Source: an uncultured Acidimicrobiales bacterium (GTDB lineage Bacteria; Actinomycetota; Acidimicrobiia; Acidimicrobiales; Aldehydirespiratoraceae). From it: 64,000 bases of DNA. A program made the position numbers and the translations under genes. Where the stretch lies: positions 62,001 through 126,000 of the forward strand of contig CAJQPN010000005.1 of the NCBI GenBank assembly GCA_905480195.1. The letters run 5' to 3'. The notes beneath the pieces were generated by a model that saw nothing but the letters and a program-made list of their open reading frames with translations, made no database searches and was not told where the DNA came from. Each line of letters opens with the position of its first letter. Positions within the stretch are counted from its first letter, which is position 1. Shown here in pieces: positions 1-64,000 of this stretch.

Positions 1-699
1 GACAGCCGCATTGTCGCCGAGTTCACCGATCTCGGCTGCGGTCTTGTGCACGATGCTGAGCACGCCGTCGACAAGGCGAACCGAACCACTACCGAAGTTA
101 GGGTCCGAGGAACGACGTTCGATCTCGGCACCGATGAACGGATCGTTCATGTCGAGTGCGTGGGCGTCTACCAGCACGTGAAGTCCGGCGCTGTCGCGAC
201 CGCGGACCTCGAGCCGATCGATTGCAGAAAGTGCCTGGTGGACCGACAGGAATGCTTCGAGCGCCCCTGCCGTTCGGAGGCCACCCGACAGTTCAGCGAC
301 GACCTCTGCAGCCCGAAGCCGGTCGCGGGTGATCGCCCACACACCATCGCGAACCGTGATGAGCGCGTGGTTCCGCCGTTCGAGTTCGGCGGTCGCGAGA
401 CCGCCGAACCGCTCGAGGCGTTCTTCTTCGGCGACAACTGCAGCAAGGATCTCGTCGCAGTGATGGACGAGCCTCGGCCCGAGACCGTCATCGGCGAGCA
501 TGAGCCGAAGGCCCGGAACACCCCGCAAGAGCCTGTCAGCCTCGGCGAGGCGGCGGCCGATATCGGTCAGCGCATCGTCTAGGTCGGTGGCCCCGGACAC
601 GAGCCGAACGGCCTGATCGGCCACGAGCGCGATGACAGCCTCTGCCGTTGGTGTCTCACGAGTCGATGGACGCCGGACAACGGCGATGATCCCGCACAC
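1..699 (-). CDS. glmS: GlmS-like glutamine--fructose-6-phosphate aminotransferase, N-terminal part (runs off left edge), GTG start
   Basis: Minus frame from GTG at 699 reads VCGIIAVVRRPS... (N-terminal Cys nucleophile) ...ALSAIDRLEVRGRDSAGLHVLV, matching GlmS CGIVGY...LRRLEYRGYDSAGI. Open to position 1. Adjacent to glmM. Confidence 0.75.
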   Translation of the reverse strand, partial: MCGIIAVVRRPSTRETPTAEAVIALVADQAVRLVSGATDLDDALTDIGRRLAEADRLLRGVPGLRLMLADDGLGPRLVHHCDEILAAVVAEEERLERFGGLATAELERRNHALITVRDGVWAITRDRLRAAEVVAELSGGLRTAGALEAFLSVHQALSAIDRLEVRGRDSAGLHVLVDAHALDMNDPFIGAEIERRSSDPNFGSGSVRLVDGVLSIVHKTAAEIGELGDNAAV

Positions 700-786
700 A
701 GGACGGTGCCTCCCAAGGCGAAGCGGTTGCGTCCGAGTCCCGCAACCGTGCTGATCAGTGTAGGACCGACATCCGGACGCACCCAG

Positions 787-2109
787 TCAGCCAAAGACTG
801 AATCGACCGCCGCCGCAAGGCCGTCAGCTTCCATCTGAGCCTCCGCGTCGGTTTCTGCCTCGACCATCACGCGGATGAGAGGCTCTGTGCCGGAGGATCG
901 GATCAAGACGCGGCCTCGGCCAGCCATCCGTGCGAGCGATGCATCGACGAATGGAGCCATCGGACCATCGACGTCGGCGGGCTGCGTCGCAACCCTGACG
1001 TTCTTCAGGACCTGGGGAAGACGGGTCATCGCAGCGGTTGCCAGCTCAGCAAGTGAACGACCGGAGCGAGCGACCACGTCAAGCAACTGCACGGCGGTGA
1101 GCAAACCATCACCGGTTGCAGCGAGCTCGCGAAAGATCACATGCCCGGACTGCTCGCCGCCGAGGGACAATTGCCTGGCATCGAGGGCCTCGAGCACATA
1201 GCGGTCGCCGACCTTGGTGTCGATGACCTCGATCCCGGCCGCCTCCATCGAACGACGAAAGCCGAGATTGGTCATCACCGTGACGACGACGGCATCTTGG
1301 ACGAGCGTTCCCCGCGCCTTTGCATCGAGCGCACACATCGCGATGATCTGATCGCCATCGACCAGCCCACCGGTGCCATCAATTGCGAGCACCCGGTCGG
1401 CATCGCCATCGAAGGCCACGCCGAGATGGGCGCCGTGCTCAACAACTGCCTCCTGCAGCGACTCGACATGCGTCGAGCCACATCCGGCGTTGATGTTGGT
1501 TCCGGTGGGCGTGGCGTGGATGAGCGTGACATCAGCTCCCAGCCGACGGAGTGCCTCGGGCGCAACCTCGAAGGCAGCACCATTGGCTGCATCGACCACG
1601 ACCCGTAGACCGCCGAGGCGTCGTCCCTGCAAGCTGGTGACCACGGCCGCAACGTGAGCCTCTACCGCAGCCGCGTGGGCATCGGTGATCTTGGGGCTCA
1701 CGAGAGCTTGTGGGCCGTCGAGGAATTCTTCGAAGCGGGCCTGAATCCGGTCTTGGACCGCGTCGCCGAGCTTGGTGCCGCCCGGAGCGAAGAATTTGAC
1801 CCCGTTGTCGTGCCACGGGTTGTGCGATGCAGAGATCATCGCGCCTGCCACCTGACGTTCGGCACACCACCGCGCGACCGCAGGCGTCGGGACCACGCCG
1901 AGATCGGTCGACGTTCCGCCGGCGTCGGCCACTCCCGCGTGCACGGCGGCAGCGAGATCAGCGCCGGACTGACGAGGATCCCGACCGACCGCAAAGGCGT
2001 TCATCCCGAGTTCCTCTGCGCCGGCCTGGGCGAGAGCGCGTACGGACGCGGCAGTAAGGTCGGTGCGGGCATCGCCGCGTATGCCGTCGGTACCGAAGCG
2101 GAGCCTCAC
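787..2109 (-). CDS. glmM: phosphoglucosamine mutase
   Basis: MRLRFGTDGIRGDA..., active-site ISASHNPWHDNGVKFF, DGDADR, C-terminal RSSGTEPLIRVMVE. Confidence 0.95.
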   Translation of the reverse strand: MRLRFGTDGIRGDARTDLTAASVRALAQAGAEELGMNAFAVGRDPRQSGADLAAAVHAGVADAGGTSTDLGVVPTPAVARWCAERQVAGAMISASHNPWHDNGVKFFAPGGTKLGDAVQDRIQARFEEFLDGPQALVSPKITDAHAAAVEAHVAAVVTSLQGRRLGGLRVVVDAANGAAFEVAPEALRRLGADVTLIHATPTGTNINAGCGSTHVESLQEAVVEHGAHLGVAFDGDADRVLAIDGTGGLVDGDQIIAMCALDAKARGTLVQDAVVVTVMTNLGFRRSMEAAGIEVIDTKVGDRYVLEALDARQLSLGGEQSGHVIFRELAATGDGLLTAVQLLDVVARSGRSLAELATAAMTRLPQVLKNVRVATQPADVDGPMAPFVDASLARMAGRGRVLIRSSGTEPLIRVMVEAETDAEAQMEADGLAAAVDSVFG

Positions 2110-2199
2110 GACACCATCATCGGTCGCAACGCACCGAGCCGTACAGACTGCGACCGCAAATGCGGAACTCGTTCTGTCATCGCAGCCCGGAGGCCGGAA

Positions 2200-2592
2200 C
2201 TAGCGCTTGCTGTACTGCGGGGCCTTGCGGGCCTTCTTGAGGCCGTACTTCTTGCTTTCCTTCTTCCGCGGATCACGGGTGAGAAAGCCGGCCTTTTTGA
2301 GCGAGTCGCGGCGTTCGCTGTCGAGTTCGACGAGCCCGCGAGCGATTCCAAGACGAAGGGCACCAGCTTGGCCTGTCGAACCGCCACCATGGATCGTCGC
2401 ATCAATGTCGTAGCTCTCGACTGTCTCCGTGATGGCGAGCGGCTCGAGCAGCGCTTCACGCTGGACTTTCGAAGGGAAGTACTCGTCGACGGGTCGACCG
2501 TTAACGGTGACGGCACCAGAGCCGGGCACGAAACGAACTCGAGCGACGGAGCGCTTACGGCGGCCGGTGGTCTGGCAAAGCGGTGCAGGCAT
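2200..2592 (-). CDS. rpsI: 30S ribosomal protein S9
   Basis: [12 protein letters not shown]...[19 protein letters not shown]...[24 protein letters not shown]. Confidence 0.97.
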
Positions 2593-2606
2593 CGAACTAT
2601 TCCTCG

Positions 2607-3062
2607 TCAGGCGCGGGGCCGGTGGGCGGCGTGCGCGAACTCGAGCGGCTGGGGGTTTTGCGCCGCATGCGGGTGGGTCGGGCCGGCATAGACCTTCAAT
2701 TTGGAGATCTGGGCACGGCCGAGCCGGGTCTTGGGGATCATTCCACGAATGGTGTCCATCACTGCCTGGGCCGGCTTGCGAGCCATCTTCTCGGCGTAGG
2801 TCTCAGACTTGAGACCACCCGGGTAGCCGCTGTGCCGGTGGACGAGCTTTCGCTCAGCCTTGCCGGAGGTGAGCACCACCTTGTCGGCATTGACGATGAT
2901 GACGTGATCGCCCATGTCGATGTTGGGCGTGTAGGTGGCCTTGTGTTTGCCACGCAGGACGTTGGCGACCTCGGTGGCGAGGCGACCGAGCACCATGCCT
3001 TCGGCGTCGACAACGTGCCAGGAGCGCTGGATCTCGCTGGCCTTCGGGGTGTAGGTGGTCAC
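2607..3062 (-). CDS. rplM: 50S ribosomal protein L13
   Basis: [41 protein letters not shown]... Confidence 0.97.
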
Positions 3063-3196
3063 GCTTCCTCCGCGGAAACTTCGAAAGATCTGACGGGCCT
3101 CGTGCCTCGCAAGCGCACGCAGGACCGACGGGCAAGCCTACGGGTACCGTCGGGGAACAACAATCGTCTACGACGGGAAATGCGCACGCCCGCCGA

Positions 3197-3982
3197 TCAT
3201 GGGCGATAGATCGCCCGCATCAGTACGAGTCCGTGCGAGGGCGCAGGCGTCGGAACGACGGCTCGATCCATGGCACCGAGGGCGACGCTCATATCGGCGG
3301 CTTGCCGACGACCCCGACCAATCTCGACGAACATCCCAACGAGACTCCGGACCATCTGATGGGTGAAGGAATTTGCGGTGATGTCGAGATGCACGGCATC
3401 ACCGTGCCGGGACCACTCCGCCCACTCCACCCGTCTCACGAAGAACTCGTTCACCCTCGACTTGTTGCGTTTGGAGAAGCTGGTGAAATCGTGTTCGCCG
3501 AGGACTCGGTCGGCCGCCAGTTGCATCGGCGAGATCTCGAGCGGCTCCCGGACATGCCAGGCCCGATTGTGCAGCAACGGATCGGGTGTCGGCGTGTTGA
3601 TGATGTGGTAGCGGTAGTCGCGAGCGATACAGGAGAAACGGGCGTCGAAGTCCGGCGCCGCCTCGGCGACGTCGCGAACTGCGATGTGGGGGCTGAGGAG
3701 ACGGTTGAGCGCCCGCGTGAGGGCTTGCGCGTCGAAATGCGCTGCGTCGACGTCGAAACTCATGACCTGACCGCGGGCATGGACCCCGCGATCGGTGCGC
3801 CCTGCACACGTCGTTGGGGTTGGCTGGCGCAGAACGGTCGCGAGTGCGCGCTCGATGTCATCTTGGACCGTGCGAACGTCGGGATTGGTGGCAAAACCAT
3901 GGAAGGGGGTCCCGTCGTAGGCAACCGTCATTCGAGCGCGGACGTGCCCGGCAGGAGGTGGAGCGGCGACTCGAAGGGTCAT
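3197..3982 (-). CDS. truA: tRNA pseudouridine(38-40) synthase TruA
   Basis: VAYDGTPFHGFATNP...CAGRTDRGVHARGQV...YRYHI; follows rplQ as in other bacteria. Confidence 0.93.
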   Translation of the reverse strand: MTLRVAAPPPAGHVRARMTVAYDGTPFHGFATNPDVRTVQDDIERALATVLRQPTPTTCAGRTDRGVHARGQVMSFDVDAAHFDAQALTRALNRLLSPHIAVRDVAEAAPDFDARFSCIARDYRYHIINTPTPDPLLHNRAWHVREPLEISPMQLAADRVLGEHDFTSFSKRNKSRVNEFFVRRVEWAEWSRHGDAVHLDITANSFTHQMVRSLVGMFVEIGRGRRQAADMSVALGAMDRAVVPTPAPSHGLVLMRAIYRP

Positions 3983-4095
3983 GCCGTCAGGCTAGAGGTG
4001 TGGTGCCTACGCCGGCAGAGGGCCGGAGCCGCCTGCTCTGCGTACCGAATGCAACCCCCGCTCGGCGTTCATGGGGCGAATACCCTCCAAAACGG

Positions 4096-4125
4096 CGAGA
4101 CGCCCCTCCGAAGAGGGGCGTCTCG
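4096..4125 (-). terminator. Intrinsic-terminator-like hairpin downstream of rplQ
   Basis: Perfect 13-bp stem CGAGACGCCCCTC / GAGGGGCGTCTCG; on the minus strand it closes a C(TTCG)G tetraloop and is followed by ccgTTTTgg. Confidence 0.75.
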
Positions 4126-4150
4126 ATCAGCGTTCTGGGCGTGGCGTCGA

Positions 4151-4504
4151 TCAGACCAATTCGATCCGGGCCATCGGGGCGTTGTCGCCGGACCGCGGGT
4201 CGAGCTTGATGATGCGGGTGTAGCCACCGGCGCGGTCCTCGTAGCGAGGGCCGATCTCGTCGAACAGCTTGGTGGCCATCTCGCGATCGCGAAGAAACTT
4301 CACGACCTCGCGGTGGTTGTGAACCCCACCCTTCTTGGCCTTGGTGATCATCTTCTCGGCTATCGGGCGCAGGGCCTTCGCCTTGGCTTCCGTGGTGTTG
4401 ATGCCCTCAGCGGCAATGAGCGACGCAACCATGTTGGCCATCATGGCCTTCTGGTGAGCTGCGCTGCCGCCGAAGCGTTTACCTTTGCGGGGACGTGCAG
4501 GCAT
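4151..4504 (-). CDS. rplQ: 50S ribosomal protein L17
   Basis: [30 protein letters not shown]...GGYTRIIKL. Confidence 0.96.
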
Positions 4505-4506
4505 GA

Positions 4507-5445
4507 TCAGTCTCGATTCCGCAGCGAGAGTCCTCGCTCGTCAAGCTTCTCGATGACCTCGTCGAGGCTCTTCTGACCGAAGTTGGTGATCGCCAAAAGG
4601 TCGTCCTCGCTCTTTTGCAGCAACTCACCGACGGTGTTGACCTGCGCACGCTTGAGGCAGTTGCGGGGTCGCTCCGACAGTTCGAGGTCTTCGATGGGAA
4701 GTTCCATGTCGGGACCACCCGACGAGGCCTGAACAGCTTCGCCGAGCTCGAGACCCTGCGGTTCGTCGCTGATCTCCTCGACGAGCTGCACCAGCGCCCG
4801 GAGGGTTCCACCGGCAGAGGCGAGCGCTTCGCGGGGACTGATCGAGCCGTCGGTTTCGATCTCGAGCACGAGACGATCAAAGTCGTTTGACTGCTCAACA
4901 CGTGTCGCCTCGACTTGGAAGCTCACCCGGCGGACGGGCGAGTAAATCGAGTCGATCGGGATGACACCGATCGTCGAGCTGGTGTTGTTCTTGTCAGCTG
5001 AGACATAACCACGGCCAACCTGAACGGTGAGATCGATGGCGAGACGCCCCTTGCCGTTGAGTGTGGCGATCGGAAGGTCAGCGTTGAGGATGTCTACGTC
5101 GGGGTGCGGCTGGATGTCGGCGGCGGTGACATCAGCCGGACCTCGCGCATCGAGACGCAGCGTGACGGGCTCATCGCTGTGAACCACGAGGACCAAGTCC
5201 TTGAGGTTCAGGATCACGTCGGTGACGTCTTGAGCAACACCCGTGATGGTGTCGAACTCGTGAAGAACATCATCGAAGCGAACCTGGGTGACGGCAGCAC
5301 CCGGGATCGATGAAAGGAGCGTGCGACGAAGCGAATTGCCGATCGTGTGCCCGAAACCGGGTTCGAGCGGGCCGATCGCGAAACGCTGGAGGTTGCCCTC
5401 AGCTTCGTCAATCGCTTCGACGGTGGGACGCTGGATAACAAGCAT
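4507..5445 (-). CDS. rpoA: DNA-directed RNA polymerase subunit alpha
   Basis: [10 protein letters not shown]...[32 protein letters not shown]...; C-terminal domain [25 protein letters not shown]. Confidence 0.97.
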
Positions 5446-5456
5446 CGGTACCTCTG

Positions 5457-6071
5457 CTACTTCGAGTAGAGCTCGACGATGAGCTGTTCGCGGACGGGGA
5501 TGTCGATCTGCTCACGAATGGGCAGCTCGAGTACGGTGATCTCGAACTGCTCATTGCGGGACAGCCACGCCGGGGGCTGGCGGTCGAGCACGTCAAGATT
5601 CCATTGGACCACAGTGAAGTCGCGGGCGGCGGGGCGAAGTTCGATGACGTCGCCTTTTCGCACGCGGTAACTCGGGATGTCGACCCGACGACCGTTGACG
5701 TTGAGGTGGCCGTGGCCCACGAACTGACGCGCCTGCGGGCGGGTAGCGGCCCAGCCAGCGCGGTACACGACGTTGTCGAGACGAAGCTCAAGGAAACGAA
5801 GCATGTTCTCGCCGGTGACACCCTGACGCCTCGAGGCCTCGGCGAAGATGTTGCGGAACTGGCGTTCGGTAAGGCCGTAGCTAAAACGAGCTTTCTGCTT
5901 TTCCTGAAGCTGCACGAGGTACTCGCTGACCGAGCCGCGGCGACGGGAACGACCGTGCTCACCCGGCGGGTAGGGACGCTTGTCGAGCGCGATGGTCTCG
6001 CCCTTCGTGCCCCAGATGTTGGTGCCTAGCCGACGCGAAACGCGCGCCCGGGGTCCGGTGTAGCGGGACAT
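5457..6071 (-). CDS. rpsD: 30S ribosomal protein S4
   Basis: MSRYTGPRARVSRRLGTNIWGTKG...; start revised downstream of the ORF-track ATG. Confidence 0.96.
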   Translation of the reverse strand: MSRYTGPRARVSRRLGTNIWGTKGETIALDKRPYPPGEHGRSRRRGSVSEYLVQLQEKQKARFSYGLTERQFRNIFAEASRRQGVTGENMLRFLELRLDNVVYRAGWAATRPQARQFVGHGHLNVNGRRVDIPSYRVRKGDVIELRPAARDFTVVQWNLDVLDRQPPAWLSRNEQFEITVLELPIREQIDIPVREQLIVELYSK

Positions 6072-6072
6072 G

Positions 6073-6462
6073 TCAGGCCCTCCGACGCTTGTTGAGACGG
6101 CAGCCATTGTGCGGGATCGGCGTGCAGTCTTTGATACCTGTCACCTCGATGCCGGCCTGCTGAATCGAACGGATCGCAGTCTCTCGGCCCGAACCGGGGC
6201 CCTTGACCTGTACGTCGACCTTGCGAACGCCGTGCTCCATCGCCCGGCGAGCAGCCTGCTCGGCTGCCATCTGGGCTGCGTACGGGGTCGACTTGCGCGA
6301 CCCCTTGAAGCCGACGTTGCCTGCCGACGCCCAGGCGATCACGTCGCCGCGCTGGTCAGTGATCGAGATGATCGTGTTGTTGAACGAACTCTTGATGTGC
6401 GCCACGCCGTGCGGGACATTTTTGCTGCCGCGCCGACGGCGCGGGCTGGAAGGAGTAGCCAT
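6073..6462 (-). CDS. rpsK: 30S ribosomal protein S11
   Basis: [35 protein letters not shown]...PIPHNGCR. Confidence 0.97.
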
Positions 6463-6467
6463 GATCC

Positions 6468-6836
6468 TTACTTCTTCTTACCGGCAACGGTCTTCTTCGG
6501 ACCTTTGCGCGTTCGTGCGTTGGTATGGGTGCGCTGGCCACGAACCGGAAGGCCGCGGCGGTGGCGGAGACCCTGATAGCAGCCGATCTCCATCTTGCGC
6601 TTGATGTCCTGGGACACTTCGCGGCGCAAATCACCTTCGACCCGGACCTCAGCGTCGATGAACGAGCGCAGCTTGGCAACCTCGTCTTCGGTGAGGTCCC
6701 GAACTCGCGTCGTGGCCGCGATGCCGGTGGCTTCGCAGATATCGATCGCAGTCTTGCGACCGACGCCGTAGATGTAGGTGAGGCTGATGCCCACCTGCTT
6801 TTCGCGCGGGATGTCCACGCCACTGATACGTGCCAT
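6468..6836 (-). CDS. rpsM: 30S ribosomal protein S13
   Basis: [27 protein letters not shown]...[21 protein letters not shown]; start revised. Confidence 0.96.
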
Positions 6837-6837
6837 T

Positions 6838-6951
6838 TCAGCCTTGCCTCTGCTTGTGACGGGGGTTTTCGCAGATGACCATGACGCGGCCATGGCGACG
6901 AATCACCTTGCACTTGTCACAGATCTTCTTGACGCTGGGTCGAACCTTCAT
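6838..6951 (-). CDS. rpmJ: 50S ribosomal protein L36
   Basis: [37 protein letters not shown] (37 aa), embedded in a longer spurious ORF. Confidence 0.96.
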
Positions 6952-6961
6952 GATGGGAGAA

Positions 6962-7186
6962 CTACTTGTAGCGGTAGGTGATACGACCTCGCTGGAGGTC
7001 GTAGGGGGTGAGCTCAACCTGGACGCGATCGCCGGGCAGGATACGGATGTAATGCATGCGCATCTTTCCGCTGATGTGGGCGAGCACCTCATGACCGTTC
7101 TCAAGTTCAACCCGAAACATTGCGTTCGGGAGTGACTCGGTAACGGCCCCTTCGAGGACGATTGCGTCTTCCTTGGGCTTTGGCAG
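6962..7186 (-). CDS. infA: translation initiation factor IF-1 (candidate CTG start at 7186; alternative ATG at 7207)
   Basis: [79 protein letters not shown] at 7194-7199 lies 7 nt upstream of CTG. Confidence 0.9.
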
Positions 7187-7296
7187 GGCGTTTCCTCCTG
7201 GAAACATGCGATTCCTCGATGGAACCGCTGGTGGTTTTCGTCTTAGGCCAAACGACAACGCTACCGGAGATTGCGATGTCGACCAACCCTTCCCGG

Positions 7297-7869
7297 CTAT
7301 GCCAGACGAGACGAGATGACTTCCTCGAGGCGAGCAAAGACATCGTCTTCCTCACCAAGGCCGTCGACCGAGACCAACAGGCCCCGTTCGTCGAACCAGT
7401 CGAGTAGAGGTGCCGTCTCTTGGTCATAGAGACCGAGACGGCGAACGATGGCTTCTTCAGTGTCGTCTTCACGACCTCTGGCCATCATTCGATGGGTGAC
7501 TTCCTCGACGGGGACGTCGAGGTTGATTGCGATAGTCAGCGCCTGGCCGAGGCCGGCCAGCATGGCTTCGAGCCCGTTGGCCTGCTCGGCGGTGCGAGGG
7601 AAGCCGTCGAGCAGCACCCCGCCAGCGACGACGTCGTCCTTGCCGATGCGCTCCTGAACGAGCGGGATCATGATGTCGTCGCCGACGAGACCCCCTGCGT
7701 TCATGATGCCAGCAGCTTGCTGGCCCAGTTCGGTCCCTTCCGCGACCGCAGCGCGAAGGACGTCACCGGTCGAAAGGTGAACACAGCCATACCGCTCGGC
7801 GATCCGCCCCGACTGCGTACCCTTACCCGATCCCTGACGGCCCAGAATGACCATGCGGAGCGCAGTCAC
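7297..7869 (-). CDS. adk: adenylate kinase
   Basis: [14 protein letters not shown]...HLSTGDVLR...LLDGFPRT. Confidence 0.96.
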
Positions 7870-9194
7870 TTCAGGAAGCCTTCGTAGTTCCGCATCATCA
7901 GCTGGCTGTCGATCTGCTTCATGGTCTCGAGCGCCACACCCGAGGCGATCAGCAGCGAAATACCGCCGAAGGCGAAGCCGCCAGCGCCAGCGCCAGCGCC
8001 AGATTGCGAATCAGTGCCGATTGTGACTGCGATGAGAATCGACGGCACGAGAGCTACGGCTGCGATGAACATCGCGCCCGGGAACGTGATACGCGACAGA
8101 ATGCGGGCGAGATAGGCCTCGGTCTGTTGACCGGGGCGGATACCCGGAATGAAGCCGCCCTGCTTGCGGATCGTGTCAGCCTGCTTCGCCGGGTCGAACT
8201 GGATCGCGGTGTAGAAGTACGCGAATCCGACGATCATCAAGCCAAAGACCGTCAGGTAGACCGGCGACGTCGGGTTCGCTAGGTGGTTGTCGACCCATCG
8301 CTGGATCGATCCACCGATGCCGCCGTCCGGCAGGGCTACCGCAATCAAGTTCGGAAGGTACAGAACCGAACTGGCGAAGATGATCGGGATCACACCGCTC
8401 TGGTTGACCTTCAGCGGGATGTAGGTCGACTGGCCGCCGTACATGCGACGCCCGACGACTCGCTTGGCGAACTGCACGGGAATTCGACGCTGACCTTGCT
8501 CGATGAACACGATGCCGACGAGCAGAAGGACTGCCACAGCGATCAGGATGGCGAGCGCGAGCGTGCCGTTCTCGGCCTGCACGAGCGATCCCTGAGCGGG
8601 CAGTGTCGAGACGACCGAGGTGAAGATCAGCAGCGACATGCCGTTGCCGATGCCGCGCTGGGTGATGAGTTCGCCCATCCACATGAGCAACGCTGTTCCG
8701 GTGGTTAGGGTGAGAACCACCACGAAGACGCTCCAGGCGCCAAAGTTCTGAATAAGCCGGAGTTCACCGCCGACGAGACCACCGCCGTTGAACAAGAAGG
8801 CGAACGACGTCGACTGCACGACCGCAATCGTGATCGTGAGATAGCGGGTCCACTGGGTGATCTTGCGCTGACCGACTGCCCCCTGCTGCTGCCACTCCTC
8901 GATCTTGGGGATTACGACACCGAGGATCTGCATGATGATCGACGCAGTGATGTACGGCATGATGCCGAGCGCGAAGATTGACAGCTGGGTAAGCGCACCG
9001 CCCGAGAACAGCTGAACGAATCCAAGGATTCCACCTTCGTTCGCTTGGTCGCGAAGAAGCTGCACCGCTTCGATATCAACACCCGGTGCCGGCACGAACG
9101 CGCCCAACCGATAGACGCCGATGATCATGAGGGTGAACAGGATCTTGCCCCGCAGGTCGGCGACCTTGAAGATGTTCAGAACTCGTTGAAGCAC
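7866..9194 (-). CDS. secY: preprotein translocase subunit SecY
   Basis: MLQRVLNIFKVADLRGKILFTLMIIGVYRLGAFVPAPGVD...; 4-nt overlap with adk. Confidence 0.97.
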   Translation of the reverse strand: MLQRVLNIFKVADLRGKILFTLMIIGVYRLGAFVPAPGVDIEAVQLLRDQANEGGILGFVQLFSGGALTQLSIFALGIMPYITASIIMQILGVVIPKIEEWQQQGAVGQRKITQWTRYLTITIAVVQSTSFAFLFNGGGLVGGELRLIQNFGAWSVFVVVLTLTTGTALLMWMGELITQRGIGNGMSLLIFTSVVSTLPAQGSLVQAENGTLALAILIAVAVLLLVGIVFIEQGQRRIPVQFAKRVVGRRMYGGQSTYIPLKVNQSGVIPIIFASSVLYLPNLIAVALPDGGIGGSIQRWVDNHLANPTSPVYLTVFGLMIVGFAYFYTAIQFDPAKQADTIRKQGGFIPGIRPGQQTEAYLARILSRITFPGAMFIAAVALVPSILIAVTIGTDSQSGAGAGAGGFAFGGISLLIASGVALETMKQIDSQLMMRNYEGFLK

Positions 9195-9253
9195 GTGACG
9201 CTCCCGGAGCGCTCAGACGATCGATATGGGCGCCCGCAGACGCCGACAATCGA

Positions 9254-9747
9254 TCATCGGTTGGTGTGTTGGCTGTAGCTGCCATGGGCCGGACGAACAC
9301 CGAACGGCTTGGGCAGGACCTCGACAGTACCCCCGGCCGCAGTGATGGCGGCCTCTGCGGTCTTCGAGAAGGCGTGGGCCTTCACGTTCACCGCCGTGGT
9401 GAGCTCGCCTCGGCCAAGGATCTTGACCAGCGAGCCCTTGCTTACGAGCCCTCGGCCCAGCAACGACTCAGGCGAGACCTCCGACAGCCCGGACTCGGCG
9501 ATCGTGTCCAGGTTATGCCCTGGTACTCGACACGGAACGGGTTGGTGAATCCGCGCAGTTTGGGAACACGCTGGAGCAGCGGCATCTGGCCACCCTCGAA
9601 GCCCACCGGCACGGTGTTACGGGCCCGCTGACCCTTGGTGCCGCGGCCAGCAGTCTTGCCGCCCTTGCCACCGATACCGCGCGCCTTGCGCTTGCCACGC
9701 TTGTTCGAACCGTCGGCCGGCTCGAGATCATGAAGCTTGATTGCCAT
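9254..9747 (-). pseudogene. rplO: 50S ribosomal protein L15, interrupted by an apparent 1-nt deletion near 9513-9516 (assembly error or genuine frameshift)
   Basis: N-terminal part 9747->~9516 ([40 protein letters not shown]...FRVEYQGI) and C-terminal part ([57 protein letters not shown]...) lie in different minus frames; restoring one base in CAGGGCAT[C]AACCTG joins them. Confidence 0.85.
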
Positions 9748-9929
9748 CAGTCTTCGACCTCCTCGACGCTGACCAGATGCGGGACCCGGGCGAGCATGCC
9801 GCGGATCTCGGGCCGGTCAGGCAGGGTGTTGGTACGGCCGATGCCACGCAGCCCGAGGGCCCGAAGGGTACCTCGCTGCTTGGGCTTACAGCCGATATTG
9901 CTCTTGAGTTGGGTGACTTTGAGCGCCAT
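9747..9929 (-). CDS. rpmD: 50S ribosomal protein L30
   Basis: [55 protein letters not shown]. Confidence 0.95.
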
Positions 9930-10525
9930 CAGCCCTCCTTGTCGAGCTTCGGCTTGTGCTCGCCGCGCTCGCTCTCTTGGTAGGCCTTCCAAAGCGCGCC
10001 GGGAAGGAACTCATCGGGCTCGAGGCCGCGCAATCGCGCGATCTCGTCGGGACGACGCTGCGACTGAAGGCCGTTGATCGTCGCGCGGGCAACATTGATG
10101 TGGTTTGCCGATCCGAGCGACTTGCAGAGCACGTCGGCCACACCAGCTTCTTCAAGGATCGCGCGAGCGGCGCCTCCCGCAATCACACCGGTACCGGGAG
10201 CGGCGGGTTTGAGCATGACGCGGCCGGCGCCCAGCTGCCCGATCGTCTCGTGCACGATCGTGGTTCCGGCCATCGGCACGGTGAACAGGTTGCGGCGTGC
10301 TTCTTCGGTGCCCTTCTGGATCGCCAGGGGCACCTCCTTGGCCTTGCCGTAGCCGAGGCCGACCTGGCCGGCACCATCGCCGATCACCACGAGTGCGGTG
10401 AAGGAGAAGCGACGGCCACCCTTGACGACTTTTGCCACACGATTGATATTGATGACGCGGGACTCCCGGAGCCCTTCACCGCCATCGCGCGGGTTGTTGC
10501 GTTCGTCGTTGCGTTCGTAAGCCAT
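9929..10525 (-). CDS. rpsE: 30S ribosomal protein S5
   Basis: [46 protein letters not shown]... Confidence 0.97.
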
Positions 10526-10890
10526 CAGAACTTCAGTCCTCCCTCGCGGGCCGCGTCGGCAAGCGCAGCGACCCGACCGTGGTAGCGGAAGCCACCTCGG
10601 TCGAACACGACCTCTTTTACGCCGGCTGCCGTGGCCCGTTCGGCCAGGAGCGCGCCAGCCTTGGAGGCCGCCTCGATGTTGCTATTGATCGGGCTGCGAA
10701 GTGCCGACTCGGTGGTCGACACAGCAGCGATCGTCACACCGGCGATGTCGTCGATGACCTGCGCCGAGATGTGTTTGTTGGAACGGAACACGGCGACGCG
10801 CGGACGAGCCGCAGTGCCCCGCATGGCCTTGCGGACCCGGTTGTGGCGCCGGATTCGAGAATCGCGACGCTTCTTTGCCATATCGGGCAT
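10525..10890 (-). CDS. rplR: 50S ribosomal protein L18
   Basis: [45 protein letters not shown]...; start revised (10890 or 10881). Confidence 0.95.
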
Positions 10891-11429
10891 TACTTCGCCG
10901 CCTTTCCGGCCTTGCGAATGACGCGCTCGCCGGCGTACCGGATGCCTTTGCCCTTGTAAGGCTCGGGCTTGCGCCACTTGCGAATATCGGCTGCGACCTG
11001 GCCGACCAGCTGCTTGTCGACCCCTTTGACGAGGATCTGGGTCTGCTGGGGCACCTCGAACTCGATTCCCTCCGGCGCAGTGATGTTGACCGGGTGGCTA
11101 AAGCCGAGGGCCAGCTCGAGGGCGTTGCTGCCTTTCGCGGTGGCTCGATAGCCGACACCTTGGATCTGGAGTTCCTTGGTGAATCCTTCGCTGACTCCGA
11201 CGATCATGTTGAAGATCAGCGACCGCGACAGGCCATGGAACGCCTTCGATTCGCTGGACTCGTCGGGACGCTCTACGAAGAGCGTGCCTTCCTCTTCGCG
11301 GACGGTGATACCGCCTGGGAGCTCGCGTTCGAGCGTGCCCTTGGAACCCTTGACCGAGATCGAGGATCCCGAAATCGAGACTTCGACGCTATTCGGGATG
11401 GGGATGGGTGCGCTTCCTACTCGCGACAT
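10890..11429 (-). CDS. rplF: 50S ribosomal protein L6
   Basis: [35 protein letters not shown]...[13 protein letters not shown]; start revised. Confidence 0.96.
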
Positions 11430-11439
11430 GGTTCGCTCC

Positions 11440-11844
11440 TCACCAGACGAAGCACAGGATTTCCCCGCCCATGCGGTTCTTCCGTGCTTCGCGGTCGGAC
11501 ATGAGGCCCTTGTTGGTCGACACGACCGCCACGCCGAGACCACCCTGCACGCGAGGGATCTCATTGCGCTGACGGTAAATGCGAAGACCGGGCTTGGACA
11601 CGCGTTTCAGACCGGAGATGACACGGGCCCGCTCGGGGCTGTACTTCATCTCAATCGTCAGCGTCTTTCCGGGCTTTTCACCGTTCTCAGCCTCGGAGAA
11701 CGAGGTGATATAGCCCTCGGACTTGAGGACCTTGGCGAGTGCCACCTTCTGCCTCGACGAGGGCATGGAGACCTCGTCGTGCATCGCAACGTTGGCGTTG
11801 CGGATGCGGGTGAGCATGTCGGAAATCGGATCAGTCATCGTCAT
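11440..11844 (-). CDS. rpsH: 30S ribosomal protein S8
   Basis: MTDPISDMLTRIRNANVAMHDEVSMPSS...GLGVAVVSTNKGLMSDREARKNRMGGEILCFVW. Confidence 0.97.
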   Translation of the reverse strand: MTMTDPISDMLTRIRNANVAMHDEVSMPSSRQKVALAKVLKSEGYITSFSEAENGEKPGKTLTIEMKYSPERARVISGLKRVSKPGLRIYRQRNEIPRVQGGLGVAVVSTNKGLMSDREARKNRMGGEILCFVW

Positions 11845-11860
11845 CGTTCAGCTCCTTCCC

Positions 11861-12046
11861 TCACCAACTGGCCTTCTTGACGCCCGGCAACTCGCCGGCA
11901 TGCGCCATCTTTCGCAGGCAGATCCGGCACAGGCCGAACTTGCGATACACCGACTTCGGCCGGCCACACCGGCGACACCGGGTGTACCCGCGCACCTTGA
12001 ACTTCGGCGTGCGCTGCTGCTTTTCCTTGAGTGCTTTCTTCGCCAT
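11861..12046 (-). CDS. rpsZ: 30S ribosomal protein S14 (type Z, zinc-binding)
   Basis: 61 aa with CRRCGRP...[22 protein letters not shown] (two CxxC). Confidence 0.96.
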
Positions 12047-12049
12047 GGA

Positions 12050-12616
12050 TCACTGCCCCTCGCGTCGGAACGGGAAGTTGAACGCTTCAAGCAAGGCTTT
12101 GCCCTGCTCGTTCGTCTTCGCCGTGGTGACGATCGTGATGTCCATTCCCCTGGTGGTATCGACCTGGTCGTAGTCGATCTCGGGGAACATGAGCTGCTCG
12201 GTCACACCGAACGTGTAGTTGCCGTTGCCGTCGAAGGCCTTCGGCGGGAGGCCGCGGAAGTCGCGGATTCGAGGAATCGCCAAGGAGATGAGGCGGTCCA
12301 AGAACTCGTACATCCGGTCGCCCCGAAGGGTGACCTTGCAGCCGATGGCCTGACCCTCACGCAGCTTGAAGCTGGCGAGGCTCTTCTTGGCCCTGGTGAC
12401 GACCGGCTTTTGGCCGGCGATCGTCTCCATGTCGGAAAGAGCGCCTTCGAGAAGCTTGGCTTGGCCGACCGCATCACCGACGCCCATGTTCAGAACGATC
12501 TTCTCGATCTTGGGAACGAGCATGATGTTGTCGAGTTCGAGCGTCTCTTGCAGTTGCGCTCGGATCTCTTCCTTGTACTTCGTGCGAAGGCGAGGGGTGA
12601 GGGTTGCGGTGCTCAC
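12050..12616 (-). CDS. rplE: 50S ribosomal protein L5
   Basis: [41 protein letters not shown]... Confidence 0.97.
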
Positions 12617-12942
12617 TTGATCTCCTCTCCGGTGCGGCGGCAGATGCGAACCTTCGAGCCGTCGTCGTTGATCTTGTAGCCGACCTTGGTCGCCTTACCG
12701 TCCTTCGGGCTGATCACGGCGACGTTCGACACGTCGATCGGCATCGCCTTCTCGATGATGCCCCCCTGCTGATCGGCGCGGGTCGGAGCCTGGTGTTTCT
12801 TGGCGATATTGACGCCCTCGACGATCACCTTGCCCTTTTCGGGAATGGCATGAGCGACCACACCTTCAGCGCCCTTGTCCTTGCCGGCAAGTACGACCAC
12901 GCGGTCACCCTTCTTGATCTTCATGGTCTTCTTGGACATCAC
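12613..12942 (-). CDS. rplX: 50S ribosomal protein L24
   Basis: [45 protein letters not shown]. Confidence 0.96.
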
Positions 12943-13307
12943 AGGACCTCCGGAGCCAGCGACACGATCCGCATGAACTGCTTCTCACGCAGTTCACGAC
13001 CGACCGGGCCGAAGATGCGGGTGCCACGCGGCTGCTTCTGTTCGTTGATGAGCACAGCTGCGTTCTCGTCGAAGCGGATGTAGCTGCCGTCAGCACGACG
13101 CTTTTCCTTCTTCACGCGCACGACGACACACTTGACAACGTCGCCCTTCTTCACCTGAGCGCCTGGGATCGCGTCCTTGACCGTGGCGACGAAAACATCA
13201 CCGATCGAGGCGTAGCGACGCTTCGAACCGCCGAGGACCTTGATGCACAGGACCTCCTTGGCGCCCGAGTTGTCGGCGACCCGCAGACGAGATTCCTGCT
13301 GGATCAC
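12939..13307 (-). CDS. rplN: 50S ribosomal protein L14
   Basis: [59 protein letters not shown]. Confidence 0.97.
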
Positions 13308-13573
13308 TTCGCACGCTCCAGGATCTCGACGAGACGCCAGCGCTTGTTCTTCGACAGGGGGCGGGTCTCTTGGACACGCACCCGGTCGCCGATGTTGAGC
13401 GTGTTCTCCTCGTCGTGGACGTGGAGCTTCTTGTTGCGCTGCACCGTCTTGGCGTAGCGGCGGTGACGCACCCGGTCGATGGTCTCGACCACTGCGGTCT
13501 TGTCCATCTTGTCGGACACGACGATGCCCTCACGGACCTTGCGTGCGTTCTCGCGGGTTTCGGTATCAGCCAT
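13304..13573 (-). CDS. rpsQ: 30S ribosomal protein S17
   Basis: [69 protein letters not shown]; start revised. Confidence 0.95.
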
Positions 13574-13805
13574 CGGAAGCCTCCAACACTGCCTCTTCCA
13601 ACGATTCGGCATCGGTAATTTCGCGGGCCCGAAGCTCGGTCAGCAGTCGGGCGATTTCCTTCTTGATCTGCTTCATGCGGGCCGAATTCTCGAGCTGGCC
13701 GGTGGCGAACTGGAATCGCAGGTTGAACAGCTCTTCCTTTGCGTCCGACAACTTCTCGAGGAGATCGATTTCGCCGAGTTCGGCGAGGGCCTTGGCCTTG
13801 GCCAT
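13566..13805 (-). CDS. rpmC: 50S ribosomal protein L29
   Basis: [45 protein letters not shown]. Confidence 0.95.
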
Positions 13806-14221
13806 TAGAACCCCTCCTCACGTTTCACGAAGCGGGCCTTGATCGGCAGCTTCTGGATGGCACGATTGATCGCTGCTCGAGCGATGTCCTCGTCGTGAAA
13901 CGAGAGCTCGAACAAGACTCGGCCAGGCTTCACGACAGCAACCCACTTCTCGGGGTTGCCCTTGCCCGAACCCATGCGGGTCTCGGCAGGCTTCTGTGTG
14001 ACGGGCTTGTCGGGGAAGACGTTGATCCACACCTTGCCGCCACGCTTGATGTGGCGGGTCATGGCGATACGGGCTGCCTCGATCTGGCGGGCGGTAACCC
14101 AACCGGGTTCGAGAGCCTGGATACCGAAGTCGCCGTAGGTGACTTCGGTGGCGCCTTTTGCAGCGCCGGCCATCCGGCCCCGGTGGTGCTTGCGGTGCTT
14201 GACCTTCTTGGGCATCAGCAT
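13805..14221 (-). CDS. rplP: 50S ribosomal protein L16
   Basis: [71 protein letters not shown]. Confidence 0.97.
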
Positions 14222-14232
14222 GGTCGATTACC

Positions 14233-15141
14233 TCAGTCGTTCGCCCGGAAGTTCGGGGTCTCGCTCTGCTCACGAGTCGACGCTTCGATAGCGTCTTCCT
14301 CGTCGAGGAGGCGCTCGAACTCGGGGTCGGCTTCCTTGATCAGCGGTGCTGGCTCTTCGTCGACCTCGTTGTCGGGAGCATCCGTTTCGGGGGTCGACAC
14401 ACGCTTGCGTGCGGCGCTGGACACGACCTTGCGGGGCTTGCTCTGCCCGGACGTCTCACCCGCTGCCATCGCAGCCTCAAGGGTGGCCTTGTCTTCGGCC
14501 TGGGTCTTGTAGGGGAGAATGTCGCCCTTGTAGAGCCATACCTTGACGCCGATTCGGCCATACGTGGTCTTGGCCTCTCGGAAGCCGTAGTCGACATCGG
14601 CACGAAGTGTGTGCAGCGGTACTCGGCCCTCGCGGTACCACTCGGTCCGGGCCATCTCCGAGCCACCGAGGCGGCCTGAGCACTGGACGCGGATCCCGAG
14701 TGCACCGGCTTTCTGGGCGTTCTGGACTGCGCGCTTCATGGCACGCCGGAACGCCACACGACCAGCGAGCTGGTCAGCGATTCCTTGAGCGATCAACGCA
14801 GCGTCAAGCTCAGGCTGCTTGATCTCCTGGATGTTGAGTTGGACCTTGGCGTTGCCAGAGATCGTGGTGAGACCGGTCCGAAGGCGGTCGGCTTCGGAGC
14901 CACGACGGCCAATCACGATGCCCGGGCGAGCAGTGTGAACGTCAACACGCAGCCGTTCGCGGGTCCGTTCAACCTCAACGCGGCTGATCGCAGCGTGCGG
15001 CAGTTCGTTGAGCAAGTAGTCGCGAATCTTCCAATCCTCGACGACGTTGTCGGCGTACTCGTCACGATCGGCGAACCAGCGGCTCTTCCAATCGGTGGTA
15101 ATCCCGAGGCGGAAGCCGTACGGGTTGACTTTCTGACCCAT
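14233..15141 (-). CDS. rpsC: 30S ribosomal protein S3 with extended acidic C-terminus
   Basis: [36 protein letters not shown]...; ~70-residue acidic tail after [14 protein letters not shown]. Confidence 0.96.
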
Positions 15142-15836
15142 CAGTCGGTCTCCTCTTCCTCGGGTTCCTCGGCTGGATCACCATCGTCGGCCAACTCACC
15201 GGCCACGACATCGATAGCCTTCTCGGCGTCGACGTCGTCGGCCTCGGCATCGTCGTTGACCTCAGCCAACGCAGCTGCAGTCGCCTCGACAATCTCAGAG
15301 GCCTGGTCTTCGACACTCGGTTCATCGTGGTCGTGGTCGTGGTCATGATCGTGATCATGCTCCTCGTCACGAGCCCGGCTCTGGGCAACACGGGCACGAC
15401 GAGCCTCCGCAGCCTGAGTCGAACCCGAACGGCCGGAGGCAGCCTCACGCTCACGAATCGCCTCGAGGGCTTCGTCGGAATAGCGGCTCACAATCACAGT
15501 GATGTGGCAGGTGCGCTTGCGGATGCGGGTGGCACGACCACGAGCACGGGGACGCCAGCGCTTGAGCGTGGGGCCCTCGTCCGCGTAGCACGCCGAGACA
15601 TACAGTTCTTCGGCGAGCTGGCTGTCGTTGTGCTCAGCGTTCGCAACAGCCGAGTCGAGCACCTTGAGGATGTCTTCGGAGATGCCCCGCTCGGAGAACT
15701 GCAGGATCTCGGCAGCCTCGGCGTAGGACTTGCCGCGGATCAGGTCGAGGACCTCACGGGCCTTGTAGGCCGAGCTGCGGACGTGCGAGGCCTTGGCGCG
15801 CGTGCCTGGACGCTCGTTGGTTTTGGTGCCAGCCAT
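15141..15836 (-). CDS. rplV: 50S ribosomal protein L22 with long His-Asp/acidic C-terminal extension
   Basis: [36 protein letters not shown]...[11 protein letters not shown] followed by ~110 extra residues including (HD)6. Confidence 0.95.
15324..15359 (-). repeat. Six tandem 6-bp units encoding an Asp-His repeat in the L22 tail
   Basis: atcgtg gtcgtg gtcgtg gtcatg atcgtg atcatg; minus-strand translation alternates His and Asp. Confidence 0.9.
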
Positions 15837-16114
15837 CAGCGCCGAGCCCCCTTCTCCTGGCCCGCATGGAACCTGAAGGTACGGGTTGGGGCGAACTCAC
15901 CGAGCTTGTGGCCGATCATCGCCTCGGTGATGTACACCGGGACGTGCTTACGGCCGTCGTGAACAGCCAACGTATGGCCGATCATGTCGGGGATGATGGT
16001 GGATCGGCGGCTCCAGGTCTTGACGACCTTCTTCTCGCCGGTCTCGTTCAGAGCATCGATCTTCTTCAACAGATGATCATCGACGAACGGACCCTTTTTC
16101 AGGCTGCGCGGCAT
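15836..16114 (-). CDS. rpsS: 30S ribosomal protein S19
   Basis: [48 protein letters not shown]; start revised. Confidence 0.97.
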
Positions 16115-16119
16115 TGCAG

Positions 16120-16956
16120 TTACCTCCGCGAACCGCGCGTCCGGCGACGGCGCACGATCAACTTGTCGGACTCTTGATTGGCACGGCGGGTGCGGCCCTC
16201 GGGCTTGCCCCACGGCGAAACCGGGTGGCGGCCACCAGAGGTCTTGCCTTCGCCACCGCCGTGCGGGTGGTCGACCGGGTTCATAACCACGCCGCGGGAC
16301 TGGGGCTTGACGCCCTTCCAACGGTTGCGGCCGGCCTTACCGATCTTGATGAGTTCGTGTTGGGCGTTGCCGACCTCGCCGACGGTCGCCCGACAGTCGA
16401 TCGGCACGCGTCGCATCTCGGTACTCGGGAGGCGCAGGGTGGCGAAATCGCCCTCCTTCGCAACCAGCTGGACTGCCGTGCCGGCCGAGCGGCCGAGCTT
16501 GGCGCCAGCACCAGCCTTGAGCTCGACGTTGTGGATCGTGGTACCGACCGGGATGAAGCGCAGTGGCAACGAGTTACCAGGGCGGATCTCGGCGCCCTGG
16601 CCGGACTCGAGTTTGTCGCCGACCTGCAGATCTCGCGGCGCCAAGATGTAGCGCTTCTCGCCGTCGTGGTAGTGCAACAAGGCGATGTTGCAGGTGCGGT
16701 TCGGGTCGTACTCGATGGTCGCGACCGTCGCCGGCACACCGTCTTTGGTGCGCTTGAAGTCAATGATGCGGTATTGCTGCTTGTGACCACCGCCGCGATG
16801 GCGGCTGGTCTTGCGGCCGTAGTTGTTTCGACCGCCGGTCTTGCCCTTGGGGGCGAGCAGGGTCTTTTCAGGCGTCGATGTCGTAATCTCGGAGAAGTCC
16901 GAACTCGTCTGGAACCGACGGCCGGGGCTGGTGGGCTTGCGCTTACGGATCGCCAT
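16120..16956 (-). CDS. rplB: 50S ribosomal protein L2
   Basis: [19 protein letters not shown]...[28 protein letters not shown]...[26 protein letters not shown]. Confidence 0.97.
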
Positions 16957-16958
16957 GA

Positions 16959-17249
16959 TCAGACCTCGAACAGATCGATCGAGTCACCCTCGGCGAGGGT
17001 GATGAGGGCACGCTTCTGGGAGGGCCTCTGGCCCCAACCGCCCGTGCGCCGGTTGCGCTTACGCTTCCCGGCCCGGTTGAGCGTGTTGACCTTGACCACG
17101 GCGACGTCAAACAGGGCTTCGACAGCGTCGCGGATCTCAGGCTTCGAGGCGCTCTTGGCGACCTCAAAGGTGTAAACGTTCTCTTCGAGGAGCCCGTACG
17201 ACTTCTCGGAGACGACGGGGCGGATCAGGACGTCGCGGTGGTCCTTCAC
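16959..17249 (-). CDS. rplW: 50S ribosomal protein L23
   Basis: [90 protein letters not shown]. Confidence 0.96.
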
Positions 17250-17896
17250 TCTTCTTCCTCCGTGGAGTCGGCGGCAGAGCTGTTGCTCTCACCGGTGGGA
17301 AGTGTCGCCTCGGTGAACACAACGACATCAGCATTAAGGACGTCGTACGTGTTGAGCTCACCGACGTGCATGCAGTGCACAGTGGTGAGGTTCCGGAAGC
17401 TCTTCCACGCATTGGTGTCGTCCTTGCCAAGCACGACGAGGACCTTGCCTTCGGCCCCGATGGCGGCGAGGGCGGCGATGCCTGCCCGGGTACTCGGAGA
17501 CTCAAACTCCCACTTGTCGACGACCAGGACGTTGCCGTCTGCAGCCCGGTCGGACAGAGCCGAGGCGAGCGCCAGCTTGATCATCTTCTTGGGGGTCTTC
17601 TGGCTGTAATCACGGGGCTTGGGGCCGTGGGCGATACCACCGCCGACCCATCCCGGCGCCCGGGTAGTGCCGGCGCGCGACCGACCCGTACCCTTCTGCC
17701 GCCACGGCTTGGCGCCGCCGCCACGCACCTCACGACGGGTGAGGGTGCTGTGGGTACCGGCACGCTTGGCGGCGAGTTGGGCAGTGACGACTTGGTGCAT
17801 CACCGGCATGTTCGGCTCGATACCGAAGACGGCATCGGCCAGATCGGTGCTTCCGGCGGACTTGCCGGCCTGGGTGAGGATCGTGACGCTCGCCAT
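17246..17896 (-). CDS. rplD: 50S ribosomal protein L4
   Basis: MPVMHQVVTAQLAAKRAGTHSTLTRREVRGGGAKPWRQKGTGRSRAGTTRAPGWVGGGIAHGPKPRDYSQK. Confidence 0.96.
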   Translation of the reverse strand: MASVTILTQAGKSAGSTDLADAVFGIEPNMPVMHQVVTAQLAAKRAGTHSTLTRREVRGGGAKPWRQKGTGRSRAGTTRAPGWVGGGIAHGPKPRDYSQKTPKKMIKLALASALSDRAADGNVLVVDKWEFESPSTRAGIAALAAIGAEGKVLVVLGKDDTNAWKSFRNLTTVHCMHVGELNTYDVLNADVVVFTEATLPTGESNSSAADSTEEEE

Positions 17897-17898
17897 GA

Positions 17899-18537
17899 TC
17901 AGGCTCCCTTCACCGCGTTGCGGACGATGACGGTGGCGCCGCGCGCACCGGGCACGGAGCCCTTGATAAGCAGCACCTGCGCCTCGGGGTCGCTCTTGAC
18001 GACCTCAAGGTTGAGCGTGGTGACCTTGTCGTTGCCCATGCGGCCCGGGAGCTTCTTGCCTTTGAAGACGCGGCTCGGCGTGGCGCACTGGCCAACAGCA
18101 CCGGGCTTACGATGATTCTTGTGAGCGCCGTGGCTGGCAGGGGCGCCACCGAAGCCGTGACGCTTCATCGCGCCCGAGAACCCCTTGCCGCGGCTGACTG
18201 CGGTGACATCGACGAGTTCACCCTGCTCGAGGATCTCGGTGGAGATCTCCTGGCCGACAGTGAATTCGCTGACGTCATCGAGTCGTAGCTCGACGAGCCT
18301 GGTACCGGGCTCGACGCCCGCCTTGTCGAAATGCCCGGCCTCGGGCATGGTGAGCTTGCCGGCATCCTTCACGCCCTGCGTGACCTGAATAGCGCTGTAG
18401 CCGTCGGTATCAGGTGTCTTGACCTGAACGACGCGACACGGTGACACGCGCAGAACGGTCACCGGGACGATGCGGTTCTCGTCGTCCCAGACCTGCGTCA
18501 TGCCGACCTTCTCGCCGACGATCGCCTTGGTGGCCAT
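17899..18537 (-). CDS. rplC: 50S ribosomal protein L3
   Basis: MATKAIVGEKVGMTQVWDDENRIVPVTVLRVSPCRVVQVKT...; start revised. Confidence 0.96.
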   Translation of the reverse strand: MATKAIVGEKVGMTQVWDDENRIVPVTVLRVSPCRVVQVKTPDTDGYSAIQVTQGVKDAGKLTMPEAGHFDKAGVEPGTRLVELRLDDVSEFTVGQEISTEILEQGELVDVTAVSRGKGFSGAMKRHGFGGAPASHGAHKNHRKPGAVGQCATPSRVFKGKKLPGRMGNDKVTTLNLEVVKSDPEAQVLLIKGSVPGARGATVIVRNAVKGA

Positions 18538-18614
18538 GGTTGCTTCCTGTGGGTCATGCGAGGTCAAAAACCCCGCTACATCTCATCCGCGCATGCACTC
18601 GTGGAGTTCAGGCG

Positions 18615-18647
18615 AACGCTCCGCACGGGCAGGCCCGGCGGAGCGTT
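18615..18647 (-). promoter_or_regulatory. Strong hairpin in the rplC operon leader
   Basis: Perfect 10-bp outer stem AACGCTCCGC/GCGGAGCGTT plus inner CGGGC/GCCCG, 78 nt upstream of rplC. Confidence 0.5.
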
Positions 18648-18801
18648 GGATCGGTTTTGCCGCACGGTTCCCGAAGGCCTGCGCAGACGTCGATTACTGG
18701 TTCCCGGTACAACCCGGGCACGCAAGTAGTAGAGGCTATCCGGGTCACGGTGGGGAACCAACAGCCCGCACAAGAGAAAACGCAGACTAGGTTCGGCGCT
18801 C

Positions 18802-19962
18802 ATGGACCCGGAACACCTGCCAGAAACTCAAGACAGCACACCTGGGTCCGGCGAGGGCACCGGGCACGGCGAGGGCAAGGTGCCGAAATGGGTGATCAAG
18901 GCGATTGCCCTGTTCTGGGTTGGCTGGGCAGTCACCTACGTCGGCACCGGCATGGTCCGGAACCTGCGATCGCTGCTGGTCGTGATGCTGATTTCGCTGT
19001 TCTTGTCATTCGCCATCGAACCCGCGGTCAACCGGCTCGAATCGTGGGGTCTTCGGCGGGGGTTGGGTGTCTGGCTCGTCTATCTCTTCTTGTTGGTCGC
19101 AACGGTTGGTTTCTCCGCTGCGATCGGCACGGCGCTCGCAACTCAGATCAACAGCCTGATCGAGGAGGCACCGCGCTACGTCGACGACATGGAGGCCTGG
19201 CTGCAGCGAAACATCGACGAGGACATCGATCTGCAGCGGATCAGCGACGAGTTCGTCGAAGGTGGTGGTGCATCGGATCTGGCGACCCGCTTCGCCGATG
19301 ACGTCGTCTCGCTCGGCACCACGGTGCTCAACTTCGTGTTCCAGACCTTTACGGTGCTGTTGTTCACCTTCTATCTGGTGGCTGAGGGACCCCAGATACG
19401 ACGAAACGTCTGCTCGTTCCTCCAACCGAATCGCCAGCGTGCAGTGCTTGCGGTGTGGGATCTCGCCATCGAAAAAACCGGCGGCTACATCTACTCGCGG
19501 AGCATTCTCGCCGTGTTGTCAGCGGCGGCGCACTACGTCGCATTCACGATTCTCAGTGTTCCTTTTCCCGTGCCGTTGGCGATCTGGGTGGGGGTGATGA
19601 GCCAGTTCATCCCTGTCATCGGAACGTACTTCGCCGGTGCACTTCCGCTGCTCATCACCGTGGTCGACAATCCTCGTACTGCGCTGGGCGTACTGATCGT
19701 CGTGACCGCTTACCAGCAGCTCGAGAACTACCTCTTCGCGCCGCGGGTCACCGCCCAGACTATGGAGATCCACGTGGCCGTCGCATACGGTTCAGTGATT
19801 GCCGGTGGTGCGCTCCTCGGCGTGGTCGGTGCGCTCTTGGCGTTACCGTTCGCTGCGACGACCCAGGCGTTCGTGTCGGGCTATCGCCAACATTTCGAGG
19901 TCGAAGAGGACACACTGGCCGAGAGCGCCCAACGCCGGGACCGTCGCCGACAGCCCGGCTGA
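18802..19962 (+). CDS. AI-2E family transporter (PerM/YdiK-like membrane protein)
   Basis: Multiple TM segments; MSQFIPVIGTYFAGALPLLITVV...TAYQQLENYLFAPRVTAQTMEIHVAVAYGSVIAGGALLGVVGALLALPFAAT typical of the AI-2E_transport family. Confidence 0.85.
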   Translation: MDPEHLPETQDSTPGSGEGTGHGEGKVPKWVIKAIALFWVGWAVTYVGTGMVRNLRSLLVVMLISLFLSFAIEPAVNRLESWGLRRGLGVWLVYLFLLVATVGFSAAIGTALATQINSLIEEAPRYVDDMEAWLQRNIDEDIDLQRISDEFVEGGGASDLATRFADDVVSLGTTVLNFVFQTFTVLLFTFYLVAEGPQIRRNVCSFLQPNRQRAVLAVWDLAIEKTGGYIYSRSILAVLSAAAHYVAFTILSVPFPVPLAIWVGVMSQFIPVIGTYFAGALPLLITVVDNPRTALGVLIVVTAYQQLENYLFAPRVTAQTMEIHVAVAYGSVIAGGALLGVVGALLALPFAATTQAFVSGYRQHFEVEEDTLAESAQRRDRRRQPG

Positions 19963-20018
19963 TCCCCCCTATCGCTGCTCGGGAGGTGCCACTGCCTTGC
20001 GCTCGGACACAACCCCGA

Positions 20019-21122
20019 TCAAGTCAGGTGCGCCTTGTCGTGATACGGCGCGAAGAACTCGCGATTCGGTGCCAGCAGATCGAAGACGGACTTGTCGGTT
20101 GGGGGCAGATCTGCCTCGGAGGTAGCGATCGGTTCGACGCGGTCTCCCCACTTCATGATGTTGGTACCCCAGGTGAGCCCGCCACCAAACGCGGTCTGCA
20201 CAATGGTGCTACCAGGCTCGATGCGGCCCTGCGCCAACGCGTCGTGTAGTGCCATCGGGATCGAGGCCGCCGACGTGTTGCCGTGGGTCTCGATGTTGAG
20301 CATGACCTTGTCATCGGAGATTCCGAGTCGATTGATCGTGGCTTCGATGATGCGCTGGTTGGCCTGGTGGGGAATCACCAGATCGATGTCGGCGGAGGTC
20401 AGCTCGGCCCTCTCGAGTGCACGTTCCACCGAAGCCGCCATCCCGCGTACTGCGTGCTTGAACACGTTCTGACCCTCGAAATGCAGTCGGTCGATGGCGG
20501 GGTCCCGCTGGCGATCGAGTTCTCCCCGGCTTCCAAATGTTGGGAACACCATCGTCCGGCCAGCGACACCATCGGCTCCGATGTCATGTGCGATGACACC
20601 CGAACCGTCGGTGGTGGCCTCGAACACTGCTGCGCCGGCACCGTCGCCGAACAGGATGCATTGGTTGCGATCCCAGTAGTCCATGACAAAGTGAAGTTTC
20701 TCAGCGCCGATCACGAGCACCCGCTCGGCCACACCCGACTCGATCATCGAAGCGACGGTCGCGGTGCTGTAGACGAATCCGCTGCACGCCGCGTTCAGGT
20801 CGAACGCGGCGGCGTTGACGAGCCCGAGGCGCTCCTGCAGGAAGCAGGCGTTGCTTGGGCAGGTGATTTCAGGGGTGACCGTCGCCATGACCAACAGATC
20901 GATATCGGTCACCTCGAGCCCTGCCGCTGCGAGCGAATGTTTGGCTGCAACCTCGGCAAGGTCGGTCACCTCAACATGGCTTATGCCGCGCTCTTTCATG
21001 CCGGTGCGTTCGACAATCCACTGATCGCTCGTGTCAACCAGTTGCTCGAGGGCGGCGTTGGTCAGCTTCACGGGTGGGACACACTTGCCCCAACCGGTGA
21101 TCTGTGCTCGTCGCTGCGTCAT
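20019..21122 (-). CDS. fabH: 3-oxoacyl-ACP synthase III family protein (FabH-like)
   Basis: QWIVERTGMKERGI...FDLNAACSGFVYS...VIPHQANQRIIEA...NIETHGNTSAASIPMAL (Cys-His-Asn triad); start revised. Confidence 0.9.
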   Translation of the reverse strand: MTQRRAQITGWGKCVPPVKLTNAALEQLVDTSDQWIVERTGMKERGISHVEVTDLAEVAAKHSLAAAGLEVTDIDLLVMATVTPEITCPSNACFLQERLGLVNAAAFDLNAACSGFVYSTATVASMIESGVAERVLVIGAEKLHFVMDYWDRNQCILFGDGAGAAVFEATTDGSGVIAHDIGADGVAGRTMVFPTFGSRGELDRQRDPAIDRLHFEGQNVFKHAVRGMAASVERALERAELTSADIDLVIPHQANQRIIEATINRLGISDDKVMLNIETHGNTSAASIPMALHDALAQGRIEPGSTIVQTAFGGGLTWGTNIMKWGDRVEPIATSEADLPPTDKSVFDLLAPNREFFAPYHDKAHLT

Positions 21123-21256
21123 CAGACACCCCCAGGCTGATTTCGAGTGCCACACAGCATAGGGAGGAATCAGCAACGGGACGGCTCCCAGCACCTGTCG
21201 AGTCGTGTGCCGCCAGCCCAGCGTGCGGCCGCCGGCCCCAACAACCCCTGGAACTG

Positions 21257-21288
21257 CAAGAGCCCTGGGCCGAAGCCCAGGGCTCTTG
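21257..21288 (-). terminator. Intrinsic-terminator-like hairpin downstream of rpsJ
   Basis: Perfect 14-bp stem CAAGAGCCCTGGGC/GCCCAGGGCTCTTG; minus-strand loop is C(TTCG)G. Confidence 0.65.
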
Positions 21289-21337
21289 TAATTCTCAGCA
21301 GATCAGCGTCGGGCGCTAGCCCGAACGTTTCTCGGCG

Positions 21338-21658
21338 CTAGGCCTGCTGGATCTTGATCTCGATGTCGACACCCGCAGGCAGATCGAGCCGCTGCAACGA
21401 GTCAACCGTCTTCGGCGACGGATCCAGGATGTCGAGTAGACGCTTGTGGATACGCATCTCGAAATGCTCCCGGGAGTCCTTGTCCTTGAACGGCGACTTG
21501 ATGACCGTGAAGCGGTGCTTCTCGGTCGGCAGCGGGATCGGGCCCGACAGTTCTGCCTGCGTCCGCTTCACCGTCTCGACGATCTTCTTCGTCGACTGAT
21601 CGATGATCTCGTGGTCGTAGGCCTTGAGTCGGATCCGGATCTTCTGTCCTGCAGCCAT
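21338..21658 (-). CDS. rpsJ: 30S ribosomal protein S10
   Basis: [47 protein letters not shown]; start revised. Confidence 0.97.
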
Positions 21659-21665
21659 CAGACGC

Positions 21666-22853
21666 TCACTTGAGGATCTTCGTGACCGAGCCGGCACCGA
21701 CGGTGCGACCGCCCTCGCGAATTGCGAAGCGAAGGCCCTCGTCCATAGCGATCGGGTTGATCAAATCAACGTGCATGGTGGTGTTGTCACCAGGCATGCA
21801 CATCTCGGTTCCCTCGGGGAGAGTGATCGTGCCGGTGATGTCGGTGGTCCGGAAGTAGAACTGCGGACGGTAATTGGAGAAGAACGGCTTGTGACGGCCA
21901 CCTTCTTCCTTCGACAGCACGTACACCTGGGCCTCGAACTCGGTGTGCGGGGTGATGCTGCCGGGGGCGGCAAGCACCTGTCCACGCTGAACATCGTCTT
22001 TATCGATGCCGCGGAGAAGGGCGCCGATGTTGTCGCCAGCCTGTCCCTCGTCGAGCAGCTTGCGGAACATCTCGACGCCGGTGCAGGTGGTCTTCGAGGT
22101 GTCCTTGATACCGATGATCTCGAGTTCGTCGCCGGTGTGTACGGCGCCCTGCTCGATCTTGCCGGTGACGACGGTGCCACGACCGGTGATCGAGAAGACG
22201 TCCTCGATGGGCATCAGGAACGGCTTGTCGAGGTCACGCTCAGGGGTCGGGATGTACTCGTCGACCTCGCCCATAAGCTCCAAGATCTTGGCGGCGAAAT
22301 CATCGTCGCCTTCGAGCGCTTTGAGCGCCGAGACGTGCACGACCGGGGTGTCGTCACCCGGGAAGTCGTACTCGCTGAGGAGCTCGCGCACCTCCATCTC
22401 GACGAGCTCGAGAAGCTCCTCGTCGTCGACCATGTCGACCTTGTTGAGCGCAACGACGATCTTCGGCACGCCTACCTGACGGGCAAGCAACACGTGCTCA
22501 CGGGTCTGAGGCATCGGGCCGTCGGCGGCGGACACCACGAGGATGGCGCCGTCGACCTGAGCCGCACCGGTGATCATGTTCTTGATGTAGTCGGCGTGAC
22601 CCGGCATGTCGACGTGGGCGTAGTGACGGCTCTCCGTCTCGTACTCCACGTGCGACACGTTGATCGTGATGCCTCGCTCGCGCTCTTCGGGCGCGTTGTC
22701 AATGTTCTCGAACTCGGTGAACGACGAACCCTCAACGTTGTCGGCGAGCACCTTCGTGATCGCAGCGGTGAGCGTGGTCTTGCCGTGGTCGATGTGGCCC
22801 ATGGTCCCCACGTTCACGTGGGGCTTGGTCCGCTCGAACGTCTCCTTAGCCAT
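21666..22853 (-). CDS. tuf: translation elongation factor Tu
   Basis: [32 protein letters not shown]...VDMPGHADY...NKVD; start revised. Confidence 0.98.
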
Positions 22854-22899
22854 GACGTTTTTCCTTGCTTTCTTCTGTGAGGTTGGGGTGAGGAGACGA

Positions 22900-25002
<2,103 letters not shown>

Positions 25003-25028
25003 GGGTATTCCTCAGGTGGGTGGGGGGC

Positions 25029-25084
25029 GGTGCGGTAACGCACCACGACCGGGCTGCTTCAGCTGAAGCGTTATGCCCGGTCGT
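25029..25084 (-). promoter_or_regulatory. Two tandem hairpins in the rpsG-fusA intergenic region
   Basis: GGTGCG-GTAA-CGCACC (25029-25044) abutting ACGACCGGGC...GCCCGGTCGT (25045-25084), whose loop contains the palindrome GCTTCAGCTGAAGC. Confidence 0.5.
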
Positions 25085-25127
25085 CGGAAAAGGGTAGTGC
25101 TCGGAGGTTCGGATACCGAGGTATCCG

Positions 25128-25598
25128 CTACCAGCGGTAGTGGGCGAAGGCCTTGTTGGCCTCGGCCATCTTCTGCAGATCTTCGCGCCGCTTACAGCTT
25201 GCGCCGATGCCGTTGCTTGCGTCGAGAATCTCGTTGGCCATGCGCTCAGCCATCGTCCGTTCACGACGGTCGCGGGCGAATCCGACCATCCAACGGATGG
25301 ACAGCGTGGTGGCACGACGGGGTCGAACCTCGACGGGGACTTGGTAGGTCGCACCGCCGACGCGGCGGCTGCGGACTTCGAGCTGTGGACGGACGTTGTC
25401 GACCGCACGTTTCAGCACGGCGACGGGATCGTCACCAGTCTTTTCCTGTACGACTTCGAGCGCGTCGTACATGATTCGCTCAGCAGTGCTGCGCTTGCCA
25501 CGCTGCAAGATCTTGTTCACGAACTGGGTGACCAGAACCGACTTGTAAATCGGGTCCGGAACGATCTCGCGGCGCTGTGCGGGGCCCTTACGCGGCAT
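25128..25598 (-). CDS. rpsG: 30S ribosomal protein S7
   Basis: [48 protein letters not shown]. Confidence 0.97.
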
Positions 25599-25600
25599 CG

Positions 25601-25972
25601 TCAGCCTTCCTTCTTGACGCCGTAGCGGCTTCGGGCCTGCTTACGGTCGCGCACACCCGAGGTGTCGAGGGTGCCGCGGACGATCTTGTAGCGCACACCC
25701 GGAAGGTCCTTCACGCGACCTCCACGCACGAGCACGATCGAGTGCTCTTGGAGGTTGTGGCCTTCGCCCGGGATGTATGCGGTGACTTCGGTGCCGGAGG
25801 TGAGACGGACACGGGCAACCTTGCGAAGGGCAGAGTTCGGTTTCTTCGGGGTGGCGGTGTACACACGGGTGCAGACACCGCGACGCTGCGGCGCACCCTT
25901 GAGCGCCGGCGTGGCTTCCTTGCGGCGCTTGGTCTGCCGGCCCTTGCGGACTAATTGCTGAATGGTGGGCAC
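25601..25972 (-). CDS. rpsL: 30S ribosomal protein S12 (GTG start)
   Basis: (V)[60 protein letters not shown] at 25972 gives the canonical N-terminus. Confidence 0.96.
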
Positions 25973-26087
25973 GAAAATGCTTCCTCGTTGAACGAAAGGT
26001 GTGAGAACTTCGGCTGGCCGACACAGCGGTGTCCGCGGCACGCGCGTCGAGGCCAGCAGAAAAGCATACGAGGCACAGAGGGGAACC

Positions 26088-28892
26088 TCAACCCGTCAAC
26101 CCAGACTTCCGCCAACGCTCGTCGAGCTTGCCGCCTGCCCACCAGGTTATCGCCGACGCCAAGAGCGCCAGCAGGGTGAGCGAGAGGGTGAGCCCAAGGA
26201 AAGACGGGCGGAAACCGAACTCAACCCGAGAGTGCCCTTCGGGCACGAGAACCCCCTGGAAGGAGTCGTCGACCCGCACCACCTCGGCCTTCCGGCCGTC
26301 CACCGTTACCGACCATCCCGGGTAGTCGGGGTTCGGTACGACGATCAATGCCGGATGGGTCGTCTTGACGGCAATCACGGTCGCATCCTGGTCAGCAACG
26401 AGCACGGTCGCCGATGCGGTCACCCCATCGGGGACCTCGGAGGGGAGCCCGAGCGTTGCGGCGATTCCCGGCTCGACAAGCGCGACCGAGCGGGAGGCGA
26501 GGTGGTCCTCAACCGTTGCCCTCTCGACGTCTCGGGCGGCATGAGAAAGACGCACCCCGACATCCTCAATTCGGTCGTACAACACGACGTCACCAGCGTG
26601 GACGACGATCCACCCGTCACCACCAGCAACGGTTCCAAAGGAAACGCGGCCCGCGTCGGCGCGCAACACCGGCTCATGACCCGACATCGGGTCAGCCCGG
26701 AAGGAAAACCGTGTCGTGAACGTTCGCCCCGGTTCGAACGGCTCGCCGACGAGAACAAGATCGACGGGCCCGGTGAGATCATCAACACGGGCCGAACCGA
26801 ACGAGACCACACCTCCGGCACGGATTTCTACATCGATCGAACCTCTTGCAGGCTCGATGATGTCAACGGTCACCGCACGAAGCCCTGCTTCGGGCACGAC
26901 GCCGGCCTTTGCCCCATCACGGTCGATGTCGAGAGCAATGCTGTCGCGTCCTTCTGCAACAACAACGCGAACGCCTTTCGCAGGCGTGTGCGGGTCGGCG
27001 GCCCACACGCCAACTCCCAGTCTTGCGAGTGCTTCGCTTCGGATGTCGACCTCGGCGAAATACGGGTTGGACACCGTTCCTGGCGGCAAGAAGTGGTCGT
27101 CATCGATCGCCCGAAAAACCTCCCGCCACCCGGGTGGCAGGAAACCATTGGTGCGCACGTCGTCCAGGCTGACGGTCTGGCCGGAATTCGCAAGAAAGAC
27201 ACGGCCCTCGGCGTTCATCCGCTCACCAGGTTGGAGCGCATCGATAGCGACCTGATGAGAAGGGGTGCGAAGGTCAACCGACTCGGTTCTCACGACCGTA
27301 GCAACCGATCCGAGACCCACAAGGAGTTCGGCTGCGACGAGGAGCGTTACGAGTGAAACTGCAACGGCGCTGGGTAGCCGGCGTCGAAAAAAGAACCACA
27401 ACGTCGCCGCAGTCGCACAACCGAAGGCCAGGGGAACGAGCATGCCTTCTGCCGTCTCTTTGACAAAGCCTGCTTCACGGGTGATCTGCAACCAAGACCA
27501 CAAAAATGGGGCGCAGGCGATACCGCCGGCGAGCGAAGCGAGCGCAGCCCGACGAATCCCCTGCGGGAAAGCCACTCCAGGATGCGTCTCCCGCCCCCGA
27601 AGCCAAGCTTCGAACCCGAGACCGGCCAAAACAGCAAGACCGAGATTCGCGATGACCCGCGCCCGGCCGACGGTGCTGTAGCGGACGACCGGAAGCGAAT
27701 TGACAAACTCGGTAAGTGGCCCACCAACGTATGAAATCCAAAGGGTTGCGATGACGATGACCCACCAAGCACGAACGATGCCTCCCATCGCAGTGGTTTG
27801 GCTCGCGCGATCGGGCCTGCGGTGTGCGAGCGCCAAGAGCGCCAGCACGATGACAGCGACGCCGGCATAGGACTGTGTCTCCACCCAGTTCTGACCCGGC
27901 CCCCAAAAGACGCCGCCATCATGGGTTGAGCCGTACGGATTCGGAAGCGCGACGCTAGGCAGGAACTCAGCACCAATGGAGGTGTCGGCAGGGAGTCGCT
28001 CACGAGGCCCCGTATCGGCCCACCGCAGGTTTTGCGCGAAATGCGCAACGTGGTAGCTCACCAGACCACACCCGAGCACCACCCCCCATCCGGCGACGAT
28101 CACGGCCCGCCGCCATTTCCGTCCCGGCCGATCGGTCGGACGATTTGCCCAGAGCCGGTAGAGGGCATAACCGGCACCGAACACGAGGCCATAGACCGTG
28201 ACCACTGGGAAGTTCGCCCACACCATCGCTGCGAGCAAGAGGCCAAAACCGACCGCCTGCCGAGGCCGAGGACGGTGGGCAACCGATTCAGCGAACCAGA
28301 AAACCCCGGGCAACAATGCAGCAACGTTTGCCTGGGGCCATCCCGACCAACCAACGAGATAGCCGGAAAAGGCAAAGGCGACGCCGCTGATCGTCGCTGC
28401 CGAGCGGCTGAGACCGATTCGACGAGTGAGGCCAAACGTCAACCCGGCCGCTGTCATCGTTCGAAACGCAGCCGCAAGGCCGGGGGCATACCAGGCGGGC
28501 ACGACGAGGTAGACCCAATGGAAGACCGGCAGACCCGCCTTCATCGTCGGGATCCCTCCCCCGACGGAACGATCCCAGAACGCCCACATCCCATTCCGGA
28601 GGTCACTGGCCATCGATGAAAAGTGACTGTGAACATCGAGTGTGTCGGAAAGCAACGGGTTCGACAGCTTGCTGTGCCCCGACTGCGGGTCAAAACGCCA
28701 GGGCGCATACAACTCGGCGATATCGATCGGCAAGAGGGCGCCGAAACCGAACAGTGGGCGCAACAGCAGAACCAGCGTGCAAACGCCGAAGACCGCCCAA
28801 GGCCACCAGACCCGATCAGCCGATGCTCTGCGGTTTTCCGCCATCTTGCGCGATGGTAGCGCCGGAGTTTCTTCGCCGGACTCTGGCTTCAC
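26088..28892 (-). CDS. YfhO family membrane protein (large multi-TM, putative glycan/lipid modification)
   Basis: 934 aa; N-terminal TM region with [15 protein letters not shown]...[27 protein letters not shown]-terminal [57 protein letters not shown]; alternative start 28844. Confidence 0.8.
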
Positions 28893-28910
28893 GGCACCTA
28901 CACTCCGACC

Positions 28911-29768
28911 GTGGCAGTCGCGCGATCGCTTTCCTCGCTGACGCTGCGGATAGTTGGATTCGTTACCGGGTTCTGCCTGCTCATCGGCGTCGCTCGCTTC
29001 GGTTTCCGTTCCGCCGAACTCGACAGCGGTAGCTTCGTTCCCAGTTGGCTGATCCTGCTCACGACGCTCGCCCTTTTCACACTCTTCACGATCGCTGCGG
29101 AGTTTCGGATTCTCGCCCGCATCGCTGGAGTCGCGATTTCGAAACGAACTGCCTTCGGTGTTTCCGTGATCGGAACTGCAGCAAACCTTCTTCCGGTCCC
29201 AGGCTCGGCCATCACAAGATTCATCGTCCTGCAGCGCGCTGGTGCAGCGAAGGCAGCTATCACGGCCGCGTTACTCGGTGCCGCACTCGCATGGCTTGGT
29301 GTCGCCGGTCTCATCGCGGGAGCGGGGTTAGCCGGATCATCGCCGCTCGTCGCAGCGGCGTTCGTGGCAGGGGCAAGCGCTTCGCTGGGTGGCGGTCTGG
29401 CCATCCTTCGCCAACTCGACTGCTTCACACGCGATCTCCTCCTTCTTGTTGCGACAGAGCTGACGTTGACCTTGATAGGCATCGCCCGTTTCCTCACTGT
29501 CGCAGCGATGCTGGCACTTCCGGGCACGCTTCAAGAGACCGCTGCACTTGCAGCGGCGGGACCAGCGTCAGCTGCCGTCGGCTTCGTCCCGGCTGGACTC
29601 GGTGTTCGAGAGTCACTTGCTGCCGCCCTCGGCGCGCTGTCGGGCCTCGGCGCCGCAGAAGCAGCCGTGATCGCTGTCGTCGATCGAGCAATCGGGCTCG
29701 GAATCCTTGTTCCTGCCGCTGCGGTGACCGTCGGCATCGGCTTTCGCCTCGACCCCAAAAACAAATGA
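28911..29768 (+). CDS. LPG synthase TM region-like / flippase-like integral membrane protein (UPF0104 type)
   Basis: Multi-TM, C-terminal GFVPAGLGVRESLAAAL motif as in lysylphosphatidylglycerol_synthase_TM family. Confidence 0.7.
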   Translation: MAVARSLSSLTLRIVGFVTGFCLLIGVARFGFRSAELDSGSFVPSWLILLTTLALFTLFTIAAEFRILARIAGVAISKRTAFGVSVIGTAANLLPVPGSAITRFIVLQRAGAAKAAITAALLGAALAWLGVAGLIAGAGLAGSSPLVAAAFVAGASASLGGGLAILRQLDCFTRDLLLLVATELTLTLIGIARFLTVAAMLALPGTLQETAALAAAGPASAAVGFVPAGLGVRESLAAALGALSGLGAAEAAVIAVVDRAIGLGILVPAAAVTVGIGFRLDPKNK

Positions 29769-30838
29769 GTCGGCCGCGCATCGCCGTGCTCGGCTGGATC
29801 GGTTCGTCGAATCTCGGCGACGAACTCATTGCCGAACAGGTTGCGCGAATGATTGATGAGGCTGGCGGCGAGCCGAGTCTGGTCACGATCAGCGAGGCAA
29901 GTCGTACCGATGCGTTGCATCAGATCCGGCACGCAGGCGCACTCGACACGTTCGGACTCCTGCGTGAGCTTCGCCGACACGACGGGGTCCTGTTCGGCGG
30001 CGGGGGCCTGATCCAAGACGAGACCGGGCCACTCAACCTTCCCTTTCATCTCACCCGTCTCGGCGTTGCGCGCCTGCTACGTCGACCCTGGGCTGCGATC
30101 GGGCTCGGTGTCGGCGACGTCCGGCGACGGTCCGGCCGCCTGTTGGTGCGCACAATCGCTCGAAATCCAGTGGCGGGGTCGGTCCGAGACGAGGATTCAG
30201 CCAATCGTCTGCTCGCATTGACTGGTACCCGGCCTGAACTTGGAATCGATCCGGTGCTCGCTCAGCCCCCTCGCAACGTAGTCGCAACCGACCATCTCGT
30301 CGTTTCGCTTCGACCGATGAACTCGCCTTCTCAACGAAGACTGGCCGGTCAACCCGGACCAGCACCGTCCCAGATCCAAACCTGGGCCAAAGCCATCGAT
30401 GACATCGCCTCAACCGCGGGGCTCGGTGTCCGTTTCGTGACCTGGGATGACGAACACGATCACGCAATCCACGAGGCCGCCGCAGCTCAACTCCGCACGC
30501 CTGCCGAAATCGTGCGGCCAAAAGCCGCCGACGTCATCGATCTGATGGGGTCAGGCCAGCTGGTCATCTCGATGCGATACCACGGTGCGGTCGCCGCCGT
30601 TCTCACCCGTCGACCGGCGTTGCTGTTGGACTACTCCCCAAAGATGGCTGCTATCGCAGTCGATGTAGGAAACGGTGTGACCTGTCTCCACCCAACCGCA
30701 CCAGCAGAGCAGCTGAGCGCAGCTGCTCGAGCACTATTGGACGGGCCACCCCCAAGTGGCGTTTCGAACGTTGAACAGCGAAACGAGGTGAACCGCAGAG
30801 TGATCAGGAAACTGGTGGATGCTGCGTCCGGCCGATGA
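29765..30838 (+). CDS. polysaccharide pyruvyl transferase family protein (CsaB-like)
   Basis: IAVLGWIGSSNLGDELIAEQVARMI...GVLFGGGGLIQDETGPLN...AIGLGVGDV...MGSGQLVISMRYHGAVAAVLTRRPALLLDYSPKM; ATGA overlap with preceding gene sets the start (ORF-track start is too early). Confidence 0.82.
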   Translation: MSRPRIAVLGWIGSSNLGDELIAEQVARMIDEAGGEPSLVTISEASRTDALHQIRHAGALDTFGLLRELRRHDGVLFGGGGLIQDETGPLNLPFHLTRLGVARLLRRPWAAIGLGVGDVRRRSGRLLVRTIARNPVAGSVRDEDSANRLLALTGTRPELGIDPVLAQPPRNVVATDHLVVSLRPMNSPSQRRLAGQPGPAPSQIQTWAKAIDDIASTAGLGVRFVTWDDEHDHAIHEAAAAQLRTPAEIVRPKAADVIDLMGSGQLVISMRYHGAVAAVLTRRPALLLDYSPKMAAIAVDVGNGVTCLHPTAPAEQLSAAARALLDGPPPSGVSNVEQRNEVNRRVIRKLVDAASGR

Positions 30839-31904
30839 GGTCGTCGGCCACGATCGCGGCCGGGGATGGTCGACCGGATGGGCGGGGATCGCGCCGGTAA
30901 CGCGCCGGGTCGGCAAAGAAGTCCGACACCACGGCCTGGTCGTAACACGACATCACGACACAACCGTCGAGTCCGTCGGGCCGTTCTGTTCGAGCTCGCC
31001 AGAGCAACGTGGGAATCCCGAGAACAGCGCACTCTTCCTGAATTGAACCGCCGTCGGTCACAACCCACGGGGCCACAGCGCACGCGTCGAGAAATTCGTC
31101 ATGGGGAAGGAGCGGTGCGACATCGGGCCCAGCTGCGAGGACCTCGTCCCAGCGATCTTGTGACTTCAGCGCGCGCTCGGTCGGAGGATGAACGAGAAAA
31201 CGAGTTGGGCCGGATGTGCTCGCCTTGCCGAGGAGTTCGATGAAACCATCGACACGCGAACCTCTGTGCAGATTCTCGACGCGATGGATAGCGATGATGC
31301 CCGGACCCGCCACCTCACGCTCACCAGTCCCTACTGCATGGACCACTGCGTCTATCGCAGTGTTCCCGGGGGTCTGAACGACTTCACCCTTCACACGCAT
31401 CGTTGCGATATTTGCCGAAGCCTCGTCGTTGGGAGGGTAGAGCACCGACGCAAGCCTCATGACCCCGATTCGGCTCAGTTCCTCGGGAAAAGGCTGCAGC
31501 AGATGAAAACTGCGCAGCCCCGACTCCAGATGGGCCACCGGAACACCGGCTCGCCGTGCGAGAAGGCTCGCCAGCAGTGTCGCCGGCGTGTCACCGTGCA
31601 CAAGGCAGATCGGCTGATCGTCATCTCCGAACAGTCGGCGACGCAGCGTCTTGCGACGCTGGAAGAGCAGTTTGGCGATACCTCCTGCCCACCGAACCAC
31701 TTCGGGGATCGTCTCGGCGTCGCGTCCGTTCCCCAATCGAAGTGCTGGCTCCTCGATTGCTAACGGAGCTCGAAATGACCGAGAAAGGCCACCGTGCTGG
31801 CCAACATCGATGATGCGATAGGCAACTCCACGAGCGCTGAGTTCGCGCAGAACAGGAGCCGTCTTGATGTATTCAGCTTTCGTGGCTATCGCAGCATGGA
31901 TCAT
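30804..31904 (-). CDS. UDP-N-acetylglucosamine 2-epimerase (WecB)-like protein
   Basis: LVHGDTPATLLASLLARRAGVPVAHLESGLRSF...IAIHRVENLH...VVTDGGSIQEECAVLGIPTLLWRARTERPDGLDGC. Confidence 0.78.
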   Translation of the reverse strand: MIHAAIATKAEYIKTAPVLRELSARGVAYRIIDVGQHGGLSRSFRAPLAIEEPALRLGNGRDAETIPEVVRWAGGIAKLLFQRRKTLRRRLFGDDDQPICLVHGDTPATLLASLLARRAGVPVAHLESGLRSFHLLQPFPEELSRIGVMRLASVLYPPNDEASANIATMRVKGEVVQTPGNTAIDAVVHAVGTGEREVAGPGIIAIHRVENLHRGSRVDGFIELLGKASTSGPTRFLVHPPTERALKSQDRWDEVLAAGPDVAPLLPHDEFLDACAVAPWVVTDGGSIQEECAVLGIPTLLWRARTERPDGLDGCVVMSCYDQAVVSDFFADPARYRRDPRPSGRPSPAAIVADDLIGRTQHPPVS

Positions 31905-32836
31905 GTCCGCTGCGCAGGTAGTGAGAGGTAGAGCAGCCGGGTGACCTCGCGCCGCATCTGCGCAATCCGCTCAAGCACCATACCGATCGAGATCATTCCA
32001 AAGCCGAGGAGGTATGCCACTGCGACTGCGATCAAGGTCGGCTGCCGCTCGACCAGACCGGTCTCGATGAAGTCCACCACGATCGGAACGGCAAACGTTG
32101 TTGCGACTGCGACAAAGGCGAGACCAACCAGTGCGAAGGTGAGGAGCGGACGCCAGTCACGAAACAGGCGAAACATCCGCCGAAGAATGCGAAACCCGTC
32201 TCGCCAAGTCCCGAGTTTGGAGTGCGAGCCGGTCGGGCGGCTCGTGTAGGTCGAATCGATTTCGACATGGCGCAGATCGAGACTTGCTGCGTGTGCGTTG
32301 AGATCGGTCTCCACTTCGAAGCCCTGGGTGAGGACCGGGAAGGTTTTGACAAATCGTCGACTCAAGGCCCGGTAGCCACTCAACGTGTCCGTGAGACGAA
32401 GTCGAAAAAGTCGCTGAAAAACAAAGGTCAGCATCTGGTTGCCGAGCGTGTGGCCACCTGGAAATGCGCTGCCGTCCGAAACCCGTCTCGCAACGACCAT
32501 GTCGACACCGTTTTCGAGAACCTCTGCCACCATTGCAGGTGCGGTCGTCGGGTCGTAGGTGGCATCACCGTCGACCATGACGTAACAATCGGCGTCGACA
32601 TCGGCAAGAAGTCGACGAAGGGCACGACCCTTCCCGGGTCGCGGTTCTTCAATGATCCGGGCGCCCGCCGCACGGGCAATCGACGCCGTTTGATCTGTCG
32701 AAGCGTTATCGCAGACGATGATCGCTGCTCCCGGCATCGAACGTTGAAACCCTTCGACCACCTGACGAATCGTGACCGCCTCATCCCGGCATGGGATGAC
32801 GATGGCGACACGGGGAACGGGGTCCACATCAGACAT
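31901..32836 (-). CDS. glycosyltransferase family 2 (DPM1-like) with C-terminal TM region
   Basis: MSDVDPVPRVAIVIPCRDEAVTIRQVVEGFQ...VMVDGDATYDP...LTDTLSGYRALSRRFVKTFPVLTQGFEVETDL; start revised because the ORF-track start runs into the rpoC terminator. Confidence 0.88.
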   Translation of the reverse strand: MSDVDPVPRVAIVIPCRDEAVTIRQVVEGFQRSMPGAAIIVCDNASTDQTASIARAAGARIIEEPRPGKGRALRRLLADVDADCYVMVDGDATYDPTTAPAMVAEVLENGVDMVVARRVSDGSAFPGGHTLGNQMLTFVFQRLFRLRLTDTLSGYRALSRRFVKTFPVLTQGFEVETDLNAHAASLDLRHVEIDSTYTSRPTGSHSKLGTWRDGFRILRRMFRLFRDWRPLLTFALVGLAFVAVATTFAVPIVVDFIETGLVERQPTLIAVAVAYLLGFGMISIGMVLERIAQMRREVTRLLYLSLPAQRT

Positions 32837-32901
32837 ACCGTTGGCAACACTACTCGGCTCCTGCGACGGTCCGCCCCGGCCAGATCCACAGCCAAATGCA
32901 A

Positions 32902-32929
32902 AACGGCGGGGCCCAAAGGCCCCGCCGTT
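32902..32929 (-). terminator. Intrinsic-terminator-like hairpin downstream of rpoC
   Basis: Perfect 12-bp stem AACGGCGGGGCC-CAAA-GGCCCCGCCGTT between rpoC stop and GT2 gene. Confidence 0.7.
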
Positions 32930-32962
32930 CACCAGATTGTCCGACCGACTCGGTCGGTCAGC

Positions 32963-35900
32963 TCAGGACTCGCTCCCGGGCAGCGTGATCACGTCAGCGC
33001 CAGCTGCGCTCTGACCAGCGAGCCACTCGGCCAAGTCCTCCTCGTCAGAGGAGTAGTAGGCCGCAGGCTCGTAGTCGGGCGCTTCGGTGCGGATGTTGCG
33101 GTACTCCGCCATACCGGTGCCGGCCGGAATCAACTTACCGATGATGATGTTCTCCTTGAGACCGTGCAACGAGTCGGACTTGGACTCGATGGCGGCTTCG
33201 GTAAGCACCCGTGTGGTTTCCTGGAACGAGGCTGCGGACAGCCACGAATCCGTTGCCAGCGACGCCTTGGTAATCCCCATCAGCATCGGACGACCCTCTG
33301 CAGGTTTGCCACCCTCCTCGACCACCTGACGGTTGGTGTCGGTGAAGAGCTTGCGGTCGACCTGGTAACCAGGCAGGAAATCGGTGTCGCCCGGTTCAGA
33401 GATCAGGATGCGCTTGGTCATCTGACGAACAATCAGCTCGATGTGCTTGTCGTGGATCGACACGCCCTGGTCGCGGTACACCTTCTGCACCTCGTTCACG
33501 AGGTACTCCTGGGTGGCACGCACGCCCTTGATCTCGAGCAATTCCTTCGGGTCACGAGCACCTTCGACGACCGCGTCGCCGGCCCGGACCTCCTGCCCAT
33601 CGGTGACCTCAAGGCGAGTCCCCGAGGGGATCGTGTACTGGTCCTCATCGCCATCATCGGCGACGATCACGATCTCACGACCACGGCCGTCGTCCTCGCC
33701 TACCCGCACCACACCGGAGGTGCGAGCCAAGGTGGCCTTGCCCTTCGGAGTACGGGCCTCGAAGAGTTCAACCACACGAGGCAGACCACCAGCGATGTCC
33801 TGTGCACCGGCGACGCCACCGGTGTGGAAGGTACGCATCGTGAGCTGGGTGCCTGGCTCACCGATCGACTGCGCGGCAATGACACCAACCGCTTCGCCGA
33901 GCTCGATCGTGCCACCGGTAGCGAGCGACATGCCGTAGCTCGCCGACGAGATGCCGAAGGCGGAGTCATCGGTGAGCGGCGAAAGCACACGAACCCGATT
34001 GACACCTTCGTCGTCGCGGAGGGCCTCGAGGTCGTCATCGCCGATCATGGTGCCGCGCTCGATGGTCCGACCATCGCTGAGCTTGACGTCGTCGGCGAGA
34101 ACCCGGCCGAACAGGCGCGACTCGAGATGGGTGCGCTTGTTGGTGGTGTCGGGCGTGACGTCCTCGATCCAGATGCCCGGAACAGGCCCGGTGCGATCGA
34201 AGGGGTCTTCCTCGTTGATGATGAGTTCCTGCGCAACGTCGACGAGTCGACGCGTGAGATAACCAGAGTCGGCGGTACGCAGCGCCGTGTCGACGAGACC
34301 CTTCCGAGCACCAGGCGTGGCGATGAAGTACTCGAGCATCTTCAGCCCTTCACGGAAGTTGCTCTTGATCGGGCGAGGGATCATGTCGCCACGGGGGTTG
34401 GCGACGAGACCACGCATGCCTGCGATCTGGCGCACTTGCATCATGTTTCCTCGAGCACCCGATTCGACCATCATGTTGACAGGGTTGAACTGCTGGCTCT
34501 CGAGGCCTTCCTTCATCCGGTTGGTGACCTCTTCGGTCGCCTCGGACCAGACCTCGACCTCCATCTGCCGACGTTCGCCGTCGGTGATGATGCCGCGGCG
34601 GAACTGCTGCTCGATCTTGTCGGCCTGCTTCTCATGACGGTCGAGGATCTCACCTTTCTCCGTCGGTGTTGCCACATCGTCGATCGAGACCGTGAGGCCC
34701 GACTTCATGGCGAAGTGGAAGCAGAGATCCTTGATTGCATCAAGGCTGATGGCGACCGCTTGCTTGTCGAAGCCACGAGCCAGCGTGTCGACGATTGTGC
34801 CCATCTCCTTCTTGCTGATTTTCTCGTTGACGTACGGGTAGTCGACCGGAAGTGTCTGGTTGAAGAAGACACGGCCCACGGTGGTCGGCTCGTACTGCGC
34901 AGCCTCGCCATTGGCGGGGCTGATCATCAGCTCGGGGATGCGGAACTGGATCGGTGCATGGATGGCAACGTCGCCACGCTCGTATGCGGCGGTCAGTTCG
35001 TTGACATCGCGGAATACACGTCCAGCGCCGGTGGCGTCCTCGACCACGTCAGTGAGGTAGAACGCACCGATGACCATGTCCTGGGTCGGCGTGACCAGTG
35101 GCCTACCGTTGGCGGGGCTGAGCACATTGTTGGCGCTCAGCATGAGCACTCGCGCCTCGGCCTGAGCTTCGGCCGACAGCGGCAGGTGAACCGCCATCTG
35201 GTCGCCGTCGAAGTCCGCGTTGAACGCCGTGCACACCAGTGGGTGAAGGTTGATCGCCTTGCCCTCGACAAGGACCGGCTCGAAGGCCTGGATGCCGAGG
35301 CGGTGCAGCGTGGGGGCGCGGTTGAGAAGCACCGGGTGCTCCTTGATGACGTCCTCGAGCACATCCCATACCTGCGGCCGACGACGCTCAACCATGCGCT
35401 TGGCCGACTTGATGTTCTGGGCGAGCTCAGCATCAACCAAACGCTTCATGACGAAGGGCTTGAAGAGTTCGAGCGCCATGATCTTGGGTAGACCGCACTG
35501 GTGGAACTTCAGGGTCGGGCCGACAACGATGACCGAACGCCCCGAATAGTCGACACGCTTCCCGAGCAGGTTCTGACGGAAGCGACCCTGCTTGCCCTTG
35601 AGCATGTCGGAAAGCGACTTCAGCGGCCGGTTTCCAGGACCGGTTACCGGACGGCCACGACGACCGTTATCGAACAGCGCGTCGACGGCTTCTTGGAGCA
35701 TCCGCTTCTCGTTATTGACGATGATCTCGGGCGCACCGAGATCGAGTAGACGCTTCAGCCGGTTGTTCCGGTTGATGACGCGACGGTACAGATCGTTGAG
35801 ATCAGAGGTCGCAAAGCGGCCACCGTCGAGCTGCACCATCGGACGGAGTTCCGGCGGGATCACCGGAACGACATCGAGGATCATTGCTCGAGGATCGTTG

Positions 35901-36874
35901 ATTCGACGCCCGTACTCATCACGACGGTTAAACGCCGCAACAATCTTGAGGCGCTTGATGGCCTTCTGCTTGCGCTGCGCGCTCAGGCCCTTCTGGCCCT
36001 CCGGCGGATCGATCTGGGTGCGAAGCTTCTGCTCTTCGTCCTCGAAATCGAGGTGCTCGACGAGGCGGGCGATGGCATCAGCACCCATGCCGCCGTCGAA
36101 GTAATCGCCCCAACGATCCTGCAGCTCGCGCCACAGCATCTCGTCTTCGATGATCTGGCGACCGTGCATGGACTTGAACTCGGTCCAGGCGCGATCAAGG
36201 ATCTCCTTCTCGAACTCGAACTGTTCGCGGATCTCGGCCAAGTCCTTGTCGAGCTGCCGGCGAGCGGCCTTCAGTTCGGTTTCTTTGGCGCCTTCCTTCT
36301 CGAGTTCGGCGAGTTCGGCCTCGAGCTCCTCACTGCGACGAGCGAGGTCGAGCTCCATGTCGTTGTCAATCGCCTCGCGCTCACCGATGACGTCGGCTTC
36401 GAGCGACGGCAGATCGGCATCGCGACGCTCGACGTCAACGGAGATCACGAGGTTGGCTGCGAAGTAGATGACCTTCTCGAGCTGCTTGGCCTTGAGTTCT
36501 TCCTTGGGCTCGGTGCCCATGAGTAGATACGCAAGCCACGAGCGGGTGCCACGCAGGTACCAGATGTGAACGGCAGGGGCGGCCAACTCGATGTGGCCCA
36601 TACGTTCGCGCCGGACCTTCGAGCGGGTTACTTCTACACCGCAACGCTCACAGATGATGCCCTTGAAGCGGACCCGCTTGTACTTGCCGCATGAGCATTC
36701 CCAGTCCTTGGTCGGACCGAAGATCTTCTCGCAGAAGAGTCCGTCCTTTTCGGGCTTGAGTGTGCGGTAGTTGATGGTCTCGGGCTTCTTGACCTCACCG
36801 TTAGACCACATGCGGATGGAGTCGGCGGTGGCGAGACCGATCTTCAGGTTTGAGAAGTCGTTTACGTCGAGCAT
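32963..36874 (-). CDS. rpoC: DNA-directed RNA polymerase subunit beta'
   Basis: [60 protein letters not shown]...[14 protein letters not shown]. Confidence 0.98.
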
Positions 36875-36902
36875 TGGTTACTCCCTCTTCTTCTCTCTGG
36901 CC

Positions 36903-40493
<3,591 letters not shown>

Positions 40494-40787
40494 GAGGACT
40501 CCTGAGGAATCGTGGAAAGGGACGCCAAATGGTCGCCGAAGCGCGTCGAACCGCTCAAGAGTGAGTGGGGAGAAGCGCGACGACGACCACCTTACGGGCC
40601 AGACTAGCCTGCGCCTGCTGCATATAACAACTCACAGGCAAGCATGCAAGCACCCCCTGCATTTTGGCGGTGCTTCGATTGGGGCCCTCAGGACCGCAAC
40701 ACCCGCGCACAGTACGAAACCAGCTCTCACCGGTCAAGGGAATCTGGGATCGGCAACCTGACTGTCACATCCGTTCATGTCGGGTTT

Positions 40788-41792
40788 TCAGGGCTGAGCG
40801 AAACGAAGATGTTCTTGCGCCGAAGCCCGTACCGCAGCGTCGAGACCCAGGTGTTCGAAATAGCCAGGGTGGTCCTTCCATCGGTCACGCATGCCATCGA
40901 GGGTCATGCGCATCACCGGACGGGGCGAACCGAGCATCGCGTCGAGGTCGAACATGTCAGGATCGCGGCCTGCCTTGCTCAACTCGGTCGAGAAGTGCTC
41001 GATCCGCCCCTCTGGCTGATGTTGGGCCGACATTTCGTAATCATCGAGCACGTACGAGTCTGCGACGCCGGCGAGCGCCAACATCGTCATCGCGGTGATG
41101 CCCGTACGATCCTTCCCGGCTGCGCAGTGGAAGAGGATCTTCTCGCCATTGGCCACCGCCTGCACCATCGCCGACAGGTAGTCGGTGAACGACTCGAGCA
41201 TCCGAAGGTAGCCATGGGCCATGTCGACCTTTGTGTAACTCGTGATATCGCCGTCGAGGATGCGTTCGAACAAGCCTTTCGGCATTGCGACCTGGCTCGA
41301 CATCGGCATGTGGACGAGTTCGACGTGGTCGGGCAAACGGTTCGGGTTGTTGTCGACCTCGCTCTGGGTGCGTAGGTCGAACACCTTCGTGACCCCGAGC
41401 ATGCGGATCCGCTCGAGATCAGCGTCGGAGGTCTCGTCGAGGCGAGCGCTGCGGAACACCTGACCCCACCGGGTGTGACCGCCGTCAGCGGTGGGATAGC
41501 CGCCGATGTCACGGAAATTCCGAACACCGTCCATGAACACGAGTCGCTCAGCGGCAACGGTGAAACCGCGCCCTGGGTCGAACAGGTGAACATACGGCCG
41601 TCCAACACGCGAGACGCTGACCTGCCCCGGCCGGTCGGGCTTGCGAACGTCGGTGCCTGCGTCGATTGGATCGTCGGAGACAAAGACCGACACATCCCCT
41701 CCCCCGCGCCAGGTCACCAACAACTCGTTGCCAAGAGGCCAGACGTTCACATGAGAGATGGGCGCAGGGTCGGTGTTCGTCACGGTGAGCAC
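40788..41792 (-). CDS. tyrosine-protein phosphatase (Y_phosphatase3-like) with N-terminal extra domain
   Basis: VRNFRDIGGYPTADGGHTRWGQVFRSARLDE...ILFHCAAGKDRTGITAMTMLALAGV (HCxxGKDRTG P-loop). Confidence 0.85.
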   Translation of the reverse strand: MLTVTNTDPAPISHVNVWPLGNELLVTWRGGGDVSVFVSDDPIDAGTDVRKPDRPGQVSVSRVGRPYVHLFDPGRGFTVAAERLVFMDGVRNFRDIGGYPTADGGHTRWGQVFRSARLDETSDADLERIRMLGVTKVFDLRTQSEVDNNPNRLPDHVELVHMPMSSQVAMPKGLFERILDGDITSYTKVDMAHGYLRMLESFTDYLSAMVQAVANGEKILFHCAAGKDRTGITAMTMLALAGVADSYVLDDYEMSAQHQPEGRIEHFSTELSKAGRDPDMFDLDAMLGSPRPVMRMTLDGMRDRWKDHPGYFEHLGLDAAVRASAQEHLRFAQP

Positions 41793-41801
41793 CCTAGGCG
41801 C

Positions 41802-41833
41802 GACGCAACCGGCCCCGTAGGGCCGGCTGCGTC
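41802..41833 (-). terminator. Hairpin downstream of rplL, upstream of the phosphatase gene
   Basis: GACGCA-a-CCGGCCC-CGTA-GGGCCGG-c-TGCGTC; minus-strand loop C(TACG)G; no strong T tract. Confidence 0.5.
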
Positions 41834-41873
41834 AGTTCTGAATCACCCCGCTGCGAAGCGCAACAGGTCAGGA

Positions 41874-42254
41874 CTACTGGAGTTCGACGGTGCCGCCAGC
41901 GGCCTCGAGAGCTTCCTTGGCCTTCTCGGCGTCGTCCTTCGAAGCGCCCTCAAGGATCGGCTTCGGCGCGTTGTCGACGAGCTCCTTGGCTTCCTTCAGG
42001 CCGAGGCTGGTGAGGCCACGGACTTCCTTGATCACCTGGATCTTCTTGTCGCCAGCAGCAGTCAGCACGACATCGAAGGAGGACTTCTCCTCAGCCTCGC
42101 CGCCACCGTCGCCACCGGCCGCAGGTGCAGCCATGACCGCAGCCGGGGCTGCAGCGGTGACATCGAAGCGCTCTTCGAATGCCTTCTTCAGTTCGCTCAG
42201 CTCGAGAACGGTCATCGAACCGATCGCGTCGAGAATCTCTTCAGTCGTAGCCAT
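41874..42254 (-). CDS. rplL: 50S ribosomal protein L7/L12
   Basis: [32 protein letters not shown]...[56 protein letters not shown]. Confidence 0.97.
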
Positions 42255-42256
42255 GG

Positions 42257-42961
42257 CTACTCCTCCTCTTCAGTGTCGGCGCCGACGGTTTCGCCGGCGT
42301 CGGCGGGTTCTTCGTCACCGGCGGGTTCGTCGGTGTCGGTTGCCTCAGCGGATGCTTCAGCGGGGGTTTCGTCGGCCGGGTGGGCCGAGTCGGATGAATC
42401 AGCGGCAGGCGCTTCACCGGCGCCTCCCTTTTCGATGAGCGCCTGCAGCGCGTACGAGAACTCTCGGGGCACGGCATCGAGCAGACTGAGGAACTCGGCA
42501 AGCGGGGCTTGCAAGAGACCGGCAATCTGGCTGAGCAGGACCTCGCGGGACGGAAGCTCGGCCAACGCCATGATGTCGTCGGCACTCAGAACCACCCCAT
42601 CGAGCACGCCGCCCTTGAGCACGAGCTTGTCGTTGCCCTTGGCGAAGTCTTTCAGTGCCTTGGCCACAGCTGCAGCGTCGCCGGGGGCGCCATCGGCACC
42701 TCCGTTGACGAACGCGATTGCAGTCGGGCCGGTCAGCATTTCGTCGGCGATTTCGATGCCGGCATCGGCTGCCGCAATCCGGACGAGGGTGTTCTTGTAA
42801 ACCTTGTACTCGCTGCCGGCGTCGCGCAGCGCCTTGCGCAGTTCTGCGAGCTGGGGCACGTTCAGCCCGCGATATTCGGTGAGGAGGGCACCGTCTGCTT
42901 CGTCGAGCTTCGTTCGAACCTCGTCAACAACGGCGACCTTGTCTGGTCTCGGGTCTTCCAT
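42257..42961 (-). CDS. rplJ: 50S ribosomal protein L10 with long acidic C-terminal extension
   Basis: [63 protein letters not shown]...; start revised; good SD GGAGGTG. Confidence 0.95.
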
Positions 42962-43011
42962 CTCACCTCCTTTTTCTTCTGTCGGGTTCCTTTCCGACGG
43001 AAAAGAACGTT

Positions 43012-43058
43012 GGGCGCCCACCGAGTCGGTAAGCGCCCAGACAGCCACCAGAAGGTGG
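43012..43058 (-). promoter_or_regulatory. rplJ leader: nested hairpin plus second small hairpin (candidate attenuator / L10 autoregulatory leader)
   Basis: GGGCGC/GCGCCC outer with ACCG/CGGT inner (43012-43038), followed on the minus strand by aacgTTCTTTTcc; second CCACC-AGAA-GGTGG at 43045-43058. Confidence 0.45.
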
Positions 43059-43193
43059 AGATCAGAAGGTGCTTTCCTCGTCCGGCGAGCCTGGGCTCAT
43101 TGGTTCTGCAGAAGCAGAGCACCGGAGGTCTTCGGTGAAGCAGAGATCAATTGTGTTGGCAAGGATACGACGGTTGACCAAAAATCGAAACGG

Positions 43194-43895
43194 TCAGGCC
43201 TCCGAAACAGCGATCCCACCGGGGTCGATGCGAACGCCGGGACCCATGGTCGAAGACACGACGACCTTCTTCATGTACTTGCCTTTGGCCGATGCAGGCT
43301 TGGCTCGCTCGAGTTCGGAAACGAGCGCCCGAAGGTTCGCGAGGAGCGCAGATTCATCGAAGCTGACCTTGCCGATCGGCACGTGAACGTTGGCAAACCG
43401 GTCGGTTCGGTACTCAACCATGCCGCCCTTGAATTCGTTGATCGCCTTCACGACGTCAGGGGTCACGGTGCCGGTCTTGGGGTTCGGCATGAGACCGCGC
43501 GGACCGAGGACCCGACCGAGCTTGCCGACCGTGGGCATCATGTCGGGGGTCGCAATAGCGATGTCGAAATCGGTCATGCCGCCCTCGACTTCGGCTGCGA
43601 GATCGTCGGCGCCGACGTGCTCGGCTCCGGCCTCACGAGCTGCCGTGGCGGCCTCACCCTGGGCGAACACCGCAACACGAACGTCCTTACCAGTGCCGGC
43701 CGGGAGCGCGACCGTCCCCCGAATCATCTGATCGGCCTTGCGGGGGTCGACACTCAGGCACACCACGACGTCGATGGTCTCGTCAAACTTCTTCGTTCCG
43801 AGCGACTTCACGATGCCGATGGCTTCGCTGTCGGAGTGCAACCGGTCACGGTCGTACTTGCCAGAATTGTCGGTGTACTGCTTGCTCTTCGCCAT
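43194..43895 (-). CDS. rplA: 50S ribosomal protein L1
   Basis: GTKKFDETIDVVVCLSVDPRKADQMIRGTVALPAGTGKDVRVAVFA... Confidence 0.97.
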   Translation of the reverse strand: MAKSKQYTDNSGKYDRDRLHSDSEAIGIVKSLGTKKFDETIDVVVCLSVDPRKADQMIRGTVALPAGTGKDVRVAVFAQGEAATAAREAGAEHVGADDLAAEVEGGMTDFDIAIATPDMMPTVGKLGRVLGPRGLMPNPKTGTVTPDVVKAINEFKGGMVEYRTDRFANVHVPIGKVSFDESALLANLRALVSELERAKPASAKGKYMKKVVVSSTMGPGVRIDPGGIAVSEA

Positions 43896-43989
43896 GGTGT
43901 GGCTCCCTCTGTGTTCACGCCGCCCGGTGAGGTCGTCCGATACGAGCGCTGGGCCGACTTGGCCCGAAGTTCTTGTCCTGCCCGCAGCA

Positions 43990-44008
43990 GGGCCTCCGGA
44001 GGAGGCCC
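43990..44008 (-). other. Hairpin in the rplK-rplA intergenic region just after the rplK stop
   Basis: GGGCCTCC-GGA-GGAGGCCC, perfect 8-bp stem. Confidence 0.4.
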
Positions 44009-44013
44009 GGGCT

Positions 44014-44439
44014 TCAGATGACCTTGATCCCCATGGAGCGGGCGGTACCTGCGATCTGCTGCTTGGCGCCCTCGAGATCGATGGCGTTCAGATCGGGCAT
44101 CTTGAGTTCTGCGATCTCGGTGATCTGCGCGTCGGTGATGGAACCGGCAACTTCGCGACCGGGCTCGCCAGAGGCCTTCTCGAGTCCGGCGGCCTGACGG
44201 ATCAGGAACGGTGTGGGCGGAGTCTTGAGGACGAACGAGAAGGATCGGTCTTCGTAGATCGTGATGTCGACAGGAACGATCTGACCCCGCTTGTCTTCAG
44301 TCTTCGCGTTGTAGTCCTTGCAGAAGTCCATGATCGCAACACCGTGCGGACCGAGCGCGGTACCGACGGGCGGCGCAGGCGAAGCCTGCCCAGCGGGGAT
44401 CTGGATCTTGACAACAGCAGCGACCTTCTTCTTGGCCAT
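44014..44439 (-). CDS. rplK: 50S ribosomal protein L11
   Basis: [39 protein letters not shown]. Confidence 0.97.
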
Positions 44440-44546
44440 GAGTGGTTCCTAGCGAGAAATGTGGACCAGCTATTCTGGGCCGGATGAGCACGCGCGCCAA
44501 CCTGCGCGCAGGGAGATTTGGCGGCATGGGCAACTGCCGCCGTGAA

Positions 44547-45332
44547 TCAGAGTCGAGCGACCTGGGCGAACTCGAGTTCGACGGGGGTTTCGCGCCCGAA
44601 GATATTGACGAGCACCTTGACCTTGAGTTGGTCCTCGTTGATCTCGATGATCTCGCCCGAGAAGTCAGCGAACGGGCCTTCCTTGACCCGCACGGTCTCG
44701 CCCATGTCGTACTCGAACATCGGCTTGGACTTTTTGGAGGCTTCCTGCGTACGGTCAGCTTCGACACCAAGGAAGCTCTCGACGTCGCGGCGCCGCATCG
44801 GCGAAGGCTTGCCCCCCTGGTTTACGAAGCCTGTGACACCCGGGGTGTTGCGAATGACGTACCACGCGTCGTCGTCAAGAGTCGTGCGGCAGAGGAGATA
44901 CCCCGGGAAGAGCTTCTTCTCGGTCATGACCTTCTTGCCGTTCTTGAACTCGGGAATTTCGCGGGTCGGGATGACGACCTCGTGGATGCGATCTTCCATG
45001 TTCATCGATGCGGTACGGGCTTCGAGATTCTGCTTGACCTTCTTTTCGTAGCCCGACTGGGTGTGGAGCACGAACCAGCGGCCCGGCCGGTCGTAGGGGC
45101 TGACGTAGCGTTCTTCTTCGGCTTCGGCGAGAAGTTCGTCTTCGTCGATGACGTCGATTTCGCCCTCGTCTGGGCCGGCAGCGTTGCCGCCGGTCCACTC
45201 GTTCGCAAGCCCTGCGCCAACGGGGGCAGCCGACCCGGCGGCTTCCGATTCGGGCGCTGATTGCTCGGCGAGGGGTTCGGCATGCTCGACGGTGTCGGCG
45301 GTTTCTTCTTCGGTGGTGGTGTCGTCAGTCAT
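44547..45332 (-). CDS. nusG: transcription termination/antitermination protein NusG with ~84-residue acidic N-terminal extension
   Basis: WFVLHTQSGYEKKVKQNLEARTASMNMEDRIHEVVIPTRE...KLFPGYLLCR...NTPGVTGFV...VKEGPFADFSGEI. Confidence 0.95.
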   Translation of the reverse strand: MTDDTTTEEETADTVEHAEPLAEQSAPESEAAGSAAPVGAGLANEWTGGNAAGPDEGEIDVIDEDELLAEAEEERYVSPYDRPGRWFVLHTQSGYEKKVKQNLEARTASMNMEDRIHEVVIPTREIPEFKNGKKVMTEKKLFPGYLLCRTTLDDDAWYVIRNTPGVTGFVNQGGKPSPMRRRDVESFLGVEADRTQEASKKSKPMFEYDMGETVRVKEGPFADFSGEIIEINEDQLKVKVLVNIFGRETPVELEFAQVARL

Positions 45333-45625
45333 GATTTCTGTTCGAAGAGTTCGAGAATGAAGGTCGAGAAAAGCCAGTCGAGGCCGTAGATCAGGGCGCC
45401 CATAAAGACGATGGTCGCAAGGACGACGATCGAGTAATTGACCGTCTCGTCACGGGTGGGCCAGGCGACCTTGCGGAGTTCGGTACGCACTTCGCGCAGG
45501 AACTGGCCGGCGCTGGTGCGTTCGCGGGGAGCAGGAGGCTCTTTGCGAGCGCGCACGGGTTCGCCGTCGGCGTCGATCTCGCCTTGCTTTTGGAGCATGC
45601 GCTTTTGCTGCCGGTTCATCGACAT
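45329..45625 (-). CDS. secE: preprotein translocase subunit SecE
   Basis: QFLREVRTELRKVAWPTRDETVNYSIVVLATIVFMGALIYGLDWLFS; start revised. Confidence 0.92.
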   Translation of the reverse strand: MSMNRQQKRMLQKQGEIDADGEPVRARKEPPAPRERTSAGQFLREVRTELRKVAWPTRDETVNYSIVVLATIVFMGALIYGLDWLFSTFILELFEQKS

Positions 45626-45676
45626 GATGCAGATCCTTGGATGATTACGGGGCCTCGCCGGACGACGAAGCCTCCA

Positions 45677-45752
45677 TGGCAGGGGCGGAGGGACTCGAAC
45701 CCCCAACCGCCGGTTTTGGAGACCGGTGCTCTACCAATTGAGCCACGCCCCT
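45677..45752 (-). tRNA. tRNA-Trp (CCA anticodon), CCA end encoded
   Basis: AGGGGCGTGGCTCAATTGGTAGAGCACCGGTCTCCAAAACCGGCGGTTGGGGGTTCGAGTCCCTCCGCCCCTGCCA; cloverleaf pairs, anticodon CCA. Confidence 0.95.
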
Positions 45753-45822
45753 GAGAACAGTCTCTGAGGCTACCACCGTGATCGGCGGGCGAAACCCGCA
45801 AGATTTGGGGAGCGGGGAGCGT

Positions 45823-46182
45823 TTAGCTGGCCAGCCGAAGAACGCGGCGGTGACGAGCTGCGAAGGCGATGACACCGGCTGCAGCGGCGAGGCCACCGAT
45901 CGTGGCTGCTGCCGCCACGGGAACCCTCACCGAAGGGCGACCGTCGACGGTGTCGAGCACAGTGAGAATCTCGCCCTCGAGTCGAGGCGAGACGATTACG
46001 GGATGTTCGGCGAGACTGCGGAGCGTGCGACGCATCCGGCGGTAGCTGGCGACTTCAGCCTGACATCGCAAGCACGACTCGACATGGGCGCCGACGGTCG
46101 GACTGAGCACGTGCTGTTCGTCGACGGCTGCGAGGTCATCGGCAACTGCGTCACAGGCCGCCGGACGGGGTTCAGACAGCAT
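45823..46182 (-). CDS. anti-sigma factor, zinc-finger (zf-HC2-like) with TM helix
   Basis: HVESCLRCQAEVASYRRMRRTLRSL motif, one TM segment (VPVAAAATIGGLAAAAGVIAFAA), 3' of ECF sigma gene with overlap. Confidence 0.7.
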   Translation of the reverse strand: MLSEPRPAACDAVADDLAAVDEQHVLSPTVGAHVESCLRCQAEVASYRRMRRTLRSLAEHPVIVSPRLEGEILTVLDTVDGRPSVRVPVAAAATIGGLAAAAGVIAFAARHRRVLRLAS

Positions 46183-46816
46183 GGAGGTTCTCTCCTGGGA
46201 GTGGGAAGACCTGCTCGCGCAGACGCCGGCGGGCCCGATGGAGCCGCACTTTGGCGGCACTAACCGAGATGCCGAGTTCTTCGGCGATTGCCTCGTGCGG
46301 CAAGTCGTAGACGTCTCGCAACACGATCACGGAACGGAGACGAGGCGGAAGACCTTGGATAGCGGCGTCGACCGCGTGGCGGAGATCGGCCGCCTCCGCA
46401 GCTTGCACGGGATCGTTATCAGGATTGGCCTCGACGACATCGTCATCCATGAGTACCTCAGTGCGCTGCCGGCCCCTGCGAGTGTTGAAGGTGGACGCAC
46501 AGTTGGCGACGATCCGGTAGAGCCAGGTGCTGAAGCGAGCATCACCCCGAAATCGGCTGATGCTGCGATAAGCCCGGAGGTAGGCGTCTTGTACCACGTC
46601 GCATGCGTCCTCTTCGTTGCCGATGAGCCGGACAGCCAACCCGAACGCATCGCGATGGGTAAGCCTCACCAGTTCGTCGAACGCTTCGCGCTCGCCAGCA
46701 GCAGCCCGCTCGACCAAGACGGCCATGTCGGGATCAGAGGTATTGGACCCCTCAGAAGCGCCTGGGTTACGTGACAAATCTGTGACGATGTGGAGACGAC
46801 GGGGTGCTTGTGCCAT
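46172..46816 (-). CDS. RNA polymerase sigma-70 factor, ECF subfamily
   Basis: FDELVRLTHRDAFGLAVRLIGNEEDACDVVQDAYLRAYRSISRFRGDARFSTWLYRIVANCA...LPPRLRSVIVLRDVYDLPHEAIAEELGISVSAAKVRLHRARRRLRE. Confidence 0.92.
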   Translation of the reverse strand: MAQAPRRLHIVTDLSRNPGASEGSNTSDPDMAVLVERAAAGEREAFDELVRLTHRDAFGLAVRLIGNEEDACDVVQDAYLRAYRSISRFRGDARFSTWLYRIVANCASTFNTRRGRQRTEVLMDDDVVEANPDNDPVQAAEAADLRHAVDAAIQGLPPRLRSVIVLRDVYDLPHEAIAEELGISVSAAKVRLHRARRRLREQVFPLPGENLHAV

Positions 46817-46850
46817 CGGCACCGTCTCCTTTCGGGTCACGAGAGCGTTG

Positions 46851-46924
46851 TAGCGACGGACAGATTCGAACTGTCGACCTCTCGATTATGAGTCGAGCGC
46901 TCTCACCAACTGAGCTACGTCGCC
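46851..46924 (-). tRNA. tRNA-Met (CAT anticodon)
   Basis: GGCGACGTAGCTCAGTTGGTGAGAGCGCTCGACTCATAATCGAGAGGTCGACAGTTCGAATCTGTCCGTCGCTA. Confidence 0.92.
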
Positions 46925-46952
46925 ATGGTTCGCACGGCGAGTCGAACCGACG

Positions 46953-47025
46953 AGCTCCCTGTCAGAATTGAACTGACGACCTTCTCCTTACCATGGAGAC
47001 GCTCTGCCGACTGAGCTAAGGGAGC
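46953..47025 (-). tRNA. tRNA-Thr (GGT anticodon)
   Basis: GCTCCCTTAGCTCAGTCGGCAGAGCGTCTCCATGGTAAGGAGAAGGTCGTCAGTTCAATTCTGACAGGGAGCT. Confidence 0.93.
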
Positions 47026-47203
47026 AGCCTCCGAACGAGTGCTCGGAGCGACGGCAATGATGCCACGCCGTGGTCGGGTTCCCAACCCGGCTTCCAGCGT
47101 TGGCGCTGTAGCGACGAACCAACGCAGTTGATGTTTCGTACTTCCCAGTATTCTTCGAGGTTGTTCGACTCAATTTTTGTCCTTCGGAGCCGAAAGAGGT
47201 TCT

Positions 47204-48493
47204 ATGCGATTCGAGCGTCTCGTCATCGAAGCTGACGACTCCACGTTCGCGTTGGATTTTCACCCCAAGCTGACCGTCATCTCCAGTGTCGGGCAGGTGG
47301 AGCGCGAAGGGCTGATCAACGAGCTGGTCGGCAGTCTGAGTTCCAGCCGACCCGGCGTACATGCCGAGGTGGTCGCCGACAACGGCGGCCACTTCGCGAT
47401 CTTTCGGCCGCGTGGCGCCCGCCCCCTCGTCGTCGACGTCGACGCCTCTGCCGACGTCAGCGCCCGCTTCACCGACGCCGAAGGCGAAATCGATCTGCTG
47501 TCCGTCGCTGGAATGACTGCACGCGACGCAAAGCGGACCCTGCGCGTCACCAGACGTGACCTGGATGCCAGCACCCATCACGAGAAGGTCGTGCGGCGCC
47601 TCGCCAAGCTGGATCCCGACGCGTTGTGGGCCATAGCCGATGAGACACTGGCGAGCGAGCACCGCCTCGAGCAAGCCGCCACTTCGAGCGGTTCGTCTCC
47701 CGAAGACGCCACCGTCGTCAGCCGTATCGAGGAACGCCACGAGCGTTTCGAGGAGGCCCAGCGCACCGCTGAGGAATCTCGCCGTGTCTCGTTCATCGCC
47801 GGCGTGATCACGGCCCTCGCGTTAGTTCCGACTGCGATGTTCCTCGGTCAAGAACTCACGATCCTGCTGGCAATCATCGCTGTCATGATGCTCACCGCCT
47901 CGCTCGTGCGGAAATATCTCATGCTTCGGGCCCGGAAGGCGGAGGAGGCTGTTCTCGCCGAGGCAGGTGCTCAGACGTACCTCGGGTTCCACATGCAGCG
48001 TGTCAACGGGCTCATCGAGAGCCAACAAGCGCGCCAAAACCTCATCGAGGCGAAGGTCGCCCACGACGGCGCACTCGAACGTTGGGCCGAGCTTGCCGGC
48101 GACATCAGCCTCGACTGGGCGTTCGAGCATCGCGACGAGATCGAGGCTGCTGCCACCCACGTTGCCGCAGTCACCGACTCGGGAGTGTCGGCACCCCCCG
48201 ATGATGCTGACGACCTCGCTGCCTGCACCCGTGCGCTCATGCAGCGCGTCGACGACGTGCGCACGTTCGGACCCGCCGGCGAGAGCCTGCCGCTCATCAT
48301 CGACGACGCCTTCTCCGGCCTGAAAGCAGACCTGAAAGCGAAGATCCTCGGGATACTCGTACAGGTTTCGGAAAGTCAACAGGTCGTGCTGTTGACCTCA
48401 GAAGACGACGTTGCCGACTGGGCTCGCAGCGAGGCGATCCACGGCACTATGTCCATCATCGAGCCGAGCACGGTGCAGACGTCGATCCGGTGA
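47204..48493 (+). CDS. Membrane-spanning SMC/RecF-like protein with degenerate Walker A (function unknown)
   Basis: N-term MRFERLVIEADD...KLTVISSVGQVEREGLINELVGSL (P-loop position lacks GK[ST]); central TM pair; C-term LPLIIDDAFSGLKADLKAKILGILVQVSESQQVVLLTSEDDVADWA resembling Walker B/D-loop of SbcC/RecF ATPases. Start could be 47177. Confidence 0.6.
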   Translation: MRFERLVIEADDSTFALDFHPKLTVISSVGQVEREGLINELVGSLSSSRPGVHAEVVADNGGHFAIFRPRGARPLVVDVDASADVSARFTDAEGEIDLLSVAGMTARDAKRTLRVTRRDLDASTHHEKVVRRLAKLDPDALWAIADETLASEHRLEQAATSSGSSPEDATVVSRIEERHERFEEAQRTAEESRRVSFIAGVITALALVPTAMFLGQELTILLAIIAVMMLTASLVRKYLMLRARKAEEAVLAEAGAQTYLGFHMQRVNGLIESQQARQNLIEAKVAHDGALERWAELAGDISLDWAFEHRDEIEAAATHVAAVTDSGVSAPPDDADDLAACTRALMQRVDDVRTFGPAGESLPLIIDDAFSGLKADLKAKILGILVQVSESQQVVLLTSEDDVADWARSEAIHGTMSIIEPSTVQTSIR

Positions 48494-48582
48494 TCATCGA
48501 CATCACCGATCACACCATTTCGTAACGCCGCGCTCAACGGTCGAGCGCTGCAGCTTCGAATGGGTCCCTCTATGGTCTCTTC

Positions 48583-49353
48583 ATGCCCGATTTCGAAACG
48601 CTGGAGTGCATCGTCGATGGCCGAGTCGGCCGACTGAAGCTCAACCAACCCGAGAAACTGAACCCACTGAGCACACGGTGCCTCGAGGAGTTGGTTGCGG
48701 CTGCGAGCTGGTTCGACAGTCTCGAGGAGGTGCGCGTCGTGATCGTGCACGGCGCCGGACGAGCCTTCACCGCAGGCGCCGACCTCGCCTCGTTCGGCGG
48801 GCCGACCGGCACACTCCCCCGCGATGCCGCCGATGCCGGGCGCCGCATGGCCGAAGCGATCGAGTCGATGCAGGCGGTGACGATCGCCGCAGTTCACGGT
48901 CATTGCATCGGCGGCGGCGTCGTCTTGGCCGCGGCCTGCGACCTGCGAGTTGCCGCCGAGTCCACGAACTTCGCGATTCCTGAAGTCGACCTGGGAATTC
49001 CGCTGGCGTGGGGGGGCATCCAACGACTAGTTCGCGAGATCGGCCCGGCAGCCACTCGCGAACTCGTCATGACATGCCGGTCCTTCAGTGCCCGAGAGGC
49101 GCACACGCGGGGCATGATCAACACGGTGTCGGCCGACGACGCCTACCTGGCCGATGCCGAAGCGTTGGCGCGAGCACTCGCCAAAAAGTCTCGTCTCACC
49201 TTGCGCGCCACGCTCATGGCTGTCGACGCAGCCGCAGAAGAACTCGTGTCGACCGGGACGGCGTGGTCCGATGCCGACTCACTCGTCAATGCGCTTCACG
49301 ACGAGGAATCGCGGGCAGCCGGTGCGGCCTATCTCGCCGAACGCGGCCGCTAG
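48583..49353 (+). CDS. enoyl-CoA hydratase/isomerase family protein
   Basis: VGRLKLNQPEKLNPLS...VVIVHGAGRAFTAGADLASFGG...VHGHCIGGGVVLAAACDLRVAAESTNFAIPEVDLGIPLAWGG. Confidence 0.92.
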   Translation: MPDFETLECIVDGRVGRLKLNQPEKLNPLSTRCLEELVAAASWFDSLEEVRVVIVHGAGRAFTAGADLASFGGPTGTLPRDAADAGRRMAEAIESMQAVTIAAVHGHCIGGGVVLAAACDLRVAAESTNFAIPEVDLGIPLAWGGIQRLVREIGPAATRELVMTCRSFSAREAHTRGMINTVSADDAYLADAEALARALAKKSRLTLRATLMAVDAAAEELVSTGTAWSDADSLVNALHDEESRAAGAAYLAERGR

Positions 49354-49652
49354 AGCGGTTTCGCCTCGCTCACGTCGTACCGCACGACCTTGCGGCTGAT
49401 CAGCGCACCCAACTCCTGCATCGCATCGCGATAGGTCGACATGTGCGGAGCCCGGGCATGCGCTGCCAGCGATGCCTCGTCATCCCAGATCTCGAACAGA
49501 TGTTGCACCCCCGGCTCCTGCGTATCGTTTGAGAAGACGTAGGCCTGACAGCCGGCTTCGGCCCGCACCTCCTCCATGAGCGGGCCCTGGAGTGCAACGA
49601 CGGCGTCGAGCCTGTCCGGGTCGAATCTGAAGGTTCCGGCGACGATGAGCAT
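49350..49652 (-). CDS. antibiotic biosynthesis monooxygenase (ABM)-domain quinol monooxygenase-like protein
   Basis: 100 aa; GTFRFDPDRLDAVVALQGPLMEEVRAEAGCQAYVFSNDTQEPGVQHLFEIWDDEASLAAHARAPHM. Confidence 0.8.
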   Translation of the reverse strand: MLIVAGTFRFDPDRLDAVVALQGPLMEEVRAEAGCQAYVFSNDTQEPGVQHLFEIWDDEASLAAHARAPHMSTYRDAMQELGALISRKVVRYDVSEAKPL

Positions 49653-49683
49653 GGGCCCAGGTTCTAGTCGCCAGACTCACGGC

Positions 49684-50847
49684 GTGCTGAAGACGAATCT
49701 CGCCGCGACGCTTGCTCTGGCAGCGTTCGTCGTGCTTGGCGTGACCGATGGGGCACTCGGCCCCCTGTGGCCTTCGATGCGCGACGCGTTTGGCCGCTCT
49801 GACGGGCACTTCGGTCAAATCTTCGCCGCACTCGCCGGCGGCTACATGACGGCGTCGGTGGCGTCGGGCCATCTGACTGATCGGTTCGGCGCAACCGCCG
49901 TCATCCGAACCGGCGGCGTATCGGCAGCCGGCGCCCTCTGGTGGATCGGCATCGGCTCGAGTTGGGTCGGTGTACTGCTTGGCTTCCTCGTCCTCGGCCT
50001 CGGCAACGGTCTGCTCGACGCTTCTATCAACGCATGGGTAGCGGTCAGTCGCAGCAGCCGAGCGATGGGCCTGATTCACGGGTTCTACGGCGTCGGCGCA
50101 GTGATCGGGCCGATCTTGGCTGTTGCCTTCGTCTCCAACGGCGACCGGTGGGGGGTGCCCTTCCTCCTCCTCGGCTCGATTCAGTTGATCGTTGCGTTCG
50201 TGACGCTCGCCGCCCCTCGAGGCTTCGATCTCCCGATCGACCGGGACGACCAGACACTCTCGACCGGCACCGCCGATCCGGCTGACGCCGGCCGGCTCCT
50301 CGCCTTGCTGTTGTTCTGGTTCTTCCTTTACGTCGGGGTTGAGGTCGGAGCTGGGCATTGGAGCTTCACGTTGCTCACCGAATCCCGCGGGGTGTCCGAG
50401 ACTGCTGGTGGCTGGCTCGTCGCGGCCTACTGGGGCGGGCTCACCGTTGGTCGATTCGCCATGGCGTGGCTCGGTGATCGCATCACGCCCGAGGTGCTGA
50501 TGACCCAGGCGTCGGTACTCGGCGTCCTTGGTGCGCTCGTCTTGGCCCTCGATCCGGCCGGAGCGGGAGGCTTGGCTCTCCCCATTCTCGGGCTTGCCTT
50601 CTCGGTGATGTTCCCTGTGGTGGTCAACCGAACGCCGGTGTATCTCGGTACCCGCAATGCTGCGCGTTTCGTCGGCTACCAGTTCGCTGCCGCATCCCTT
50701 GGCGCCATCACCGTGCCCTCCCTCGTCGGCCTGCTCGCCGACCGCACGAGCGCCGAAGCCCTCGGACCGGTAGCACTCGTCACATGCATTGTGATGGCCT
50801 CGACATGGGCAACCGTTCGTGCACTCGTCAGTCGACGGGGGTCGTGA
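49684..50847 (+). CDS. MFS transporter (start uncertain: GTG 49684 or upstream ATG 49645)
   Basis: ~12 TM segments; GYMTASVASGHLTDRFGATAVIRTGG MFS motif A-like; the 49576 start would overlap the divergent ABM gene. Confidence 0.82.
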   Translation: MLKTNLAATLALAAFVVLGVTDGALGPLWPSMRDAFGRSDGHFGQIFAALAGGYMTASVASGHLTDRFGATAVIRTGGVSAAGALWWIGIGSSWVGVLLGFLVLGLGNGLLDASINAWVAVSRSSRAMGLIHGFYGVGAVIGPILAVAFVSNGDRWGVPFLLLGSIQLIVAFVTLAAPRGFDLPIDRDDQTLSTGTADPADAGRLLALLLFWFFLYVGVEVGAGHWSFTLLTESRGVSETAGGWLVAAYWGGLTVGRFAMAWLGDRITPEVLMTQASVLGVLGALVLALDPAGAGGLALPILGLAFSVMFPVVVNRTPVYLGTRNAARFVGYQFAAASLGAITVPSLVGLLADRTSAEALGPVALVTCIVMASTWATVRALVSRRGS

Positions 50848-51955
50848 GCAGGCCGGCCTTGGTCGAGATCGCAATCGAACGACGGGCCTCGTGCAACCGG
50901 TGCCGTTCCAGGCCGTGGGTCATGAAACCGAACGACACGCCGGAGACTGGATCGGCCCAGGCCAACTGACCCCTTGCGCCGCCGTGGCCGAACGTCATCG
51001 GGCTGACGGTGTGGGCGTGGCCGCGCCCGCTGGCCCGCCCGTCGTCACCGGCAAGGATGAACGCATGGGTGCGGTTAGCCGATATGCCCATGTGATCCTC
51101 GTGGGTCTGGCGGACGATGGCGAGGGCATCTTGTTTGACCTCGGCGCGCAGGATCTCACCGTTGTCGTGAAGGATCGCCTGATACCACGAGGCGAAGCCG
51201 CTGGCAGTAGTGATTCCGCCGCCGCCAGGTTGGCCCAACGCCCGTATACCAGCATCGTTGAACGAGGTGAGCGCGTCGTCGGTGACCTCGGTGACCGGGA
51301 GCGCCACGCCGAACTGCGCCTCGTACTCGATCGGATCGACCGGTTCGCCAACGCAATACACGTCGGTGATGTCGCCCTGCTCCGCCTCCGGGATCGCGAG
51401 CCACCGGGTTTGCCCAGCCGGCTCCATCAGGCGCTCGGTGATGACGTCGGCATACGGTCGGCCCGAGACCTCCTCGATGAGATCGGCCAGGATCCAATGG
51501 GCCGACGATGGGTGATACTCGAAGCGGGTGCCTGGCTCCCAGTTCGTGTACCACGTGCCGTAGCGCTGGAGGCGAGCCGTTCGGTCGCTGGCGATCCGGG
51601 GCGCCATCGGTGCTGAAGGGAAGCCCCCTTTGTGGAGGAGGACTTGGGAGATGGTGATCCTCTCCTTGCCGTTGGTCCCGAACGTCTCAAGGATCGACGC
51701 AACGGGGTCATCGAGGTTGAAAAGGCCCTCGGCTGCGAGTTCGAGCACGGTGAGACTCACCGTCGGTTTGACTGCAGAGTACGTGTGGAACCGTTCATCC
51801 TCACGCGCCTCTCCGTACGCCTCGGCGTATACCACCTCACGTTCGAAACCGACTGCGAGCTGAAAACCTGGCAAGCGACCCTCGTCGACTTCGCGACGCG
51901 CGCGTTCGAGCAGGTCGTCAAGGCGAGACGAAACGATCCCAGCAGGGAGGTTCAT
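50828..51955 (-). CDS. serine hydrolase, beta-lactamase (class C)-like
   Basis: FHTYSAVKPTVSLTVLELAAEGLFNLDDPVASILETF...(SxxK), YHPSSAHWILADLIEEVSGRPYADVITERLMEPAGQ; start revised to MNLPAG. Confidence 0.85.
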   Translation of the reverse strand: MNLPAGIVSSRLDDLLERARREVDEGRLPGFQLAVGFEREVVYAEAYGEAREDERFHTYSAVKPTVSLTVLELAAEGLFNLDDPVASILETFGTNGKERITISQVLLHKGGFPSAPMAPRIASDRTARLQRYGTWYTNWEPGTRFEYHPSSAHWILADLIEEVSGRPYADVITERLMEPAGQTRWLAIPEAEQGDITDVYCVGEPVDPIEYEAQFGVALPVTEVTDDALTSFNDAGIRALGQPGGGGITTASGFASWYQAILHDNGEILRAEVKQDALAIVRQTHEDHMGISANRTHAFILAGDDGRASGRGHAHTVSPMTFGHGGARGQLAWADPVSGVSFGFMTHGLERHRLHEARRSIAISTKAGLLTTPVD

Positions 51956-53361
51956 AGCCCAGAGACGGTAGCCGTACTCGATGAGCGACCACGATTCCCC
52001 ACGACCGGCACGAGCGCCTTCATCGACCGATGCCGCACCACTCCTTTCCAGACGCCGACGCCATATGCGAGGTGATCGACAAGCCGGAGCGCGACGCCTC
52101 GAACGGGATCGATGTGCCGTCCCGATCGTGCGTATTCGGCGGCACTCACACCCATCAGCACAACACCGACTCGACAGCGAACCCGGCGAGAAGCGCACGC
52201 AGCGAGAAGGGTGAACGGCCACCACGCCCGTACGAGTGCGATGATGGTCGTTCTGGCCGCATGCTCGACAGCACCGCGGGTGATCTCCGGCGGCGCCTCA
52301 TCCCCGAACGCAGCAACGACCCGACGCTTCACGACGGCGATCGTGGCGGACACGACTCCAGGAACTGTCCGGACCGGCACAATCGCAGCAGCGCCGAGAC
52401 CCAACAGGACCGGGGTTGGCGGCCGGGCCGGCGCAACAGCGTCCCCGTGCCGAGCGGCAAGCGGCGCCGCCGACGAGCCGTACGCAACGCGTTGGCGAAC
52501 CCACGCGTGCCAGTCGGACCGAGGTCGGTGCCGAACGACGACATCGGGGTCGTAGCGAATGACCCGCCCATCGCCAGCAAGTCGCCAGATCAGATCGACG
52601 TCCTCGCCATAACGAAGCGTCGAATCGAACCCGCCTTCGGCTCGGATGACCTCGGCACGCAGCAGCAGCGTGGCACTCGGAACGAAGGCAACGACCCGCC
52701 CCGGGCCGACCGGCGAGGGAACGGGACCGAGATCGAGCGGCGAGAAGTCCTCCTCGTAGGCGGCGAGGAGACCACTCCCCGGCTCCGACGCCACGCGCGG
52801 CGCCACAGCGACCACTTCGGGGTCGACGAAGTGGCCGAGGAGCGAGGCGATGTCTTCGACCGTGAGATCAATATCGGCATCAACGAAGAGCACGTTCGCA
52901 GTGGTGACCCGATCGAGACCGGTCATCCGGGCTGCAGCCGGGCCCCGAGCACTGTCGTGACGCACGATGGTGACGTCGGGCGCCTCGAACCGAAACGGCA
53001 CCGTCGAGCCGTCGTCGACGACGACGATCGACACGCCGGGAAGGCGCTCGATCAGACGACGGACACCCGACTCGTCGTCGAGCACCGGGATCACGACCGT
53101 GACATCGACATCGATGACCGGATCAACCTGCGGGTGCACGAGACCACCGGCAAGCAGTCGACGCGCAAGTCGTCGTTCGGCTTCGCCATCACCGACCGGC
53201 GCACCGCCGATCCAGCGATCGACCGCCACCGCACCCTCGTCACTGAGCCGCACCGAACGCACCGGTGCCCCACCGAATAAGAGGCGTCCCTGTTCGCGGC
53301 GATGGAGGTTGCCGTCGGCAACGAGCGTCAGGCCGCTGGGAACAAGGTCGGGTTCGGCCAT
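51952..53361 (-). CDS. mftF: mycofactocin biosynthesis glycosyltransferase MftF-like
   Basis: GRLLFGGAPVRSVRLSDEG...VTVVIPVLDDESGVRRLIERLPGVSIVVVDDGST...FVDADIDL...PSATLLLRAEVIRAEGGFDSTLRYGEDVDLIWRL...HLAYGVGVWKG; whole-length organisation as MftF. Confidence 0.78.
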   Translation of the reverse strand: MAEPDLVPSGLTLVADGNLHRREQGRLLFGGAPVRSVRLSDEGAVAVDRWIGGAPVGDGEAERRLARRLLAGGLVHPQVDPVIDVDVTVVIPVLDDESGVRRLIERLPGVSIVVVDDGSTVPFRFEAPDVTIVRHDSARGPAAARMTGLDRVTTANVLFVDADIDLTVEDIASLLGHFVDPEVVAVAPRVASEPGSGLLAAYEEDFSPLDLGPVPSPVGPGRVVAFVPSATLLLRAEVIRAEGGFDSTLRYGEDVDLIWRLAGDGRVIRYDPDVVVRHRPRSDWHAWVRQRVAYGSSAAPLAARHGDAVAPARPPTPVLLGLGAAAIVPVRTVPGVVSATIAVVKRRVVAAFGDEAPPEITRGAVEHAARTTIIALVRAWWPFTLLAACASRRVRCRVGVVLMGVSAAEYARSGRHIDPVRGVALRLVDHLAYGVGVWKGVVRHRSMKALVPVVGNRGRSSSTATVSGL

Positions 53362-53472
53362 GGGCGGTGACGGTAGCGTGGCACTCGCTGCCGGTCGAAG
53401 GCACCCAGGAAGTCGATGACGCTGTCGAGGTCGAACGACTTCGACCTCTACTCCTGGTCCGCCTCGCGCTGA

Positions 53473-54273
53473 TCAGCCGACGAGGTCGCGGCGCTCGATG
53501 AGCACGGCAGCAACCACGGTCATCGCCACGGTGACCGCGAGCGCGACGATGACCTCGGGCCACGGTGCCCCGAAGACAGCCGGTTGGGCCGCAACGAGAT
53601 GATGAAAGGGCGACAGCAGTTGTAGCGGTCGACCCCACGACGCGACTGAGCCGACAACCTCGGCGGCGTACGCGAACACAACCAAACCCGTGGCGGCACC
53701 GACGGCGGTGCCGCGTCGTCCGACCGCTCCGGCCACCAGCAGTGCCGCGGCGCCGAACAACAAACCGAACACCCACATGACGACCGACACCTCTACGAGA
53801 GGGCCCGCACTCAGGCCGAGGTCGACCATCGGCCCGCCCACGACGACGGTGAGCGCAGCAGCAACGACCGGGACTGCGGCGACCAGCGCCACCGCCGCTG
53901 CCGTCTCCAGAACGATCCGCGCTCGAGTCGTCGGGCCACTGACGACAAACGACAGCCAACCGCGCTCATCTTCCCCGCCGAGCAAGACTGCCGCTGCGTT
54001 TGCAGCGAGGATTGCAGAAAGGACCGGCAGCATGAGCGAGTACAGCTCGGCGCTCATGAATCCCGGTCCACTCGACAGCGAAACGTCACCTCCGATCAGG
54101 GCTTGAATCGGCTCCGGGTAGTCCGCGAGCAACTCATCGAAGCTGGAGTCATCGCGCACGACCGGGAAGATCGCGATCATCATCGAGACAAAGGCAACGG
54201 TGCCTGTCCCCCAACCGGCCAACGACCGAGCCCGAAGCCGGAGGGCGCGGGTAACGAACGGGAGGCGACTCAC
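53473..54273 (-). CDS. ABC transporter permease
   Basis: Six-TM ABC-2 type permease-like sequence; stop/start overlap with ABC ATPase gene. Confidence 0.78.
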   Translation of the reverse strand: MSRLPFVTRALRLRARSLAGWGTGTVAFVSMMIAIFPVVRDDSSFDELLADYPEPIQALIGGDVSLSSGPGFMSAELYSLMLPVLSAILAANAAAVLLGGEDERGWLSFVVSGPTTRARIVLETAAAVALVAAVPVVAAALTVVVGGPMVDLGLSAGPLVEVSVVMWVFGLLFGAAALLVAGAVGRRGTAVGAATGLVVFAYAAEVVGSVASWGRPLQLLSPFHHLVAAQPAVFGAPWPEVIVALAVTVAMTVVAAVLIERRDLVG

Positions 54274-55181
54274 CGATCGACCTCCTCACTGAGCGTGACG
54301 AACCCACCCTCGAGGGTCGGCTGTGCTGTGGAGAACTCGACGACCTCGAACCCCGCGGCGGCCTTCACCAACCCATCGATCGATCCCATCACTTCGATGT
54401 CGAGGCGTGATCCGTGGACCATCACGTCGATGACTCCGGGAAGATCGGCGAATACCGCCCGCGGAGCGGCCTGACCGAACTCGATCGACACGATGCGGCG
54501 GCTCGAACAGGCGAGCTCGTCGACGGTGCCGTCGAACACAGCCCTGCCGTTGCGAAGCACGATGACCCGGTCGCAGACGTGTTCGATGTCGCCGAGCACG
54601 TGTGATGAGACGAAGACCGCAGCCCCGCGATCTGCGGCTGCTCGCAGTATCGCCCAGAGGTCTCGTCGCACCAGCGGGTCGAGTCCTGTCGCCGGTTCGT
54701 CCATCACGATCAGCTGCGGCTCTTGCATCAAGGTCAGTGTGATGGCGGCCTTTTGTCGGTTGCCTCGGGAGAGGTCCGAGATGCGCTTGCTCGATTCGAC
54801 ACGCAGCACTTCTTCGATCTCGGCTCGACGCCGAGCCGGACCCCGGACCAACTCCCACCAGTCGAGTTGCTCGCCGACCGTCCAGCGCTCTTCGAGCGGC
54901 GGGTCGTCGGGCAGATAGCCAACGCCTTCACGAACAACGGCTCGGGCGACTTCACCACCGGCGATCCTGGCCGAACCGGAGGTAGGACGAATGAGACCCA
55001 GCAGCATCCGCATCGTGGTGGTCTTCCCCGAGCCGTTGGCGCCGATCAGACCAACGACCTCACCAGCACCGACCGACAGCGACACGCGGTCTACCGCCGT
55101 CGTGTCGCCAAAACGTTTCGTCAGTTCGTCGAGTTGGAAAATCGGAGCGATTTGTCGAGCGTCACAGACAAAACAACGCAA
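54270..55181 (-). CDS. ABC transporter ATP-binding protein
   Basis: GLIGANGSGKTTTMRMLLGLIRPTSG...ISDLSRGNRQKAAITLTLMQEPQLIVMDEPATGLDPL. Confidence 0.93.
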   Translation of the reverse strand: MRCFVCDARQIAPIFQLDELTKRFGDTTAVDRVSLSVGAGEVVGLIGANGSGKTTTMRMLLGLIRPTSGSARIAGGEVARAVVREGVGYLPDDPPLEERWTVGEQLDWWELVRGPARRRAEIEEVLRVESSKRISDLSRGNRQKAAITLTLMQEPQLIVMDEPATGLDPLVRRDLWAILRAAADRGAAVFVSSHVLGDIEHVCDRVIVLRNGRAVFDGTVDELACSSRRIVSIEFGQAAPRAVFADLPGVIDVMVHGSRLDIEVMGSIDGLVKAAAGFEVVEFSTAQPTLEGGFVTLSEEVDR

Positions 55182-55211
55182 CAGCAGGGACCTAGGTCCC
55201 GGGGCTGAGAT

Positions 55212-56084
55212 TCAGCGCTCGAGGACCCGAAGGAATGCAGCAGGAATGTCGCTCGGCTCCTCAACCATGGCGAGGGTGGCACCCACCTGCTTGGCAAACA
55301 TGCTGGCATCATCGGTGTCATCGGCCGGGGCGATGATGCACAACTCATCGAGGCGCCGTGCGACTGGCAGCGCGTCGGCCCCGGTCGTGGGGCGACAGTC
55401 CGACATCAGGATCGTTACCCGACGTTTTGCTCGCGAACGGTCGAGTTGGCGGGCTGAGGCCGCGAGCGCTCCGGCAAGATCGGTCGTGCCCCGGCCCCGG
55501 AGTCGGAGCAAATCGTCGACCACCCCGAGTGATGAGCGTGAATCGTCCTGGCTTTTGACCGCGATCACCCGATCCGCGAAGGCGAGCACCGACCAGTCCG
55601 ACGGCGCTCGGTGCGCGCACGCCGCCGCAGCAACTGCCGCAGTTGCGAGCCGCTTGCCGCTCATCGAGCCACTGCGGTCGATGACGAGGCACAGCGCCGT
55701 CGCCGGTTGGGTCCAGTGGCGGACGCGTAAGTCGGCAGCGTCGACGGCTTCGCCGGCCGCGCGCGCGTGCAAAAGAGCATCGATCGATGCGTCGATATCG
55801 ATATCGCCCTCGACCCGATCAGCCGGCGAAGACACCATTGAGCCAACACCTCGGGCCCGCACCGGACCCGTCTTCGCAACATCGAGCACGAGTCGCCCGG
55901 CGAGTCGCGCCGCCAGCATCGCCAGCGTGCGATCGGTTGCGCTCCGCATCTGGGCGAGCAAAGAAAGCGCATGGTCGGGATCGTTCGCAGCGAGGTCGGC
56001 GAAGGCGTCGTCGTCGAGCTCACCGACGTCGGGGCTGATCTCCTCGAACTTCGGATCGCGCGCCAGTTGCGGCCGCGGGGTCAT
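55212..56084 (-). CDS. VWA domain-containing protein (MoxR partner); N-terminus may extend upstream
   Basis: TALCLVIDRSGSMSGKRLATAAVAAAA (MIDAS DxSxS)...GRGTTDLAGAL...TILMSDCRPT. Confidence 0.85.
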   Translation of the reverse strand: MTPRPQLARDPKFEEISPDVGELDDDAFADLAANDPDHALSLLAQMRSATDRTLAMLAARLAGRLVLDVAKTGPVRARGVGSMVSSPADRVEGDIDIDASIDALLHARAAGEAVDAADLRVRHWTQPATALCLVIDRSGSMSGKRLATAAVAAAACAHRAPSDWSVLAFADRVIAVKSQDDSRSSLGVVDDLLRLRGRGTTDLAGALAASARQLDRSRAKRRVTILMSDCRPTTGADALPVARRLDELCIIAPADDTDDASMFAKQVGATLAMVEEPSDIPAAFLRVLER

Positions 56085-56134
56085 CCGGCGGTTCTCGTCG
56101 GCGAGTGCCTGCTGAGCGTCGTCGCCTTCCAGGG

Positions 56135-57076
56135 TCAGCGGGGCGCCGCTGTCGCCCCGTCCGGGGCGGTCGCTTTTCCCGAGTCGGTCTCGTCATCGGC
56201 CCGCGGCTGCTCAGCCGCAAGCACGGCCTCCCACAGTTCGGTGATGACACCTTCGGGGGTCTTGTCGCCGCCCTCGTGCAGGCGGATGCGGCCAGACAGT
56301 GACGTGAGTGCTGCATCGAGCCCCAGATCGGCGTCGTGGACCGGCAGTCCCCGCATCGACGCGAGCTGATGGGCTACTTCGACGAGGTCGATGGCACCGC
56401 GAACGGACGAACCGACCCGCACATCGCCATGGGTGCGGGTCGCACGCGTGATCGTGACCGCCCGCTTCCGGAGCTTGCGATCGTCGGCGGTGGTGTTACG
56501 AACGACGATGTCGGACTCGTCGTCGAGGGATTGGTAGCCCATCGAGATCCGACACATGCGGTCGTAGACGGCACCCGACACTCGGGCCGTGCCGATGTTG
56601 TCGAACGGGTTCATGGCTGCGACGAGACGGAACCCGTCGGCCGCCTCGATCCGGCCGAGCCGCGGCAAGGTGAGCTCGCCCTCACTCATCACCGTGATGA
56701 GGAGGTTGACGGTTTCTTCCGGTACCCGATTCAACTCTTCGACGTAGAGGAGTGAACCGTTGCGAAGCGCTTCGACGAGCGGGCCGTCGACGAACACGTC
56801 TTCGGAGTAGCCGTCCTCAAGTATCCGCGACGGATCGAACTGACCGGCCAAACGGGCCGGGGTGAGTTCGGCGTTCCCCTCGACGAAAACAAAACCGGTG
56901 CCGGCGGCGGCCGCGACCTCGCGGAGAATCGTCGACTTCCCCGTACCGGGTGGGCCTTCGAGCAACACATGACGATCGGCGGCGAGCGCCGCAATGAGCA
57001 CTTCGAGCTCGCGGCGACGGCCGACCACACGCTCGCAGAGCCCGCCGACGACAGAGGGATCGGTGAGGGCGGTCAC
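56135..57076 (-). CDS. MoxR-family AAA+ ATPase
   Basis: HVLLEGPPGTGKSTILREVAAAAGTGFVFVEGNAELTPARLAGQFDPS...GSLLYVEELNRVPEETVNLLITVMSEGELTLPRLG...RLVAAMNPFD. Confidence 0.9.
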   Translation of the reverse strand: MTALTDPSVVGGLCERVVGRRRELEVLIAALAADRHVLLEGPPGTGKSTILREVAAAAGTGFVFVEGNAELTPARLAGQFDPSRILEDGYSEDVFVDGPLVEALRNGSLLYVEELNRVPEETVNLLITVMSEGELTLPRLGRIEAADGFRLVAAMNPFDNIGTARVSGAVYDRMCRISMGYQSLDDESDIVVRNTTADDRKLRKRAVTITRATRTHGDVRVGSSVRGAIDLVEVAHQLASMRGLPVHDADLGLDAALTSLSGRIRLHEGGDKTPEGVITELWEAVLAAEQPRADDETDSGKATAPDGATAAPR

Positions 57077-57085
57077 AGGATTCGA

Positions 57086-58198
57086 TCAGTCGAAGGTGAT
57101 GACGCCGCGAATGTTCTTGTTCGCCATCATGTCGGCATAGCCCTCGTTCACCTGGTCGAGGGTGTACGTGTTGGTAATCATCTCGTCGAGCTTGAGTTGG
57201 CCAGCCTGATACATCGACAGCAGATGCGGAATCTCCTTCCGCGGCGCAGTAGAGCCGAAAAGGCAGCCTTTCAGCTCCTGGTTCATCATCGAGAACATGA
57301 ACAGGTTGAGCTGGACGTCCATTTGGGCAGCCGGTGCCACCGCAGTAGCAACGACGGTGCCGCCCTTGCGAGTGAGGAACTGGGCCGGGGCGATCAAGTC
57401 ACCCGTGAGAACCGACGGGGTGAGGATCACCGAGTCGGCCTGCACGCCGTCGGTGAGACCGCCCACAAGTTCCATCGCCTCTTCCATCGACGGGGCTGAA
57501 TGCGTGGCCCCGAACTCCATGGCGCTCTCACGCTTGAACTCGGAGGGGTCGATAGCGACGATGTTCTTGGCGCCAGCGATCTTGGCCCCTTGGATGGCGG
57601 CGGTGCCGAGCCCGCCGCAACCGACGACGACCACGGTGTCACCCGCCGTGACCTCCGCCCGATTGACCGCCGAGCCGTAGCCCGTGGTGACACCGCAGCT
57701 GACGAGGGCAGCCGGACCGGCTGGCACATCCCTTTGGATCTTGATGGCCGAATCGACACTCAACACCATGTGCTCGGCGAAGGTTCCCAGCTTGAGCAGC
57801 GGTGTCAGCGGATGGCCGTCGGCGTCGTGGTGCCGGTGCGTCCCGTCGATCATTCCCGGCTCCATCAGTTTGGCGCCGAGGTCACAAAGGTTCTGCTGGC
57901 CACGGGCGCACCAGGTGCATTTCCCGCACGACGGAATGAACGAGCAGGAGATCTGGTCGCCGATCTCGAACTCGGTGACCCCAGGGCCGAGCCCGATGAC
58001 GGTGCCAGAACCTTCGTGACCGCCGACGATCGGCAGCGGGACGGGCATGGTGCCGTCGTGGGCGTGCTCGTCGGAGTGGCACATGCCGGCAGCGCCGGTC
58101 TTGACAAGGATCTCCCCTGCTCTCGGTTCGTCGAGTTCGATCTCTTCGACGCTCCAGTCGGCGCCGACCTCACGCAGGACTGCGGCACGGGTCTTCAT
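57086..58198 (-). CDS. NDMA-dependent (mycofactocin-associated) zinc-type alcohol dehydrogenase
   Basis: AAGMCHSDEHAHDGTMPVPLPIVGGHEGSGTVIGLGPGVTEFEIGDQISCSFIPSCGKCTWCARGQQNLCDLGAKLMEP...VVVVGCGGLGTAAIQGAK. Confidence 0.85.
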   Translation of the reverse strand: MKTRAAVLREVGADWSVEEIELDEPRAGEILVKTGAAGMCHSDEHAHDGTMPVPLPIVGGHEGSGTVIGLGPGVTEFEIGDQISCSFIPSCGKCTWCARGQQNLCDLGAKLMEPGMIDGTHRHHDADGHPLTPLLKLGTFAEHMVLSVDSAIKIQRDVPAGPAALVSCGVTTGYGSAVNRAEVTAGDTVVVVGCGGLGTAAIQGAKIAGAKNIVAIDPSEFKRESAMEFGATHSAPSMEEAMELVGGLTDGVQADSVILTPSVLTGDLIAPAQFLTRKGGTVVATAVAPAAQMDVQLNLFMFSMMNQELKGCLFGSTAPRKEIPHLLSMYQAGQLKLDEMITNTYTLDQVNEGYADMMANKNIRGVITFD

Positions 58199-58298
58199 CA
58201 CGGTCTCCTCATCGCTGGCGGGGAAGAACCAGAAGGTACCAGTGGGTGGGAGTACAGGACAGTTCGCCGGAATCGACGAGCGTGACTACCGTTCGACC

Positions 58299-59417
58299 AT
58301 GCCCGACGAACACCCACCTGAAACCGACGACATGGTGGTGGTCAAGACCTCGCGTTCGCCCGAGGAACTGGCCGACCGCTTGGGCGTGTGGCTCGCCGAA
58401 GTCACCGGGGACCCGGCCGCAACGGTCAAGAATGCGTCATCACCGGATGCCAATGGCATGTCGAGCGAGTCGGTCTTCTTCAACGCCTCATTCAACGGCG
58501 AGTCCGGCTTGTTCGTCGCCCGTCTCGCTCCAGCCGATGAAGACGTCCCCGTCTTCCCCGAGTACGACCTCGAAAAACAGGCTCGGGTCATCGAACTGAT
58601 CGCTAACCGCAGCGACGTGCCCGTCCCAACCGTGCGCTGGAACGAACCCGACCCGCGTCATCTCGACGTGCCGTTCTTCGTGATGGAGAAGATCGACGGC
58701 CGAGTCCCACCCGACATCCTTCCGTATCCGATGGACGGTTGGGTCCGGGACCTCACCGATACCGAACGGCGAGCACTGCAGAACAAGAGCGTGGCGGTAC
58801 TGGCCGGCATCCACTCGATCGACATCAGCGACGGTTCGGCTGATTTCCTCCAGCCCGACGCGACGCTCGGGGCCACGCCGCTCGAACGGCACTTCTCACA
58901 GGAGAAAGCCTTCTACGAATGGGTGGTCGATGGCGCCGGACGACGGTTCCCCACGATCGAACGGGCCCATGCCTGGATCGAGGCCAACTGGCCCGATGAG
59001 CAGCCGAGTGCGATCTCGTGGGGTGACTCTCGGATCGGCAACATCATGTACACGAACGACGGAACCGACCCGGTCGCCGTTCTCGACTGGGAGATGGCGA
59101 CCATCGCGCCGCCCGGGCACGACGTCGCGTGGATGTGTTTCCTGCATCGCTTCTTCGAGTTCGTGCTCCGTAAGTACGGCGTCGACACGCTGCCCGAGAT
59201 GCTCCGGCCCGAAGACGTGCGCGAAACCTATGGTGAACTGACCGGGACCGACGTCGGCGACCTTCGATTCGAACTCGTCTACACGGCCGCCCGCCACGCT
59301 GCGATCATGGCCCGGGTACATGCCCGCAGCGTGCACTTCGGAACCGAGGAATGGACCGACGACCCCGATGATGCGTTCCGCTTCAAAGATCTTTTGGCGG
59401 AGATGCTCGCAAACTGA
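58299..59417 (+). CDS. aminoglycoside/acyl-CoA-DH-type phosphotransferase (APH family)
   Basis: ISWGDSRIGNIMYTNDGTDPVAVLDWEMATIAPPGHDVAWMCFLHRFFE (APH catalytic loop; canonical HGD is WGD); start revised. Confidence 0.85.
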   Translation: MPDEHPPETDDMVVVKTSRSPEELADRLGVWLAEVTGDPAATVKNASSPDANGMSSESVFFNASFNGESGLFVARLAPADEDVPVFPEYDLEKQARVIELIANRSDVPVPTVRWNEPDPRHLDVPFFVMEKIDGRVPPDILPYPMDGWVRDLTDTERRALQNKSVAVLAGIHSIDISDGSADFLQPDATLGATPLERHFSQEKAFYEWVVDGAGRRFPTIERAHAWIEANWPDEQPSAISWGDSRIGNIMYTNDGTDPVAVLDWEMATIAPPGHDVAWMCFLHRFFEFVLRKYGVDTLPEMLRPEDVRETYGELTGTDVGDLRFELVYTAARHAAIMARVHARSVHFGTEEWTDDPDDAFRFKDLLAEMLAN

Positions 59418-59459
59418 TCGGACGCCAATCCACCGGCTGGCCACCCGTTGTCGAACGCC

Positions 59460-60242
59460 TCAGGGAGTGGCGGTCATGCCACCGTCGACCGGGATCACCG
59501 CGCCGGTGATCGCGGCGGCAGCCGGCGAGCACAGGAACGCGACAGTGGCGGCCACCTCCGCCGGATCGATCAGTCGACCGAGAGGTTCTTGATGACGGAT
59601 GAAGTCGTCGATCGAGTCAAGCCCATACAGCCGGGCTGACTCGTCGAGGCCGGGTGTGGCCGTGGAGCCCGGCGAGACCGCGTTGGCGGTGACACCCGTG
59701 CCGGCGAGATCGGCAGCGAGGGAACGGACGAGGCCGATCACCCCGTGCTTCGCTGCTGCGTAGGGCGCCATGTGGCGCAATCCAAGCGACCCGGCAGCGG
59801 AGGCGACGACGACGATGCGACCCGCCTCAGCCTCGAGAACAGCTGGCATCGCCGCGCGTACCGTGGTGAAGACCCCGGTGAGGTCGGTTGCGATCACGGC
59901 ATTCCACTCGGAGTCGGGGACCTCCCAGACGGGGGCGCCGCCAGCGACGATCCCAGCGGCACACACGACGGCGTCGAGACGCCCGTGCTCGGCCAGTGCG
60001 CCGGCGACGACCTCGGCCATCCTTTCGCCGTCAGCGACATCGGCATGTACCGGTTCGGCAAACCCGGCTTTCGTGACCACCGCTGCGAGATCATCCGCCG
60101 TAGCCATCTCGTACGGCACTGCCGGGTCGGGACTGCAGCGATCGAGTGCGACGACATGCCAGCCGTGTGCCGCGAGGTCTCGAACGATGGCGGCGCCGAT
60201 TCCTCGACCTGCTCCGGTGACGAGGGCGACGGGCCGGCTCAT
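59460..60242 (-). CDS. SDR family oxidoreductase, possibly mycofactocin-coupled
   Basis: ALVTGAGRGIGAAIVRDLAAHGW...SSAAGSLGLRHMAPYAAAKHGVIG..., C-terminal GLDSIDDFIRHQEPLGRLIDPAEVA. Confidence 0.82.
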   Translation of the reverse strand: MSRPVALVTGAGRGIGAAIVRDLAAHGWHVVALDRCSPDPAVPYEMATADDLAAVVTKAGFAEPVHADVADGERMAEVVAGALAEHGRLDAVVCAAGIVAGGAPVWEVPDSEWNAVIATDLTGVFTTVRAAMPAVLEAEAGRIVVVASAAGSLGLRHMAPYAAAKHGVIGLVRSLAADLAGTGVTANAVSPGSTATPGLDESARLYGLDSIDDFIRHQEPLGRLIDPAEVAATVAFLCSPAAAAITGAVIPVDGGMTATP

Positions 60243-60910
60243 GGCCCCATGTTCTCAGAAAGTGCGACGACCTCCTCGACCCACCGAGCAAGAATCTGCT
60301 CACCTCGTGCCGACGTTGCCCGGGTCGGGTCGCCGAGCACTCCATTCGGGGTCACCGCAGCGAGCCCACCCGAACGAAGGTTGTCGATGATCTCGCCGGT
60401 GGGAGACATCACGCCCGGCTCGGCTCGGTCCATACGGACGCGGCTGGCGTCAATCGCCAGCATCACCGAGGTTTCGGTATCGCCAGCGTGGGCGTCGCCG
60501 CCCACGAGCCGAGCATGCCAGACCCCGAACGGGCGGCCCTCGTACTCGCAGGTCTTCGCCGCCGCCCGCACGGCGTCGAGGTTTCCACCATGGGCATTGA
60601 CCACGACGATCCGGTCGAACTCCGAACCGGCGTTCCGCACGATCTCTACGATTGTGGCCGCCAGCACGTCGGTGCCGATCGAGAGCGTCCCGGCAAACCC
60701 GGCGTGCTCGCCGGCAGCTCCGACCGGCAAGGCGGGAGCAGCGATCCCAGCGGGCATGATCGTCGCCGCCCGCTCGGCTACGACCGTAGCGATCACGGTG
60801 TCGGTATCGAGGGGGAGGTGGGGCCCATGCTGCTCGGTTGAGCCGAGGGGCAACAACAACACCCGCGTTTCGCCGATCTCTTCGGTGGTGCAGTCGCCGA
60901 GTCGGACCAT
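60239..60910 (-). CDS. mftE: creatininase-family peptidase, mycofactocin MftE-like
   Basis: MVRLGDCTTEEIGETRVLLLPLGSTEQHGPHLPLDTDTVIATVVAERAA...VVNAHGGNLDAVRAA...GDAHAGDTETSVML; start revised. Confidence 0.8.
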   Translation of the reverse strand: MVRLGDCTTEEIGETRVLLLPLGSTEQHGPHLPLDTDTVIATVVAERAATIMPAGIAAPALPVGAAGEHAGFAGTLSIGTDVLAATIVEIVRNAGSEFDRIVVVNAHGGNLDAVRAAAKTCEYEGRPFGVWHARLVGGDAHAGDTETSVMLAIDASRVRMDRAEPGVMSPTGEIIDNLRSGGLAAVTPNGVLGDPTRATSARGEQILARWVEEVVALSENMGP

Positions 60911-61024
60911 TTGACGATCGTAGGACCACAACAGTCGAGACGGGCCCGCTGCGGCGACACGCCGAGCGAACACATGCACCGGTCTGCACCGCCGATGGTT
61001 GACGGTGCTAGCAAGAAGGCCATG

Positions 61025-61723
61025 ATGCGACTTCGTCAACTCGTCACGGTCGCCTCCGACCTTCGATCGGCCGAGCAGGCGATCACCGATGCTCTCGATC
61101 TCGAGGTCTGCTATCGCGATCCCGGCGTCGGCCACTTCGGGCTGCGACACGGCCTCTACACGATTGGCGATCGACTGCTCGAGGTCGTCGTTCCCAAACA
61201 CGACGGCACCGCCGCGGGCCGGTTCCTTGCTCGCCGAGGGGGTGACGCCGGCTACATGGTGATCGTGCAGGTCGACGATCTCGCCTCCCACAGGGCTCGT
61301 CTCGCCGAGACTGACATCCGCATCGTGTTCGAAGCCAGTGCCCCGGGGATGCAGGGAATTCACCTCCACCCGGCCGATGTCGGTGGCGCAATCGTGTCGA
61401 TCGACCAGGCCGAACCACCTCAAAGCTGGGCGTGGGCCGGACCCGACTTTGCGTATCACGCCAACTCTTCTGTCGCCGCCGACATCGTCGGGGCTGAAGT
61501 CCAGGGCAATGACCCTGACGCCCTCGCAATGAGCTGGTCGGTGGCGCTCGGTCTACCGGTCAGTACAGATCGCACGATCGAACTCGACGACGCAACGATT
61601 CGCTTCGAAACGGTCACCGATGGCTGCGGCGACGGACTCGCAGCCATCGATCTTCTCGCTGTCGACCGGCGCCGGGTTGGTGAGACGCTCGAGCTCAGCG
61701 GCGTCCGTTTCAACCTCGTCTGA
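61025..61723 (+). CDS. glyoxalase-like / VOC family protein
   Basis: MRLRQLVTVASDLRSAEQAITDALDLEVCYRDPGVGHFGLRHGLYTIGDRLLEVVVPKHDGTAAGRFLARRGGDAGYMVIVQVDDL. Confidence 0.8.
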   Translation: MRLRQLVTVASDLRSAEQAITDALDLEVCYRDPGVGHFGLRHGLYTIGDRLLEVVVPKHDGTAAGRFLARRGGDAGYMVIVQVDDLASHRARLAETDIRIVFEASAPGMQGIHLHPADVGGAIVSIDQAEPPQSWAWAGPDFAYHANSSVAADIVGAEVQGNDPDALAMSWSVALGLPVSTDRTIELDDATIRFETVTDGCGDGLAAIDLLAVDRRRVGETLELSGVRFNLV

Positions 61724-61735
61724 GTGCCACCGAAC

Positions 61736-61761
61736 GGAAATTGATCAGCTGATCGATTTCC
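61736..61761. repeat. 26-bp near-perfect inverted repeat in the convergent VOC/mftD intergenic region
   Basis: GGAAAT-T-GATCAGCTGATC-G-ATTTCC, 12 nt after the VOC stop. Confidence 0.7.
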
Positions 61762-61866
61762 ACGCCATCACGACGATCGAGATCGTCATCAAGGTCGCAC
61801 CACGGGAGCGGGACGTCAAAGCCGAGACCAGCAAGTAACGCGATGGCCGGATCCGAAGGTCGTGCG

Positions 61867-63039
61867 TTAGCTGATCGCCGGGGGGCTGAACGCTTCCGGC
61901 ACGACGAGGTCGGACGGCGACAGATCGGCGATGTCCGCCACGCCGATACCGCGCATCGTCGCATCCATCCCCATACGGATCACGTCGAGCACGTTTTCTA
62001 CGCCGGCTTGACCGTTTGCAGCCAGTCCCCACAGATACGCACGACCGATGAGCACGGCATCAGCACCGAGCGAAAGCGCCTTCACGACGTCGGAGCCGCG
62101 CCGGATACCGCCATCGAGCAAGACCTGCGCGTCGTCGCCGATGGCTCGAGCGATTTCGGGGAGGGTGCGAATAGAGGCGGGCATACCGTCGACGTTGTTG
62201 CCACCGTGATTCGACACCGAGATCGCTGTGACACCGGCATCGACGGCACGGCGGGCCTCGTCGGCGCGGGCAACGCCCTTCACCATGAACGGCCCGTTCC
62301 ACTGCGCTCGGAGCCAGGCCACGTCTTCCCAGCTGGGGGGTGGCGTCATCATCCAGGTGCCATACGCCTCGAAGAATCCAGGAGGCTTGCCGCCGTCGGT
62401 GTTGAAGTTCGGTACTCCGAGCGTGGGAATCTTGCCTTTGCGAAGCCAGCGCAGGATGTATCCGGGCCGCATCAGCGTCTCACCCACGTGTGGCAAGAGT
62501 TCCTTGACGGAGAACCGCTGTGGGATGTGTGGGCTCCCCCAGTCGCGGCCATGGCTGAACGACCAGTCGAGCGTGAGGATCATGCCCTTCGCCCCCGCTG
62601 CCTTCGCCCGCTCCATACGAGCGACCATCGAGTCACGATCGCCGGCCCAGTAGATCTGGAAGAACGTCGAACCACAGACCTCGGCGACCTGCTCGATCGG
62701 GGTCGACGCGAACGATGAGAGACCCATCGGGATACCGCGAGCTGCAGCAGCCCGGGCGACGGCAACTTCACCTTCGGGATGGACGGCTTGGACACCTGTC
62801 GGCGAGATCATCACCGGCATGGACGCGTACTCGCCCATGATCGTGGTCTCCATCGTTCGTTCCGGCGGTTGACCGGCGGTGATGGGGCGAAAGCCGAGCT
62901 CGTCAAACGCTGCCGTGTTGTCCCGCATCGACAAACCGGCCTCGGCGCCTGCGATCAAGGCGCCATACACGCTCTTGGGTATCCGCTTCTTCGCTCGATC
63001 CTGAGCGATCGCGACCGTCTCGAACCAGTGGTTCGCCAT
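61867..63039 (-). CDS. mftD: pre-mycofactocin synthase MftD-like (FMN-dependent alpha-hydroxyacid dehydrogenase family)
   Basis: MANHWFETVAIAQDRAKKRIPKSVYGALIAGAEAGLSMRDNTAAFDELGFRP...ISVSNHGGNNVDGMPASIRTLPEIARAIGDDAQVLLDGGIRRGSDVVKALSLGADAVLIGRAYLWGLAA. Confidence 0.9.
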   Translation of the reverse strand: MANHWFETVAIAQDRAKKRIPKSVYGALIAGAEAGLSMRDNTAAFDELGFRPITAGQPPERTMETTIMGEYASMPVMISPTGVQAVHPEGEVAVARAAAARGIPMGLSSFASTPIEQVAEVCGSTFFQIYWAGDRDSMVARMERAKAAGAKGMILTLDWSFSHGRDWGSPHIPQRFSVKELLPHVGETLMRPGYILRWLRKGKIPTLGVPNFNTDGGKPPGFFEAYGTWMMTPPPSWEDVAWLRAQWNGPFMVKGVARADEARRAVDAGVTAISVSNHGGNNVDGMPASIRTLPEIARAIGDDAQVLLDGGIRRGSDVVKALSLGADAVLIGRAYLWGLAANGQAGVENVLDVIRMGMDATMRGIGVADIADLSPSDLVVPEAFSPPAIS

Positions 63040-63161
63040 GGAAGACCTCCGACGAAATCAGGTGCCGAGGGTACCGGGCCCGCTTCGACGCCCCGCAATC
63101 AGCCGACAACCACTTGCGCCGGCCCCGGAAGTCCGGCGTTCAGCGGTTCTGTTGGTGACAG

Positions 63162-63338
63162 TCAGTCGCCGTCGATGTCGTCGAGAACGTCCTTCGCCTT
63201 GTCGGCCACCGAGTCGACGGTGTCATCGTGTTCGTCGCCAAGCTTGTCCTTTGCGAGATCGGCAGCCTTGTCGATGCCGTCTTCGATCTTGTCTGCATGC
63301 TCGTCGGCAAGCTTCTTCGCCTTTTTGAACCAACCCAT
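63162..63338 (-). CDS. 58-aa MT0933/Rv0909-like antitoxin-family protein
   Basis: Minus-strand MGWFKKAKKLADEHADKIEDGIDKAADLAKDKLGDEHDDTVDSVADKAKDVLDDIDGD; missed by the ORF track because of its short length. Confidence 0.65.
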   Translation of the reverse strand: MGWFKKAKKLADEHADKIEDGIDKAADLAKDKLGDEHDDTVDSVADKAKDVLDDIDGD

Positions 63339-63483
63339 CGTCGCTCCATTCGTGAGGTTCGTTGATCACCGGTTGCCTACAGCGACTGTACCTGTCGAGT
63401 ACCACTGCCGGAACCAACGGGTCTGCGTTCGGTAGACTCACCGAGAGGGCCCGGCAAGGGTCGCAACACGAAAGCGAGTGTTC

Positions 63484-64000
63484 ATGTCGTACAGCGAGGT
63501 CGATCTCCGTCCTGCCATCCAATTCGACGAGACAACACGGGGTGACTTCGTTGTTCGCGTCTACCAGCACCTCCTTGGGGCAATCGCAGCATTTGCCGCC
63601 ATCGAGGCCCTGTTCATCAACCTGGGTATCTCGGGACGCATCTATGACTTCGTCGCCGGTGGAGGTGGCCTCACCTGGCTCTTAGTGCTCGGCGGCTTCA
63701 TGGCCGGGCAGTGGATCGTCACCAACGCGGCGATGGATCTGCTCAATCCGCAGCGCCAATACGCCGGGCTGCTCGGCTCGGCTGCGCTCTATGCCGTGTT
63801 GTTCTCACCGATGATGCACTACTTCTTCGAGATCGCCGACGGTGGCGAGACCTCGGTCATGGCTGCTGCGCTCATCACGGCGGTCGGCTTCAGCGGCCTC
63901 ACACTCGTGGCCTTTGTCACCCGAAAGGACTTGTCGTTCCTTCGACCGATCGTCATGTACGGCTTTGTCGCTGCACTCGCACTGATCGTCGGAGCGGTCC
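63484..64000 (+). CDS. Bax inhibitor-1/YccA family membrane protein (partial, runs off right edge)
   Basis: MSYSEVDLRPAIQFDETTRGDFVVRVYQHLLGAIAAFAAIEALFINLG...LGSAALYAVLFSPMMHYFFE...ALITAVGFSGLTLVAFVTRKDLSFLRP. Confidence 0.82.
   Translation, partial: MSYSEVDLRPAIQFDETTRGDFVVRVYQHLLGAIAAFAAIEALFINLGISGRIYDFVAGGGGLTWLLVLGGFMAGQWIVTNAAMDLLNPQRQYAGLLGSAALYAVLFSPMMHYFFEIADGGETSVMAAALITAVGFSGLTLVAFVTRKDLSFLRPIVMYGFVAALALIVGAV

Follow-up and report, generated by a model that had tools for sequence, protein, structure and literature searches.

What a protein built on the frame of an SMC/RecF-like ATPase might do with two membrane-spanning helices and no canonical P-loop is the question raised by a gene lying beside tRNA genes in an uncultured Acidimicrobiales bacterium. 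The window, i.e. the whole stretch of 64,000 nucleotides that was analysed, carries this gene (hereafter family A) on the forward strand at 47204..48493, encoding 429 amino acids. The original prediction had described an open reading frame that lacks a P-loop, encodes two hydrophobic helices and lies near tRNA genes; each of these features was present, as were the peptides quoted there, N-terminal LTVISSVGQVEREG and C-terminal LPLIIDDAFSGL...QQVVLLT. The start codon first assigned, TTG at 47177, was replaced by ATG 47204, since close orthologs in the alignment start at the latter with MRFERL or MRFDRL, and a ribosome-binding-site-like GAAAGAGG (47192..47199, forward strand) is located four bases 5' of this ATG, which is thus the most likely start. 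No sigma-70-like promoter was found for the gene.

Relatives of A were gathered by genome search, a single-protein scan of contigs having yielded one relative. Eighteen further genomes of the organism's own taxonomic family matched A over its length with 52-72% identity, and further relatives in the same order showed identities of 27-45%; the family alignment comprised 32 sequences, namely the window protein and 31 relatives (26-72% identity). A survey of conservation across Actinobacteria had been proposed originally, and among 397 genomes sampled across the phylum the family was seen in one order only, full-length matches being restricted to the order of the window organism and two genomes outside it matching at the C-terminal end only. 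Pairwise dN/dS ratios ranged from 0.07 to 0.31, well below 1; these values, along with the full-length relatives in the family and order, establish A as a real gene family rather than a chance open reading frame. Searches of Pfam and NCBIfam with the window protein gave no match above curated cut-offs, and Pfam searches with the 32 members returned weak and scattered matches, SbcC_Walker_B among them (best E 0.055).

The AlphaFold2 model of A, generated with the family alignment (pLDDT 82.5, pTM 0.64), placed strands in the N- and C-terminal parts of the protein and long helices between them. The best 50 PDB matches retrieved with Foldseek were to cohesin, condensin, Rad50, SbcC, Smc, RecF, RecN, Smc5/6 and AriA/PARIS, all with probabilities of 0.96-1.00, and were headed by those to the heads of cohesin, Rad50, RecF and AriA (E from 2.6e-6, probability 1.00). 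Full-length superpositions had TM scores of about 0.3 and large rmsd values, presumably due to arms pointing in different directions, hence the fold assignment rests on the head. Sequence searches of the PDB with the A profile gave weak matches only, at the Walker B end, to Rad50 and ABC chains. An ABC-type head of the Rad50/SMC/RecF kind is well supported as a structural prediction; the ATPase-like frame claimed originally was recovered in the model, and the alternative that an ABC-type head fold is absent was not borne out.

Within this predicted head, the canonical ATP site has been lost in a regular manner. The Walker A motif GxxxxGK[ST] was absent from all 32 A sequences, its position in the window protein being occupied by SSVGQVEREG (residues 27-36; 47282..47311, forward strand), the replacement that had been read from the sequence at the outset. 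When the 32-row profile was aligned with P-loop-bearing YhaN-type proteins using hhalign (residues 1-114, E 1.3e-10), R34 fell on the P-loop lysine. This residue is arginine in 32/32 sequences, leaving no conserved hidden P-loop lysine, and is preceded by E in 29/32; the position of the P-loop Ser/Thr is occupied by E, D, A, R or G, and the P-loop glycines are also lost. No ABC signature of the LSxG/LSGG type occurs before Walker B in the 32 rows. The Walker B pattern hhhhD[E/D] itself is retained, in the window protein as PLIIDDAFSGL (residues 363-373; 48290..48322, forward strand), with D367 invariant (32/32) and D or E at residue 368 in 30 of the 32 sequences. Arginine was also found at the P-loop lysine position in 13 of 14 proteins of a family B and in all four of a family C, both of them related Walker-A-less families of the class that are described below, and the lysine is kept in the YhaN-type relatives included in alignment A3. 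The regularity of this lysine-to-arginine exchange across families A, B and C points to a common state under selection and away from decay at random. Family A is very probably, in line with the original reading, a membrane-anchored, Rad50-like head without a functional Walker A; judged by these residues it would probably not hydrolyse ATP, and we infer an absence of ATP binding also.

The hydrophobic helices proposed for the middle of the protein were evident from hydropathy, in A itself and across the family, and as helices in the model. In the window protein they span about residues 194-216 (47783..47851) and 218-241 (47855..47926, both forward strand), and in most of the 32 members two such helices, closely spaced or fused, were located at about residues 190-240, with one peak only above the hydropathy threshold in a few members. 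A two-helix membrane hairpin is accordingly predicted to be a family feature. Arginine and lysine residues flank the outer sides of both helices in the window protein, thus by the positive-inside rule both ends of A should be cytoplasmic. In genome G310 the relative located at this tRNA locus (L071:599-1519) has 307 amino acids and neither hairpin nor arm, a version that would represent a natural soluble pseudo-head.

It had been suggested that the protein belongs to no family that can be named precisely. This held insofar as no curated family matched, but not insofar as profile alignment ties A to the YhaN/SbcC-like branch, to which it is related as a pseudo-ATPase rather than being an orphan. 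With the YhaN/SbcC-type membrane SMC-like ATPases (Pfam AAA_27/AAA_23), A shares profile homology, an ABC head made up of an N-terminal and a C-terminal half, and a mid-protein transmembrane pair identified by hydropathy; it differs in having neither P-loop nor signature and in missing most of the coiled coil (about 430 against about 930-980 amino acids). YhaN-type proteins of the latter length are also held by Acidimicrobiia, and in alignment A3 three of four had an exact P-loop and the fourth, encoded at L104:1104-4013, had GDNESAKSS, in which alanine replaces the glycine before the P-loop lysine; this protein is a possible intermediate in the loss of the ATP site. The long, Walker-A-less proteins of family C, of about 800-900 amino acids (L155:8851-11250, reverse strand; L156:7479-9950, forward strand; L098; L099), aligned with A over its full length (hhalign E 6e-43); membrane helices were clear in L098, L100 and L101, and none was detected in L099. 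In two genomes a family C gene is situated beside sufB/sufD/sufC-like genes.

YhaN-type proteins have the Mre11-like nuclease YhaO encoded adjacently. At the A locus, the neighbours (tRNAs, ECF sigma factor, enoyl-CoA hydratase-like and MFS genes) looked unlike Mre11 on inspection of their translations. A true YhaN-type protein was itself not found in most A-carrying genomes of the window organism's family when searched with one YhaN-type query, and was set aside as a general partner on this basis. Compared with Rad50 and SMC heads, A shares the predicted fold and the Walker B aspartate, but has no canonical ATP site, hook or hinge and instead has a membrane hairpin. Degenerate sites are also familiar from type I ABC exporters, in which they work beside a consensus site in the transporter. 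What A has in common with those sites, the subject of one account (PMC7756269), is an ABC-type nucleotide site minus canonical residues; unlike in the exporters, no consensus site is known alongside A. Searches of the open-access literature returned nothing relevant on membrane proteins of the YhaN/SbcC kind or on pseudo-ATPases that are SMC-like and anchored in the membrane.

Three tRNA genes were identified to the left of A with ARAGORN, including those for tRNA-Thr (46952..47025, reverse strand) and tRNA-Met (46850..46924, reverse strand). The tRNA neighbours had been pointed out previously, and the arrangement is conserved, with A found beside tRNA-Thr/tRNA-Met and transcribed away from them in 19 of 20 loci examined. 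Downstream of A within the family is an enoyl-CoA hydratase-like gene (48583..49353, forward strand), its function assigned by inspection of the translation and not by a family model. Where the available stretch was long enough, an ECF sigma/anti-sigma pair, tRNA-Trp, secE, nusG and rplK mostly follow at the locus. A glycosyltransferase gene at 51952-53361 of the window, mftF-like (mycofactocin) in appearance, is kept in the same neighbourhood. In five congeneric genomes without A, the enoyl-CoA hydratase-like gene adjoins tRNA-Thr at a distance of 130-180 bases, and in two genomes of genus g10 without A an MFS gene neighbours tRNA-Thr, hence these absences are clean and do not stem from gaps in the data. 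Three changes in the presence of A, most simply explained as losses, are implied by a tree built from four proteins encoded nearby. Both the synteny of the locus across several taxonomic families and the clean absences of A led to rejection of a mobile island inserted at the tRNA genes, and no functional link between A and the adjacent tRNA genes was found.

A candidate partner was provided by family B, comprising Walker-A-less, coiled-coil proteins of about 650-850 amino acids; the members that were scanned showed no membrane helix. Foldseek was weakly informative for B, with Rad50 and MukB as best matches (probability 0.72-0.96). The C-terminal ends of A and B are similar, which may reflect shared ancestry only, and the two genes are not neighbours, that of B being found in the order queG-glycosyltransferase-SRPBCC-[B]-aminotransferase (L139-L149, L151, L152, L158). 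In several genomes of the order an ArsA/Get3-type ATPase is encoded upstream of B (L151:5418-6632), an arrangement that the f1 loci with B did not show. Within family f1, B was detected in 15 of 19 genomes with A, and in one of 32 genomes without detected A (G031, 66% complete). The B slot was empty in the window organism's own genome (L186:1664-1786) and in G043, and in G042 B was in pieces; in G019 and G021, the two other A-carrying genomes in which B was not found, the aminotransferase of the B locus likewise remained without a match. Outside f1, a clear B was not detected in several of the A-carrying genomes. When phylogeny was taken into account, the association amounted to three independent pairs and was not significant (sign test, p 0.25). 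In genera with B, A was mid-to-well conserved relative to other genes at its locus, e.g. 88% versus 83% for the enoyl-CoA hydratase-like gene and 79% for bla, and in genus g1 it ranked last in conservation among the genes compared (72% versus 92% for the enoyl-CoA hydratase-like gene and 86% for the MFS gene), which fits relaxed selection after loss of B in this one lineage. A complex of A and B is a tentative proposal, to which we would give somewhat over a third of the weight.

These observations could be accommodated by a mechanism in which the N- and C-terminal segments of A come together as a single cytoplasmic ABC-type head, the membrane hairpin is borne on a short helical arm, and the ATP site has changed from GK[ST] to ER-x, with the signature gone and the Walker B aspartate staying. 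An internal salt bridge between R34 and D367 would fix the shape of the head without nucleotide, and A would therefore act as a static scaffold in the membrane onto which a partner docks, most likely the soluble coiled-coil family B with the same lysine-to-arginine exchange. In the window's lineage B would have been deleted, leaving A under weakened yet purifying selection. That A is such a nucleotide-independent scaffold, with B as its likeliest and now lost partner, is in our judgement an evenly balanced proposition. A persisting role for nucleotide, in which A binds it through a non-canonical pocket with arginine in place of lysine and contributes the regulatory side of a composite site completed by a true SMC-like ATPase, could draw upon the retention of D367 and of the adjacent acidic residue, and upon the fact that SMC-like heads dimerise; it is nevertheless unlikely, as the P-loop glycines, the Ser/Thr position and the signature are lost together with the lysine, and a YhaN-type protein that might complete the site was not found, with one query, in most A-carrying genomes of the family.

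Equally improbable is that the window copy is a functionless relic on its way out. The vacated B slot, the low conservation of A in g1 and the clean absence of A from other species of the genus would all agree with such decay, but the frame is intact, all 14 family-invariant residues are retained and dN/dS in the window's lineage is 0.24-0.31, indicative of purifying selection. Many Rad50-like proteins serve in phage defence, and A resembles AriA, the PARIS ATPase that acts with a toxin partner, in head fold and in size and is encoded alongside tRNA genes; no match was returned by PADLOC, however, and the gene keeps a fixed chromosomal place in several taxonomic families without any indication of mobility, making a defence role very improbable. 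With regard to the static scaffold, a role at the envelope is equally possible as one on DNA, given that B is surrounded by genes for a glycosyltransferase, an SRPBCC-type lipid-binding fold and, in some genomes, an ArsA/Get3 ATPase.

More speculatively, and with considerable doubt, Acidimicrobiia may possess a two-component, ATP-independent SMC-like complex, in which the membrane pseudo-head A and the soluble coiled-coil pseudo-head B, their heads locked by the lysine-to-arginine salt bridge, would form a scaffold between the membrane and a cargo of either DNA or envelope machinery. SMC and Rad50 proteins are regarded as ATP-driven machines. Families that keep the head with the catalytic lysine changed to arginine, one of them tied to the membrane, would show that this architecture is useful without its motor, and such pseudo-heads would offer a natural test of head functions besides hydrolysis, with the co-presence of A and the soluble B making a complex between them directly testable.
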